A stretch of DNA of 50,637 bases, taken from assembly GCA_949480205.1 (NCBI GenBank), contig CASXXK010000005.1:1-50637 (forward strand). Reading direction: 5' to 3'. Within the stretch, counting starts at the first letter, position 1. Each line of letters opens with the position of its first letter. This document shows positions 1 to 50,637 of the stretch, one piece after another. The position numbers and the translations under genes were made by a program. Below the pieces are notes generated by a model. The model searched no databases, had not been told where the DNA came from, and saw only the letters and a list, made by a program, of their open reading frames with translations. The stretch is from an uncultured Candidatus Saccharibacteria bacterium. Lineage in GTDB: Bacteria > Patescibacteriota > Saccharimonadia > Saccharimonadales > Saccharimonadaceae.

Positions 1-127
1 AATATATTATTACCAGCTTTAAGCATAAGCACTTTAAAGACGCGCAACGGCATAAGCCGTCCATATAACGATATGATATATTTTATTATAATAGTACCTT
101 TCTGACAAGCCGATTTCTCACGCAAAA

Positions 128-158
128 ATTGAACTAGTACAGCCTGTACTAGTTCAAT
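128..158 (-). terminator. Rho-independent terminator of the gyrB-gyrA operon
   Basis: A perfect 15-bp inverted repeat (ATTGAACTAGTACAG, 1-nt loop, then its complement) lies 22 bp beyond the gyrA stop. On the minus strand it is followed by TTTTTGCG, a classical terminator. The remaining bases 1-127 hold a small hairpin (ACGGC-ATAA-GCCGT, 47-60) and AT-rich promoter-like DNA near 75-100, but no gene I can support. The arm TTGAACTAGT recurs in a hairpin at 26021-26053. Confidence 0.8.
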
Positions 159-180
159 CCGTATTCACCCCTGTTAAATT

Positions 181-2772
181 CTATTTCCCTTCGGGTTTAT
201 CACCTGTTTCTTCTTCATCTGGCAGCACTAGACCAATTGAAGCAACAGTGTCACCATCATTCATCTTCATGATGCGCACTCCCTGCGCCGCACGACCTAA
301 CGTTGGAATATCAGCTACCGCCACCCGGATAGCAATCCCCTTGGTCGACATCATAATTACCTCCTTAGCAGCCGGATCCAAAGTGTGTACCGCCACAATT
401 GGACCAGTCTTAGTTGTCACTCCTGCCACGCGAATGCCAACACCACCCCGCTTATGCGCTGGGAACTGCTCAGCCAAAGTCGCCTTACCATAGCCATTTG
501 CCGACATCACCAGCAATTTCTGACCACGATCATGAATCACATCCATACCGACAATTTCATCCTTTGGTCGCAACCGAATACCGCGCACTCCTCTAGCAGC
601 CCGCCCCATGCTACGTACATCCTGCTCATTAAACCGCATTGCTTGACCCGCCGAAGTAGAGATAACTACATCATTTGCCCCCGTGGTTTCCTGAATCCAC
701 TTCAACTCATCACCCGGATCAAGTTTGATTGTTACTAAACCGTTCGCACGAATATTCAAGTATTCCTTCACGGCCGTCTTCTTAATCGTTCCCTTCTTGG
801 TAGCCATAAAGAGATAGCCGTCCGGGTTCTCACCCTGTTTAATAATCGCTGTCACCTTCTCATCTGGGTGCATATTCAAAAGATTCACGGCCGCCGTACC
901 CTTAGCCGTCAACGACGCCTGTGGCACTTCATAAGCTTTCATCCGGAAAATTCGTCCTTGATTGGTAAAGAAGAGCAAGAAATCATGCGAACTGGCCGTC
1001 ACAATTTGAGCAATCACATCTTCATCTTTAGTAGTCATGCCCTTGCGACCTTTACCGCCCCGATTCTGACGCTTAAAATCACCTTGCGACACCCTCTTCA
1101 TGTAATTCTCGGTCGTCAGCAAAATTACGCTTTCTTCATCTGGAATCAATTCTTCCTCTGAGAACTTGCCAACTTCATGATTAAAGATTTTACTACGGCG
1201 AGCATCACCATATTTTTCTTTCATTGCCAAGAGCTCAGTCTTCACTACGTTCAGAATCTCAGTCTCGCTCGCCAAAATTTCTTCGTAACGCTTAATCAAA
1301 TCATGTAATTGCTTCAATTCGTCTTCAATCTTATCGCGTTCTAGACCTTGCAACCGTCTGAGTTGCATTGCAAGGATCGCTGCCGCCTGAATCTCTGAAA
1401 GACCAAACCGCTCCATCAAGCGCTTATCCGCGTCGTCGTAACTCTCACGAATCGTCTTGATTACTTCATCAATATTATCTAAAGCGATCTTCAAACCTTC
1501 GAGAATATGAGCACGTTCTTTGGCTTTGCGCAAATCAAATTCCGTGCGGCGACGCACCACTTTCTGACGGTGTTTAATGAATTCGGCCAAAATCTCTTTA
1601 AGCCCCAAAATCCGCGGCTGCACCCCATCCACCAAAGCCAACATATTATAATGGAACGCCGTCTGCAATCCCGTCATGCGATACAGCTGATTCAAAATCT
1701 TCTTCGGGAAAGCATCTTTCTTTAATTCCACTACTACACGAATCTTGCCTCGAGCCGACTCATCACGCGCATCGGCAATGTGATCTAGCTTTTTAGCCAA
1801 CACCAACTCACGCACTTTTTCGATGAAACCCTCCTTACTCATACCGTAAGGCACTTCGGTAATCACAATGCTATAGCGGCCATTCTTGCGCTCTTCGATA
1901 TTCGCTACGGCCCGAATTGTCACCGAACCTTTACCGGTAGCATAAGCTTGCTTCATTGGCGCACCACCGTAAACCTCAGCTCCAGTTGGAAAATCTGGAC
2001 CCTTCACGTGCTGCATCAACCCATCCAAACTAATTTCTGGATCGTCAATTTGTGCCACCGTAGCATCAATCACCTCTGACAGGTTGTGTGGCGGAATATT
2101 TGTAGCCATACCTACGGCAATGCCCATCTGACCATTCAGCAAGATATTTGGCACCGCCGCCGGCAACACCACGGGTTCCTGTTCAGAGCCGTCAAAGTTA
2201 TCCCGAAAATCAACAGTTTCCTTTTCGATGTCGGTCAAAAGCTCCGCCCCCACCTTATCCATGCGCGCCTCAGTATACCTTGAAGCAGCCGCGTCATCAC
2301 CGTCCATTGAACCGAAGTTACCTTGCCCCTCTACCAAGGTATAACGCATTTTCCAATTCTGTGCCAGGTTCACCATAGCATCGTAAATCGAAGAGTCGCC
2401 GTGCGGGTGGTATTTACCCATCACTTCACCAACGATACGGGCTGACTTTACTGTCGCATGTGGCGCTTTCCAACCATTCTTATTCATGGCGTACAAGATA
2501 CGACGGTTCACTGGTTTCAGACCGTCACGCACATCCGGCAAAGCACGATCGATAATAACAGACATAGAGTACCTTAGGAAATAGCTTTCCATGGTGCTTT
2601 CTACGGCTTTTTGCTCAATTCCATCAACTACCACCCCTGTTTCTTCAGTATTGTCCGACATTACGCTTTTGCTCTCAAGTGCGGTATCATTCCCCTCCAC
2701 ACCATCTTTTGCGCCTTCAGGCTCTGGTACGCCCTGGAGATTTTTTTGGTCTAATTCATCATCTTTTGCCAT
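181..2772 (-). CDS. gyrA: DNA gyrase subunit A
   Basis: Breaks and rejoins DNA in the GyrA2GyrB2 topoisomerase that introduces negative supercoils. The 863 residues have an acidic N-terminal extension of about 55 residues, then the winged-helix/tower region with the catalytic tyrosine in [10 protein letters not shown] (about residue 166). A C-terminal beta-pinwheel follows, with a GyrA-box variant QNRGGKG (about residue 570; canonical QRRGGKG), so wrapping and supercoiling ability is likely retained. The ATG is preceded by AAGGAAAGGA. It lies 14 bp downstream of gyrB in one operon. Gyrase is strongly preferred over ParC because of the box and the gyrB linkage. Confidence 0.97.
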
Positions 2773-2786
2773 CGCTCATCCTTTCC

Positions 2787-4784
<1,998 letters not shown>

Positions 4785-4814
4785 TCAGATGTACCTCAAC
4801 TTATTTACCTCTAT

Positions 4815-4843
4815 ATTTTAGCGCACATCCCTAATAAAGTCAA
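4815..4843 (-). promoter_or_regulatory. Sigma70-type promoter of gyrB-gyrA
   Basis: On the minus strand TTGACT is followed by a 17-bp spacer and TAAAAT, about 30 bp upstream of the gyrB start. It begins only 13 bp after the relB-like stop, so gyrBA is probably transcribed independently of the antitoxin gene. Confidence 0.7.
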
Positions 4844-4855
4844 CCTTTGGGGTAA

Positions 4856-5194
4856 CTAGAGCTCATTCCAAAGCTCTTCAAGTGCCAAATCCATATCACT
4901 CACCGGTTTCACTGCAGTACTAGATTCTGCTTCCGTCTTCCTTGCGCTTGGCTGGAACGGCATCCCCTTCTCACGCACTACCTGCGTCAAAAACATATTA
5001 ATTGCCGCACTAGTGCTAATGCCCATGTCCTCAAACACCGCTTCGGCCTTCTTCTTCAGTACCTGCCGCGTCCGAAAACTTACGGTCGTCATCTTGGTTA
5101 AAGCTGATGACTTTTCTAATTCTTTAATAACAGGGGTAGTCTCAGACTTCGTTGTTGTTTTCGCCCCTGTTTTGGCTCGTGGTTTCATCGCCAT
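4856..5194 (-). CDS. RelB/DinJ-family antitoxin-like protein, no partner toxin
   Basis: A 112-aa protein. Residues about 35-80 (TTVSFRTRQVL..., EDMGISTSAAINMFL, VVREKGMPF) match the ribbon-helix-helix DNA-binding region of RelB/DinJ antitoxins. Family members repress their own operons and neutralise a RelE/YafQ-type RNase through the C-terminal tail. Here the N-terminus is extended by about 33 Lys/Thr/Ala-rich residues and the tail ends in an acidic stretch (LALEELWNEL). No RelE-like reading frame is adjacent, so it is an orphan antitoxin or a stand-alone regulator. Shine-Dalgarno GGGAGG precedes the ATG. The palindrome-rich upstream DNA supports autoregulation. Confidence 0.75.
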   Translation of the reverse strand: MAMKPRAKTGAKTTTKSETTPVIKELEKSSALTKMTTVSFRTRQVLKKKAEAVFEDMGISTSAAINMFLTQVVREKGMPFQPSARKTEAESSTAVKPVSDMDLALEELWNEL

Positions 5195-5216
5195 GCTATT
5201 TTTCCTCCCATTTACT

Positions 5217-5402
5217 ACAATTGTAATACATTGTCATTACAATTGCAATACAAATTCATCATTTCCTACATACAATATCTATACATTGTATGTACAACCT
5301 TCAAATCCTGAAAGTTTTTCCTACAACATTTGTATATACATTGTATATACAAATACAATACAATACACATACAAACACAATACATCGTATATAAGATGTA
5401 TT
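5217..5402 (-). promoter_or_regulatory. Promoter and palindromic operator array upstream of the RelB-like gene
   Basis: A promoter on the minus strand reads TTGCAA, 17-bp spacer, TACAAT (5220-5248). Upstream lie three inverted repeats built from TACA/TGTA half-sites. At 5267-5294, TACATACAAT is separated by 8 bp from ATTGTATGTA. At 5330-5352 there is a 23-bp palindrome of two TTGTATATACA-type arms. At 5379-5402, AATACATC is separated by 8 bp from GATGTATT. Repeated palindromes around the promoter of a ribbon-helix-helix protein fit cooperative autorepression, which is inference. Confidence 0.6.
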
Positions 5403-5502
5403 ACATCAAAAACAACTAAAATTCTTATGTTTTTATTGCACAAAAACACTCACATTTTGTGCCCGTATTTTCTTTTTCTCCAAACTCTGTTTATTTGTCT
5501 CT

Positions 5503-5531
5503 ATCATAGCACAGGCAGTTTGATGTTACAA
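5503..5531 (-). promoter_or_regulatory. Second upstream promoter producing a ~300-nt leader toward the RelB-like gene
   Basis: TTGTAA, 17-bp spacer, TATGAT with an extended -10 (TGC before TATGAT). Transcription would start near 5496 and run about 300 nt to the antitoxin gene, crossing a hairpin of GCACAAAA and TTTTGTGC arms (5438-5462) and the operator array. No ORF of note lies in this leader. It could be a long 5' UTR or a separate small RNA. Confidence 0.5.
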
Positions 5532-5597
5532 GAGGTTTATGCTTTTTGAATTCCAAACAAAATGTCATATCGCTACAGGACTTTTGCCTTTCTCTCC

Positions 5598-5672
5598 ATG
5601 TCACATAACTATGTTATGTGACATAGCGTCGACTCGAAGCAGGAGATAAGAAAGCACTTTCTTATCTCCTGC
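5598..5672. repeat. Double-hairpin module, copy 1 (beside cassette 1)
   Basis: Two strong inverted repeats stand in tandem. The first, at 5598-5624, has 12-bp arms beginning ATGTCACATAAC. The second, at 5639-5672, has a perfect 16-bp stem GCAGGAGATAAGAAAG with a 2-nt loop. They are joined by AGCGTCGACTCGAA. Together with the following linker they form a block of about 90 bp that recurs nearly unchanged at 29622-29695, again just before the right end of a cassette. No T-tract follows, so a plain terminator role is unlikely. Confidence 0.8.
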
Positions 5673-5687
5673 TTACTCGTACTCCTA

Positions 5688-5893
5688 CATGTCTAATACA
5701 GTACTAAGGCAGCGGAGGGGGAAACCGACGTAACGATTACCTATGCTCGACGGGTCGACGCCCGTATTGAAGACAAGGTCATGAGCGTGCGTAGCCGTCG
5801 AGGTCGCCAGCGACGACCAACATCGGCCTTCGTAGCTAGCGTTCCGGAAAGAACCAGCGGTAATGGGCGGATCAATAAACCCGCTGCGCACGA
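5688..5893 (-). repeat. Variable-domain cassette 1 (Fib_succ_major-like C-terminus)
   Basis: The left arm (CCCGCTGCGCA, 5880-5890) reads TGCGCAGCGGG on the minus strand. The right arm (5688-5720) ends TTAGTACTGTATTAGACAT. Between them the minus frame stays open and encodes FVRSGFIDPP, then WSSLATSTATHAHDL and GFPLRCLSTVLDM, followed directly by TAG. There is no Shine-Dalgarno or proper start, so it is a domain fragment rather than a gene. Its central part is closer to cassette 4 (both have ATSTATHAHDL) than to the others. Its right end points toward the leader promoter at 5503-5531 through the double-hairpin module. Confidence 0.85.
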
Positions 5894-5976
5894 AGTAATC
5901 GTTATATGTTATAATTATTAATAGTGCAATGATCAACCGTTGCAAGTGTGAATCATTTCAGATAGGGGGAGTGCGA

Positions 5977-6498
5977 ATGATAATTTTAAAGGTTTTAGGG
6001 GCTCTTGGTTTAACTCTTATATTAAGTTTGCTTGCTGATGTAATTACCTGCTACGTGCGCGAGCGCTACATAATGCAATTATGTATTATAGAGAAATCAA
6101 AACATGAGCAAAAGTACAAGCAGATATCTGAAGAGTTACAAAATGCTCAAACCGAGAAGGAACAAATTATAGACAAACACTGCAAAACATCATTTGAAGA
6201 TGACGTGCAGCGCGACTATGATCGCCTTAATTTATCACCTTCTCATACAGACGAGGCCAAGTTTCTTGCGATAACCCTCATTTTCACATCTAATTTGCGG
6301 AAAAGAGAGGAAAAGGCTTGGAAATTCTGTCCAAAATTATGCCGAAAAGAAAGAAGGCTGAGAAAACAGCTAGAGAACGAAAAAGCAATCATCGACCAGC
6401 TAGATCGCTATTGGCCACCATGCCTGCTATGCAATCATAACTATGAACTTTGGCGACAATATAAAGCCATGGCCCTAAACGAAACCTCGTCCGATTAG
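5977..6498 (+). CDS. Unknown membrane-anchored coiled-coil protein
   Basis: I do not recognise this protein. I chose the ATG at 5977 because AGGGGGAG lies just upstream; an in-frame extension to 5929 lacks such a site. The 173-aa product has one N-terminal membrane segment (about residues 3-25, IILKVLGALGLTLILSLLADVI). A charged, probably coiled-coil region follows (about 40-75 and 125-150, rich in K/E/Q), with clustered cysteines near the end (CPKLCRK, CLLCN). It is AT-richer than neighbouring housekeeping genes. A strong terminator overlaps its stop. Together with the next gene it may be accessory or transferred DNA. Confidence 0.65.
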   Translation: MIILKVLGALGLTLILSLLADVITCYVRERYIMQLCIIEKSKHEQKYKQISEELQNAQTEKEQIIDKHCKTSFEDDVQRDYDRLNLSPSHTDEAKFLAITLIFTSNLRKREEKAWKFCPKLCRKERRLRKQLENEKAIIDQLDRYWPPCLLCNHNYELWRQYKAMALNETSSD

Positions 6499-6514
6499 GA
6501 TGAGGTTATTTTTT
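6483..6514 (+). terminator. Terminator after the 173-aa orphan gene
   Basis: AACCTCGTCC, loop GATTA, GGATGAGGTT, then ATTTTTT. The 10-bp stem (one G-T pair) starts inside the last codons of the upstream gene. Confidence 0.85.
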
Positions 6515-6611
6515 GGAAATCTTACGAAATATGTTATAATCATATCGTCTATTGTTCATTAACAGTGTCGCCGGGATATCCGAGAAAATCAGAAAGGGGT
6601 TTACCTTCCCT

Positions 6612-7403
6612 ATGGAAATTTACCATGATAACTCAGCCATAATTTTACACAGTAGTGAACGCTTTCGTAAAATTCAATTAGCCCTATTAACGATCTTCAC
6701 TATTACGGGTATAGGCGGCATAATCTGTAGCTGCATATTGTCCGTGCTAAAAGCTCTTGATTTAGAGTTCGCAAAACCAGTCATAATATTCAGTTGGGTC
6801 TGTCTTGCGTTCTGCATGTTCGCTTCGCTCATACTAATCTTGCAAAAAGTTACTGGCGCATACGAGAGCATTTATATTACTACCGACATGCTATGTCTCG
6901 TAAGTGAAATCTGTCAGGATACTTTAGCAATTATTGCTGGGGAGCAGAAGCTTTACCTTAATACTACAAAATACGACTATGAGCTCATTCCTGTACAGCA
7001 ATCTCTTAAATTATGTTTAGTCTATAGCTACTCACCCATTCCCCCACAAAAGCATGCAAGACCCAGATGGCACCAGATATTCTCTTGGTCCCCCAAACCG
7101 TCTGATGTCCCTGAACCAAACGTTGGTAATCTCTATCAAGCCTTCTTTATCCTTAATTTTTCCATCAGTCCAAGAGCCATCACTGATGCGGGGCGTCAAG
7201 CACTCATGTCGGAATTCACTGATGAAACAACCTTAAAACAGATTATGTCGTCATGGATCCTTGCCGGATTTTGTAACACTAAATCCGGCAATCTCGAGAT
7301 TGCTCAGGAATACTTGGACAAAAATCCTTATGGCTTCTGCGAAATGCAAATTGATTTTATCAAAACCACTTATTGTAGTGACAAAACCTTAACTATTATT
7401 TAG
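6612..7403 (+). CDS. Unknown protein with two membrane segments
   Basis: I do not recognise this protein. The ATG at 6612 (263 aa) follows AGAAAGGGG at a somewhat long spacing; the longer open frame would need a TTG at 6552. Two hydrophobic segments lie at about residues 20-47 (LALLTIFTITGIGGIICSC) and 56-78 (VIIFSWVCLAFCMFASLILIL). A soluble C-terminal region of about 180 residues follows, with several cysteines and aromatic residues. The two-segment hairpin suggests the soluble part faces the cytoplasm. It sits beside the 173-aa orphan gene and ends at a bidirectional terminator. No enzyme motif is visible. Confidence 0.65.
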   Translation: MEIYHDNSAIILHSSERFRKIQLALLTIFTITGIGGIICSCILSVLKALDLEFAKPVIIFSWVCLAFCMFASLILILQKVTGAYESIYITTDMLCLVSEICQDTLAIIAGEQKLYLNTTKYDYELIPVQQSLKLCLVYSYSPIPPQKHARPRWHQIFSWSPKPSDVPEPNVGNLYQAFFILNFSISPRAITDAGRQALMSEFTDETTLKQIMSSWILAGFCNTKSGNLEIAQEYLDKNPYGFCEMQIDFIKTTYCSDKTLTII

Positions 7404-7426
7404 CACCCCCAACAATAGACACCCTC

Positions 7427-7453
7427 ATCCTCCGCTTTGGCGGAGGATTTTTT
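7427..7453. terminator. Bidirectional terminator between convergent genes
   Basis: ATCCTCCGC, loop TTTG, GCGGAGGAT, then TTTTT. It lies 3' of the two-membrane-segment gene on the plus strand and abuts the stop of the minus-strand ATPase gene at 7452. Confidence 0.85.
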
Positions 7454-10163
7454 AGCGCTTCACCTTAAATACCGCTTCATCAGGTTCTGTCTGGTCTGTC
7501 GTTTCTGCACTGCCATTCACAGGTTTTAGGACTTCAGTTTCGGCCTCATCTACCATTTCTGGCACACTTTCCGCCTTCTGCGCCGCCACTTCTGCGCGTC
7601 GCTTACGCCAATTATCCAAGAAGCTACCACCACTCGACTTAGTACTAACGTTATCCGCCCCAGATTTGCCTTCAGGGCCTTCTGACATCGCCGCAGCGGC
7701 CTTTTCTGCCCGCTCCGCAGTCTTCCAGCGCTCCTGGATCTCGTATTCCACCTCCGCCCGCGTACGACCGTATTTGGTTGCCGTATAAATCTTCATCGTC
7801 TCCATCAATTCTGGATTCGCCTCGCCCATCGGCGGCAATAATTTCATCGTAAAAGGCGCACTTGGGATGTTATACATCATCACCGTCGCAATCGCCTGGT
7901 AATTCCCTTGTTTGTGTAGGTCTTCCGCATTAAATACTGGCGCAAACGCTTTCTCCATTAATTCCGCATCAGTCACGCCAAGACGTCCCGACATAATCGT
8001 ACCCACGTTACCCAAGATTCCCTCGCGAATCTTATCCGTCAGCTGGGTCATAAATTGGTTTGCCAAGAACAAATTAAGCCGATATTTCCGCGCCTCACTC
8101 AAAATCGACTCAAAACTCTCAGTCGCAAAATTCTGAAACTCGTCCACAAACAGACAGAAGTCTTTTCGCTCATCCTCAGGAATATCCGCCCGGCTCATCG
8201 CTGCTTGTTGGAATTTCATCACCAAGATCATACCAAGCAATTGTGAGTTAATATCGCCCAAACGACCTTTTGACAAGTTCACCAAGAATATTTTCTTGCT
8301 ATCCATAATTTCGCGAATATTGAAACCGCTCTTGCGTTGCCCCAAAATATTTCGCATAATGGTGTTGCTAAGGAATGGCCCCCACTTGGACGAGAACCAA
8401 GTAATCACCTCGCCTGCATCATTGCTCTTTTGCGAAGCTGGAAACTCCTTGGTCCAATAATCATACACCGCTTTATCAGTCACGTACTGCAACTTTTCCT
8501 TCACGAATGCCGGATCAGTAAAACACTGCGGAATATCAATAAAAGTTGCACCATTAGGATCGCTCATCAGGAGTAGTGCCGCATTGCGAAACATATGCTG
8601 CCCTCTTGGCCCAAAGAAACCCTGATTATTTGGATCAAACAGGCTCTGCAACATGTTAATCCCCTCTTGCACAATGAAGTCTTTCTGATCGGCCGTAGTA
8701 AACTCAAACATGTTCATCCCAATCGGATGCTCAATATCTGCCGGATCAAAGTAAATAATATCGTCAATCCGGTTCTCCGGAACTTTTGAGAGCAAAAGTT
8801 CCACAGCATCACCATGTGGATCAATAAAGGCAAACCCTCGCCCCTCCACCATATCCTGATACGCTACATTAGTCAGCAAAACTGATTTACCCATACCAGT
8901 AGAACCAATCACATAAGTGTGGCGTCGCCGGTCATTTTCAGATAACCGAATTTCCTTTTGCACCCCACGAAACTCGTTCACACCCAAAAGTACACCATCA
9001 GTCACCAACTTCGCCGGTCCGTCCACTTGTTTGGTGGCCTGGCGCTCCACTTGCGAAGTCGGAATCGCGTTTTGCGCTGGCAAATGGAAAATCGATGCCA
9101 ATTCCACACTATTTAATATAGTGCGATCCGCGCTTTGTGGGAAAAGTCGGAAAATATAGTCTACTGTTAGTTTGCGCATGTCCTTCAACATGTCATACTG
9201 GAATCCATTAAAATTCTGCGAATCAAATTGCGCAAATGCTGCCACCACCCCGCCCAACATTGCTTCAGAACGCTCTTTAGTCTTGGAACTTGAAACGATA
9301 CGAATCAATGTCTCAAACCCTGGATATTTGGTCTTATTTTCGATTGCTGCAATTTGTTCCTGCTGTAAATTCGTCAACGGATCTTTTTCATACTTTTCGT
9401 GTTCATCTGGCGGTCGCCAGAACGCCTGTATAAAATCTTTAATCAAAAGCACAATCTCATTGGCTGCCCTTTTGCCCGCTTCGGCCACTTTTTTACCATT
9501 TTTTAAATTTTGTACCCATTCCTCAGACCGCTTAGTCCAGCCACCATCCGTTGGTCGTAGTAAAATTTGTACAGCAATTCCCTCACCTGCCTTGGTTACC
9601 GACATCGCGTTCAAAATTCCGAGACTTGCATCACGCTGACTATCTTCATAAGTACTAATCGGAAATACGAATTCTTTTTTCAGGGTCATCTCTCCACCCG
9701 CAATCTGATCAGTTGTCACTTCTTCAGAAAAAATACTATCTGGCTCAATTTCTTCCAACCGCGCTGATGGATATGCCGAAATTACCGCCTGCTTCACCGT
9801 CTCCACAATTACCGCCGGCACCACCGCATAATATTTAATCAAGCCTTCCGCTGCCACGATCTCAAATGCCATATGCCGCTGACCAAAAATTCGGCTTTTC
9901 AGACCCTTTGTCACCGTCGAAGCAATAATCGAATACATCACCTGCGCCTGACTCAAAGCCTCGTTAGTCACATCGCGTTCATCACGCCCATTACCCTGAA
10001 TGTCGTCCGTCGATGGTGGCAGATGAATCAACATTGGGATCATCTTGAGCCCACGCTCATAATTCTTGGCTCGTCGCTGCCGGTTAATCCGCCAGCTCCA
10101 AATCACGCCAACCAATACGCCCACCAATACCACTACAATAATATATATGACCCAAGTCGGCAT
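7452..10163 (-). CDS. TraG/VirD4/HerA-like conjugation-type ATPase
   Basis: A 903-aa membrane-anchored P-loop ATPase. An N-terminal membrane segment (about 3-22, VIYIIVVVLVGVLVGVIW) is followed by a region of about 400 residues. The ATPase core has Walker A GSTGMGKS (about 419-427) and IDPHGDAVELLL after it. Walker B/DExQ is CLFVDEFQNF (about 674), with ANQFMTQL as sensor-like region. Relatives are coupling ATPases of type IV secretion or conjugation systems that pump DNA or protein. The C-terminal 120 residues are charged and low complexity. It overlaps the preceding gene by TAATG, implying translational coupling. A role in DNA transfer or T4SS-like secretion is inferred; a VirB2-like pilin lies 24 kb away. 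Confidence 0.85.
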   Translation of the reverse strand: MPTWVIYIIVVVLVGVLVGVIWSWRINRQRRAKNYERGLKMIPMLIHLPPSTDDIQGNGRDERDVTNEALSQAQVMYSIIASTVTKGLKSRIFGQRHMAFEIVAAEGLIKYYAVVPAVIVETVKQAVISAYPSARLEEIEPDSIFSEEVTTDQIAGGEMTLKKEFVFPISTYEDSQRDASLGILNAMSVTKAGEGIAVQILLRPTDGGWTKRSEEWVQNLKNGKKVAEAGKRAANEIVLLIKDFIQAFWRPPDEHEKYEKDPLTNLQQEQIAAIENKTKYPGFETLIRIVSSSKTKERSEAMLGGVVAAFAQFDSQNFNGFQYDMLKDMRKLTVDYIFRLFPQSADRTILNSVELASIFHLPAQNAIPTSQVERQATKQVDGPAKLVTDGVLLGVNEFRGVQKEIRLSENDRRRHTYVIGSTGMGKSVLLTNVAYQDMVEGRGFAFIDPHGDAVELLLSKVPENRIDDIIYFDPADIEHPIGMNMFEFTTADQKDFIVQEGINMLQSLFDPNNQGFFGPRGQHMFRNAALLLMSDPNGATFIDIPQCFTDPAFVKEKLQYVTDKAVYDYWTKEFPASQKSNDAGEVITWFSSKWGPFLSNTIMRNILGQRKSGFNIREIMDSKKIFLVNLSKGRLGDINSQLLGMILVMKFQQAAMSRADIPEDERKDFCLFVDEFQNFATESFESILSEARKYRLNLFLANQFMTQLTDKIREGILGNVGTIMSGRLGVTDAELMEKAFAPVFNAEDLHKQGNYQAIATVMMYNIPSAPFTMKLLPPMGEANPELMETMKIYTATKYGRTRAEVEYEIQERWKTAERAEKAAAAMSEGPEGKSGADNVSTKSSGGSFLDNWRKRRAEVAAQKAESVPEMVDEAETEVLKPVNGSAETTDQTEPDEAVFKVKR

Positions 10164-10669
10164 TAACCATTCCCCCTACCAATTGGATGCGGATCTTCCA
10201 TACTATTCAAGGCTTCGTTACCTAGTTTACGATATGCCCGCACCACTTCCAGCGGAGAGAAATTCTTTTTACGCGTAATTTCTTCAACTTCTTTCATCGC
10301 TGCCTGCGCAATTGCCACCTCTCCGCGACGAGCAATCCTAGCCTCAAAATCCCGCTTTGGATTAATTTCGTTCTGAAAGTTCTCCTCCTCCCGTGCCAAA
10401 CGCTCATCCACCTGTAACGGCGTTTCTACACCCACAAACTCCTCGGGGCGTTCCAGTTCTGCCTGATCTCGTGCAATTTCTTGCGCCGCCTCTTGACTTC
10501 CAGTTAACACTCGCCAACCAAGCTGTTCTGCACGCGCGCGTGCAGAAATAACGGGTGTTTGTTCCGGAGTCGTTTGCATCACTATACCAAAATCCTGGCC
10601 CTCTGCCCCAGCAGCCATACCCAAATTTGTCTCCTTCACCTGGAATTTTTGCACACGACCATTATCCAT
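10163..10669 (-). CDS. Unknown soluble protein, operon partner of the conjugation-type ATPase
   Basis: A 168-aa protein with no signal or membrane segment, rich in Glu, Arg and Ala and predicted to be largely helical. I recognise no family. Its stop overlaps the start of the ATPase gene (TAATG), so the two should be co-translated and may act together. The -10 element TAAAAT lies 6 nt before the ATG, so the operon mRNA is predicted to be leaderless. Confidence 0.7.
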   Translation of the reverse strand: MDNGRVQKFQVKETNLGMAAGAEGQDFGIVMQTTPEQTPVISARARAEQLGWRVLTGSQEAAQEIARDQAELERPEEFVGVETPLQVDERLAREEENFQNEINPKRDFEARIARRGEVAIAQAAMKEVEEITRKKNFSPLEVVRAYRKLGNEALNSMEDPHPIGRGNG

Positions 10670-10727
10670 AAGCTTATTTTACCATATCTAGCCTGTTTTG
10701 TTCACAAATTTTAATCATAAATTCTAT

Positions 10728-11075
10728 CTAAGCTAAACGCTTGCTCACCAAAAAACACCCTAACAGTACAAATAGCACCGTTAAGGTAACCGTCAAAAGG
10801 CTAATTGACCCGAGTGACTGTGCTAGCATTAGCATAATCGGGCCAAAAGCGATTACTACGCCATAGAGGTAGCCTTTGCGCCCCATAGGTTTTCCCATCA
10901 GTTTCGCAAAGATTTTTACAATCCCCACCGCTAAGCCAAACATCAAAACATAAAACGTTGTAAAAAATACCAAAACACCGAGTGGACCAATTCCGGTAGG
11001 AGTCGTGAAATTCAACATCGTAAGCAAAATTACTGCCGCAAGCAAACTAAGTACTGGAATTAAACGTTTTGACAT
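10728..11075 (-). CDS. Small polytopic membrane protein, unknown function
   Basis: A 115-aa protein with four likely membrane segments: about 4-22, 32-55, 68-85 and 90-110. A short basic loop (KLMGKPMGRKGY) lies between segments two and three. No family was recognised. The promoter TGATATAAT ends 6 nt before the ATG, so the transcript should be leaderless. It is separated from the following minus-strand gene by about 58 bp. Confidence 0.7.
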   Translation of the reverse strand: MSKRLIPVLSLLAAVILLTMLNFTTPTGIGPLGVLVFFTTFYVLMFGLAVGIVKIFAKLMGKPMGRKGYLYGVVIAFGPIMLMLAQSLGSISLLTVTLTVLFVLLGCFLVSKRLA

Positions 11076-11104
11076 AAGCTTATTATATCACAGAATTCCC
11101 CTTT

Positions 11105-11856
11105 TCTGTAAACCCCCAACACCTCTAAAGATAAGAAAAAACAAGGTGAGAATGGGTGAGTTATCTGGCGAAAAACACATTGTTACTTTGGGCCACAACT
11201 CGTTCCCATTCTCTTATTTGACCGCTCCACTAGTAGTGGGGCATAGTCCTAATTGGCTTATACTTCTGTTCTATTTTGTGTCAAGGTGCAAACAGAAAAT
11301 ATTTACCAACGCGCTTGCAAGTGTTCCCTCGAAATTCCCTGTGCATTTTATCAGTCTTTGCATTACTATGACATGCTCCTACCTTAGATGCTGAAGGCAT
11401 TTCTCACGGGCGGCCAGGTGATTATTCAAGAAAGTTACAGCGTAAAATCGGCTCGTCAAAGATTATCGGAATACCCCTAGGAGCCTCAAGGCTACCCAAA
11501 CGGTAGTCTTTCGGTTCCATCGGGGCGATCGTGAGTGATAATCCCTGGCAAGTCAGCTACCAGAAGCGTTCCCGAAGGACGGCTCTGAAACTGGCTACCA
11601 TTCCCGCAGATTTGTACGGTAGGATGGTGACGATCACCCCAGTGAAGTCAACGGGGTTTGACCCATCTCCTTCCCAAAGGTTACTTGCTGTTCCCTTTCT
11701 GAGAACTCACACATGGTGATTCCGCAAGCTTTAGGTAATTCCTAAGAGTGTAATTTATGGCTAGAAATTACCTTTTCGCCTGTGGAATTCGCTTGCTGCT
11801 CTCAATCTTATGTTAATTTGCTTTTTGTGATTCGTTTTTGTGTTCTGAATTGAACT
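11105..11856 (-). ncRNA. Large unidentified structured RNA (~0.75 kb)
   Basis: A consensus-like promoter on the minus strand (TTGAAA 11886-11891, 17-bp spacer, TGC-TATGAT 11863-11868) starts transcription near 11856. The next 750 nt contain no minus-strand ORF of 60 codons but many stems. Examples are GACTACC-GTTT-GGGTAGCC, CCCC-N12-GGGG, and a closing 3' helix pairing GAGAATGGG plus GAGTT with AACTC plus CCCATTCTC, followed by CACCTTGTTTTTTC as terminator. It is GC-richer than the intergenic DNA around it. It is not tmRNA, RNase P or rRNA, which are located elsewhere or do not match. GOLLD, ROOL or OLE-type giant RNAs are possible but I could not match it to one. Confidence 0.6.
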
Positions 11857-11908
11857 GTCTTCATCATAGCACGCTTATGCTAAGTTTTCAATAGTTTTTA
11901 CCCAAAAT

Positions 11909-11987
11909 ATTGTTGTAATTATCACAACATACAGTATTTTACCCCTGTTATATCCCCCGATTTTATTGTTGTAATCTTTACAACAAT
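11909..11987. promoter_or_regulatory. Pair of palindromes upstream of the large RNA promoter
   Basis: Two related palindromes, 11909-11930 (ATTGTTGTAA...CACAACAT) and 11965-11987 (ATTGTTGTA, TCT-centred, TACAACAAT), start about 18 and 74 bp upstream of the -35 element of the large RNA. They may be operator sites for a regulator of that RNA. The second could also act as a transcription-terminating hairpin. Confidence 0.4.
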
Positions 11988-12059
11988 AACGTTAAGAGCT
12001 TCCTATTTTGCAGTTTGATCATGCTTGTGTTTGCTAATTTCTGACAAATCATGATAGGC

Positions 12060-12335
12060 TGTGGTCAGGGTAAACAAAGTCCCCAGGCACATTGACTTCG
12101 CCAGCGCGGTGGGAAAGGAGGGGGTATGGTCAGACTATTCTTACGAATTCGTCTTTTATGCGCCATTGCAGCAATGTATGTCCGCACAAAAATTACTTCA
12201 GGCAAGCGCCTGAAGTAAACCAAAACTATAATTCTATCCTAGCAAGTTTTTACTAAAATGTCTATACTTTGTTTGCCCGATCTTTACATACCCCCTTACC
12301 TGCTGAGACCATACTATTTAGTATGGTCTCAGTTC
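12060..12335. ncRNA. Candidate pseudoknotted RNA
   Basis: No ORF fits here. Two long-range complementarities cross each other. GGGTAAACAAAGT (about 12068-12081) pairs with ACTTTGTTTGCCC (about 12266-12279) with one mismatch. GGGGGTATG (about 12121-12130) pairs with CATACCCCC (about 12288-12297). Local hairpins lie at 12198-12219 (ACTTCAGG...CCTGAAGT) and 12301-12331 (CTGAGACCATACTATTTAG and its complement). The latter is followed by TTCTATAAT and could end a plus-strand RNA. I found no convincing promoter on either strand, so strand and ends are uncertain. Confidence 0.4.
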
Positions 12336-12350
12336 TATAATAGTTAATTC

Positions 12351-12369
12351 CCTGGCGGAAGCGAGAGGA
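12351..12369. repeat. Duplicate of the tRNA-Ser 3' end (19 bp)
   Basis: CCTGGCGGAAGCGAGAGGA is identical to 12485-12503, the 3' acceptor/T-arm end of tRNA-Ser, 134 bp away. Duplicated tRNA 3' ends commonly mark integration sites of mobile DNA; this could equally be the remnant of a second tRNA-Ser. The intervening DNA also contains a T-arm-like string (GAGGTTCAAATCC, near 12415) on the plus strand. Confidence 0.6.
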
Positions 12370-12445
12370 AGGCTTCACTCCGTTCCGCATCTCGCTACGC
12401 TCGATAACGAACCTCGAGGTTCAAATCCTTACTTTTCTTACAGAA

Positions 12446-12484
12446 AAGTAAAATCACCATACCTCTGGCATGATGATTTTACTT
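12446..12484 (-). terminator. Terminator downstream of tRNA-Ser
   Basis: A hairpin with arms AAGTAAAATCATC and GTGATTTTACTT on the minus strand, followed by TTTTCTG, directly after the tRNA-Ser CCA end. Confidence 0.75.
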
Positions 12485-12486
12485 CC

Positions 12487-12574
12487 TGGCGGAAGCGAGA
12501 GGATTCGAACCTCCGAGACATTGCTGCCCACACGATTTCGAGTCGTGCGCCTTCAACCACTCGGCCACGCTTCC
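12487..12574 (-). tRNA. tRNA-Ser (anticodon CGA)
   Basis: The acceptor GGAAGCG pairs with CGCTTCC, followed by G and an encoded CCA. The anticodon stem-loop CACGA-CTCGAAA-TCGTG gives CGA, reading UCG. A long variable arm (about GGGCAGCAATGTC) marks a class II tRNA, and the T-arm is GGAGGTTCGAATCCTC. The promoter element TGCTATAAT lies about 7 nt upstream. The 3' end is duplicated at 12351-12369. Confidence 0.95.
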
Positions 12575-12604
12575 ACTGTACATTATAGCATATTTCATTA
12601 CAAA

Positions 12605-12739
12605 AGAGAAAGACCGGCAACTGCGAGGAAAACCGGTCTTTCGTAGAGTGTGGAGTTATTTTGGCTATTTTTAAGTCCTAATCGTTAAGGACTGAAGTTT
12701 TTATTTTTGGTTCCTGAGTAATATTTTTATTCAAGAACT
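12605..12739 (-). ncRNA. Candidate three-hairpin small RNA
   Basis: An excellent promoter on the minus strand (TTGACT 12769-12774, 17-bp spacer, TATAAT 12746-12751) predicts a start near 12739. The 135-nt RNA would form GTTCTTGA...TCAGGAAC, then AGTCCT...AGGACT, then a terminator hairpin AAAGACCGG...CCGGTCTTT (12609-12641) followed by CTCTTTTG. No ORF is visible. It lies between tmRNA and tRNA-Ser. It does not look like 6S or SRP RNA to me. Confidence 0.55.
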
Positions 12740-12846
12740 GTCTCTATTATATGGCCAATAAATGCTTAAGTCAATAGGATTTTGTACAATTTTTTTATAA
12801 TTTTTAGTGAAGTTTTCCACAGGCAAACCGTTGTATTTTCGACCAC

Positions 12847-12870
12847 AAAAAAGACTCTAACGAGTCTTCA
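12847..12870 (-). terminator. Terminator of the tmRNA gene
   Basis: AAGACTC, short loop, GAGTCTT, then TTTTTT on the minus strand, about 12 nt past the encoded CCA of tmRNA. Confidence 0.8.
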
Positions 12871-12881
12871 TCTTTGCGTTT

Positions 12882-13234
12882 TGGTGGAGCTGCCGGATAC
12901 TGCCTCCGGGTCCGAAAAATCTTCATGATATCATTCTACATGCTTAGTTACTTGTTTCGTCGGCAAATTCCCATAGCTGCAAGTAACAAAACTATAAGTG
13001 CCCTGATCTACATTGTCGGACTTAGGGTGATCACTCCCCTCGCCTTATTACCGTAATCTAATAATCCGCAGTCTACGGAAACTCGACTTTGGACCAGCTT
13101 AAATTAAATCTTAAGCAAATGCAGGTGCGTAAAGCACGTGCTTAGTCGTATTTTTCTGACTTATTTAGATACTTACGTGTATTATTCGACATGCCTGATA
13201 TCTGTTAATAATTCGTCTAAGCTTTGTCAGCCCC
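12882..13234 (-). ncRNA. ssrA: tmRNA
   Basis: Rescues stalled ribosomes and tags the nascent chain for proteolysis. The 5' end GGGGCTG pairs with CAGCTCC before the encoded ACCA. GGCATGTCGA near the 5' side matches the conserved GCATGCCGAGG region of bacterial tmRNA. A tag frame ends in NTTKHVLYAPAFA then TAA; its resume codon is uncertain. The promoter is TTGTGA, 17-bp spacer, TATACT (13245-13273). Oddly, the T-arm CCGGA-GGCAGTA-TCCGG has a 7-nt loop without the usual TTCRANY, and the tRNA-like D region reads CTTAGACGAA rather than TTCGACGG. Confidence 0.85.
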
Positions 13235-13244
13235 AACTAGATCC

Positions 13245-13273
13245 AGTATAACACGCCATTGTCTAAATCACAA
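13245..13273 (-). promoter_or_regulatory. Promoter of ssrA
   Basis: TTGTGA, 17-bp spacer, TATACT with TGT before the -10, giving a start within a few bases of the mature tmRNA 5' end. Confidence 0.75.
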
Positions 13274-13395
13274 GAGGTTTCAAGGGATAGAATGTTAAAA
13301 TTACTCCTACACCTATTCCTATCTATATTTGTAAAATTAACATTAAAAAATTTTAATCGTAGCATTTTGGCATAATTTTTGTACTCAAACCAACG

Positions 13396-15095
13396 TTGTA
13401 GAAATTAATTTTATAGATATAAAATAGAAAATCGCTATCTATCGTCGATTTTTGTTGTAAAAATTATCAGAACTGTGGTAGGCTAAGCGCATGATTGCAA
13501 AAGTATATTCCGCCATCCCGCAAGGATACGATGGACGCATCGTAGAAGTCGAAGGTGATTCTAACCGTGGTCTTCCCTGTTTTAACATCGTTGGTATGGC
13601 AAACAAAACCATCTCTGAATCACGCGAACGCGTACGTGCGGCGCTAGCCAACTCCGGGTTCGACTTCCCCATGCGCAAAGTTACAATCAGTCTTGCACCG
13701 GCTGAACTATCCAAAGACGGCTCCCACCTCGATTTACCAATCGCATTGGCCATTCTCGTGCTTTCTGAGCAACTTTTACCACAAAACATAGCTCATATGC
13801 TTTTTGTGGGCGAACTGGCCTTAGACGGCCAAATACGGCCTGTACGTGGCATTATTAATATCATTGAGACTGCGAAGAAATCCGGCTATACCGCAATTTT
13901 TCTACCACGGGATAATCTACAACAAGCCTCTCTTATCAAAGGCATCACAATCTATGGAGTTACTAATTTATTGGAGCTCTTCTTACATCTCAAAGGTCAA
14001 ATCCAAATCAAGTCTGCCCCTCCTAACGTTGTAAAAAATAAATTAACAGATGATAAACAGACCTACCCCACTTTGGATGACATCTACGGGCAAAACATCG
14101 CCAAGCGTGCCCTTGCTATTGCTATCGCTGGGCATCATAATCTCCTCCTCACTGGTCCGCCCGGCACTGGAAAATCCTTACTAGCTCAAGCCGCATCCAA
14201 CCTCTTACCTGCGCCAACACCAGAAGAACAAGTTGAAATTGCAAAAATCCATTCCTTATCCAACACTAGTAACCATAATTACCAACAACGTCCATTCCGC
14301 ACGCCACACCACACAGCCAGCCGTTCCTCCATTATCGGTGGAGGAGCACACTCTCAACCAGGCGAAATCTCGCTTGCCCACCATGGCATTCTATTTCTAG
14401 ATGAAATACCGGAATATTCTAGAGATGTAATTGAATCACTCCGGCAGCCCCTAGAAAACGGAACAATTACCATATCCCGAACCCATCAACATGTTACATA
14501 CCCCGCCAACTTTACACTTATTGCCACGATGAACCCCTGTCCGTGCGGCTATTTCGGTGACCCTGACCACACTTGCAAATGCACGCTGACTCAACTACAA
14601 AACTATCAAAAGCGCCTCTCTGGCCCCATCCGAGATCGAATTGATCTTACAGCTTGCGTTAACCGGATAGACACAGATAACTTATTACCCTCAACGAATA
14701 ACATTGTAAAAAATACCAAAATAGATAACCATGGTTCGTCCACACATAGTGTTGTGAAAAATAACATAATAGATGCTATTCAGAGGCAATTTCAACATTA
14801 TGGGGCAGGACGTTATAACGCTTCCCTAAGCAGCACCGAAATTACCCAGAAACTCAGAATCCATCCACAAGCCCGCCAGCTACTAAATGAGGCCGCCAAA
14901 CATTATGCGCTCTCTATTCGTAGCTATTTCAAGACCATCAAAGTTGCTCAAACTATCGCCGATCTTGAAGGAGTAACAGAGATAGGTATTGAGCACATTT
15001 CTGAAGCTCTTTCCTTTCGGGAAAGTCAAATTGAACACTAATTTTATCAAATCGAATACATTTTTATATTTGTTGTGAAAAATACATAAACAGAT
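13396..15095 (+). repeat. Five-copy 23-bp motif in and around comM
   Basis: Consensus TTGTRAAAAATA, 4 variable bases, AAYAGAT. Copies at 14029-14051, 14704-14726 and 14752-14774 lie inside comM, one at 15073-15095 lies just after it, and a weaker one (three mismatches) at 13396-13418 lies just before it. All are on the same strand. The internal copies encode VVKNKLTDD, IVKNTKIDN and VVKNNIIDA in linker regions. I did not find the motif elsewhere in the window by eye. It may be a DNA-uptake-like sequence or a small dispersed element. Confidence 0.6.
13491..15041 (+). CDS. comM: ComM-like AAA+ helicase (Mg-chelatase family)
   Basis: 516 aa, usual length about 505. ComM is a hexameric helicase that promotes branch migration when transformed DNA is integrated. 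The N-terminal Lon-protease-like fold (about 1-170) is followed by a Mg-chelatase AAA+ domain. Walker A is GPPGTGKS (about 221) and Walker B is LFLDEIPEYSRDVIESLRQPLENG-like. The conserved NPCPCGYFGDP...C-C stretch and a C-terminal helical domain follow. The usual linker before the C-terminal domain is replaced by a longer segment carrying two copies of the 23-bp motif. The start at 13491 follows a weak promoter (TTGTAA, 18-bp spacer, TAGGCT). It implies natural transformation in this lineage. Confidence 0.92.
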   Translation: MIAKVYSAIPQGYDGRIVEVEGDSNRGLPCFNIVGMANKTISESRERVRAALANSGFDFPMRKVTISLAPAELSKDGSHLDLPIALAILVLSEQLLPQNIAHMLFVGELALDGQIRPVRGIINIIETAKKSGYTAIFLPRDNLQQASLIKGITIYGVTNLLELFLHLKGQIQIKSAPPNVVKNKLTDDKQTYPTLDDIYGQNIAKRALAIAIAGHHNLLLTGPPGTGKSLLAQAASNLLPAPTPEEQVEIAKIHSLSNTSNHNYQQRPFRTPHHTASRSSIIGGGAHSQPGEISLAHHGILFLDEIPEYSRDVIESLRQPLENGTITISRTHQHVTYPANFTLIATMNPCPCGYFGDPDHTCKCTLTQLQNYQKRLSGPIRDRIDLTACVNRIDTDNLLPSTNNIVKNTKIDNHGSSTHSVVKNNIIDAIQRQFQHYGAGRYNASLSSTEITQKLRIHPQARQLLNEAAKHYALSIRSYFKTIKVAQTIADLEGVTEIGIEHISEALSFRESQIEH

Positions 15096-15149
15096 AATAT
15101 ACGTACTACATTACTTTACTACACCATGACACCATTCCCTATAAAACCC

Positions 15150-15178
15150 TTGCTATTCAACAGATAATTTGCTATAAT
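15150..15178 (+). promoter_or_regulatory. Promoter of the infC-rpmI-rplT-rpmB operon
   Basis: TTGCTA, 17-bp spacer, TATAAT (with TGC, giving TGCTATAAT). The infC start at 15214 leaves a 5' UTR of about 30 nt, too short for the long leader known in some bacteria. Confidence 0.8.
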
Positions 15179-15213
15179 GAAATCAGTTCAAATTAAGCGA
15201 AAGGAAGTCAACC

Positions 15214-15738
15214 ATTAGTAAAACAACACGCACAAAACTCAACGGTGAAATCCGTTACCCTTCTGTCCGCGTAATTGGTGCTAATGGAGAGCAGCTCGGT
15301 GTTATGTCTAGCCGTGATGCTCAAGCCATCGCTCGAGAACAAGGAGTTGACTTAGTAGAAATTGCTGGTCAAGCCGATCCGCCGGTTGTCAAAGTCATTG
15401 ACTGGGGTAAATATCAATACCAGAAGATGAAAGAAGAAGCCAAAAATCGCAAAAAAGCTCGTGAGAAGCAGTCCGAGCTCAAAACGATGAAAATTGGTCT
15501 CAAAATCAGTGACAACGACCTTAATATCAAAGTCCGCAAAATCTGTAGCTTTCTTGAAGATGGTGACCGCGTAAAAATTATGGTCATCTTCCGTGGCCGC
15601 GAAATGGCGCACAAGGAACTCGGTCAAGAAATGATCGACAAGATAACCAAACGCATCTCTGATGAAGCTGAGATTGTTATTGAGGGCAAACCCCAATTTG
15701 CAGGACGCAATTTGTCTATTAGTATCCGCCGAAAATAA
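15214..15738 (+). CDS. infC: Translation initiation factor IF-3, AUU start
   Basis: Binds the 30S subunit and checks start-codon selection. The reading frame matches IF3 well upstream of the first ATG (15304): ISKTTRTKLNGEIRYPSVRVIG is the conserved N-terminal domain, and no ATG, GTG or TTG precedes it. ATT at 15214 follows AAAGGAAG with good spacing, giving 174 aa, the normal length. An AUU start in infC is known from Escherichia coli, where it allows autoregulation by IF3. Domains: N-domain about 1-75, linker rich in Lys/Glu, C-domain about 90-174 (VKIMVIFRGREMAHKE). First gene of a ribosomal operon. Confidence 0.93.
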   Translation: MSKTTRTKLNGEIRYPSVRVIGANGEQLGVMSSRDAQAIAREQGVDLVEIAGQADPPVVKVIDWGKYQYQKMKEEAKNRKKAREKQSELKTMKIGLKISDNDLNIKVRKICSFLEDGDRVKIMVIFRGREMAHKELGQEMIDKITKRISDEAEIVIEGKPQFAGRNLSISIRRK

Positions 15739-15851
15739 TTTCCGCGGTTTGATAATAGAACTACCGATATCAGTACAGAAAAAGTATTTCCTACTTCCAT
15801 GGCTCATCGGTCGCACCCTATAAATAATATTAATATAAGCAAAGGAAAACT

Positions 15852-16046
15852 ATGCCAAAGCTAAAAACGCACAAAGGCACCGCCAAACGCGTCAAAATTA
15901 CCGGCTCCGGTAAATTGGCTCGCGAGCGCGCCTATGGCAACCACATCTTGGCCAAAAAATCCAAGGCCCGCAAGCGCAACATGAAAACTGCTGCCTTCGT
16001 TAATGGTAAAATCAAGAAAAATGTTAAGACTGCATTAGGAGTTTAG
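15852..16046 (+). CDS. rpmI: 50S ribosomal protein L35
   Basis: A 64-aa basic protein of the large subunit, starting MPKLKTHKGTAKR, the family signature, and containing KITGSGKLARERAYGNHIL. Shine-Dalgarno AAAGGA lies 7 nt upstream. The 113-bp gap after infC contains no ORF and may carry leader structure. rplT follows 2 bp after the stop, so the two are co-translated as in most bacteria. Confidence 0.96.
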   Translation: MPKLKTHKGTAKRVKITGSGKLARERAYGNHILAKKSKARKRNMKTAAFVNGKIKKNVKTALGV

Positions 16047-16048
16047 GC

Positions 16049-16399
16049 ATGAGAGTTAAACGTGGTGTGCCTGCACGGGCAAAACATAAGAAAATCTTGA
16101 CTGCTGCCAAGGGGATGCAACATTACCGCACCCGCAGCTACCGCCTTGCCAAACAAGGTGTTATCAAATCTTTGCGCTATAGCTACCGTGACCGCCGTAA
16201 TCGCAAACGCGATTTGCGCGCGCTCTGGATTACGCGCATCAACAACGCCTCACGCGAGCTAGGAATCTCCTATTCGCAATTAATGGCCGGTCTAAAAAAG
16301 AACGGCAACGCTATTGATCGCAAGATGCTAGCCGAAATCGCCGTCAACCAACCAAAAGCCTTTGAGGCCATCGTTAAGACCGTAAAGGAGACTAAATAA
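16049..16399 (+). CDS. rplT: 50S ribosomal protein L20
   Basis: Early-assembly 23S-binding protein, 116 aa, normal length. It starts MRVKRGVPARAKHKKIL and keeps the RNA-binding helix and YRDRRNRKRDLRALWITRINNA. In other bacteria L20 represses this operon through an RNA structure upstream of rpmI; I see no clear mimic here. Its stop overlaps the rpmB start (TAATG). Confidence 0.97.
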   Translation: MRVKRGVPARAKHKKILTAAKGMQHYRTRSYRLAKQGVIKSLRYSYRDRRNRKRDLRALWITRINNASRELGISYSQLMAGLKKNGNAIDRKMLAEIAVNQPKAFEAIVKTVKETK

Positions 16400-16590
16400 T
16401 GGCAGTTTGTGAAATTAGCGGCAAAGGCAAAATGTACGGGCATAATGTCTCGTTCTCGCAGCACAAAACCCGCAAGGTGTTCAAGCCTAACGTACAAAAG
16501 AAAACCCTGATTGTGGATGGTAAGAAAGTTAAAGTCAACGTAGCGACTTCTACCCTCCGCACTCTCAAGAAAAAAGGTTTAATCAAATAA
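16399..16590 (+). CDS. rpmB: 50S ribosomal protein L28
   Basis: 63 aa; MAVCEISGKGKMYGHNVSFS and KKVKVNVATSTLRTLKKKG are typical of L28. The start overlaps the rplT stop, so translation is coupled. It is the last gene of the operon before a strong terminator. No zinc-type CxxC pair is present beyond Cys4. Confidence 0.95.
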   Translation: MAVCEISGKGKMYGHNVSFSQHKTRKVFKPNVQKKTLIVDGKKVKVNVATSTLRTLKKKGLIK

Positions 16591-16604
16591 TTAAATCTTA
16601 CTCC

Positions 16605-16637
16605 AAAAAACACCACCCCTAAAGGGTGGTGTTTTTT
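16605..16637. terminator. Bidirectional terminator shared by rpmB and rnpB
   Basis: AAAAAACACCACCC, loop CTAAA, GGGTGGTGTTTTTT. It is symmetrical, so it ends the ribosomal operon on the plus strand and RNase P RNA on the minus strand. Confidence 0.92.
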
Positions 16638-16975
16638 GAGCCGTCAATAAGCCGGGTTTTGTAGCCCCCTCTCTCGAGAAGGCCGGCAACCATCTATCTA
16701 GACTCTCAATTGCTCGAAAGTTCTAGCGGTAAGCGTGCATCCTCGGGTCAAGGTTTAATAGCACTCCTTGCAGCCGGTAGGGTTTGCCTCCAACTTATGT
16801 CACCATAAATTGCTGTGGGCTCTTACCCCACTCTTTTCACCCTTGCCGATAAACCGGCGGTTTACGTTTCTGTGGTACTTTCCCTATCCTTGCGGACGGT
16901 CGCTGTTAGCGACTACCGTACCCTATGCTGCCCGGACTTTCCTCTTGGTAGACCAAGCGGCTGCCTTTCAGGCTC
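16638..16975 (-). ncRNA. rnpB: RNase P RNA (bacterial type A-like)
   Basis: Ribozyme that matures tRNA 5' ends. The minus strand shows GAGGAAAGTCCGGGC near the 5' end (P4 5' strand), GGTAAACCGCCGG-type P10/P11 regions, AGATAGATGGTTGCCGGCC, and the 3' end ACAAAACCCGGCTTATTGACGGC. The -10 box TATAAT within TGCTATAAT lies at 16982-16990. Ends are approximate by a few bases. Confidence 0.95.
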
Positions 16976-16992
16976 AACACTATTATAGCACT

Positions 16993-17838
16993 TTACTCAG
17001 CAAAATGCCGGTCAATCGCTGCATTTGCCTCCGCATCGGCGTCAGTATTCTGTTCGCGCGCCACGTGCACAAAAGCACAAGCTTCAAAATTTTCTAATAA
17101 TCTTCTCACATCATCATAAATCGGCAAAATATCCCGATTCTTGACCTTATAAATACCGTTCAATTGATTTACAATCATTAAATTATCGCTCACAAACCGC
17201 ACCGATTTGAGACCAAGCTCAATTGCCTGCTCGCATCCTTCTTTCATTGCATAATACTCAGCCACGCGGGACGTTGCAAAACCAATAAACTCTCCCCCTC
17301 GAGCCAAAACTTCCCCATTTGCCCCTACAACTTTATAGCCAATACCTGATGGTCCCGGATTTCCCCGACTACTACCATCCACATATACCGTGGCACTATT
17401 GGCCACTTCCTTATAGTTCGCCCGAACCTGACCACGCCCCTCCATCTCAAGCACTGTCATGCTGGCTTCGTCCAGACGATAATTCCCCACTTCTTCTGGC
17501 TTAATATATTTATACGCCGAATAACGCTCCCGCGCGTCCAACTTAGTTTCAGTATTTAAAGTAATCAAATAAACAATATACAAATTACTTAACTGGCTTG
17601 ATCCCTGCGGCGCCATAAAAGTAATCACATCATGCAACTTAGTCTGCTTTGTGACTTCTACGCCTAAATATTCTTCCAAAGCACGTTCCATAGCTTCTTC
17701 AGGCTGTTCACCAAATTTAATCTTGCCCGTAGGCAACTCCCAAGTCGGTAAGCTATCTGCCCGCCCTTGGCTCTTTTTCATAATTAAAACGCTCTGCTCG
17801 TTCTGTATAATACCGACTACCCGAATCCGCTGCTTCAT
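16993..17838 (-). CDS. Nudix-RNase HI fusion protein
   Basis: 281 aa from the ATG at 17838, which is preceded by AAGGTGGAGGT; a longer frame to 17910 lacks such a site. Residues 1-130 form a Nudix fold. The box (38-60, G-x5-E-x7-R) has Ala53 and Tyr57 where metal-binding Glu residues of REUxEExGU are expected, so hydrolase activity is doubtful. Residues 148-281 are RNase HI with Asp154 (YVDGSSRGNPG), Glu194, Asp218 (FVSDN) and a final Asp in NTDADAEANAA, so the catalytic DEDD set looks complete. The protein likely cuts RNA in RNA-DNA hybrids. The fusion is the odd feature. Confidence 0.88.
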   Translation of the reverse strand: MKQRIRVVGIIQNEQSVLIMKKSQGRADSLPTWELPTGKIKFGEQPEEAMERALEEYLGVEVTKQTKLHDVITFMAPQGSSQLSNLYIVYLITLNTETKLDARERYSAYKYIKPEEVGNYRLDEASMTVLEMEGRGQVRANYKEVANSATVYVDGSSRGNPGPSGIGYKVVGANGEVLARGGEFIGFATSRVAEYYAMKEGCEQAIELGLKSVRFVSDNLMIVNQLNGIYKVKNRDILPIYDDVRRLLENFEACAFVHVAREQNTDADAEANAAIDRHFAE

Positions 17839-17988
17839 ACCTCCACCTTTTTGTGCCTTAATGACGGCTAAAGACATTATTAATGACCAGTACAAGGAGA
17901 AGTTGAGCAACGGACCGAACCGTACTACAAGTACGGAGAGAGTAGCACAAACCTCGACGCAGTAATGGTTATTAAGAATGCCTTTAGC

Positions 17989-18114
17989 GCCCTGGAGCGA
18001 TGTTTTCCCTGTATTATATACAAGGTGGGTAAAATCTTATGCGCATTTCCACGGAAATGAACCACGAAATCCCTTAAACATGATTATTCAGGAAAATCAT
18101 GCCGCCACCAGGGC
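17989..18114 (-). ncRNA. Candidate multibranched RNA between the S2P and Nudix-RNase H genes
   Basis: An outer stem GCCCTGG/CCAGGGC (18108-18114 with 17989-17995) encloses three hairpins: CATGATT...AATCATG, CATTTC-CGTG-GAAATG and CCTTGTAT...ATACAGGG. A promoter TTGTGG, 17-bp spacer, TACAAT (18122-18150, minus strand, inside the 3' end of the S2P gene) would start just before the outer stem. It could be a free RNA or a leader of the Nudix-RNase H gene. The space 17839-17988 has no gene beyond a 34-codon plus-strand frame without ribosome binding site. Confidence 0.45.
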
Positions 18115-18133
18115 TAATTCCATTGTAACATAT

Positions 18134-18772
18134 CTATCGCCCGCCCACAATCCAATAGAAGAAATCTAAGATTCCATTCATTGCCCCACCCATAATCATC
18201 GACAGCCAACCGGGCACCAAAATCACCAAAATCATCACCAAGATAATCCCCCACTGCTCCATACCTTCCATCACTCGACGTATGCCATCTGGCGCAATCG
18301 CGTACAACACGCGCGAACCATCAAGTGGCGGAATTGGAATCAAATTAAATATCCAGAAACCTAAGTTAATAAACACAAAATCTGAGCATATTTCGCCCAA
18401 CAAACCTGGGATATATAGCCAACCCGTAAAATGCCCAAGCAAAAAGGCTAAGAAAGCCAAAATAAAATTTGTAAGTGGCCCGGCAACTGCTACCAGCGCC
18501 ATCCCCCAAACACCGTGCTTAAGTTTACGTGTATTAATCGGTACCGGCTTAGCCCCGCCAAAAATCGGCCCACCCGAAAGAAAAAGCAACAACGGCATTG
18601 CAATTGATAGTACAGGATCCAGATGTTTAAAGGGATTAAGAGTTAACCTTCCCTCTGTTTTGGCCGTGTCGTCACCTAATTTATATGCCACAAATCCATG
18701 CGCTAATTCGTGTAGCATCATGGAAATTAATATGACTATGAATGCAATTACTAATGTCGTAAAATATGCCAT
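18134..18772 (-). CDS. Site-2 protease family (M50) membrane metalloprotease
   Basis: 212 aa, a minimal Rv2869/SpoIVFB-like intramembrane zinc protease. HELAH at residues 21-25 in the first membrane helix supplies two zinc ligands and the general base. NLIPIPPLDGSR (about 150) supplies the Asp ligand. Six hydrophobic segments are visible and no PDZ domain is present. Such enzymes release membrane-tethered regulators or clear signal peptides. Start overlaps the stop of the upstream MBL-like gene (TAATG), suggesting coupled synthesis. Confidence 0.92.
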   Translation of the reverse strand: MAYFTTLVIAFIVILISMMLHELAHGFVAYKLGDDTAKTEGRLTLNPFKHLDPVLSIAMPLLLFLSGGPIFGGAKPVPINTRKLKHGVWGMALVAVAGPLTNFILAFLAFLLGHFTGWLYIPGLLGEICSDFVFINLGFWIFNLIPIPPLDGSRVLYAIAPDGIRRVMEGMEQWGIILVMILVILVPGWLSMIMGGAMNGILDFFYWIVGGR

Positions 18773-19227
18773 TACGCTAGCGCCACAACCTCTAGTGTTG
18801 CTGGCAAGGACTCAAGGCTTTTTACTTTTAGCTTCTTCTCTGTCCGCGCCGAGACTTTGAGATCCATCACCATACCATCAATATTCCCCATCGCTATTAC
18901 TAGCTTTGGCTCAATCTCACGCACCGCCCGCACCGATGACGTACAGAGAATATCCGACATACCCAGCTCATCCAAAGCTGTTGCATCCTCAATTCCACCA
19001 ATAATACCCACATGAACATTATTCATCACGGCGTCATAAATTGTCTTATCACCGCCCACGGCAATTCCTCGAATCGCCACCTCGCCAATTTCGAACTCAC
19101 CCGGACCGACAATCTTACCCACCTCGAGGTCAGCATCAATTGTCTCATCTGCTAGGTTAAACTTGATTGACGTAGTTTTAGTATTAATAATAATCGTATC
19201 CTGGTCTTTACTCTCAATTTCAAACAT
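18772..19227 (-). CDS. Metallo-beta-lactamase-like protein lacking metal motifs
   Basis: 151 aa. GPGEFEIGEVAIRGI, the Asp/Glu-rich middle and the IEPKLVIAMGNIDG segment resemble the second half of small MBL-fold proteins of the UlaG/RomA-like type. The HxHxDH metal motif and later His ligands are absent, so it is unlikely to be a hydrolase. AAGGAGG precedes the ATG. It is translationally coupled to the site-2 protease gene, suggesting a joint role that cannot be named from sequence alone. Fold assignment is moderate. Confidence 0.6.
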   Translation of the reverse strand: MFEIESKDQDTIIINTKTTSIKFNLADETIDADLEVGKIVGPGEFEIGEVAIRGIAVGGDKTIYDAVMNNVHVGIIGGIEDATALDELGMSDILCTSSVRAVREIEPKLVIAMGNIDGMVMDLKVSARTEKKLKVKSLESLPATLEVVALA

Positions 19228-19257
19228 GTTCCTCCTTTACGGTACATATATATTATA

Positions 19258-19896
19258 TCACTCAGGGCGCACTAATTTCTCTGGATCGTATAATTCAGCA
19301 ATTTCCATGTCCAAAACTTCAGCGATAAACTTATCTCGCACACTCCGGCGATACAAATAATCATCCCCACTCATAATTACATAATTTAGAGGGCGACCCT
19401 GACGCTTTTCTACTACTTCTGCCCAACGCGACAATTTCTTAGTACTATCATCACCCACAATCAACATGTCCAAGCCATCTTGACCCGGGAAACGATTAAT
19501 TACAACCAAAGCCTTGAGATACTTCTCTACCGGACGGATCGTCTCTTCCCAATTGCTAGTACGTCGCAAGACCCGATGCACCTCAATAGTACTATTGCCA
19601 CCCGGAGTCGCCACTGCCCGATGAGGCGAAAAAATCTCCTGGAAAGCGTGCGCATAGGGACTCTTCATATTAGCCGAATAATATACTTTATTATCGTAAG
19701 TGTCGGATTTAACAATCCCAATTCCCTCAAGGTTGATCAATTCCCGCCGTACTGAATTAATCTGTTCTTCAATTACGCGCGTAATCTCGCGTACATAATA
19801 CGACTTAGAAGTATTGGAGAAGAAAAGCTCTAGCAACTTCGCCCGAGTTTTCGAGCCGAATAATTTTTCAATTGGTGTGCTATCTTCCTTGCTCAT
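19258..19896 (-). CDS. Winged-helix DNA-binding protein with nucleotidyltransferase-like tail
   Basis: 212 aa. Residues about 8-75 (LFGSKTRAKLLELFFSN, YYVREITRVIEEQINSVRRELINLEGIG) form an ArsR/MarR-type winged helix. The rest, with KALVVINRF and DMLIVGDD, resembles the MNT/nucleotidyltransferase-like domain often fused to such helices, without a clear catalytic GSxAxG. Probably a transcription regulator. It overlaps miaA by 17 bp at its 5' end and is followed by the MBL-S2P pair after about 30 bp. Confidence 0.72.
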   Translation of the reverse strand: MSKEDSTPIEKLFGSKTRAKLLELFFSNTSKSYYVREITRVIEEQINSVRRELINLEGIGIVKSDTYDNKVYYSANMKSPYAHAFQEIFSPHRAVATPGGNSTIEVHRVLRRTSNWEETIRPVEKYLKALVVINRFPGQDGLDMLIVGDDSTKKLSRWAEVVEKRQGRPLNYVIMSGDDYLYRRSVRDKFIAEVLDMEIAELYDPEKLVRPE

Positions 19897-20626
19897 CCTG
19901 TATACATTTTAGCACATATGGTTCCACTTCGGCAAGTGGTAGCCACTTAATATTTTTGTTCCGTTTGAACCAAGTTAATTGCCGTTTTGCCAAATGCCAA
20001 TCATCCAGAACAAATAATTTTTTCGCCTCCTCCAAATTGTACTCACCTTGCAAATAACCCCAAGCAAACTGGTAAATATTACTCTTCATCGCCTGAGTAT
20101 TCCAATTGTACTGAGTTACCAATTTCTGCGTTTCATCATATAATTCCTGTACAAATAATTTATCCGCCCGCTGAGTAATACGCTCTCGTAATTGTTCAGG
20201 CGACCACTTAATACCTATAGTTAAATAATTTGCACACATCTCCCTACGATCACTCTGATCAAGCCTCTTTTCGTCTGTAAAGTGATAATCATAAATCAAA
20301 GCGTCAATATATAAGCCCGTACCGCCTACCACCATCGGAATCTTGCCACGCGCCCGAATCTCAGCAATCTTAGCCTCCGCAAAACGTTTCCAGTCCGCTA
20401 CCGTAAAGCGCTCGTCTGGTCGCACTATACCAATACCATAATGCGACACTCCTGCCTGTTCCTCAAGTGAAGGCGCAGCCGTGCCAATTTCCATTCCCTG
20501 ATAAATCGCACGCGAATCGGCAGAGATTATCTCTCCGCCGATTTTTTTGGCAATCTCAATACTCACCCCAGTTTTACCTGAAGCAGTTGGACCAAGAATT
20601 ACGATAGTTTTATTGAAGGTTTTCAT
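19880..20626 (-). CDS. miaA: tRNA dimethylallyltransferase (short form)
   Basis: Adds an isopentenyl group to A37 of tRNAs reading UNN codons. P-loop GPTASGKT (12-19), DSRAIYQGMEIGTA, ADWKRFAEA and the conserved PMVVGGTGLYIDALIY are all present. KRQLTWFKRN near the C-terminus is the tRNA-binding region. The length of 248 aa is about 50 shorter than usual, mainly in the central insertion domain. Part of the thrS-sORF-miaA-wHTH gene train, with overlaps at both ends. Confidence 0.93.
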   Translation of the reverse strand: MKTFNKTIVILGPTASGKTGVSIEIAKKIGGEIISADSRAIYQGMEIGTAAPSLEEQAGVSHYGIGIVRPDERFTVADWKRFAEAKIAEIRARGKIPMVVGGTGLYIDALIYDYHFTDEKRLDQSDRREMCANYLTIGIKWSPEQLRERITQRADKLFVQELYDETQKLVTQYNWNTQAMKSNIYQFAWGYLQGEYNLEEAKKLFVLDDWHLAKRQLTWFKRNKNIKWLPLAEVEPYVLKCIQDEQGR

Positions 20627-20720
20627 CCGAAGTCTTTGGGCACACGTCAGATTCCTCTTCGCGATCTTTCATTCCCTTGTATGCCCAAAAGTCCATCCCA
20701 GGAAGATATCTCACACTCAT
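20610..20720 (-). CDS. Small ORF (36 aa) bridging thrS and miaA
   Basis: ATG overlaps the thrS TGA (ATGA) and the stop TAA lies 17 bp inside miaA. The product starts MSVRYLPGMDFWAYKG and ends SDVCPKTSDENLQ. Start-stop overlap is the main support; it may be a real small protein or a coupling device that carries ribosomes from thrS to miaA. No family recognised. Confidence 0.45.
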   Translation of the reverse strand: MSVRYLPGMDFWAYKGMKDREEESDVCPKTSDENLQ

Positions 20721-22492
20721 TTCATACTCCTTGTTTTTAGCCACTCAGGCAACACCTCTAATTTCACCTTTTCTTCCCCGTCACGCGTACGTACACTCAC
20801 AACTTTATCGGCTGCGTCTTTCTCCCCCACAATCAACACTACAGGAATCTTCATCTCTGTAGTACGCTTAATCTTCTTGCCTAAGCTATCGTCGCTACGG
20901 TCAACTTCAAATCGCAAGCCATTATTTTTGATAGGATCATCCAACACTATGCCACGCAAGACGGCTTCGACCTCACCAACGTAATCTTCTGCCTTGTCAT
21001 TTACCGTCAGCACACGCACTTGTTCTGGCGCGCACCATAATGGGAACCATCCCGCTGTATGTTCAATAAACACACTCATGAATCGCTCAATTGACCCAAT
21101 CAACGCACAATGCACCATAATTGGGGTTTTCTTGGAACCATCAGCATCAGTATATTCAAGGCCAAACCGCGCCGGCATCGCATAATCCAGCTGTACTGTG
21201 GCCAACTGCCATTCCCGCCCCAAGGCATCTTCAGCCATGAAATCCATCTTTGGTCCATACATCGCTGCTTCACCGATACCGACAAAGTAGTCCATCTCAA
21301 ACTTCTTTGCCATGCGTTCAATCGCCGTCTGTGCTTTTTCCCACATCTGTTCATCACCAATATATGCGTCCTTATCATCGCGGAAGCTGAGCCGCAAGCG
21401 CAATTTCATGCCAACTTTTTGATACAAATCTTTGGCACTCTCAATCAACTCACCAAATACCTGTTCAATTTGGTCTTCCGTACAGAACACATGCGAATCA
21501 TCCTGCGTGATCGCTCGCACCCGCGAAAGCCCACCTAATTCCCCCTTACGCTCGTCACGATACACCATCGTAGTCTCAAGATATTTAACCGGCAATTCCT
21601 TATAACTACGAGGCGCGCTAGCAAAAATCTGCGTATGATGTGGGCAGCTCACTGGCTTAACCGCCAAATTGTCACCTGATTCTTGACTAATAAATTGTAA
21701 TAATTCTGGAAATTTCTGATAATGTCCAGAGGTCTTATATAAATCCACATTTGCAATATGCGGAATGCAAACCTTACGATAACCACAGCGCACACGATAC
21801 CCCTGTGCTAGCTCGTTTAGCATATCGCGCAAAATCGTGCCTCTTGGCGTGAATAGCGGCAAGCCTGAGCCCACCAACTCTGAAAACGCAAACAAATCCA
21901 ATTCTTTGCCCAACTTACGGTGATCACGTTTCTTGGCTTCTTCTTGCTGCTGCAAATATACAGAAAGTTCTTCCTCGGTAGCAAACGCTAAGCCATAGAG
22001 TCGCGTTAACATCTCGCGTTTCTCGTCGCCACGCCAGTACGCCCCCGCAATCCGGTCTAACTTAAACGCGCCAATTTCGCTCAAAGTGTCTAGATGTGGC
22101 CCTTTGCACAAGTCTGTGAACAGTACTTCTTCCGTCCCTGGAACCACCATATCATAAAACGTAATTGCCTCACCTTCAGGCAACTCAGAAATCAACTCTT
22201 CCTTATATTTCTGACCATTCTCCCGTGCCCAAGCTAGCGCTTCCTCACGCGAAACTTCCCTCTCGCGCATGAAACATGCTCGCGCAATAATTCCCCGCAT
22301 CTTCTTCTCGATTTTGGCTAAATCTGCATCTGAAACCTTAGTATCCCCAAAATCGATATCATAATAGAAACCATTTTCAATGGCTGGACCAATTCCAAAA
22401 ATTGTTGTTGGATAAAGCTCCCGCACCGCCGCAGCCATCACATGACTGAGCGTATGGCGCATTTTTTCGACTTGTTCGTTCGAAGCTTCCAT
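20717..22492 (-). CDS. thrS: Threonine-tRNA ligase without TGS domain
   Basis: 591 aa. Starts directly at the N2 editing domain (HTLSHVMAAAVRELYP, His pair), lacking the N-terminal TGS domain of the usual ~640-aa enzyme. The class II catalytic core follows with LYKTSGHY, motif 2 YRDERKGELGGLSRVRAITQDDSHVF and motif 3 near the zinc-binding VHCALIGSIERF. The C-terminal anticodon-binding domain starts about residue 490 (VRVLTVND). Shine-Dalgarno AAGGAT precedes the ATG at 22492. The upstream 54 bp and a 19-codon ORF form its leader. Confidence 0.96.
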   Translation of the reverse strand: MEASNEQVEKMRHTLSHVMAAAVRELYPTTIFGIGPAIENGFYYDIDFGDTKVSDADLAKIEKKMRGIIARACFMREREVSREEALAWARENGQKYKEELISELPEGEAITFYDMVVPGTEEVLFTDLCKGPHLDTLSEIGAFKLDRIAGAYWRGDEKREMLTRLYGLAFATEEELSVYLQQQEEAKKRDHRKLGKELDLFAFSELVGSGLPLFTPRGTILRDMLNELAQGYRVRCGYRKVCIPHIANVDLYKTSGHYQKFPELLQFISQESGDNLAVKPVSCPHHTQIFASAPRSYKELPVKYLETTMVYRDERKGELGGLSRVRAITQDDSHVFCTEDQIEQVFGELIESAKDLYQKVGMKLRLRLSFRDDKDAYIGDEQMWEKAQTAIERMAKKFEMDYFVGIGEAAMYGPKMDFMAEDALGREWQLATVQLDYAMPARFGLEYTDADGSKKTPIMVHCALIGSIERFMSVFIEHTAGWFPLWCAPEQVRVLTVNDKAEDYVGEVEAVLRGIVLDDPIKNNGLRFEVDRSDDSLGKKIKRTTEMKIPVVLIVGEKDAADKVVSVRTRDGEEKVKLEVLPEWLKTRSMK

Positions 22493-22545
22493 AGCTTTAT
22501 CCTTTCATAACTTTAAATATTACAACATTACTAAATAACTAAAAA

Positions 22546-22605
22546 TCACTTACCGAAAACTTGCATACTTTTTTTAACCAACCTATCAAATTTTTTTTGG
22601 TTCAT
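22546..22605 (-). CDS. 19-codon ORF in the thrS leader
   Basis: A strong ribosome site AAGGAG lies 5 nt before ATG. The peptide is MNQKKFDRLVKKSMQVFGK, basic and probably helical. An extended -10 promoter (TGATATAAT) lies about 30 nt upstream, so it is first in the thrS transcript. It contains no Thr codons, so a classical threonine attenuator is unlikely. It includes an A8 run. It may be a small protein or a translation-controlled leader. Confidence 0.5.
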   Translation of the reverse strand: MNQKKFDRLVKKSMQVFGK

Positions 22606-22667
22606 AGTACTCCTTGACTTTGCTCTCTATAGAATTATATCACATAATAAATAATATTTTGCAGCTT

Positions 22668-23747
22668 TTAGCTTACAATATCCTCAATAGAACGTACCTT
22701 TTGAACAAATTCACTAATATCCGCAAAATAATTAGGATAAGCTACTTTAATTTGTTTCAAACTCCCAGCAGACACCAAAACCTGGTCTATAGCAGTTTTT
22801 ACATGCTCCTCCTCTAACATCTTATAATCATCAATTGCTTTTTTATAGTTTTTCTCACTATAGCTGCGCATGGTAATCTTTTTTTCTTCTGGGTCAAGAA
22901 CAATCAAAAAATACTTTCTCCCACGCATGACGGTCTTAGAATCTAAAAAGCTCATTGCTTTTGAAAAGGCGTCGAGTCGCTCTAAAACCTTTTCTTGTTG
23001 GTCAATCGATTTAATCCTTTTATACAACTTCACAACATTGAAATCATCCGGCAAATTAACGTACTTCCTGCCATTGTCTAAATATTCTATTATCTCGAAC
23101 GCCTGCGAAACATTCTTAAAAAAATCCAACCATAGCTTATCGCCATCATCATTTTTTAATTTTCGTTGCAACATTAAACCAGCCACTTCTACCGCAGTTG
23201 CCCAAGTATGCTGTAACTTTGTCCGAATCTGCAGTTCAATCAATGAACCATTATATGTCTTCGCAACAGAATTCAGCCCAACATACCTAAAAACTAGGTG
23301 TATCCCCCTGTATCCGTCCTTTTTCGGCTCCAAAATATAATCTTTTTGATTAACCAACTTATGTGGCAACCGCGCCTCCTCATAATATGCTTTTAAGGCG
23401 TATACACACTTTAAATTATCCACAATTACACGCAAACCACCTATATCTTGCATTCGCGAAAGTTTCATTTCTGGATTACGCAACAATTTATTAATAATCG
23501 TCGGCATACGCTTTAAGCGCTGAGCCACAATAGGGTGGTTAAGCGGGCTCAGCGAATTGGCTCTACGAGTTAAAGTTGTCCTAAAAGTATTTAGAGGATA
23601 CAAATGGGCCGCCCTCCACGCGCTAACACCATCAAAAGCCTCTTCAAAAGTGTCTATATCTCCATTAGAATACCGCAAAACATCACCATACTTATTGATT
23701 TGACTCTTAGAGAAACTTACTGCCTTAGGATATCGAGATTTTTTCAT
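22668..23747 (-). CDS. RelA/SpoT-domain alarmone synthetase-like protein
   Basis: 359 aa. The RelA/SpoT nucleotidyltransferase fold spans about 90-230: SRMQDIGGLRVIVDN, KDGYRGIHLVFRY and IELQIRTKLQHTWATAVEVAG are the hallmark motifs of (p)ppGpp synthetases. No HD hydrolase, TGS or ACT domain is attached. The C-terminal 120 residues are a helical extension of unknown role. The ATG overlaps the stop of the upstream Nudix gene (ATGA). With the Nudix and a separate HD protein it may form a split alarmone system. A toxic alarmone synthetase is another possibility. Confidence 0.8.
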   Translation of the reverse strand: MKKSRYPKAVSFSKSQINKYGDVLRYSNGDIDTFEEAFDGVSAWRAAHLYPLNTFRTTLTRRANSLSPLNHPIVAQRLKRMPTIINKLLRNPEMKLSRMQDIGGLRVIVDNLKCVYALKAYYEEARLPHKLVNQKDYILEPKKDGYRGIHLVFRYVGLNSVAKTYNGSLIELQIRTKLQHTWATAVEVAGLMLQRKLKNDDGDKLWLDFFKNVSQAFEIIEYLDNGRKYVNLPDDFNVVKLYKRIKSIDQQEKVLERLDAFSKAMSFLDSKTVMRGRKYFLIVLDPEEKKITMRSYSEKNYKKAIDDYKMLEEEHVKTAIDQVLVSAGSLKQIKVAYPNYFADISEFVQKVRSIEDIVS

Positions 23748-24244
23748 ATGTTTTTATCAGAACCATACATCTTAAGTATACGCAGCAAATCCCACCTATG
23801 CGCATCAGTATGCAATTTTTCTGGCAACTCTGCCACATCAATCCATAAAATATCCGCAATATCCTGTTCTTCTTGGGTACGCTCTTTTTGTTTAAGGCTA
23901 TTCAACTTACCATACACTGTATGAACTTCAATATGACGATTCACATCCTTATGCGCAGCATAAAAATTGTCATAGTAAACTTCTGGTAACTCACCCGTAA
24001 ATTCATAATCCGTGTAGCCGGTCTCCTCGTCTAATTCTCTTGCTGCAGCTTCCAACGGAGTCTCCTCACCCTCAATGCCACCCATCACAAAATCAATCCA
24101 ACCAAACTTCTTATTCTGCATGCAACAATATTTTTCTTCTGTTGGGTGCTTCATCACTGCCACCACAACCTTACGCTCCGTCATTGGTTTATCTGGGCGC
24201 ACCGCCGATTCACCAGTTCCATGAAATTCTTTAACCTCCACCAT
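23744..24244 (-). CDS. Nudix hydrolase
   Basis: 166 aa with a canonical Nudix box GGIEGEETPLEAAARELDEE followed by TGY, so all metal ligands are present. Substrate cannot be read from sequence. Its gene overlaps the alarmone synthetase start, so nucleotide clean-up or (p)ppGpp/NTP hydrolysis is a reasonable guess. Shine-Dalgarno GGAGGAG lies upstream of the ATG, with a promoter (TTGTAA, 16-bp spacer, TATATT) in the 117-bp gap. Confidence 0.88.
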   Translation of the reverse strand: MVEVKEFHGTGESAVRPDKPMTERKVVVAVMKHPTEEKYCCMQNKKFGWIDFVMGGIEGEETPLEAAARELDEETGYTDYEFTGELPEVYYDNFYAAHKDVNRHIEVHTVYGKLNSLKQKERTQEEQDIADILWIDVAELPEKLHTDAHRWDLLRILKMYGSDKNI

Positions 24245-24298
24245 TTTGCTCCTCCGTTTGGATAATATAAATATATTGTAACATATTACAACACCTGC

Positions 24299-24327
24299 AA
24301 AAAGCCGCCATTCCCTGGCAGCCTTTC
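24299..24327 (-). terminator. Terminator after the HD-domain gene
   Basis: GGCTGCC, loop AGGGAAT, GGCGGC, then TTTTTGC on the minus strand (one mismatch in the stem), 40 bp beyond the HD gene stop. It separates that gene from the Nudix-synthetase pair. Confidence 0.55.
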
Positions 24328-24361
24328 ACATAGGGGAGGCTAGATCTTTGCACGCAACTCT

Positions 24362-25108
24362 CTAACCCACGGGTTCCACGCCTGTAACCAAATACGAATA
24401 ATCCTTCGCCTCAGGCGGATTCACGAAGTTAGAGTCTGTCAATCTTACATTGTATTGCATCGCATAAATATGCAATAATATCGTAATATTCTCTCTCAAA
24501 ACCCACAAAACTGGTCGCAACTCGGGGTATCTGCTCTTAGCCTGTTTTAGCACTGGCATCCTCAACATGTCCGCTTCGACGACATTCTTCCGAATTCGCT
24601 CCTCCGCAAAACTCGGAAGCATCGTTGAGAGATTGTAATACATATCCACGCCCTTACAAATTACCGAATGAGGATCTTCCAGCAACTCATTCGCATAACG
24701 CCGCTTTTGCTCGAATTTCGTTTCACCCGGGAATCGCTCAGAAACCGTCATATATTTTACGCCATGTCTCACCGCATCGCTAAACGGCAACCTTTCCACT
24801 GAAGTATTTGTTTCTTCTGGTACGTCATGCAATAAAATCGTTGCAATAGTAGTGTCATTGATGCAAGACTGCTCTCCAAAAGTTGCCATCAATGACAGAG
24901 CATAGCACGCCATGCTCAACGGATGCACCTCATACCTTTGCCCATCTTTACGCGGCGTGCTATTGGCATGCATCTCACGCATATAGGGCAAAGCCCGCAT
25001 GCTTTCTTTCATCCCAGCACCAGTCACCACCCCGCTCACATAGACATACATCTTATCCGCCGGAAACAATCTTCCATAATAGCCTTCATTCATTGAATTT
25101 GGTAGCAT
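24362..25108 (-). CDS. HD-domain phosphohydrolase, SpoT/MESH1-like
   Basis: 248 aa. YEVHPLSMACYALSLM and TTIATILLHDVPEETN give the His...His-Asp arrangement of HD hydrolases in the RelA/SpoT hydrolase family, which remove pyrophosphate from (p)ppGpp. KGVDMYYNLSTML matches the later conserved helix (VKxADRxxN-like, degenerate). It is next to the synthetase and Nudix genes but has its own promoter (TGATATAAT at 25157-25165) and GGGAGG ribosome site. Alarmone hydrolase is the preferred reading. Confidence 0.72.
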   Translation of the reverse strand: MLPNSMNEGYYGRLFPADKMYVYVSGVVTGAGMKESMRALPYMREMHANSTPRKDGQRYEVHPLSMACYALSLMATFGEQSCINDTTIATILLHDVPEETNTSVERLPFSDAVRHGVKYMTVSERFPGETKFEQKRRYANELLEDPHSVICKGVDMYYNLSTMLPSFAEERIRKNVVEADMLRMPVLKQAKSRYPELRPVLWVLRENITILLHIYAMQYNVRLTDSNFVNPPEAKDYSYLVTGVEPVG

Positions 25109-25168
25109 AAATCATCCTCCCTTCCAAAGAACTTACACCTCCCCTATATTACCCTAATTATATCACGC

Positions 25169-25747
25169 CTATTTGTGTCTCTTGCGCCCAAGACGCTTTG
25201 AGTTTTGCGGTTTGTCTGCACGATATTCACGCCAATAGCCAATCACCGCAGCCAAGAAGATAATTCCCTCGGAAACTATCCCCGCCACCGAGAAAACAAA
25301 AACATTATACAGCATCCAACATAACGCTACTGGAATGCCTAAAATTTTGTACACCTTAGTGTTATTTTGCCAAATCGAAATCTCATAGAGTACCGTAGCC
25401 GCCACCGATAATAGGCTCAACGGGCCATCATAAGTCCATACCGCAAGTCCTGCAATTACCATAAGCACCAACGTCAAAAATGCATAATCACGCAACTTTA
25501 GTTTGTGATTCTTTCCTCGCCTACCCTCATCATAAAGATAATAAAAATTGGCTAACAAAATCACCACCGACATCGCTAAACCTAAATCCGCACCCAAGAG
25601 AATATAGGCCACAATCCCCGCCGCCATCGAAATCGTGTCCAAAATCACGACCAGTTTACGATGTTTTGCAAAATATGTTGCCCCAAGCAAACCGTATTCA
25701 ATCAACGTAAAAATCTGTGACCAAATATATGTCCAAGTAATATCCAT
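25169..25747 (-). CDS. YgjV-family inner-membrane protein
   Basis: 192 aa with six to seven membrane segments. SIWQNNTKVYKILGIPVALCW followed by MLYNVFVFSVAGIVSEG is the family signature. Function is unknown in the family. I start at the ATG at 25747 because the -10 element TATAAT ends 6 nt before it; an ATG two codons earlier touches the -10 box. The transcript is thus predicted to be leaderless. Cassette 2 ends 6 bp upstream of this -10. The C-terminus is basic. Confidence 0.75.
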   Translation of the reverse strand: MDITWTYIWSQIFTLIEYGLLGATYFAKHRKLVVILDTISMAAGIVAYILLGADLGLAMSVVILLANFYYLYDEGRRGKNHKLKLRDYAFLTLVLMVIAGLAVWTYDGPLSLLSVAATVLYEISIWQNNTKVYKILGIPVALCWMLYNVFVFSVAGIVSEGIIFLAAVIGYWREYRADKPQNSKRLGRKRHK

Positions 25748-25765
25748 AACCATATTATACCACTA

Positions 25766-25970
25766 CATGTCTAATACAGTACTAAGGCAGCGGAGGGGGA
25801 AACCATAAAAACGACCGCCATTACCAGAACCCGACACATTAATTATAGTATCAAATCCAAGGTAATAGCTACGTATAGTATCAGTGTATGATCGCGAAGC
25901 CCAGTCGTAACCAACCTGCGCAGCATCTCGTATGATGCCACCGTAAAGGTAAATATACCCGCTGCGCACG
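25766..25970 (-). repeat. Variable-domain cassette 2
   Basis: The left arm (CCCGCTGCGCACG, 25958-25970) and right arm (from 25766) match the family. The frame encodes VRSGYIYLYGG, DWASRSYTDTIRSYYLGF and RFYGFPLRCLSTVLDM, then TAG. It is head to head with cassette 3, the two left arms being 83 bp apart. The right end runs into the promoter of the YgjV-family gene (TGGTATAAT within 6 bp). No start signals of its own. Confidence 0.85.
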
Positions 25971-26020
25971 AAAACTGGTTTATCGATCAAAAATAGCTAA
26001 ACTTAATAGAGGTAAAATTA

Positions 26021-26053
26021 AGTTGAACTAGTGCAGCAGTTACTAGTTCAACT
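26021..26053. repeat. Hairpin between cassettes 2 and 3
   Basis: AGTTGAACTAGT, 9-nt loop, ACTAGTTCAACT. The arm TTGAACTAGT is the same as in the terminator after gyrA (128-158). It lies directly before the left arm of cassette 3. No T-tract follows on the plus strand. Confidence 0.7.
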
Positions 26054-26250
26054 GTGCGCAGCGGGCTCTTTATTTTGACAAATACTAACCCTTTTGGAGG
26101 TGCAGGATCTGAAGGCGCTTGGTGGGCGTCAAGGTCCGTCGTTATCTATGCTTATCATCTTTATTTTGCTACTACCACTGTTGGGCCATCAGGCAATAGT
26201 AATCGTTACTACGGTTTCCCCCTCCGCTGCCTTAGTACTGTATTAGACAT
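26054..26250 (+). repeat. Variable-domain cassette 3
   Basis: Starts GTGCGCAGCGGG and ends TATTAGACAT. Encodes VRSGLFILTNTNPF, GAWWASRSVVIYAYHLYF and RYYGFPLRCLSTVLDM. There is no stop after the right arm here, and the frame drifts on into the tRNA-Val gene, so the stop codon is not part of the element. The right end lies 34 bp before the -10 box of tRNA-Val. Shortest copy (197 bp). Confidence 0.85.
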
Positions 26251-26297
26251 GGCGAAAATCCGACAATATTTGCTATTCTATGCTATAATAAATCTAC

Positions 26298-26374
26298 GGG
26301 TTGCTAGCTCAGTTGGCTAGAGCGCCTCGTTTACACCGAGGAGGTCGGGGGTTCAAGCCCCTCGCAACCCACCA
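26298..26374 (+). tRNA. tRNA-Val (anticodon TAC)
   Basis: Acceptor GGGTTGC pairs with GCAACCC, discriminator A, encoded CCA. D-arm GCTC-AGTTGGCTA-GAGC. Anticodon arm CCTCG-TTTACAC-CGAGG gives UAC. T-arm GGGGG-TTCAAGC-CCCTC. Promoter TGCTATAAT at 26281-26289. Confidence 0.96.
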
Positions 26375-26471
26375 GGACTTGATTTTATATAAAATATCTT
26401 GCGTAATATAATTACTCAAGATATTTTTTGTGGATTACTTACCTCATCCTAGGCTATGATATAATTCTCCT

Positions 26472-26933
26472 ATGACGTCTCAGACACCAGATCGTTATAT
26501 TGTTAGCCTCTGTATGGCCGGTTTTCCCTGCCGTTATAACAATACCGACAAATTCAGCCAAATCATTGTCCGTCTTATTGATGAAGGGCGCGCCTTTCCG
26601 CTCTGCCCGGAACTCTTAGGTGGACTGCCAACGCCCCGAGAACCAGTTGAATGTGTCGATATCGACGGCGAGCTTCATGCCATTAGCCAATCCGGAAAAG
26701 ATTACACAGATGCTTTCCGAAACGGTGCTGAACAGGTCCTTCAATTCGCTAAACAACATCATATCACTAAAGCCATACTATACAAAAACAGTCCATCCTG
26801 TGGTATTCGCACTTACGATGGTACTTTTTCAGGCACACTCGCCGATTACTCTGGTTTCACCGCTCAGCTGTTACTTGATAATGGCATTGAAGTCATTTCT
26901 TCAACCGACCTCGAAACACTCGAGAATTTATAG
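26472..26933 (+). CDS. DUF523 protein, possible thiouracil desulfidase (TudS-like)
   Basis: 153 aa. SLCMAGFPCRYN, LCPELLGGLPTPREP, FRNGAEQVL and YKNSPSCGIRTYDGTFSG are the DUF523 signature. Cys14, Cys20, Cys45 and Cys110 are candidates for the iron-sulfur cluster reported for the related enzyme TudS, which removes sulfur from thiouracil; whether this protein does so is inference. The promoter TGATATAAT ends 6 nt before the ATG, so the mRNA is predicted to be leaderless. It may salvage thiolated bases from host tRNA breakdown, which is speculation. Confidence 0.8.
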   Translation: MTSQTPDRYIVSLCMAGFPCRYNNTDKFSQIIVRLIDEGRAFPLCPELLGGLPTPREPVECVDIDGELHAISQSGKDYTDAFRNGAEQVLQFAKQHHITKAILYKNSPSCGIRTYDGTFSGTLADYSGFTAQLLLDNGIEVISSTDLETLENL

Positions 26934-27001
26934 GCTCAATGAGTTCTCTTTTTTCGCCCCTGTTGCTATTGCCAAATCTCAGTTTCATTGCCTTATCTAT
27001 A

Positions 27002-27030
27002 TTGACAAAATACAAATTCTGTGATACAAT
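27002..27030 (+). promoter_or_regulatory. Consensus promoter of the 217-aa orphan gene
   Basis: TTGACA, 17-bp spacer, TACAAT. GGGGAGGG lies 8 nt before the ATG at 27066. It is among the strongest-looking -35 boxes in the window. Confidence 0.8.
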
Positions 27031-27065
27031 GATAAGATAAATATCTCACGGGGAGGGTAAACGAT

Positions 27066-27719
27066 ATGGTACCTATCAAACTTGCCAATCTTTTGGCAAA
27101 AAATTCTTGTTCAAAGTGGAACAGACGCCGTCTTCTACGTGTTCTCTGTCGTTACGGCTATCGCATGATGGCGAAGTACTACGCCAAACATCCCATCCAA
27201 ATCAACCGGTATGAGCACGAGCTGCACAATGATTATCCGTGGCCATACTCTGATCCAAGGTTTGCCAGCTGGGAAGAAGATGATGGCGCCCTGATTACAG
27301 ATCCGGCCAACTTCGTCATCCGCCATTCAACCAGCTACTGCGCATGGAGAATCAATGAGCTTACTGGCGAATGGCCGACCAACAGGGTAATTCCCAGAGA
27401 TGACACCCATGCTCAGGAGATTGCTCGTCGCGAACGTCCGCGTGATGCTCGTTATTGGCTGGAATTCCTACAGGCACAAAACTGTTTCATTGAGGTCGTA
27501 GACGATATCACCACCATCAACCGCAGTGATTACTACATCGGCATTAATCCAAACTATGGTGAATTCGGATTAATAGTGTGGTTCGAATACCTGTTTTACG
27601 ACCACGACACTAAGGGTACGGCCCTGATTTCCACTTATGAAAACAAGCAATACGTCTGCAAAGAAGTATTGCTCACCGACTTCACTTGGGTGAAGATCGG
27701 CAAAAAAGCTGCCCGTTGA
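27066..27719 (+). CDS. Unknown soluble protein
   Basis: 217 aa, no signal peptide or membrane segment, with a basic N-terminal part (CSKWNRRRLLRVLCRYGYRMMAK) and an acidic, Trp/Tyr-rich middle (YPWPYSDPRFASWEEDDGAL). A later segment PNYGEFGLIVWFEYLFYDHDTKG suggests a beta-rich core. I recognise no family. It has a near-consensus promoter and a strong ribosome site, so it should be well expressed. A weak terminator hairpin overlaps its stop (27703-27730). It could be accessory; nothing around it reveals a role. Confidence 0.7.
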   Translation: MVPIKLANLLAKNSCSKWNRRRLLRVLCRYGYRMMAKYYAKHPIQINRYEHELHNDYPWPYSDPRFASWEEDDGALITDPANFVIRHSTSYCAWRINELTGEWPTNRVIPRDDTHAQEIARRERPRDARYWLEFLQAQNCFIEVVDDITTINRSDYYIGINPNYGEFGLIVWFEYLFYDHDTKGTALISTYENKQYVCKEVLLTDFTWVKIGKKAAR

Positions 27720-27736
27720 GGTGGCTTTTTAAACTC

Positions 27737-27765
27737 TTTACATTTTCTGCGTAATCAGGTATAAT
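27737..27765 (+). promoter_or_regulatory. Promoter of rpsT
   Basis: TTTACA, 17-bp spacer, TATAAT, about 47 bp upstream of the S20 start. Confidence 0.8.
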
Positions 27766-27811
27766 CATCTAAAGTAAGTTATTTTATTAAATTAATTCTA
27801 AGGAATACTCA

Positions 27812-28051
27812 ATGCCGATTATCAAATCTGCGAAAAAAGCTGCCCGTCAGGCAGAGAAGCGTACCGCTAATAACCAGCAAATCAAAAAAGATATCAAGAA
27901 TGCCCTCAAGGCTTTCAAAGCTGAGCCTAATGCGACAAACATGGCCAAGGCTCAATCCGAATACGACAAGGCCGTCAAGAAAGGCCTTCTCAAGAAAAAC
28001 ACCGCTTCTCGTCGCAAAGCTTCCCTGGCCAAGATTGCCAAAGCTGCCTAA
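27812..28051 (+). CDS. rpsT: 30S ribosomal protein S20
   Basis: 79 aa, Lys/Ala-rich three-helix protein that binds 16S rRNA: MPIIKSAKKAARQAEKR, NNQQIKKDIKNALKAF, KGLLKKNTASRRKASLAK. Usual length is 80-90. Monocistronic. Its terminator stem AAACGACTTC...GAAGTCGTTT (28076-28119) lies inside the 3' coding end of the convergent holA-like gene. Confidence 0.95.
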   Translation: MPIIKSAKKAARQAEKRTANNQQIKKDIKNALKAFKAEPNATNMAKAQSEYDKAVKKGLLKKNTASRRKASLAKIAKAA

Positions 28052-28052
28052 T

Positions 28053-28664
28053 CTACAACTGCGACACGCTCAACAAAAACGACTTCAGTAAAAGCCACGG
28101 CTCCACCGAAGTCGTTTTCATTTGCATATCTAAATCCGCTAGAGCTTTTAGCAATTGCTTCTCGCGAGTGCCAGACCGATATTCTAGTTTTTTGATTCCC
28201 TGCGACGCCAACAAACCAAAAAACATATACGGATCCTGCTCTAACTCAATTTTTTCTACCATCTTCACTGCTTGTGGACCATTCCGAAGAGCCATATCCA
28301 AAATATTAAACACCACCTTGGCATCTGGATTGGCTCGTGCTGGAAATTCCTGCATCTGTACGCCAGCCGTCTGCATGGCCTTATATACCACTGAACGCTT
28401 ATCGAGCTTGCTCTCCCAGATCACTACATCATGATCAGTTTGTAAATAATCAGAAATTTTCTCCCAAACTTCCTTGTTTTCCCCTAATTCTTTTAAGAGA
28501 ATTTGACGTTTTTCTGCACCAAACAGCGAAGTTCCCTGAAATATACTTGGTAAATCCGCCACCGTCAAATTTTCACCTTCAAACACCTCGTAATCGGTAC
28601 CTAACGCGCGTTTTACGGCCTTTTCGGCTTCCAGGCGGTTCTCACCCCAAAACACACTTAGCAT
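28053..28664 (-). CDS. DNA polymerase III delta subunit-like protein (short)
   Basis: 203 aa against about 340 in HolA. MLSVFWGENRLEAEKAVKRAL, LPSIFQGTSLFGAEKRQILLKEL and a C-terminal region ending WLLLKSFLLS resemble clamp-loader delta. The AAA+ lid and middle parts are reduced, and YRSGTREKQLLKALADLDMQMKTT matches the typical delta end. It would open the beta clamp. It starts 7 bp after the fpg stop, so it belongs to the fpg operon. Confidence 0.72.
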   Translation of the reverse strand: MLSVFWGENRLEAEKAVKRALGTDYEVFEGENLTVADLPSIFQGTSLFGAEKRQILLKELGENKEVWEKISDYLQTDHDVVIWESKLDKRSVVYKAMQTAGVQMQEFPARANPDAKVVFNILDMALRNGPQAVKMVEKIELEQDPYMFFGLLASQGIKKLEYRSGTREKQLLKALADLDMQMKTTSVEPWLLLKSFLLSVSQL

Positions 28665-28670
28665 AGGCTT

Positions 28671-29588
28671 TTACGCGCTCTCCGTGGCTCTGGCGGCCAT
28701 TTTAGACGCCGATACCACCTGACAATGCGGGCAATAATGCGTTCCCCGACCTGCACAACGCGTTTTTTCGATAATCGCCCCACAACGGTTACACTTCTGC
28801 CCTTCCCGCCGAAATACCTGCGCGAATTTCTCGAGGTAATCCCCTGTCGTACCATCTGGACGCACGTAAGTTGCCATAGTCGACCCGCCCGAGTCAATCG
28901 CAGCGTTCATCGTCGTGCATGCACCCTCTAAAATTTTAGCCACTTGTTTTTCCGTCAAAACTCCAGCTGGCGTAGCCGGATGTACGCTTGCATAAAAAAG
29001 TGATTCATCCGCATAAATATTGCCCAACCCTGCGATCAATTTTTGATTAAGCAATACCGCTTTGATAGGTGACCGCCCGTGGCGCTGACATTTTGTATAC
29101 AATTCCTCTGGCGTCATCTCCCAAGGTTCTTTCCCTAACTCAGAAATAAATTTATCCAATTCCACCTCCGCCGTCGGCAAAACCTTCACAAAACCAAATT
29201 TACGTTGATCATTAAAAAACAATTTACCTTCCGCAAATACAAAAGTTACTCGAGTTTGCTTGTTGGGCAATTCACTTGTAAAATTTTTACTCGGATGCCC
29301 CGCCGCGAACTGCTCTGCATCATCCACTTGACCAAGTTTGGCATTCTTCCCACGCCAAATAAGTTGCCCTGTCATACGTAAATGTATCATCAAAGTATTA
29401 CCATTATCAAGATCGATCAAAAGCGCTTTACCCTTGCGCCGAATATCTATAACTTTAGCCCCATCCACCTCTGTTGTAGTGCCATAGAACCCCTTACCGG
29501 GCTCCGGCAGCACCTGTATAATTTTTTTATTCAAAATAAACGGCTTCAATCCCCGCCGTACGGTCTCTACCTCTGGTAACTCTGGCAT
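28671..29588 (-). CDS. fpg: Formamidopyrimidine-DNA glycosylase
   Basis: Removes 8-oxoguanine and nicks the abasic site. The start must be the ATG at 29588, since the catalytic proline has to follow Met (MPELPEVETVRRGL); the open frame extends 9 codons further upstream. KGKALLID and MTGQL (DNA contacts), QKLIAGLGNIYADE (H2TH motif) and a C-terminal zinc finger (C-x2-C ... C-x2-C: CNRCGAIIEKTRC..., CPHC) are intact. 305 aa. TGCTATAAT ends 9 nt before the ATG, giving an almost leaderless mRNA. Confidence 0.95.
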   Translation of the reverse strand: MPELPEVETVRRGLKPFILNKKIIQVLPEPGKGFYGTTTEVDGAKVIDIRRKGKALLIDLDNGNTLMIHLRMTGQLIWRGKNAKLGQVDDAEQFAAGHPSKNFTSELPNKQTRVTFVFAEGKLFFNDQRKFGFVKVLPTAEVELDKFISELGKEPWEMTPEELYTKCQRHGRSPIKAVLLNQKLIAGLGNIYADESLFYASVHPATPAGVLTEKQVAKILEGACTTMNAAIDSGGSTMATYVRPDGTTGDYLEKFAQVFRREGQKCNRCGAIIEKTRCAGRGTHYCPHCQVVSASKMAARATESA

Positions 29589-29621
29589 AATAACTCCATT
29601 ATAGCACAGTCTCATCTCTAC

Positions 29622-29695
29622 ATGTCACATAACTACGTTATGTGACATGGCGTCGACTCGAAGCAGGAGATAAGAAGGTACTTCTTATCTCCTGC
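29622..29695. repeat. Double-hairpin module, copy 2 (beside cassette 4)
   Basis: The palindrome at 29622-29648 (arms ATGTCACATAAC) and the hairpin at 29663-29695 (15-bp stem GCAGGAGATAAGAAG, loop GTA) match copy 1 at 5598-5672 in sequence, spacing and orientation relative to the cassette. The two hairpins differ from copy 1 by compensated or loop changes (an AAAG-CA-CTTT tip versus AAG-GTA-CTT), which suggests that structure is kept. Lies between fpg and cassette 4. Confidence 0.8.
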
Positions 29696-29710
29696 TTACT
29701 CGCACTCCTA

Positions 29711-29918
29711 CATGTCTAATACAGTACTAAGGCAGCGGAGGGAGCGACCAACATAACGGGTGCCATTATCTGACGGGATAGCTGCCGTATTGAGACGGAG
29801 GTCATGAGCATGTGTAGCCGTCGAAGTCGCGCATGACGACCACCACTCGCCATCAAGACCAGCATACCTGAACGTACCAGCAGCAAGGGTTGGTCCAATG
29901 ATCCCGCTGCGCAGCGGG
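29711..29918 (-). repeat. Variable-domain cassette 4
   Basis: Encodes LRSGIIGPTLAAGTF, GEWWSSCATSTATHAHDL and RYVGRSLRCLSTVLDM, then TAG. It carries the only change in the conserved GFPLRC block (GRSLRC), and a Cys after WSS. The left arm is shared with cassette 5 in a perfect 16-bp palindrome CCCGCTGCGCAGCGGG (29903-29918). Right end flanked by the double-hairpin module, then fpg. Confidence 0.85.
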
Positions 29919-30127
29919 TACTTCGAACTACCTAATGCTGTTGGCACCTTAAGACCAGCCGGCCACAATGCCGACTACTGGTCATCTCACGCCGCTAGCC
30001 ATACGACTTCAATCTTGGCAACTGCTTACTACCTAAACCTTAATGCTAGTAGCGTTTATCCGTCAGATGGCCCACTCAGCCACTACTATGGTCTCCCCCT
30101 CCGCTGCCTTAGTACTGTATTAGACAT
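29903..30127 (+). repeat. Variable-domain cassette 5
   Basis: Longest copy (225 bp): LRSGYFELPNAVGTL, DYWSSHAASHTTSILATAYYL and HYYGLPLRCLSTVLDI. In-frame length variation of the middle segment is clear against cassette 3. It shares its left arm with cassette 4. Its right end meets the 3' end of polA (convergent), making it the only copy not pointed at a promoter. Confidence 0.85.
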
Positions 30128-30148
30128 AGAATTAATATATAGAAATAT

Positions 30149-32581
30149 TTACAACTCACCCCAGTTTTGGCCAGTTGTCACTTCCACGGCCAGTTTTACA
30201 GGTAGTTCTGGCGCTATATTTTCCATTTCGGACTGCAAAATTTCAGCCACTTTATCCTTATCCGCAATATCACACTCAATAATCAAAGAATCGTGCACCT
30301 GCATTACCATATGTGCAGTTGGGACTTTTTCTGACAACACCTTATCCACTCGGATCATAGCACGTTTCATCAAGTCTGCTTCTGTACCTTGAATTGGCAT
30401 ATTTTGTGCTGCTCGCTCTGCACCTGTGCGCACGATAAAATTGCTCGAAAGCACATCCGGCGTCGGCCGCCTCCGCCCAAACAGCGTCTCCACATACCCC
30501 TGTTCCCTGGCACTCTTCAACAAGTTATCTAAATACTCTTTGATTGATTTGCGCAGATTAAAGTAGTTCTCAATAAACTCTTTCGCCTCATAGAACTTCA
30601 TGTCGGCCGCCTCCGCCAAACCCCGAATACTCATACCATAGAGGATGCCGAAGTTGATTACCTTAGCTGCACGCCGCTGGCTCTTAGTAACTTCTTCCAT
30701 TGGCACACCAAACGCCTCTGCCGCCGTCTTTGTGTGAATATCTAAATTATCGTTAAAATCTTTAATCAATGCTTCATCATTTGCTAGTGCCGCAGCTAAC
30801 CTAAGCTCAAACTGCGAATAGTCCGCACTTACCAACACCTTACCTTCCGAAGCAATAAAACCTTCCCGAATCCGCTTCCCCACCTCAGTCCGCACCGGAA
30901 TATTCTGTAAATTTGGATTCGTCGAAGACAATCGCCCCGTCGCCGTCACATTTTGGTTAAACGTTGTATGAATTCGATGATTCTTATCTACTAACTCTGG
31001 CAAAGGAGCAATATAAGTGGAGAGCAACTTCGCTGCTTCGCGGTAATCCTTGATTGCCCGAATAATCGGATGATAGCCCTGCAGCTTATCAAGCTCTTTT
31101 GCTCCAGTTGAGTATCCTCGCACTGTCTTTTTTATCCCCTTGGTAGGCAAACCCAACTGCACGAACAAAACCTCAGCCAACTGTGCCGGCGAATTAACAT
31201 TGAACTGTTTTCCAGCAAAGTCCCATACCGTCTGCTCCAAATGGCTAACTTCCAGCTCAAATTCTTCTTTTAGCTTGGCAAAGTACGACATATCAATCAA
31301 CATCCCATAATCCTCCATCTTGTAGAGAATTGGGATCAACGGCAAATCAAAATCCGTATAAACCTTGTATAATTCTGGACGACGGCTAAACTCATCTTTT
31401 TGCCGCGCATACGCTTCACGTTCATCTGTCTGATCTATTTTTCGCTCTAGAGGGTTCAAAAGGAAAGCCGCCTGACCAAGATCCCAATATTCTGTACCCG
31501 CCAAAACCTTCTCGGCCACCTCGGCGTTCTTATGCATCAAATCTTTTACATTCCAACTCACCAACATGCCATCTGGCAATTCCTGTACAATTTCCAAGGT
31601 TTGCTGGCTGTAATTTACCACCGTAGGTAGCTTTTTGGTTGTCGTACGGCCCTCTTTTTCCAAAACCTCCACCTCGCCCATGTCTAAACCACTCTGTTCA
31701 GGCTTGACCTTAGTTTTTCTAGACTGACTAAAGAACTTTCGCGCAATTGACCGAAACTCCAGCTTATTCAACGCATCCAAAATCCGCACTCGATCAATTT
31801 CCAAATCCGACAAATCCTCTAGTTTTACTGGCGCATCCGTCATAATCTTCGCCAACTGATACGACATAAAGGCACTTTCTTTCCCCGCTGCCAACTTTGC
31901 TTGCGTTGCACCCTTAATCTCGTCCAAATGTTCATAGATACCCTCCAAAGTTCCATAGTCATTCAATAATTTAACCGCAGTTTTTTCTCCCACGCCAGGA
32001 ACGCCCGGAATATTATCCGAGGTATCACCTTTGAGCGCCTTAAGGTCAAGAAATTGCGCCTTCTTAATACCATATTTTGTCTCTACACCCGGAACATCCA
32101 GCTCTTCTAGATTAGTAAAACCTTTGAGAATCCGATACATCCGTGTATTCTCATCCACAATCTGCAGCATATCGAGATCGGAAGAGACGATGATCGTTTC
32201 ATAATCCCCTGCTTCATCTGCCTGCAGCGCCAACGTACCAATAATATCATCCGCCTCATAATCATCACATTCGACAAAACTCCACCCCAACGCCAAAATC
32301 AACTCCCGCAGATATGGAATTTGAGCGTAAAAATCTGCGCCCGGTTTGACTCGTCCAGCCTTATATTCTGCAAAAATCTCTTTACGTTTGGAAGTAGAAC
32401 TCTTGGAATCCCAAGCCACCACCACCTTGGTAGGATCCAAGCTGCGCACAATTTCCATCGCGATCGCCGCAAAACCATAAATTCCACCAGTTGGCGTGCC
32501 ATCAGACGTCGAAAGCGCCCCCATTGCATAATAACCCCGATAAAAAACTGACTTTCCATCTATAATCACTAAGCGCTTCAT
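30149..32581 (-). CDS. polA: DNA polymerase I
   Basis: 810 aa. The 5' nuclease domain (1-290) has YADDIIGTLA-type acidic motifs, DTSDNIPGVPGVGEKTA and H3TH. The middle 3'-5' exonuclease domain (about 320-450) keeps the fold but lacks the DxE and later Asp residues (VSWNVKDLMH), so proofreading is probably absent. The polymerase domain has TGRLSSTNPNLQNIP, palm motif A VSADYSQFELR (about 590), O-helix RRAAKVINFGILYG and motif C VHDSLI. It repairs gaps and removes primers. The start ATG lies on a palindromic promoter shared with the divergent kinase gene; the mRNA should be leaderless. Confidence 0.97.
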   Translation of the reverse strand: MKRLVIIDGKSVFYRGYYAMGALSTSDGTPTGGIYGFAAIAMEIVRSLDPTKVVVAWDSKSSTSKRKEIFAEYKAGRVKPGADFYAQIPYLRELILALGWSFVECDDYEADDIIGTLALQADEAGDYETIIVSSDLDMLQIVDENTRMYRILKGFTNLEELDVPGVETKYGIKKAQFLDLKALKGDTSDNIPGVPGVGEKTAVKLLNDYGTLEGIYEHLDEIKGATQAKLAAGKESAFMSYQLAKIMTDAPVKLEDLSDLEIDRVRILDALNKLEFRSIARKFFSQSRKTKVKPEQSGLDMGEVEVLEKEGRTTTKKLPTVVNYSQQTLEIVQELPDGMLVSWNVKDLMHKNAEVAEKVLAGTEYWDLGQAAFLLNPLERKIDQTDEREAYARQKDEFSRRPELYKVYTDFDLPLIPILYKMEDYGMLIDMSYFAKLKEEFELEVSHLEQTVWDFAGKQFNVNSPAQLAEVLFVQLGLPTKGIKKTVRGYSTGAKELDKLQGYHPIIRAIKDYREAAKLLSTYIAPLPELVDKNHRIHTTFNQNVTATGRLSSTNPNLQNIPVRTEVGKRIREGFIASEGKVLVSADYSQFELRLAAALANDEALIKDFNDNLDIHTKTAAEAFGVPMEEVTKSQRRAAKVINFGILYGMSIRGLAEAADMKFYEAKEFIENYFNLRKSIKEYLDNLLKSAREQGYVETLFGRRRPTPDVLSSNFIVRTGAERAAQNMPIQGTEADLMKRAMIRVDKVLSEKVPTAHMVMQVHDSLIIECDIADKDKVAEILQSEMENIAPELPVKLAVEVTTGQNWGEL

Positions 32582-32598
32582 GCTATAATTATAGCATG
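32579..32598. promoter_or_regulatory. Palindromic bidirectional promoter with both start codons
   Basis: CATGCTATAATTATAGCATG is a perfect 20-bp palindrome. Read either way it gives an extended -10 (TGCTATAAT) ending 6 nt before an ATG: polA on the minus strand and the P-loop kinase on the plus strand. The TG of each extended -10 is part of the other gene's start codon. Only 14 bp separate the two start codons, so both mRNAs should be leaderless and polymerase binding should be mutually exclusive. Confidence 0.85.
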
Positions 32599-33162
32599 AA
32601 TAAAGATATAAAACTTCTTGCCATTGTGGGCATGGCTGGCAGCGGCAAATCCGTCGCGATCGATTATCTCACCAATCATGGCGTCCCTAAATCCTATTTT
32701 GGCGGTATGAACCTGCGCGAAATGGCTAAACGTGGTATCGAAATCACTCCTGAGAACGAGAAAATCTTTCGCAAACAGATTCGTGAAGAAGAAGGTAATG
32801 ATTGGGTGGTACGTCAAGTAATTGCCGAAGTCAACGATCTTATCGGCGCTGGGCAAAAACGCATCGTCTTGGATGGCCTCTACTCTTGGACAGAATACAA
32901 AATCCTTAAGCATGAATTCCCTGGTGATCAGCTCACCGTAATCGCCATCGTCTCCCCCCGTGATTTGCGCTATAAGCGTCTAGCCGCTCGTCCCGACCGC
33001 CCATTTGACGCGGGGGCCGCTCGCGAACGCGACTATCACGAAATCGAAACCATCGAAAAAGGTGGCCCTATTGCTATCGCCGATTATTACATCGTCAACG
33101 ACGGCAGTATCGAAGATTTAGAAAGCAAACTCAAAAACATCTTAACAGAAATAAAGTTTTAG
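32596..33162 (+). CDS. P-loop kinase-like protein (UPF0200/dephospho-CoA-kinase-like)
   Basis: 188 aa. P-loop GMAGSGKS (12-19), then SYFGGMNLREMAKRGIEITPENEKIFRKQIREEEG, similar to archaeal UPF0200/AAA_18 nucleoside kinase-like proteins. VLDGLYSWTEYKIL resembles Walker B (LDG). RKRLAARPDR supplies lid arginines. The substrate is unknown; a role in nucleotide or cofactor phosphorylation is likely. Leaderless start on the palindromic promoter shared with polA, so expression may be linked to polA. Confidence 0.75.
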   Translation: MNKDIKLLAIVGMAGSGKSVAIDYLTNHGVPKSYFGGMNLREMAKRGIEITPENEKIFRKQIREEEGNDWVVRQVIAEVNDLIGAGQKRIVLDGLYSWTEYKILKHEFPGDQLTVIAIVSPRDLRYKRLAARPDRPFDAGAARERDYHEIETIEKGGPIAIADYYIVNDGSIEDLESKLKNILTEIKF

Positions 33163-33182
33163 TAACCTTATCAACCTCTACA

Positions 33183-33271
33183 CTTATTTAGGTGACGCGT
33201 CGCCATAGCCCGTCGTTACGGGTATGGCGCGCTGCATGCTCGGTCGTAACCTGCGCACCCACCTAAATAAG
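33183..33271. other. Multi-helix inverted-repeat element between convergent genes
   Basis: Outer arms CTTATTTAGGTG (33183-33194) and CACCTAAATAAG (33260-33271) enclose a second hairpin CGCCATA-GCCCGT-CGTT-ACGGG-TATGGCG and a third GC-rich segment, forming a likely three-way junction. It lies between the stop of the kinase gene and the stop of the lipid-kinase gene. A two-way terminator is possible, but there is no long T-tract. Confidence 0.45.
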
Positions 33272-33290
33272 GCAGAGGCCGACAGCGCTA

Positions 33291-34268
33291 TTAAAACTTT
33301 ATCACTTTCAGTGCTTTTGCTGATTTTTTGATTTCAATCTTCGATACTGCCGTCAATTCTTGATATTCCCCCTCCGCATGAATCATCACCTTGCTCGGTT
33401 GATCAAATTTAATCACATCTCCAATTGTTTTCTTCCCTGGTATCCGCACTAAAACACTGCGCAACATAAACCAGACTAATCGCCAAAAACTGCCTAACCG
33501 CGCCGTTGTGCTCCGGAACTCCTGTTTCTTGGCCGCACATTTTGATCCCCGCATCATTTTTGCTACACGCGGGCTGTTCACTGCTAAATAATCTGTCGTT
33601 CCTTCTGCAAAATGCACTTCTTGATTCTTGCTTGAGGCGTCCACCACAACTTCCGCACGTATTTTAGGCAAAAATTCCTGCTTGCGATTAGCAAAATACC
33701 ACTTCGCTAGCTGCCAAAGCGAAAAGAACAAATGTTTCTTTCCCGTACGTAATTTCTTGCGCACAGAATCACTATTCAGCACAGCAGCCGACTCTGCAAA
33801 CATTCCTAAAGTCACATAACATGGAGCATAACGCCACAGCTTGCCATCAACTTTAGCTTCTAGCGGATAGACTTCTGTAACCTTCTTCATCTCAAACCGC
33901 TCCGCAATCTCTGTCACTCCACCTACGTAGTCACCACCATATTCTACTGGGCGTTTTGCGCCAAGCATCTTAGCCACGTCATTAAAGTTGCCATATCCCA
34001 ACGCAGAAAACACCACATCCTTACCCGATTGCATTACGCCGTTCACGGCAACAGACGCAGTACCGTCACCGCCCGCCGCCACTACCAAATCACCATCATT
34101 CAACAACTTAGCCAACTGCTCTGCGTTATCATCCACGTCAGTCGACTTGAGCTCGTACTTCCCCACCAGCCAGCCCTTAAGCTGACGCGCTGGCGCCAAA
34201 ACCTCACGCTGCACATGCAAATAATGCGATGAGCGCGGATTATAAACAATAATTAGTTTGCGCAACAT
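33291..34268 (-). CDS. Diacylglycerol/sphingosine kinase family lipid kinase
   Basis: 325 aa. IIVYNPRSSHY, then VVAAGGDGTASVAVNGVM (GGDGT at about 66-70), SALGYGNFNDVAKMLG and a C-terminal half with LAVNSPRVAKMMRG match the DAGK catalytic family (YegS/DgkB-like). It probably phosphorylates a lipid or a polyprenol-like alcohol, using ATP at the cytoplasmic face. Third gene of an rpoD-pilin-kinase operon; its ATG overlaps the pilin stop (ATGA). Confidence 0.85.
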   Translation of the reverse strand: MLRKLIIVYNPRSSHYLHVQREVLAPARQLKGWLVGKYELKSTDVDDNAEQLAKLLNDGDLVVAAGGDGTASVAVNGVMQSGKDVVFSALGYGNFNDVAKMLGAKRPVEYGGDYVGGVTEIAERFEMKKVTEVYPLEAKVDGKLWRYAPCYVTLGMFAESAAVLNSDSVRKKLRTGKKHLFFSLWQLAKWYFANRKQEFLPKIRAEVVVDASSKNQEVHFAEGTTDYLAVNSPRVAKMMRGSKCAAKKQEFRSTTARLGSFWRLVWFMLRSVLVRIPGKKTIGDVIKFDQPSKVMIHAEGEYQELTAVSKIEIKKSAKALKVIKF

Positions 34269-34708
34269 CAGGCTAAAATACTATCCGTCACAACACGTCC
34301 CGATTCTAGCTCTTCCCCGGTAAAGTTTGGTATTAGCCACTGCAAGAGCGTAAACAGCAGTGCCCACGCCACCAAACCAATCGCCACCTCTATTAATCTA
34401 GTCTTAGCCTTGGCTACTTGCGCTTCGTTGTCTCGCGCCGTCAAATATAAAATCCCAGCTATCACTACGCCAATTACGGCCGCCGCGCCAATACCATAAA
34501 GCAAGACATTCACCACTAATTTCAAAAGGTCCATGATACCACTACCTTTTTCATCTGTCTGGACACCACCACCATCGGCACAATTACCGAAGAGATTTGT
34601 ATCTACACACTCAGCCATTACTGGCGCACTCATCACCGGCATCATTGGAACCAACATCCCCAAAGCTACCATCACGCTCACTACAAATCGTTTGACTCGC
34701 TCTCGCAT
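34268..34708 (-). CDS. VirB2/TrbC-like pilin
   Basis: 146 aa. A signal peptide (1-31, ending PVMA before ECVD) is followed by a short Cys-containing loop (ECVDTNLFGNCADGGG). Two hydrophobic helices about 60-83 and 104-127 are joined by a basic loop (TARDNEAQVAKAKTRL). This is the layout of VirB2/TrbC major pilin of type IV secretion systems and is common in CPR genomes. It could form a surface fibre or pore. The partner ATPase may be the TraG/VirD4-like protein at 7452-10163. Located 8 bp after rpoD. Confidence 0.82.
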   Translation of the reverse strand: MRERVKRFVVSVMVALGMLVPMMPVMSAPVMAECVDTNLFGNCADGGGVQTDEKGSGIMDLLKLVVNVLLYGIGAAAVIGVVIAGILYLTARDNEAQVAKAKTRLIEVAIGLVAWALLFTLLQWLIPNFTGEELESGRVVTDSILA

Positions 34709-34716
34709 ACTCTCTC

Positions 34717-35700
34717 CTATTTTAGATATCCGTGCAATTTCTTAGTTTGCTTGTGCTTGCGCAGCTTAGACAGAGCCTTAGCCTCAATCTGACGAATTCG
34801 CTCACGCGTCACTGAGAATTCATTCCCTACCTCTTCCAAAGTATGTGGCCGACCGCCACCGATACCAAACCGCAACCGAATAATTTTCTGTTCTCGCTCA
34901 CTCAAAGTCGTGAGAATCTCAGCAATCTGTTCCTTCAAAATCTGATTAGCTGTGGCGTCTTCTGGCGAATCCCGCTCAGAGTCTTCCACAAAATCACCCA
35001 AAACCGACTCTTCATCATCACCATCACGCCCCACAGATGCATCCAAGGAAGCAATATCCTGCTTAATCCGCATCACATATTCAATCTTGTCGACATCCAT
35101 ACCCATAGCTTCGGCAATTTCTTCGTTGGTTGGCTCACGATTTAGCTCTTGCGTCAAGCGCCGCGTCGTCCGCAACACTTTATTAATCGTCTCAACCATG
35201 TGTACTGGGATACGAATCGTCCGCGCTTGGTCTGCAATTGCCCGCGTAATCGCCTGGCGAATCCACCACGTCGCGTAAGTCGAAAACTTAAAACCTTTAC
35301 CCGGATCAAACTTTTCTACGGCACGCAAAAGGCCAGTGTTCCCCTCTTGAATCAAATCCAAAAAGTCCAAACCACGTCCACCATACCTCTTGGCAATCGA
35401 AACCACCAAACGCATATTTGCCTCAGCCAATTTGTCTTTGGCCTTTTTATCGCCTTCCAAAGCGCGATTCGCCAAATCCAACTCTTCTTCCTGCGTCAAA
35501 AGTGGAATCTTGCCAATTTCGCGCAAATACATCCGCACTGAGTCATCAGCGAAGGCGTCAACATTATCCGCCGTAATTGCTAACTCTTCATCCGAAAAAT
35601 CATCCTCTGCAGCCAATTCATCCGCATCAGGATCCTGCAAAGACTCCCCCAAATCTAATGCAACATTTTTCTCATTTAAGATTTCTTCATTATCATCCAT
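34717..35700 (-). CDS. rpoD: Primary sigma factor RpoD (sigma-70)
   Basis: 327 aa, lacking most of region 1.1. Acidic N-terminus (1-50), region 1.2 ([19 protein letters not shown]), region 2 with [27 protein letters not shown] and the -10 reading [17 protein letters not shown]. Region 3 and region 4.2 helix-turn-helix [20 protein letters not shown] are complete. TGGAGTATAAT-type -10 lies 8 nt before the ATG, so the mRNA is nearly leaderless. dnaG normally precedes rpoD; here a small RNA and a broken toxin gene are wedged between them. Confidence 0.97.
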
Positions 35701-35771
35701 TACAACACATTATACTAAACTTCATCCAAAACTCAAGGCAAGAATTACAAAAAAGACATACCAAATTAATC

Positions 35772-35800
35772 TTGACGAACAAAACGATCTACGCTACAAT
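35772..35800 (+). promoter_or_regulatory. Promoter for a small RNA between rpoD and the MazF-like gene
   Basis: TTGACG, 17-bp spacer, TACAAT. No ORF follows; transcription would meet a hairpin-terminator after about 60 nt. Confidence 0.65.
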
Positions 35801-35806
35801 AAAAAC

Positions 35807-35866
35807 ATATTCGAGGAACTCTCGCGTTCCCCTAGTTATTATTAACTAGGGGCATATTTATTTATA
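35807..35866 (+). ncRNA. Candidate ~60-nt small RNA
   Basis: The predicted start near 35807 gives a short RNA with hairpin GGAAC-TCTCGC-GTTCC and a terminator stem CCCCTAGTTA-TTAT-TAACTAGGGG (35829-35852) followed by CATATTTATTTAT. It ends a few bases before the 3' end of the MazF-like gene on the other strand. Could regulate that gene if it reads through. No conserved family recognised. Confidence 0.45.
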
Positions 35867-35871
35867 GCCAT

Positions 35872-36286
35872 CTATTTATATAACTCTATAAATGCCTGCC
35901 TAATCTTGGCCATATCGTTTTCAGCGATGCGCCCCATTTTATCGTATAGCCTAAAAACACTAAAATTTCTAACTTGCGCTAATATAGCCGTTTCATGCCT
36001 CCCTTTAAATTCAAAACTAACATACCAACTACCGTTATGCTCTTTTGAAGTCAACGGAATCCCTACAAACCCAAACCGGCTCAATTTTCTAAAAATCAGT
36101 ATTGGCCTAGAAAAAGCCGCATTTTTACCATTAATCTCCACACCTATATTTTCGCCAATACCACACCAATAAATCTCCCCCTTCGCTAATTTGCGGTATC
36201 TTACCAAGGCAATGCAATGTACATTTGACTATATTCCATTCATCAAAATATTTCTCTAGACTATTTTTGAGTACAATTTTTCTCAT
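35872..36286 (-). pseudogene. Frameshifted MazF/PemK-like toxin gene
   Basis: The downstream frame (111 codons) encodes KGEIYWCGIGENIGVEING, FSRPILIFRKLSRFGFVGIPLTS, YVSFEFKGRHETAILAQVRNFS and LYDKMGRI, a MazF/PemK-type fold. It has no good start (TTG, no ribosome site). Another frame, starting ATG at 36286, gives MRKIVLKNSLEKYFDEWNIVKCTLHCLGKI then PQISEG, typical of the toxin N-terminus. The frames join at a G5 run (36177-36181): with four G the protein reads ISEGEIYWCG continuously. Hence a one-base insertion breaks the gene, or it is switched by slippage. No antitoxin is adjacent. Confidence 0.7.
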
Positions 36287-36354
36287 GAACCCAAGACTAG
36301 CACGAAATTAACAAAACTAACAAGCACAAGTACGATGGAAACACAAAATAAACC

Positions 36355-37971
36355 TTATTTTACCCGTCTGAGCGCCATAATTTTACGTTCAATATCGGCC
36401 TGTAGAGTTTCATTGCCTTCCTCACTTGCCTTTTCCCATTCTTGCGCTAATCGCTCCGCTTCAACCTTACTCTCCTCTGCTTTACGTCTAGCAAGCAACG
36501 CTTTTGCTTCTTTTTCAAGAGCTGGTTTATTCCAGGTTCCATATTCTTTCTCGAAAATCATCTCTAGCTCTCCTAATCGCACCTCATCATCTGGTATCTC
36601 TACGCCTTTCACCTCGGTGATACCACCGTAGACTGCAATCGCCTGCAAATTACACTGCAATTTGTCAATAATGTCCGATGCTGCCTCCAAATTAGCCTTT
36701 TTTAGCCGTTTAGAGGCGTTTTCAGCGACTTTATTCTCTACCAGGTCTGACACGCTGCAATCCAATTTTCGTGCCACCAGCTGCTCGTAATGCTTCTTTT
36801 CCACCTTATGAGTAACGTTTTTTAACAATTTCATCGCCAAATCAGCATATTCACGCTTCCCTGGACCCGAATTAAGATCTAGGTTCTCCTCGTACTTGTC
36901 CAAAAGCCAATCCACCGCGGGACAATAGTTTTTTACCGCCTCTTGCCACAACTTAGGGTCTTTCTGAATCAGCTCGTCTGGGTCTTTTGCTCCATGATAA
37001 TCCGAAATCACACTCAAGCTAATCCCCAAATCCCCTGCCAGCATAATTGCCCGCTCGGTGGCCTTGACCCCAGCAGCATCGCCATCATAAGCCAAACGCA
37101 CGTCATCCGTCAATCGCGAGAGCATTTTGAGATGGCTTTCCGTCATTGCTGTACCACTGGTGGCTACCGCTTCTTTTACTCCCGCTTGATGCGAAGAAAT
37201 CACATCCATGTTCCCCTCGACAATCACCACAAAACCATTCTGACGAATCGCTTCCTTCGCCTGTACTAGCCCAAACACAAACCGACTCTTGTTGAACAAC
37301 AAAGTTTCGGGGGTGTTCAAATATTTTGGCTCCCCTTTACCCAAAATTCGCGCCGTGTAGCCAATCACTCCCGCCGAATCAATAAATGGTACCATCATTC
37401 TGCCTCGGAATAGATCACCTTTGTATTGGTTTAATACTCCAGCAGCCTCCATCTCGGCCATCTTATAGCCTTTTTTGGTCAAAAACTGCACCAAAGCCTT
37501 ACCCTGGTTAGGCGAATAGCCAATCCGGAACTCCTTTACTGTCGACTTGTTCAGATTACGCTTATTAAACACATAGTCGCAAACTTTCGCATTTTTCGTC
37601 AAACAGAACTGATAATACCGACAGGATAATTCCAAAATTTCTTTCATGCGTCGCTTACGCTCAGCTACTGCCTTATCACCACCACTATAGCGTTGCAATT
37701 CCACCCCTGCTTGCGCAGCTAACTTCTCCAGCGCCTCGCGAAAAGAAATCCCTTCCACCTCCATGACGAAACTAAAAATATCACCACCTTTATTTGCCGA
37801 AAAATCATGCCAAATCCCCTTTTCTGGCGACACCATAAATGAGGGCGTCTTATCTACGCCCCAAGGCGAACGCCCCTTGAGGTTACGTCCTGCCCGCTTC
37901 AGCTCAATATACTGACCCACCACGTCCTCTACTGGCAGCCGCGCTCGAATTTCTTCTTTCGCGTCATCCAT
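36355..37971 (-). CDS. dnaG: DNA primase with zinc site lost
   Basis: 538 aa from ATG 37971 (MDDAKEEIRARLPVEDVVGQYIELKRAG). The N-terminal zinc-binding region keeps its fold signature (KTPSFMVSPEKG, GGDIFSFVM), but all four ligands are replaced: Ser and Gly for the C-x2-H, Asp and Ala for the C-x2-C. The TOPRIM core (FVVIVEGNMDVIS, LAYDGDAAGVKA, DPDELI) is intact. The C-terminal helicase-binding part is shorter than usual. TATACT lies 6 nt before the ATG, so the transcript is leaderless, and the promoter region of 39 bp is shared with the divergent membrane protein gene. Confidence 0.95.
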   Translation of the reverse strand: MDDAKEEIRARLPVEDVVGQYIELKRAGRNLKGRSPWGVDKTPSFMVSPEKGIWHDFSANKGGDIFSFVMEVEGISFREALEKLAAQAGVELQRYSGGDKAVAERKRRMKEILELSCRYYQFCLTKNAKVCDYVFNKRNLNKSTVKEFRIGYSPNQGKALVQFLTKKGYKMAEMEAAGVLNQYKGDLFRGRMMVPFIDSAGVIGYTARILGKGEPKYLNTPETLLFNKSRFVFGLVQAKEAIRQNGFVVIVEGNMDVISSHQAGVKEAVATSGTAMTESHLKMLSRLTDDVRLAYDGDAAGVKATERAIMLAGDLGISLSVISDYHGAKDPDELIQKDPKLWQEAVKNYCPAVDWLLDKYEENLDLNSGPGKREYADLAMKLLKNVTHKVEKKHYEQLVARKLDCSVSDLVENKVAENASKRLKKANLEAASDIIDKLQCNLQAIAVYGGITEVKGVEIPDDEVRLGELEMIFEKEYGTWNKPALEKEAKALLARRKAEESKVEAERLAQEWEKASEEGNETLQADIERKIMALRRVK

Positions 37972-38010
37972 AACCTTAGTATAGCACAATTTATATGCTA
38001 TAATGTCCTT

Positions 38011-38628
38011 ATGGATAATCTCGAGTATCTCAATCAAATTTCTCAATCCAATCGCCCAGTCAAGCGTAGTTTAAAGTCGTCCGACCGCAAAACTAACCTT
38101 ATTATCAAGTTTAGTATCGCAGGCGTCGTGCTGTTTTTCTTGATGATGGCTTTTGGTGCCATGGTTGGCAATCTCAATACCAAATCCGATGACCTTGCCA
38201 AACAAATCTATACTCGCACCGTCAATCTTAATTCTTCTCTTAACACTTACAATCGTGACCTCAAATCCTCTCGACTCCGCGCCATCGGCGTTTCGCTCTC
38301 GGCCATTCTCACCAACGCCTCTAATCAGCTCTCAAATTATCTCACCGCCAACAGCAAAGACAAAAACATCGCCCTTGATGAAAAAACTACCGCTTCTGAG
38401 GCCGCCATCATTGAAGAACTAAACACTTCACTTACCAATGCTAAACTCAACGGTGTACTCGACCGCTATTACGACAACCAAATCGGGCTACAAGTATCGC
38501 TGTTGCTCTCTCAAACTTCAGAGCTTCTGGCTCGCACCAAAGACGCCGAGCTTATCACGATTGTTACCAATCTCCACACTAGTCTCGAAACCATCCACCA
38601 AAACCTAGTGAACTATTCTAGCAACTAG
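38011..38628 (+). CDS. Single-pass membrane protein with extracellular helical domain, unknown
   Basis: 205 aa. Cytoplasmic basic start (1-28), one membrane helix (about 30-53, LIIKFSIAGVVLFFLMMAFGAMVG), then about 150 residues rich in Asn, Ser, Thr and Leu with heptad-like periodicity. No enzyme motif. The TGCTATAAT box ends 6 nt before the ATG (leaderless). It is divergent from dnaG and convergent with mscL, whose stop is 1 bp away. Perhaps an envelope or cell-division accessory protein; that is a guess. Confidence 0.7.
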   Translation: MDNLEYLNQISQSNRPVKRSLKSSDRKTNLIIKFSIAGVVLFFLMMAFGAMVGNLNTKSDDLAKQIYTRTVNLNSSLNTYNRDLKSSRLRAIGVSLSAILTNASNQLSNYLTANSKDKNIALDEKTTASEAAIIEELNTSLTNAKLNGVLDRYYDNQIGLQVSLLLSQTSELLARTKDAELITIVTNLHTSLETIHQNLVNYSSN

Positions 38629-38629
38629 G

Positions 38630-39091
38630 CTATTTTGACTTTTCTTTAGCCTCGGCCTTAGCATCGGCATCAGCCTTGATTTTCTCTGCCCGCTCGGTAT
38701 CAGCATTCATGCGATTCAAAAACTTCACAATCACAAACACCACAAAGGCAATAATCAAAAAGTTCACGACATTTTGAATAAAATTACCGTAGGCAATGTG
38801 TGCCACCGTATCGGCCCCAAAAATATTCGGAATATCAATCGCCAACGAAGAAAAATCCGCCCCACCCGCCAACAAACTCGTGATAGGCATAATAATATCA
38901 TCTACTAATGACTTTACAATCGCCGTAAACGCTCCACCGACCGCCACACCAATCGCCAAGTCCACAACGCTACCACGGTTAATAAACTCCTTGAATTCCT
39001 TGATAAAAGCACTATTAGTTACTTTTCGCGCCATCTTGCTTAGTGGTGGAAGTGTTGCTTGCTCTTTAATTTCTGGCTTCTGGTCTGCCAT
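38630..39091 (-). CDS. mscL: Large-conductance mechanosensitive channel
   Basis: 153 aa from the ATG at 39091, which has AAAGGA upstream; the open frame extends further without a ribosome site. KEFKEFINRGSVVDLAIGVAVGGAFTAIVKSLVDDIIMPI is the MscL first helix and FIQNVVNFLIIAFVVFVIVK the second. An extra Lys-rich cytoplasmic start (about 35 residues) and a basic helical end are present. Releases solutes upon hypo-osmotic shock. Overlaps the upstream DUF998-like gene by 26 bp. Confidence 0.93.
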   Translation of the reverse strand: MADQKPEIKEQATLPPLSKMARKVTNSAFIKEFKEFINRGSVVDLAIGVAVGGAFTAIVKSLVDDIIMPITSLLAGGADFSSLAIDIPNIFGADTVAHIAYGNFIQNVVNFLIIAFVVFVIVKFLNRMNADTERAEKIKADADAKAEAKEKSK

Positions 39092-39710
39092 GACTAATCC
39101 TTTCTTGGTTTGTTTTATTCCCTTGCAATCGCCAGCATAATACCATAAAGCCCAGAATGTAGGCACTTTCAAATACCAACAGTGTTCGGAAAAACCAATC
39201 CCATTCCATCAAATACGCTACCACACAAATCACCCCATAAACTACAAACACCGCACAAAAGCAACGCGTTTTCGCGTGTACTTTCCCGCTCAACTGCCAA
39301 ACAAAAGCCATTAGCAACATGCAAGCAAACATTAACCTTGAGCAAATTTGATGAATCTGGCTCGGAGCGCTTGAGCCATAATTCGCCCCCGGAAGGTCAA
39401 AGTAACCAATCGGGCAAGCTGACAGCCCCAATAATGCCATCGCTGTCACCACAATTACTACATAAAACCACCGTGACATCTGCCAAGTCTCACTTACGGC
39501 ATACAAATATTTACCAAATAACGCCGCCACGCCGATGTTGCCAAGCGCAAACAGCACTGCACTCCAAGTCTCCAAACCCACATATCGGCTAATCGAATAC
39601 CCCCAGTGCCAACCATACCTCAAACTATTCAAGGTCACCGCCAGCAAAGAAGTGAACAAAAAAATTCCAATCGCCATCAACATCCATTTTCTTTGAGTTT
39701 TGGTAATCAT
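39066..39710 (-). CDS. Six-helix membrane protein, DUF998-like
   Basis: 214 aa with six predicted membrane segments (about 12-30, 48-66, 80-98, 122-142, 150-168, 172-192). ALLGLSACPIGYF and the IHQICSRLMFA segment resemble the DUF998 family, functions unknown. Starts at the end of the orn-linked gene set (6 bp after the YjbR-like stop) and overlaps mscL by 26 bp, so it is part of that operon. Confidence 0.6.
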   Translation of the reverse strand: MITKTQRKWMLMAIGIFLFTSLLAVTLNSLRYGWHWGYSISRYVGLETWSAVLFALGNIGVAALFGKYLYAVSETWQMSRWFYVVIVVTAMALLGLSACPIGYFDLPGANYGSSAPSQIHQICSRLMFACMLLMAFVWQLSGKVHAKTRCFCAVFVVYGVICVVAYLMEWDWFFRTLLVFESAYILGFMVLCWRLQGNKTNQERISHGRPEARN

Positions 39711-39715
39711 TTTTA

Positions 39716-40030
39716 CTACTCCGCTAAGTCTTTCGTCAAATTATAACTCAAACGCACCAAATCTTGCAATTCGCTCGCCTCTAACTGCCCACTCGGGACA
39801 ATCTCTATCCCACCCCGACCAAAATAACGACTATCCATCACGCTCTCATACTTTTCCCGCAAAACTTTACTCAACTTACCGTCGCATCGCACCTCAATCG
39901 TCTTGGGACGCACCACCAAAAACACTTTTCCGTTTGGCGCCAGATATAATTGGTCCGTTTCGTTATCATTCACTACGCGGTTTTGCTCAGAATATTCCCC
40001 AATTCCACTAATTTTGGCTAAATCGATCAT
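39716..40030 (-). CDS. MmcQ/YjbR-like small protein
   Basis: 104 aa from ATG 40030, chosen because it overlaps the orn stop (ATGA). LYLAPNGKVFLVVRPKTIEVRC, LREKYESVMDSRYFGRGGIEIVP and ELQDLVRLSYNLT match the pattern of the MmcQ/YjbR fold (CyaY-like, DNA-binding proposed). Function in bacteria is not settled. Co-translated with orn. Confidence 0.6.
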   Translation of the reverse strand: MIDLAKISGIGEYSEQNRVVNDNETDQLYLAPNGKVFLVVRPKTIEVRCDGKLSKVLREKYESVMDSRYFGRGGIEIVPSGQLEASELQDLVRLSYNLTKDLAE

Positions 40031-40566
40031 TGGTTTATCCCCTTCATAAAACTTAGATACCACTTTAATTCCTCAATCGACCCCTGAATATCGTCTAAGG
40101 CTCGATGCGCCTCGCGCTTGATGAATTTCTTCCCCTTTGCCCCCTCAAAATACACTTTCCAGGCGCTCACATCCAACATACGATAGTGCAATCGCTTTGC
40201 TACCTCTGGCCATTCCCTGTCAATGAATTTACGATCTTGATGGATCGAATTTCCAGCCAAGATAATCTCTTGTCCAAAATACTGATCTATAAACGCCAGT
40301 AATTGTCGTTCTACCTCTAATGCACTTTTGCCAGTTGCATTCTGTACAATCAAAGCGTTGCGACTTTCAGAATTCTTTTCCCAGAATTCCCCCACCATCC
40401 GCTCTTCCATTAAGCTATCTGGCGCCCTTACCACAGCCGTCATTTCCGCAATCGGCTCTAAATCCCAACCTGTGGCAATCGCAGCTAACTCCAGAATTCG
40501 GTCCTTCTCTGGGTCCAAACCCGTCATCTCAAGATCAATCCATAGTAATTTGGCTCGCTTCATCAC
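40027..40566 (-). CDS. orn: Oligoribonuclease (DEDDh)
   Basis: 179 aa. Removes 2-5-nt RNA and pGpG remnants. DEDDh residues: Asp11 and Glu13 in WIDLEMTGLD, Asp in SIHQDRKFID, and the His-Asp pair in REAHRALDDIQGSIEEL. Start ATG overlaps the argS stop; an internal ATG one codon later is an alternative. The genes argS-orn-yjbR-like-DUF998-mscL run in one direction with overlaps, suggesting one long transcript. Confidence 0.94.
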   Translation of the reverse strand: MMKRAKLLWIDLEMTGLDPEKDRILELAAIATGWDLEPIAEMTAVVRAPDSLMEERMVGEFWEKNSESRNALIVQNATGKSALEVERQLLAFIDQYFGQEIILAGNSIHQDRKFIDREWPEVAKRLHYRMLDVSAWKVYFEGAKGKKFIKREAHRALDDIQGSIEELKWYLSFMKGINQ

Positions 40567-42305
40567 ATTTCCTCCGGAATCTCAATGCCCAACAAGCCCA
40601 ATCCATGCGTCATCACGTTTAGGTAAGCTTGTACTACCAACTTCCGCTTATCTTCCTCTGCGCTACCCGCTACTGGCACATACTCATAGAATCGTGAAAA
40701 CTCCTGCGCTAGCTCGTATAAATAATTACACACTTTATATGGAGCTTTTTCTTGCACCGCGCCCCTGATAACTTCGTCATATTGAACAATTTTTTTATTC
40801 AATTTACGAATACTTTCCTCTGCAATTGCGTCATCCTCGTTTTGAACAAATTTTTTATTCACCACACCAGATGCGGTTTTTTGTAGGATTTTCTTGGCTC
40901 GAACCGCCGAATATAACAGATATACCCCAGAATTTCCACTAGTGGATACTGATTCCTTGGGGTCGAATACGATATCACCACCCATGCGGTATTTAAGGAA
41001 AGCATATTTAATAGCTGCTAATGTAAGTAATCTAGCAGAACCATCACTTGGCTGAGATTCGGCCAATTCCTGCTCCACTAGATTAATTACATCCACCGCT
41101 TTCAGGAAATTTCCCTTTCTGGAGCTCATTTTGACGTTCCCAGGAAGTTTTACCATGCCATGCGTCAAATGCTGCGTTCGATCCACTAATTCTGGCGCAT
41201 ATTCATGTACGCTCGCCAACACCACCTTCATGTAGTCACTCTGCTCGTTCCCTGTAATCACCACTGATTCATCAAAATGCCAATCATCCCACTTAGTAAA
41301 AATCAGTCCTACATCCTTCGCTTCGTAAGTCGGCACCCCCTCACGATTAATAAACACTCGCGTATGCAGACCAACCTTCTCTCCCCGATAGACAATTGCG
41401 CCATCACTCTCATCATAAGTTGTGCCGACATGCGCCTTCACCTCTGCAAGTCCACGCCCCGCCACCGTTGATTCGGGATAATACTTATCAAATTTCAAAC
41501 CAATCGTAGCATAGAAATCTGCAAAATACTGATAGCTCAGCTCCCGACCTTGCCAATACAACGCCGCAATCTGCGCCATCTTTGCAGTCGAAAAGTCATA
41601 ATCCTCAGCTAGCTTTTCCAATTCTAACCGTTCCAACGACCGGTCTTGTCCTAACTCTGCCAAAGCATAAATCGCTTTGTTAAGACGCACAATCTCATCT
41701 TTTGCCGCTTCGTCATCTTCGTAGCTTTGCGTCCCCTCCACATAACATTGCCCAATTTTCTCAATTGTTATATCATCAGGTGAATAATTCTTTTGCAGTA
41801 ATGCCCAAATAGTCTTACCTACATGTAAGCCTACATCGCCACCAAAATTCGCCCGTACCACCTTGGCACCTGCCAACTCTAAGAGACGAGAAATCGAATC
41901 TCCCACTATTGATGTATATAAATGCCCCACATGCAAAACCTTAAACGGATTTGGATCGGAAAATTCCGTCACTACAGTTTTGTTACAATATTCATCTGGT
42001 GATATAATTTCGTTTTGTGCATAAGCGGCGATTTTTTGTTCAAAATAGTCATTTTTCAACGAAAAGTTCAAAAAGCCTGGAGCTGCTACCGCCACGACAT
42101 AGCCTGACTCCAACTTCTCCAATTCGGCCTTAATCTCTTCAGCAATCATCATTGGTGCTTTGTGGGCTATCTTTGCCAGGCGCATAGCAATATTGCTGGC
42201 ATAATCCGCTCCAGTCGCCTCTGGTGCCACTGTTAATTCCGCCGTCACCTCTGCATCAAAAAGTCGCCCAATTATCTGTTCAAGTTGCCGCTGAATTTCT
42301 TCCAT
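40563..42305 (-). CDS. argS: Arginine-tRNA ligase
   Basis: 580 aa, from the ATG at 42305 (MEEIQRQLEQIIGRLF). The N-terminal additional domain is followed by the class I core with HIGH-like HVGH (about 127) and MSSRKGN (about 397, KMSKS variant), and a C-terminal anticodon-binding helical domain ending LGLLGIEIPEEM. TGCTATAAT ends 7 nt upstream, so the mRNA is leaderless. The open frame continues 80 codons further upstream through cassette 6 without a stop; I take that as a coincidence of the repeat frame, though an in-frame fusion is possible. Two local repeats of NKK(I/F)VQ coding sequence lie near 40790-40870. Confidence 0.95.
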   Translation of the reverse strand: MEEIQRQLEQIIGRLFDAEVTAELTVAPEATGADYASNIAMRLAKIAHKAPMMIAEEIKAELEKLESGYVVAVAAPGFLNFSLKNDYFEQKIAAYAQNEIISPDEYCNKTVVTEFSDPNPFKVLHVGHLYTSIVGDSISRLLELAGAKVVRANFGGDVGLHVGKTIWALLQKNYSPDDITIEKIGQCYVEGTQSYEDDEAAKDEIVRLNKAIYALAELGQDRSLERLELEKLAEDYDFSTAKMAQIAALYWQGRELSYQYFADFYATIGLKFDKYYPESTVAGRGLAEVKAHVGTTYDESDGAIVYRGEKVGLHTRVFINREGVPTYEAKDVGLIFTKWDDWHFDESVVITGNEQSDYMKVVLASVHEYAPELVDRTQHLTHGMVKLPGNVKMSSRKGNFLKAVDVINLVEQELAESQPSDGSARLLTLAAIKYAFLKYRMGGDIVFDPKESVSTSGNSGVYLLYSAVRAKKILQKTASGVVNKKFVQNEDDAIAEESIRKLNKKIVQYDEVIRGAVQEKAPYKVCNYLYELAQEFSRFYEYVPVAGSAEEDKRKLVVQAYLNVMTHGLGLLGIEIPEEM

Positions 42306-42329
42306 ATCTATTATTATAGCACATCTCCA

Positions 42330-42547
42330 CATGTCTAATACAGTACTAAGGCAGCGGAGGGGGAAAGCGTACCAACGATTGGCCGAGGTATAGGACGAGT
42401 TAAGTTCGTTGGCAAAAGTGTAAAGATTATCTACACCATAAGGACTGGTGGCAGAATTTGTTCGTGATGACCACCAGTTACCAAATATACCAGCATGCCG
42501 GAATGTCCCAGTCGTAACAGATATATTAACAACCCCGCTGCGCACGA
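42330..42547 (-). repeat. Variable-domain cassette 6
   Basis: Encodes VRSGVVNISVTTGTF, GNWWSSRTNSATSPY and RWYAFPLRCLSTVLDM. The right arm is followed by TGG rather than TAG, so its frame is open into argS. Its left arm (CCCGCTGCGCACGA, 42534-42547) pairs with that of cassette 7 as a 14-bp inverted repeat with a 12-bp loop. The right end lies 8 bp from the argS promoter box. Confidence 0.85.
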
Positions 42548-42559
42548 GGCTAGATTACT

Positions 42560-42775
42560 TCGTGCGCAGCGGGTGGATTGCTATTACTAATACTACCGGC
42601 ACTTCTCGAGGTACTGGCAGTGAGGGGCAATGGTGGTCATCACGCACGTCTCCAACTTTGTCAACATTGTCCTACTGGTTTGAGTTTAATGCTACCGCAT
42701 CACGTCCGTCACTTGGCCCCTACGAGCGCTACTATGGCCTCCCCCTCCGCTGCCTTAGTACTGTATTAGACATGT
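42560..42775 (+). repeat. Variable-domain cassette 7
   Basis: Encodes VRSGWIAITNTTGTS, GQWWSSRTSPTLSTLSYWFEF and RYYGLPLRCLSTVLDM, then TAG. Shares the WWSSRT string with cassette 6 and GSEG with cassette 3. Its right end lies 29 bp before the TGCTATAAT of the surface protein gene. No ribosome site of its own. Confidence 0.85.
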
Positions 42776-42841
42776 AGATTTTTGCGCAAACTTTCACAAT
42801 CGTGCTATAATAAGAATAATCATTTTATTAAGGTCATAAAA

Positions 42842-44515
42842 ATGAAAAACAAAATCTCCACGAAATACTTTTTCTGCATTACTTTTGCACTTGCAATTTC
42901 AATTAGTATCGGATGCCATCTTTTTGCTACACCATCTACCACTTACGCCCTAGATGCTGAAGGTAGTCCAGAAACTTTTGAAGAATTTCAGGAACAGATT
43001 AACGATGTCTACACCAAACGCGACGAGCTCATAAAAATGCTCAAAACCATCAAAGAATATGACGACATAAAAACTTACCAGGAAATTTGGGACGTTCTTG
43101 AGCGCTACGCCGCTACCGAAGAAATTGGCACTTGGTGGCAAAGTGGCCCTCCATTCAATGCTCATTATCGAGCAGGATCATTTGGTTATAACGGAGAAAT
43201 CCTCCAAGAGCTAACTGCTACAATCCAAAAATATGACCCCAACTTTAAACTAGCCGACGACATAAAAGATAACAATATTATCAGTAGTCTATCGAATATC
43301 ACCATCCCAGAAGTAGCTACTGTTATTTATAATACACTATATACTAGTCATATTAACTTCATGCTTGCCAATGCACAAACCCACTTTAACAAAAACGCCA
43401 ACTACGTTATAGGAAGAACAAACATGGTTGCTAATTTTCTAACTTCAGTCAATGAACAATTCGAAAATGGCTTTTTGCTCTATGATTACACCTCCGAAAT
43501 TGCCGAATTATACAACCGAATCCTGTCACGGGACGCCTTTGCTGACGTGCAAGCTATCTTTCAACAATGGCAAAAAGACTATGCAAACACGTGCCTTCAA
43601 CTTCGCACTACGACGCATATACTCCAACACGGTGAAGAACTGACTTCATTTAGATATTTTTCAACAGCTGGCGGTCCTCCATTCGCACCTATATATCTAG
43701 GGACATCTATCGCGTCAAAATTCCAAGAAACCTACACTCTTGAACAGCTAGTCAACTATCTCCCTTCTCATAACTCCTTCCCAGGAATCGACAAAGATGA
43801 AACTATCGCCTTCTTCACTAGTATCCTAAAAGCTGAAGTTAAAAACCTTAAAGAAACCTTAATTGAACTCGATCCGACACTAGCGAACCTAGATGATAAG
43901 ACCGTCGATAATTTACTAGAAATTAGCGAACAACACAAAGACATAAACATGCTTTTTCAAAATGTCTTCCAAAACGCAGATCCCAAAACACAACAGCTCG
44001 CCAGTCTTTTAATCCAATTTAACTTTGAAACGCTCAATATGCTCATCGATCAGTATCCAGCCGACAAATATTTTGCTCAGCCCACCCTTATGACACTAGC
44101 CGCTACACCCACCGATAACACACTCACTATCGAACAAATCAATAACCAAAAACCCAGCAACGAAGAGCTTTATAACCTCTACGGCCGTTTGGGCAATGCC
44201 GCCTTACAAATTGACCCTACTATCACCGAAGGTCTCCATCCACACCCAGATTGGGAATTTCCAGAAACTCCAGATACCCCTGAGGTCCCAGAAACCCCAG
44301 TTGGACCAATCAATCCGGATGATCAAGACCCTCAGCCCACACCAGAAGAACCGAGCGCCCCATCACAAGAGCCATCAGAAAATCTCACCCCAAACACCGG
44401 CATTATTGGCGACATCGTCAATAGCGCCACATCCACCACTGGAATTATTGTTATCTCTAGCGTGGTTGCCGTAATCTTCGTCAAGAAGTTTCTTCGCCAC
44501 GCCGCCAAACGCTAA
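42842..44515 (+). CDS. Secreted, wall-anchored surface protein (LPxTG-like)
   Basis: 557 aa from ATG 42842 (AAGGTC upstream). Signal peptide 1-36 (hydrophobic FFCITFALAISISIGCHLFA, cleaved near TTYA). A long helical ectodomain follows (about 37-465), rich in Asn, Thr, Leu and Asp, then a Pro/Glu-rich stalk (ETPDTPEVPETPVGP). The tail is LTPNTGIIGDIV, a hydrophobic stretch and a basic end (KKFLRHAAKR), the layout of a sortase substrate with a variant motif. Probably contacts the host cell or matrix. Promoter TGCTATAAT at 42803-42811, downstream of cassette 7. It does not contain the cassette domain. Confidence 0.85.
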   Translation: MKNKISTKYFFCITFALAISISIGCHLFATPSTTYALDAEGSPETFEEFQEQINDVYTKRDELIKMLKTIKEYDDIKTYQEIWDVLERYAATEEIGTWWQSGPPFNAHYRAGSFGYNGEILQELTATIQKYDPNFKLADDIKDNNIISSLSNITIPEVATVIYNTLYTSHINFMLANAQTHFNKNANYVIGRTNMVANFLTSVNEQFENGFLLYDYTSEIAELYNRILSRDAFADVQAIFQQWQKDYANTCLQLRTTTHILQHGEELTSFRYFSTAGGPPFAPIYLGTSIASKFQETYTLEQLVNYLPSHNSFPGIDKDETIAFFTSILKAEVKNLKETLIELDPTLANLDDKTVDNLLEISEQHKDINMLFQNVFQNADPKTQQLASLLIQFNFETLNMLIDQYPADKYFAQPTLMTLAATPTDNTLTIEQINNQKPSNEELYNLYGRLGNAALQIDPTITEGLHPHPDWEFPETPDTPEVPETPVGPINPDDQDPQPTPEEPSAPSQEPSENLTPNTGIIGDIVNSATSTTGIIVISSVVAVIFVKKFLRHAAKR

Positions 44516-44517
44516 GC

Positions 44518-45510
44518 TTATATCTTCTGAGCTACCTCTGCCACCATACGTGCCAAAACTTGCTTTCTGGACGCACCTTGCAACAAATAATAATATAGCT
44601 GCGGTTCAAAAGCTTCCACCTCCATCACTAAAGGCGAGCCCTCTCGCTCCACTACGTCGATTCTGAGATACGTTGCAACCTCATATTCTTGGAGTGCCAA
44701 GATACTTTGCACTAATTCCCTAATCTTCTGCGACAGCTGCGTTTTTTGCACTGCCTGCACTCGATATTCTCCTTCAATCACTCCCGGAAATCTCCGCACC
44801 GCATTCACAATCTCGCCGCCAATTACAATTATCCCCAATTCCCCCGCTCGAATCTCTGGGACAAAAGGCTGCACTAGTAACTCTCGCGCTTGGTTTAAAT
44901 TTCGCAGTTTACCTTGAACCTCGGCAAAATCCGCCCGGTTTTTCACCAAAAAAGTATTCTCCCCACTGCCAGAGATAGCGGGCTTGATCACAAATTTATC
45001 ATTCGGCAAGATAAGCTCATCCAGCTCATCAATTCGAATCACCTGCGTAGGAATAACTGGTATCTTGGCTTGTTGCAACCCCTGTAACTGCTGCGCTTTG
45101 TCATAATTGGCCCGAATCACAGCAGCGGGGTTGATCAACACGGTTTGGTTTTCTACAATCCCCAGCCAACGCTCAAAATCCGGCAAGAAATTCTGATATC
45201 CCCACATTGACCCCACCACAACGGCATCAAAATCCGCCCAGTTCACCGTAGAGTCCTGCCAAGAAACAATTTGAGCTTTAAACCCTTGACGCAAAAACTC
45301 CCCCTGTAGCAACAAATCATCATACACTTTGCCCAGAAAACGGTCACACGACACAATCGCTACTTTCGGCGAACCACCACGCAAACCTACCAGACCGCTA
45401 CGTATGCGATTAGTAGTTCGCCTTGCAGCCTTCCGCGTCTCCAGCACCAGCCTTTGCCACCTCACTTGAGGCTCCGGATCGCTTTGTTCATCATCAACAT
45501 ATTCTTGCAA
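44518..45510 (-). CDS. ATP-grasp ligase, RimK-like
   Basis: 330 aa. A short N-terminal domain with VAIVSCDRFLGKVYDDLLL is followed by an ATP-grasp fold: KAQQLQGLQQAKIPVIPTQVI, DKFVIKPAISGSGENTFLV (about 174) and YLRIDVVEREGSPLVMEVEAFEPQL with metal-binding Glu. Such enzymes ligate a carboxylate to an amine. It overlaps the aminotransferase gene by 49 bp, so both are translated from one mRNA. A role in making a peptide-like or modified amino-acid compound is inferred. Confidence 0.82.
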   Translation of the reverse strand: MQEYVDDEQSDPEPQVRWQRLVLETRKAARRTTNRIRSGLVGLRGGSPKVAIVSCDRFLGKVYDDLLLQGEFLRQGFKAQIVSWQDSTVNWADFDAVVVGSMWGYQNFLPDFERWLGIVENQTVLINPAAVIRANYDKAQQLQGLQQAKIPVIPTQVIRIDELDELILPNDKFVIKPAISGSGENTFLVKNRADFAEVQGKLRNLNQARELLVQPFVPEIRAGELGIIVIGGEIVNAVRRFPGVIEGEYRVQAVQKTQLSQKIRELVQSILALQEYEVATYLRIDVVEREGSPLVMEVEAFEPQLYYYLLQGASRKQVLARMVAEVAQKI

Positions 45511-47075
45511 ATTGCCTTACGACTTACCGCAAAAGAAATTCTTCCCACCATCTCATCTAAATATGGCCAACAAATATTGCCTCCCATCAGATAAGTAACA
45601 CCACCATTGACAAAGAAATGTTCCAGCAATTCCCGCTCCGTCCGAATGGTCACACCCTCCGGCGTAGTCTTACCTTTAAGCTCTGTAAAATCAAATACAG
45701 CAAAAAATCCTGATTCTGGCTCCGTTCCCTTACGAATCTTGAGACCCCTACATCCGGACAGCACGATCTGCCTGTCCGTAGAACTCTTAATATACCGCTT
45801 AACAGTGTGGACAATTTTGCGCCGCAAACCGCGATCTTTAATCTTAGAAACACCATACACCAGAGCATACATCAGGTTATAGCGGAACTTATACTCCCTG
45901 ATAATTGCCCGCATGTAGCGTCGGTGTTCGCGATAACGCCGATTGGTGCCATTAAATGCCCCTGTGACCGCTGTCACCTGCAAAACCGACATAGAATCCA
46001 CCGAATCGTGAATTTCTCGCGCCAACACTTCTGCCACGGCCGCCGGTGCTACAATTACCGCCGCTCGGAAACTCGCCAACTCATAAGCTTTGGATAGTCC
46101 AAACAAACTAATTGTGTTGTTGAAATATTCTGGCAAACTCGCCAGTGGCACCGCCAAATCATCCAGATCGTAGGTCAAATCACGATACACCAAGTCATCA
46201 ATCACAAAAATATTACGTTCCTTGCAAACCTCACCGATTCCTCGGAGAATATCCAGATTCTTATGATTAACCACTTTCCCAGTTGGATTATGCGGGTTGA
46301 GATTTAAAAATGCAGCTACGCGTGGTACATACCCCCCCCCAGAAGCTTCTTGAGCTAACTTAGCATTGAGTTCATCAATCCGCTTGGCCAACGCCGTTGG
46401 ATTTACTTGCCAATCATCTTCTTCCTTTAAATCTAAAAGTTCTGTACGGTAATCATCCAACTCTGTCATAATGGCAAACAAGCCATAGTTTGGTGCCGTC
46501 ATTAAAATTACATCGCCCGGCTTGGCAACAGCATCCATAATCAACGAGTAAGCATGGGTGGTCGAATAAGAGAAAACGATGTTATTTACCCCTAAACCGC
46601 CATATACTTCACCACCCTCTAAGTCCATCGGATTGGGCTCAAAACCCTCACGCACCAGATAATCAACAACCTTTTGCTGCGAATAGAAACCACCGGCGCT
46701 ACGTGGATACCAGTAAAGATTCTTACGACGCAACGCCTTGCGTACTTCCCGCATCGCCCCCGGAAACGGTTTATATTTTAACGGTGTGCCGCTGTGAAAG
46801 TTATCGTATTCAAAAACTGGCTTATGCTCTGGATTCCGCGCAAAAACATCGCTTGCGAAGAAATTATAATCGGGTTCCATTTTAGCAATCGCGCTATGAT
46901 AAGGCTTGCCATCTGCTCGCGGTGGCAAATGATTGTTTTGTAAGAGATACTTTTTATGTTCATCCACAAAAATCTTTAACGCACCCTGAGCACGACCATA
47001 ATCTTCACTACTGGTCTTGAGGTCGGGACGCCCTAAAAGCCGCTTGGCAATTTGCTTTAATCTATTTTTCCACAT
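45462..47075 (-). CDS. Class I/II aminotransferase with an in-frame G9 tract
   Basis: 537 aa, about 130 longer than the typical enzyme owing to N- and C-terminal additions. PLP-binding Lys in LFGLSKAYELASFRAAVIV (about 328). Substrate-binding NLNPHNPTGKVVNHK and APNYGLF are kept, with FSYSTTHAYSLIMDA in the N-half. The segment EASGGGYVPR is encoded by nine consecutive G (46332-46340), a slip-prone run. TGCTATAAT lies 7 nt before the ATG (leaderless). The overlapping ATP-grasp gene suggests that this enzyme makes or consumes an amino acid used by the ligase. Confidence 0.88.
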   Translation of the reverse strand: MWKNRLKQIAKRLLGRPDLKTSSEDYGRAQGALKIFVDEHKKYLLQNNHLPPRADGKPYHSAIAKMEPDYNFFASDVFARNPEHKPVFEYDNFHSGTPLKYKPFPGAMREVRKALRRKNLYWYPRSAGGFYSQQKVVDYLVREGFEPNPMDLEGGEVYGGLGVNNIVFSYSTTHAYSLIMDAVAKPGDVILMTAPNYGLFAIMTELDDYRTELLDLKEEDDWQVNPTALAKRIDELNAKLAQEASGGGYVPRVAAFLNLNPHNPTGKVVNHKNLDILRGIGEVCKERNIFVIDDLVYRDLTYDLDDLAVPLASLPEYFNNTISLFGLSKAYELASFRAAVIVAPAAVAEVLAREIHDSVDSMSVLQVTAVTGAFNGTNRRYREHRRYMRAIIREYKFRYNLMYALVYGVSKIKDRGLRRKIVHTVKRYIKSSTDRQIVLSGCRGLKIRKGTEPESGFFAVFDFTELKGKTTPEGVTIRTERELLEHFFVNGGVTYLMGGNICWPYLDEMVGRISFAVSRKAICKNMLMMNKAIRSLK

Positions 47076-47097
47076 TAATAATATTATAGCACGTTAA

Positions 47098-47934
47098 TTA
47101 CTCTGTCGTGATCTCAATTGCGCCCACCCCACCATCAATATCAATCGTAGTTTTACCATCGCCCCAAGTCTCATCATCCGCCATTTTCTTGCCATTCAGA
47201 GTAATCGAACCAAGGCCTTTTTCAACTTTCACCCGATAACCCTCGGGTGCACCACGCAAATTCAAGTCTAATTTCCCCACCCCGGCATCAATTTGGTTGT
47301 TCCCTGCCAATTTTACGCCAAGCTCCACTTTGCCTACACCCATATCCAAATCTAAATCCCTAAATTCACTCTCGCGCACTGCCAAATAGCCCGCACCGCC
47401 ATTAATTTTAGTACGTTCTGTAACCACTAAATTGCTAAGCTCAGTTTTGCCAGCTCCCAATTCCAACTCCAAGTTTTTTACCGTCAAATCCCGGATCTCC
47501 ACCCTACCAGCGCCCGCATTCAAGCGCAAGGTATCCAATCCCGTCCAATCATGTGGAATCGTAATCTTCATTTCCTTTCCCCGTGTCCCCCAATCCGTCA
47601 AGAAATGAAAATCTTTTTCCTGTACGTAAAGAGCTTTCTCACCCTGGCTCACCGTAATCACACTCTCGTCTGCTTCCATAGCAAACTCTTCCCCCATAAC
47701 GATCACCACACTCGTAGCCTTCAAATCAAGATGTAGGCTCTTCACCTCTTGTGTTGCAATATCACTTACGTCGATTACTTCTGTCGTTCCCGTCGCAATC
47801 GGTTCACTTTCCCAACCACCGAAGACATAACTCAGCATCATCCCTGCCATCACAATCGCCGAGATAATCCCACAAATCAAGAGCACGGCAAACGCCACCG
47901 CACAATACTTAATTACTCGCTGCGCTGTATACAT
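47098..47934 (-). CDS. DUF4097 envelope protein
   Basis: 278 aa. One membrane segment (about 8-38), then a right-handed beta-helix-like DUF4097 domain made of repeating short strands (LRLNAGAGRVEIRDLTVKNLELELGAGKTELSNL...). The family is often next to LiaF-like proteins and responds to envelope stress, with biochemical role unsettled. Its ATG overlaps the stop of the upstream LiaF-like gene (TAATG). Confidence 0.85.
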   Translation of the reverse strand: MYTAQRVIKYCAVAFAVLLICGIISAIVMAGMMLSYVFGGWESEPIATGTTEVIDVSDIATQEVKSLHLDLKATSVVIVMGEEFAMEADESVITVSQGEKALYVQEKDFHFLTDWGTRGKEMKITIPHDWTGLDTLRLNAGAGRVEIRDLTVKNLELELGAGKTELSNLVVTERTKINGGAGYLAVRESEFRDLDLDMGVGKVELGVKLAGNNQIDAGVGKLDLNLRGAPEGYRVKVEKGLGSITLNGKKMADDETWGDGKTTIDIDGGVGAIEITTE

Positions 47935-48620
47935 TATTTAATCTCCACCCCGCCAAAAATGCAGGTTGCGTCCACAAATAGTGTCTTCTTCCCTTCATCT
48001 TGCGCCTTTTTCTTGTGGTGGTTAGTAGTCCCACCAAACATCGCTGAAGAAATCACCTGTACATTAAGATCTTCAGGTACAAAGATCGTAATACCACCAA
48101 AAATTGCGCTTGCCTTGATTAATACATCTTCTTCAATTTTAGCCTCACGCAAATCGCACTTAATTCCACCGAAGACCACTTCCATCCGCCCACCTTCAAA
48201 CTTCTCCTTGGCAAAGTCCAAATTCTGCCCACCAAACGTCGCCCAGTATTCCTTATCCCCAGACTTGCCTTGCAATTTCTTTACTTCTTTTTTAACTTTA
48301 CCGCTAATCGCATCTTTAAAGATAATCGACAAACCGACAATAATCAAAATTGCTGGCACCAACAACTTCCACAGAATTCCAAACGCAATCACACCTTGGC
48401 AAGCCAAGAGCAAGCAAACACCGATCACAATCCCAATCACATCACCCGTTTTGTCGGTATCACTACCAAACAAGCTAATCACGCACGGCACGATAATAAA
48501 AAACGTCCACCACCCTGGGAAGAAGATGTCGATTTGGGCAATTCCTAACGCATTAATGCCTAAAATCACACCTAGTGCCACCAGCACACAACCCCAAAGA
48601 ATGCTCGTTGTCTTTCTCAT
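47934..48620 (-). CDS. LiaF-like membrane protein (envelope stress)
   Basis: 228 aa from ATG 48620 (GGAG upstream). Four membrane segments in the first half (WGCVLVALGVILGINALGI, WWTFFIIVPCVISLF, IGIVIGVCLLLACQGVIAFG, LLVPAILIIVGLSIIF). A C-terminal beta-helix has the YvqF/LiaF repeats (VVFGGIKCDLREAKI, SAIFGGITIFVPEDLNV, ATCIFGGVEIK). LiaF inhibits a LiaRS-type system in Firmicutes; no LiaRS is next to it here. Its promoter has a G9 spacer run that could vary expression. Coupled to the DUF4097 gene. Confidence 0.85.
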   Translation of the reverse strand: MRKTTSILWGCVLVALGVILGINALGIAQIDIFFPGWWTFFIIVPCVISLFGSDTDKTGDVIGIVIGVCLLLACQGVIAFGILWKLLVPAILIIVGLSIIFKDAISGKVKKEVKKLQGKSGDKEYWATFGGQNLDFAKEKFEGGRMEVVFGGIKCDLREAKIEEDVLIKASAIFGGITIFVPEDLNVQVISSAMFGGTTNHHKKKAQDEGKKTLFVDATCIFGGVEIK

Positions 48621-48652
48621 AGAAACTCCAATCAAAAATTAATCTTGTTTCT

Positions 48653-48683
48653 ATTGTAGCACATAAAGCACCCCCCCCCGCAA
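48653..48683 (-). promoter_or_regulatory. Promoter with a G9 spacer run (LiaF-DUF4097 operon)
   Basis: TTGCGG (48678-48683), a 19-bp spacer that begins with seven of the nine G, and TACAAT (48653-48658) with TGC before it. Loss of two G would give the optimal 17 bp; further changes would weaken it. This is the layout of phase-variable promoters. Confidence 0.6.
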
Positions 48684-48685
48684 GG

Positions 48686-50281
48686 CTATTTTAGACTCTT
48701 AATAAACTCCATAAACAACGGGTGCACATTCAACGGACGCGAGCGAAACTCTGGGTGCGCTTGCGTCGCCACAAAGAACTTGTTCTTTGGACTTTCCACA
48801 AACTCCACCAATGTCCCATCTGGAGAAGTGCCAGATACCACCAATCCACCTTTTTCAATCGCAGACAAAAACTCCTGATTTACTTCGTAGCGATGGCGAT
48901 GACGCTCCGTCACTTCAGTAGCACCGTAGATCTTTGCTGTCTTGCTACCTTTCTTCAAGACCGCCGGATAGTCACCTAAACGCATCGTGCCACCAGTTGA
49001 CTCTTTCCCTTCCTGACCCGCCATCAAATAAATCACATTGCTGTCCTCAGTGGCACCAAATTCCTCAGAGTTCGCATTTTTTACCTTACCTTTACGCGCT
49101 GCTGCCACGCAAGCCATCTGCATGCCCAAGCACAACCCCAAATATGGCACATCTTTATCTAGGGCGTAAGTGGCCGCCTTAATCTTGCCTTCAGCCCCAC
49201 GCGCACCAAAGCCACCCGGCACCACCAAGCCATCAACTTTAGCAAAATCCCGCTTAGTTGCCGTCTCCGCATTAATCCACTGAATTTCCAAATTCACTTT
49301 ATTCCAAGCTGCCGCTGCCTTTAAAGCTTCAGTAACACAAATATAAGTATCCTCATTCCCAACATACTTCGCCACCAAACCCACACGCACCGTTTTGGAC
49401 CAATTCTTCCCCCGGAGGCGCGAAAACTCCTGCCAACGCTTCATATCGGGCGCTTTTTTGTTACCTATGAAACGATTGAGAATCTCCAGCACACCAGACT
49501 TCAACACATTAAACGGTACATCATACACGCTTTCAATATCCGGCAAGTTCAATACCGCTTCGCCCGGGATACCCGCAAACTTCGCAATTTTCTCGCACAT
49601 TTCACGCGGCGCCGGACGTTCCGAACGACACACCACCACATCAGGAATAATTCCAAAACCCCGCAAATCCTTGAGCGCATTCTGTGCTGGCTTGGTTTTG
49701 AGTTCCTTAGACGTATTAATCCAGGGGACATATACTACATGAACATACAAACAATTCTCTCGCCCCACTCGATTTGCAAATAACCGAATCGCCTCAATAA
49801 AGCTCAGACCTTCATAATCCCCCACCGTACCACCAATCTCCACAATGTGGATTTGTGAACCCTCACTTGCCATAGTGATTTTCTCTTGTACCAAATCCGT
49901 AAAATGCGGAATCATCTGCACTGTCTTACCATGGAACCCGCCACTACGTTCCTTCTCAATCAGCTCCCGATACAATGCACCAGAGAGCACACTTGAATAT
50001 TTGTTAGTCTCAAAATCCAAAAAACGCTCATAATGGCCCAAGTCCAAATCAGTTTCCTTACCATCATGCGTCACAAAACATTCACCATGCTCTACTGGAT
50101 TTAACAAGCCAGCGTCAACATTCAGATAAGGATCACATTTTTGCATCGACACCTTGTAACCCTTAGATTTCAAAATTGCCCCAATTGAAGCCGCGGTAAT
50201 TCCCTTACCTACACCAGATAACACGCCGCCAGTGACAAAAATATATTTACATGGTTTTCGCGTTTTTTTATTTCTAAACAT
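48686..50281 (-). CDS. pyrG: CTP synthase
   Basis: 531 aa. Makes CTP from UTP, ATP and glutamine. The synthetase half starts YIFVTGGVLSGVGKGITAASIG with the P-loop-like loop and DPYLNVDAGLLNPVEHGE, and EIGGTVGDYEGLSFIEA. The glutamine amidotransferase half has GGFGARGAEGK, the Cys nucleophile in LGLCLGMQMA and a late His-Glu pair in QAHPEFRSRP. Shine-Dalgarno GGGAGGTG before the ATG; -10 TATGAT at 50326-50331. Cassette 8 lies just upstream. Confidence 0.97.
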   Translation of the reverse strand: MFRNKKTRKPCKYIFVTGGVLSGVGKGITAASIGAILKSKGYKVSMQKCDPYLNVDAGLLNPVEHGECFVTHDGKETDLDLGHYERFLDFETNKYSSVLSGALYRELIEKERSGGFHGKTVQMIPHFTDLVQEKITMASEGSQIHIVEIGGTVGDYEGLSFIEAIRLFANRVGRENCLYVHVVYVPWINTSKELKTKPAQNALKDLRGFGIIPDVVVCRSERPAPREMCEKIAKFAGIPGEAVLNLPDIESVYDVPFNVLKSGVLEILNRFIGNKKAPDMKRWQEFSRLRGKNWSKTVRVGLVAKYVGNEDTYICVTEALKAAAAWNKVNLEIQWINAETATKRDFAKVDGLVVPGGFGARGAEGKIKAATYALDKDVPYLGLCLGMQMACVAAARKGKVKNANSEEFGATEDSNVIYLMAGQEGKESTGGTMRLGDYPAVLKKGSKTAKIYGATEVTERHRHRYEVNQEFLSAIEKGGLVVSGTSPDGTLVEFVESPKNKFFVATQAHPEFRSRPLNVHPLFMEFIKSLK

Positions 50282-50360
50282 TGGGCACCTCCCTTAATTA
50301 ACTTTTGCCCACACTTCTTAATTCCATCATATCACACAATCCTGAAAACTATAAGTTTTA

Positions 50361-50580
50361 TATGTCTAATACAGTACTAAGGCAGCGGAGGGGGAAACCA
50401 ACATTACGTAGAATCGTATATGATGCACTAACACCATCGGTATTAAAACTGAGATTATAAGCTCTTGAATCAGTAATTGAAGTATATGTCCCTGCTCGCG
50501 ACGACCAGCCATACCCCACTTGAACTGCATACCAAAAGGTACCGATAGTGGTGGCTAAGTCAACTCGCCCGCTGCGCACG
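50361..50580 (-). repeat. Variable-domain cassette 8
   Basis: Encodes VRSGRVDLATTIGTF, GYGWSSRAGTYTSIT, RAYNLSFN and VGFPLRCLSTVLDI, then TAA. Left arm CCCGCTGCGCACG (50568-50580). Right end 29 bp from the pyrG -10 box and codirectional with pyrG. The last 57 bp of the window hold only AT-rich DNA that I cannot assign. Confidence 0.85.
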
Positions 50581-50637
50581 GGACCTTAACAAAAATTAAA
50601 AAGCGATAAGGCATGCTATTTGAAATAACAGGGGTGG

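Follow-up and report, generated by a model that had tools for sequence, protein, structure and literature searches.

The window analysed here, a stretch of 50,637 nucleotides, belongs to a Saccharibacteria genome of 855 kb in 28 contigs, and the close matches that carry a name are 'Candidatus Saccharibacteria' MAGs from gut and rumen. Its minus strand carries a conserved structured RNA of about 720 nt, from about 11856 to about 11136, as judged from the sequence and from relatives. The RNA is preceded by a TTGAAA-17-TATGAT promoter (11891-11863, minus strand) with a TG before the -10 element. This promoter lies just beyond the segment 11105-11856 given in the original prediction. The extended -10 is kept in relatives and was found at 120 of 135 related loci, against 17 expected. 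It proved the right test here; a loose sigma-70 rule (9/12) applied across the genus was uninformative (36 matches against 27 expected). The pair of palindromes predicted upstream is real: the distal operator-like site, TGTTGTAA-N-TTACAACA (11964-11985), and the proximal one (11908-11929) were located by pattern search as the only two matches to TTGTNRNNATTACAACA in 50.6 kb, where 0.05 would be expected. An upstream palindrome of this type occurs at 121 of 135 related loci compared with 37 expected.

The minus strand is free of ORFs of at least 50 aa across 11105-11856, as had been predicted, and the ORFs of 129 and 62 aa on the plus strand were judged spurious. The folding energy of the minus strand is -236.6 kcal/mol against -198.7 kcal/mol for shuffled sequences (z -6.65, from only 20 shuffles), whereas the plus strand folds less distinctively (z -2.3). 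A plus-strand transcript was rejected because the helices, promoter, terminators and neighbouring genes all indicate the minus strand, and a protein-coding reading was rejected by covariation. The earlier proposal of a free RNA with its own promoter is supported as to the structured RNA and its promoter, and can be completed with the strand, which it did not give.

The predicted transcript begins with an A-rich segment (11797-11857), followed by domain I (11713-11796; alignment A2), in which helix P1 (11788-11778 with 11729-11719) encloses hairpin P2 (11772-11762 with 11745-11734); these helices were verified in the window copy. The P2 loop, GCCAUAAAUUACA (11761-11749), is near-invariant among aligned relatives. 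Two loci, L029 and L030, carry an extra hairpin of about 45 nt within this otherwise invariant loop. A clade-specific structured insert of about 390 nt (11323-11712), delimited by length comparison with relatives, separates domain I from domain II (11133-11322; alignment A1), which matches R1, a covariance model of domain II, with an E-value of 3.4e-35. Domain II contains P3 (11310-11306/11256-11252), P3b (11295-11291/11270-11266), the P4 hairpin with GAGCGGUC (11249-11220) and the terminal hairpin P5 (11213-11148). The latter is the long terminal helix of the original prediction, GAGAAUGGG...CCCAUUCUC, and is followed by ACCTTG and a T6 run (11141-11136), a possible termination point. For most helices, a base-by-base check showed that they form in the window copy.

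Covariation among relatives is strong. Two-sided changes that preserve pairing were found in 21 of 29 domain II pairs, a count equalled in none of 500 shuffles, and sliding the partners by one column lowered the share of paired cells from 96.5% to about 37%. Covariation is present in two independent alignments, one of domain II from the genus and one of a compact version of the RNA from other families.

In a sub-clade of the genus, a short Lys-rich ORF ends right before P1. It occurs at 95 of 136 loci compared with 15 expected in shuffles, a count made on related, not independent, loci (L004-L060 and L104-L219). The encoded peptides contain 41% Lys and end in Pro, Thr or Lys; MKRKKPKARNKP, MKVKTKP and MKYK are examples. 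The ORF is not clearly present in the window copy, where no AUG version is evident. It could be a leader peptide or a device for ribosome recruitment. At seven sister-genus loci (L062, L063, L116, L125, L142, L215 and L218), an apparently conserved GTG-TAA/TAG start-stop, read by eye, takes the place of the short ORF just before P1, behind an SD-like stretch rich in purines.

The giant size proposed for the RNA holds for the clade of the window, but most relatives in the genus are about 330 nt long and copies in other families about 150-250 nt. In most members of the genus, the stretch between the domains does not exceed about 130 nt, giving the RNA of about 330 nt, whereas the window and a few close relatives contain a partly conserved and structured insert of 300-480 nt, measured at 308-478 nt in the window, L002 and L003. 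The giant size has therefore come about locally, by elaboration of a smaller RNA. The predicted run of T beyond the terminal helix is present; it too is local to this clade and is not conserved in relatives.

Sequence search located the RNA in 33 of 36 genomes of the genus. Matches to R1 were obtained in 41 of 43 genus genomes and in all eight sampled genomes of the sister genus; they are weak in other genera of the family, and nearly all lie directly upstream of the gene for a membrane protein, here called p115. One genome that was scored negative at first, G227, carries a divergent copy that shares the P2 loop, as seen by eye. Reading of the DNA upstream of the p115 gene in other families of Saccharimonadales revealed a compact version of about 150-250 nt with its own TTGACA promoter (at least 10/12 at 13 of 20 loci, against 1.7 expected) and often an intrinsic terminator. 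It contains the hairpin CGCUC...GAGCGGUCAGUCA and, at its end, the hairpin GGACGGUAAGCGCUA...GAGCGGAUUUACCGUCC, usually with an A-rich hairpin on the 5' side; the terminal hairpin AAGCGCU/AGCGGAUUU is conserved across the order. A second covariance model, R2, was built from 19 compact copies and is supported by covariation. It has matches in 158 of the 295 genomes from the order; 157 of these genomes do not belong to the family of the window, and almost all have a single copy. When applied to 380 genomes from the whole phylum, R2 recovered the same order and one genome of another order in the class, G407; two further marginal, partial matches were treated as noise. G407 has the full set of promoter, RNA, terminator and p115 homologue, and its copy is a probable instance of the RNA from a different order.

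In the window, the gene immediately downstream of the RNA and on the same strand encodes p115, a protein of 115 aa with four predicted transmembrane helices (10728-11075). It is followed by p168 (10163-10669, minus strand), a low-complexity and probably disordered protein with a positional counterpart in all genomes checked, and by a VirD4/TraG-type coupling ATPase (T4CP) of 903 aa (7452-10163, minus strand; PF02534, PF12696). Homologues of p115, of about 115-130 aa, are encoded by almost all genomes of the family and by many others. All 44 genomes with both matches have p115 adjoining the RNA, co-oriented and immediately downstream, with gaps of 48-321 nt between the RNA core and p115. Six more RNA loci have a p115-like ORF that is too divergent for the profile. 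All 20 genomes checked for the VirD4-type ATPase keep it downstream of p115. In G407, pheST (the phenylalanyl-tRNA synthetase genes) lies between p115 and the ATPase, and the RNA is still beside p115. G208 and G252, two genomes of the same genus that are both 99% complete, are without the RNA, p115 and the ATPase orthologue. Several genomes also contain a second VirD4-type ATPase paralogue, about 37% identical, which persists where the p115-linked copy is lost; it was located at G208:C3:235685-237928, G252:C6:188249-190444 and G227:C3:106059-108458.

The AlphaFold model of p115 consists of four helices (pLDDT 83, pTM 0.70). Comparison with Pfam, NCBIfam, PDB sequences and PDB folds found no relation. 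Lys and Arg residues at the N-terminus, in the middle loop and at the C-terminus would give p115 a positively charged inner face, as predicted from its sequence, although such faces are common.

An extended -10 element of p115, TGTGATATAAT, is located 6 nt before its ATG (11082-11092, minus strand), and a -10 box 6-11 nt before the ATG is found at 78 of 80 loci of the family. Most family genomes (L001-L083) have a TGnTATAAT box 6 nt before the ATG. From these sequences, p115 mRNA would be expected to be leaderless in the family and transcribed from its own promoter. The promoter signal is weak in other families (9 loci compared with 5.1 expected). There, an intrinsic terminator separates the RNA from p115 at 7 of 13 loci, against 0.4 expected. 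Within the family of the window, no terminator is evident between the RNA and p115, and read-through is therefore possible. Taken together, the terminators outside the family and the p115 -10 element inside it favour a stand-alone RNA over a 5' UTR.

The RNA had been placed in an island with tRNA-Ser and tmRNA. Both genes are there, with tRNA-Ser confirmed at 12574-12487 and tmRNA at 13234-12882 by a covariance-model match, but the travelling partner of the RNA is the membrane-protein gene and not the island. The tmRNA lies upstream of the RNA across the genus and was not seen within the roughly 1 kb searched in other families. The linked pair is therefore the RNA and p115. RNase P RNA was found further away by a covariance-model match (16976-16633).

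The DNA between the RNA and tRNA-Ser has features of its own. The 3' end of tRNA-Ser is directly repeated over 26 nt (88%), at 12344-12369 and 12478-12503; the outer copy stands in a partial tRNA-like stretch, and the arrangement resembles an attachment-site duplication or integration scar. Perfect hairpins of 14 bp (12303-12332) and 11 bp (12193-12218) lie between the RNA promoter and tRNA-Ser. The second of these makes a good minus-strand terminator and probably belongs to tRNA-Ser or to a small unannotated transcript.

No Rfam 15 family matches the RNA, including OLE, GOLLD, ROOL and HEARO, against which the original prediction had suggested a search. At E-values up to 10, the region 10650-12900 returned only tRNA and sub-threshold noise, and permissive searches of the window and 28 related loci returned nothing except tRNA, tmRNA, RNase P and noise. 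The OLE model gave no match at its gathering threshold, at E-values up to 10 in 10650-12900 or up to 1 in relatives. The known giant RNAs were rejected because no Rfam match appeared at permissive thresholds; GOLLD, ROOL and HEARO have no covariance-model match in the window or in relatives. Likewise, no match to a decayed rRNA or intron, named earlier as a possible refutation, was found, and the strong covariation counters another refutation named there, a lack of covariation. Identity with tmRNA or RNase P RNA was rejected, as both are located elsewhere in the window. For 6S RNA (RF00013), the best match in the same genome has an E-value of 4.3 and lies on another contig, and this identity was rejected. 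The only notable RF00013 match in 20 relatives, in G037 (E 2.7e-5, 32 bits, below the cut-off), is 4.3 kb from the RNA; this stretch, G037:C51:16563-16716 (L242), is possibly a divergent Saccharibacteria 6S RNA. SRP RNA was rejected too: RF00169 has a match in 0 of 20 relatives and matches 11 of 14 control genomes. PF02978, the M domain of Ffh, was found in none of 8 relatives compared with 14 of 14 controls, and the Saccharibacteria genomes examined, this one and its relatives, seem to be without SRP. A missing SRP has been reported for Parcubacteria and many other CPR bacteria (PMC4508563, PMC8080830).

A 24-base signature diagnostic for the genus had no match in the viral contigs scanned. 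The searched literature contains no description of the RNA, including one TM7x RNA-seq paper that does not mention noncoding RNA, and neither Rfam 15 nor this literature holds a Saccharibacteria-specific noncoding RNA. The RNA is almost certainly real and a member of a new family that is Saccharibacteria-wide and restricted to the class. It falls outside every described family tested, and the window copy is the founding window member of this apparently new family.

For the function of this RNA, we tentatively favour a stand-alone RNA acting together with p115 at the membrane, by analogy with OLE and OapA. OapA has four predicted transmembrane helices, and its gene is the commonest immediate downstream neighbour of ole; it binds OLE RNA and is required for the membrane localisation of OLE (PMC12265935). 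The two systems share a structured RNA whose next gene downstream encodes a small protein with four predicted TM helices. They also share confinement to one bacterial lineage, Bacillota in the case of OLE, and a size that varies through added domains. OLE differs in that no sequence or structure match was obtained (Rfam) and in its size, about 600 nt compared with about 150-350 nt for most members here; OapA and the 115-aa p115 are unrelated by any profile, sequence or fold, and the operon described here goes on to a VirD4-type ATPase. The parallel is one of arrangement, without homology, and the partnership of the RNA with p115 is a putative one.

According to this favoured explanation, the RNA would be made as a separate unit from its own promoter under the palindromic operator, as suggested by the promoters and terminators. 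It would be functionally coupled to p115, often the head of the VirD4-type ATPase operon, judging from adjacency and co-loss. It may fold into a scaffold whose conserved hairpins bind p115 on its positively charged cytoplasmic side; the candidates are the P2 loop in the genus and near relatives and the AAGCGCU/AGCGGAUUU terminal hairpin throughout the order. The resulting membrane-attached RNP, as with OLE and OapA, might act on the neighbouring translocase ATPase or on the envelope. The coupling is supported by the RNA staying by p115 in G407 and by the joint absence in G208 and G252. It has to be weighed that a conserved place upstream of the operon is equally expected of a cis-acting leader, that one deletion would take the whole locus whatever the RNA does, and that inner-membrane proteins commonly have positive charge on their cytoplasmic side.

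A cis-acting leader, the chief alternative although rather unlikely, would sense a ligand, a protein or the translation state and attenuate read-through into the p115-ATPase operon, and where the Lys-rich short ORF occurs in the genus it would serve as the leader peptide. The RNA is indeed always immediately upstream of the same operon in the same orientation and is lost together with it. Like riboswitch and attenuator leaders, it is a conserved fold before a conserved gene with an intrinsic terminator in between in many families, and the Lys-rich ORF ending just before P1 far exceeds expectation. However, the -10 element directly before the p115 ATG suggests that much of the mRNA should be leaderless in the family, the spacing between RNA core and p115 varies from 48 to 321 nt, and the terminators differ in sequence among loci and are missing from the family whose RNA is largest. 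Only part of one genus has the short ORF.

Alternatively, the RNA could act in trans on its own, as a regulatory or housekeeping RNA (6S-like, protein-sequestering or an sRNA) that is placed here incidentally, which we consider improbable. Its near-universal, single-copy occurrence and comparable size recall 6S and SRP (4.5S) RNA, and the consensus TTGACA promoter and terminators in other families, as well as the lack of a standard 6S RNA above the Rfam cut-off in relatives, agree with such a role. Against this, it matches neither covariance model and has another architecture, with no 6S-like rod and central bubble, and G037 has a weak separate 6S candidate. Moreover, the RNA stays by p115 where the operon is broken in G407, and both are lost in two genus genomes. 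It is hardly credible that the RNA is one of the known large RNAs, stems from a mobile element or is a decayed rRNA or intron: the window copy, with its clade-specific structured insert, has the large, ornate and unannotated look of GOLLD, ROOL and HEARO, but it has no Rfam match even at E-values up to 10 besides tRNA and sub-threshold noise, no prophage or HNH gene stands beside it, its diagnostic 24-base pattern is absent from the viral contigs, and it is chromosomal, small in most relatives and vertically inherited at one locus throughout the order.

A bolder form of the favoured explanation is highly doubtful: an ancient RNA-p115 membrane ribonucleoprotein with a role in membrane targeting or for a VirD4-type translocase, in hosts that seem to lack SRP RNA and Ffh. 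It would be the second natural system of RNA and membrane, without relation to OLE. As an independent case of an RNA with a four-TM protein, the pair of RNA and p115 would bear on the role of OLE-like RNPs. If an RNA that is near-universal and single-copy is coupled to a membrane protein in these ultrasmall epibionts, a basic part of their biology would have been overlooked.
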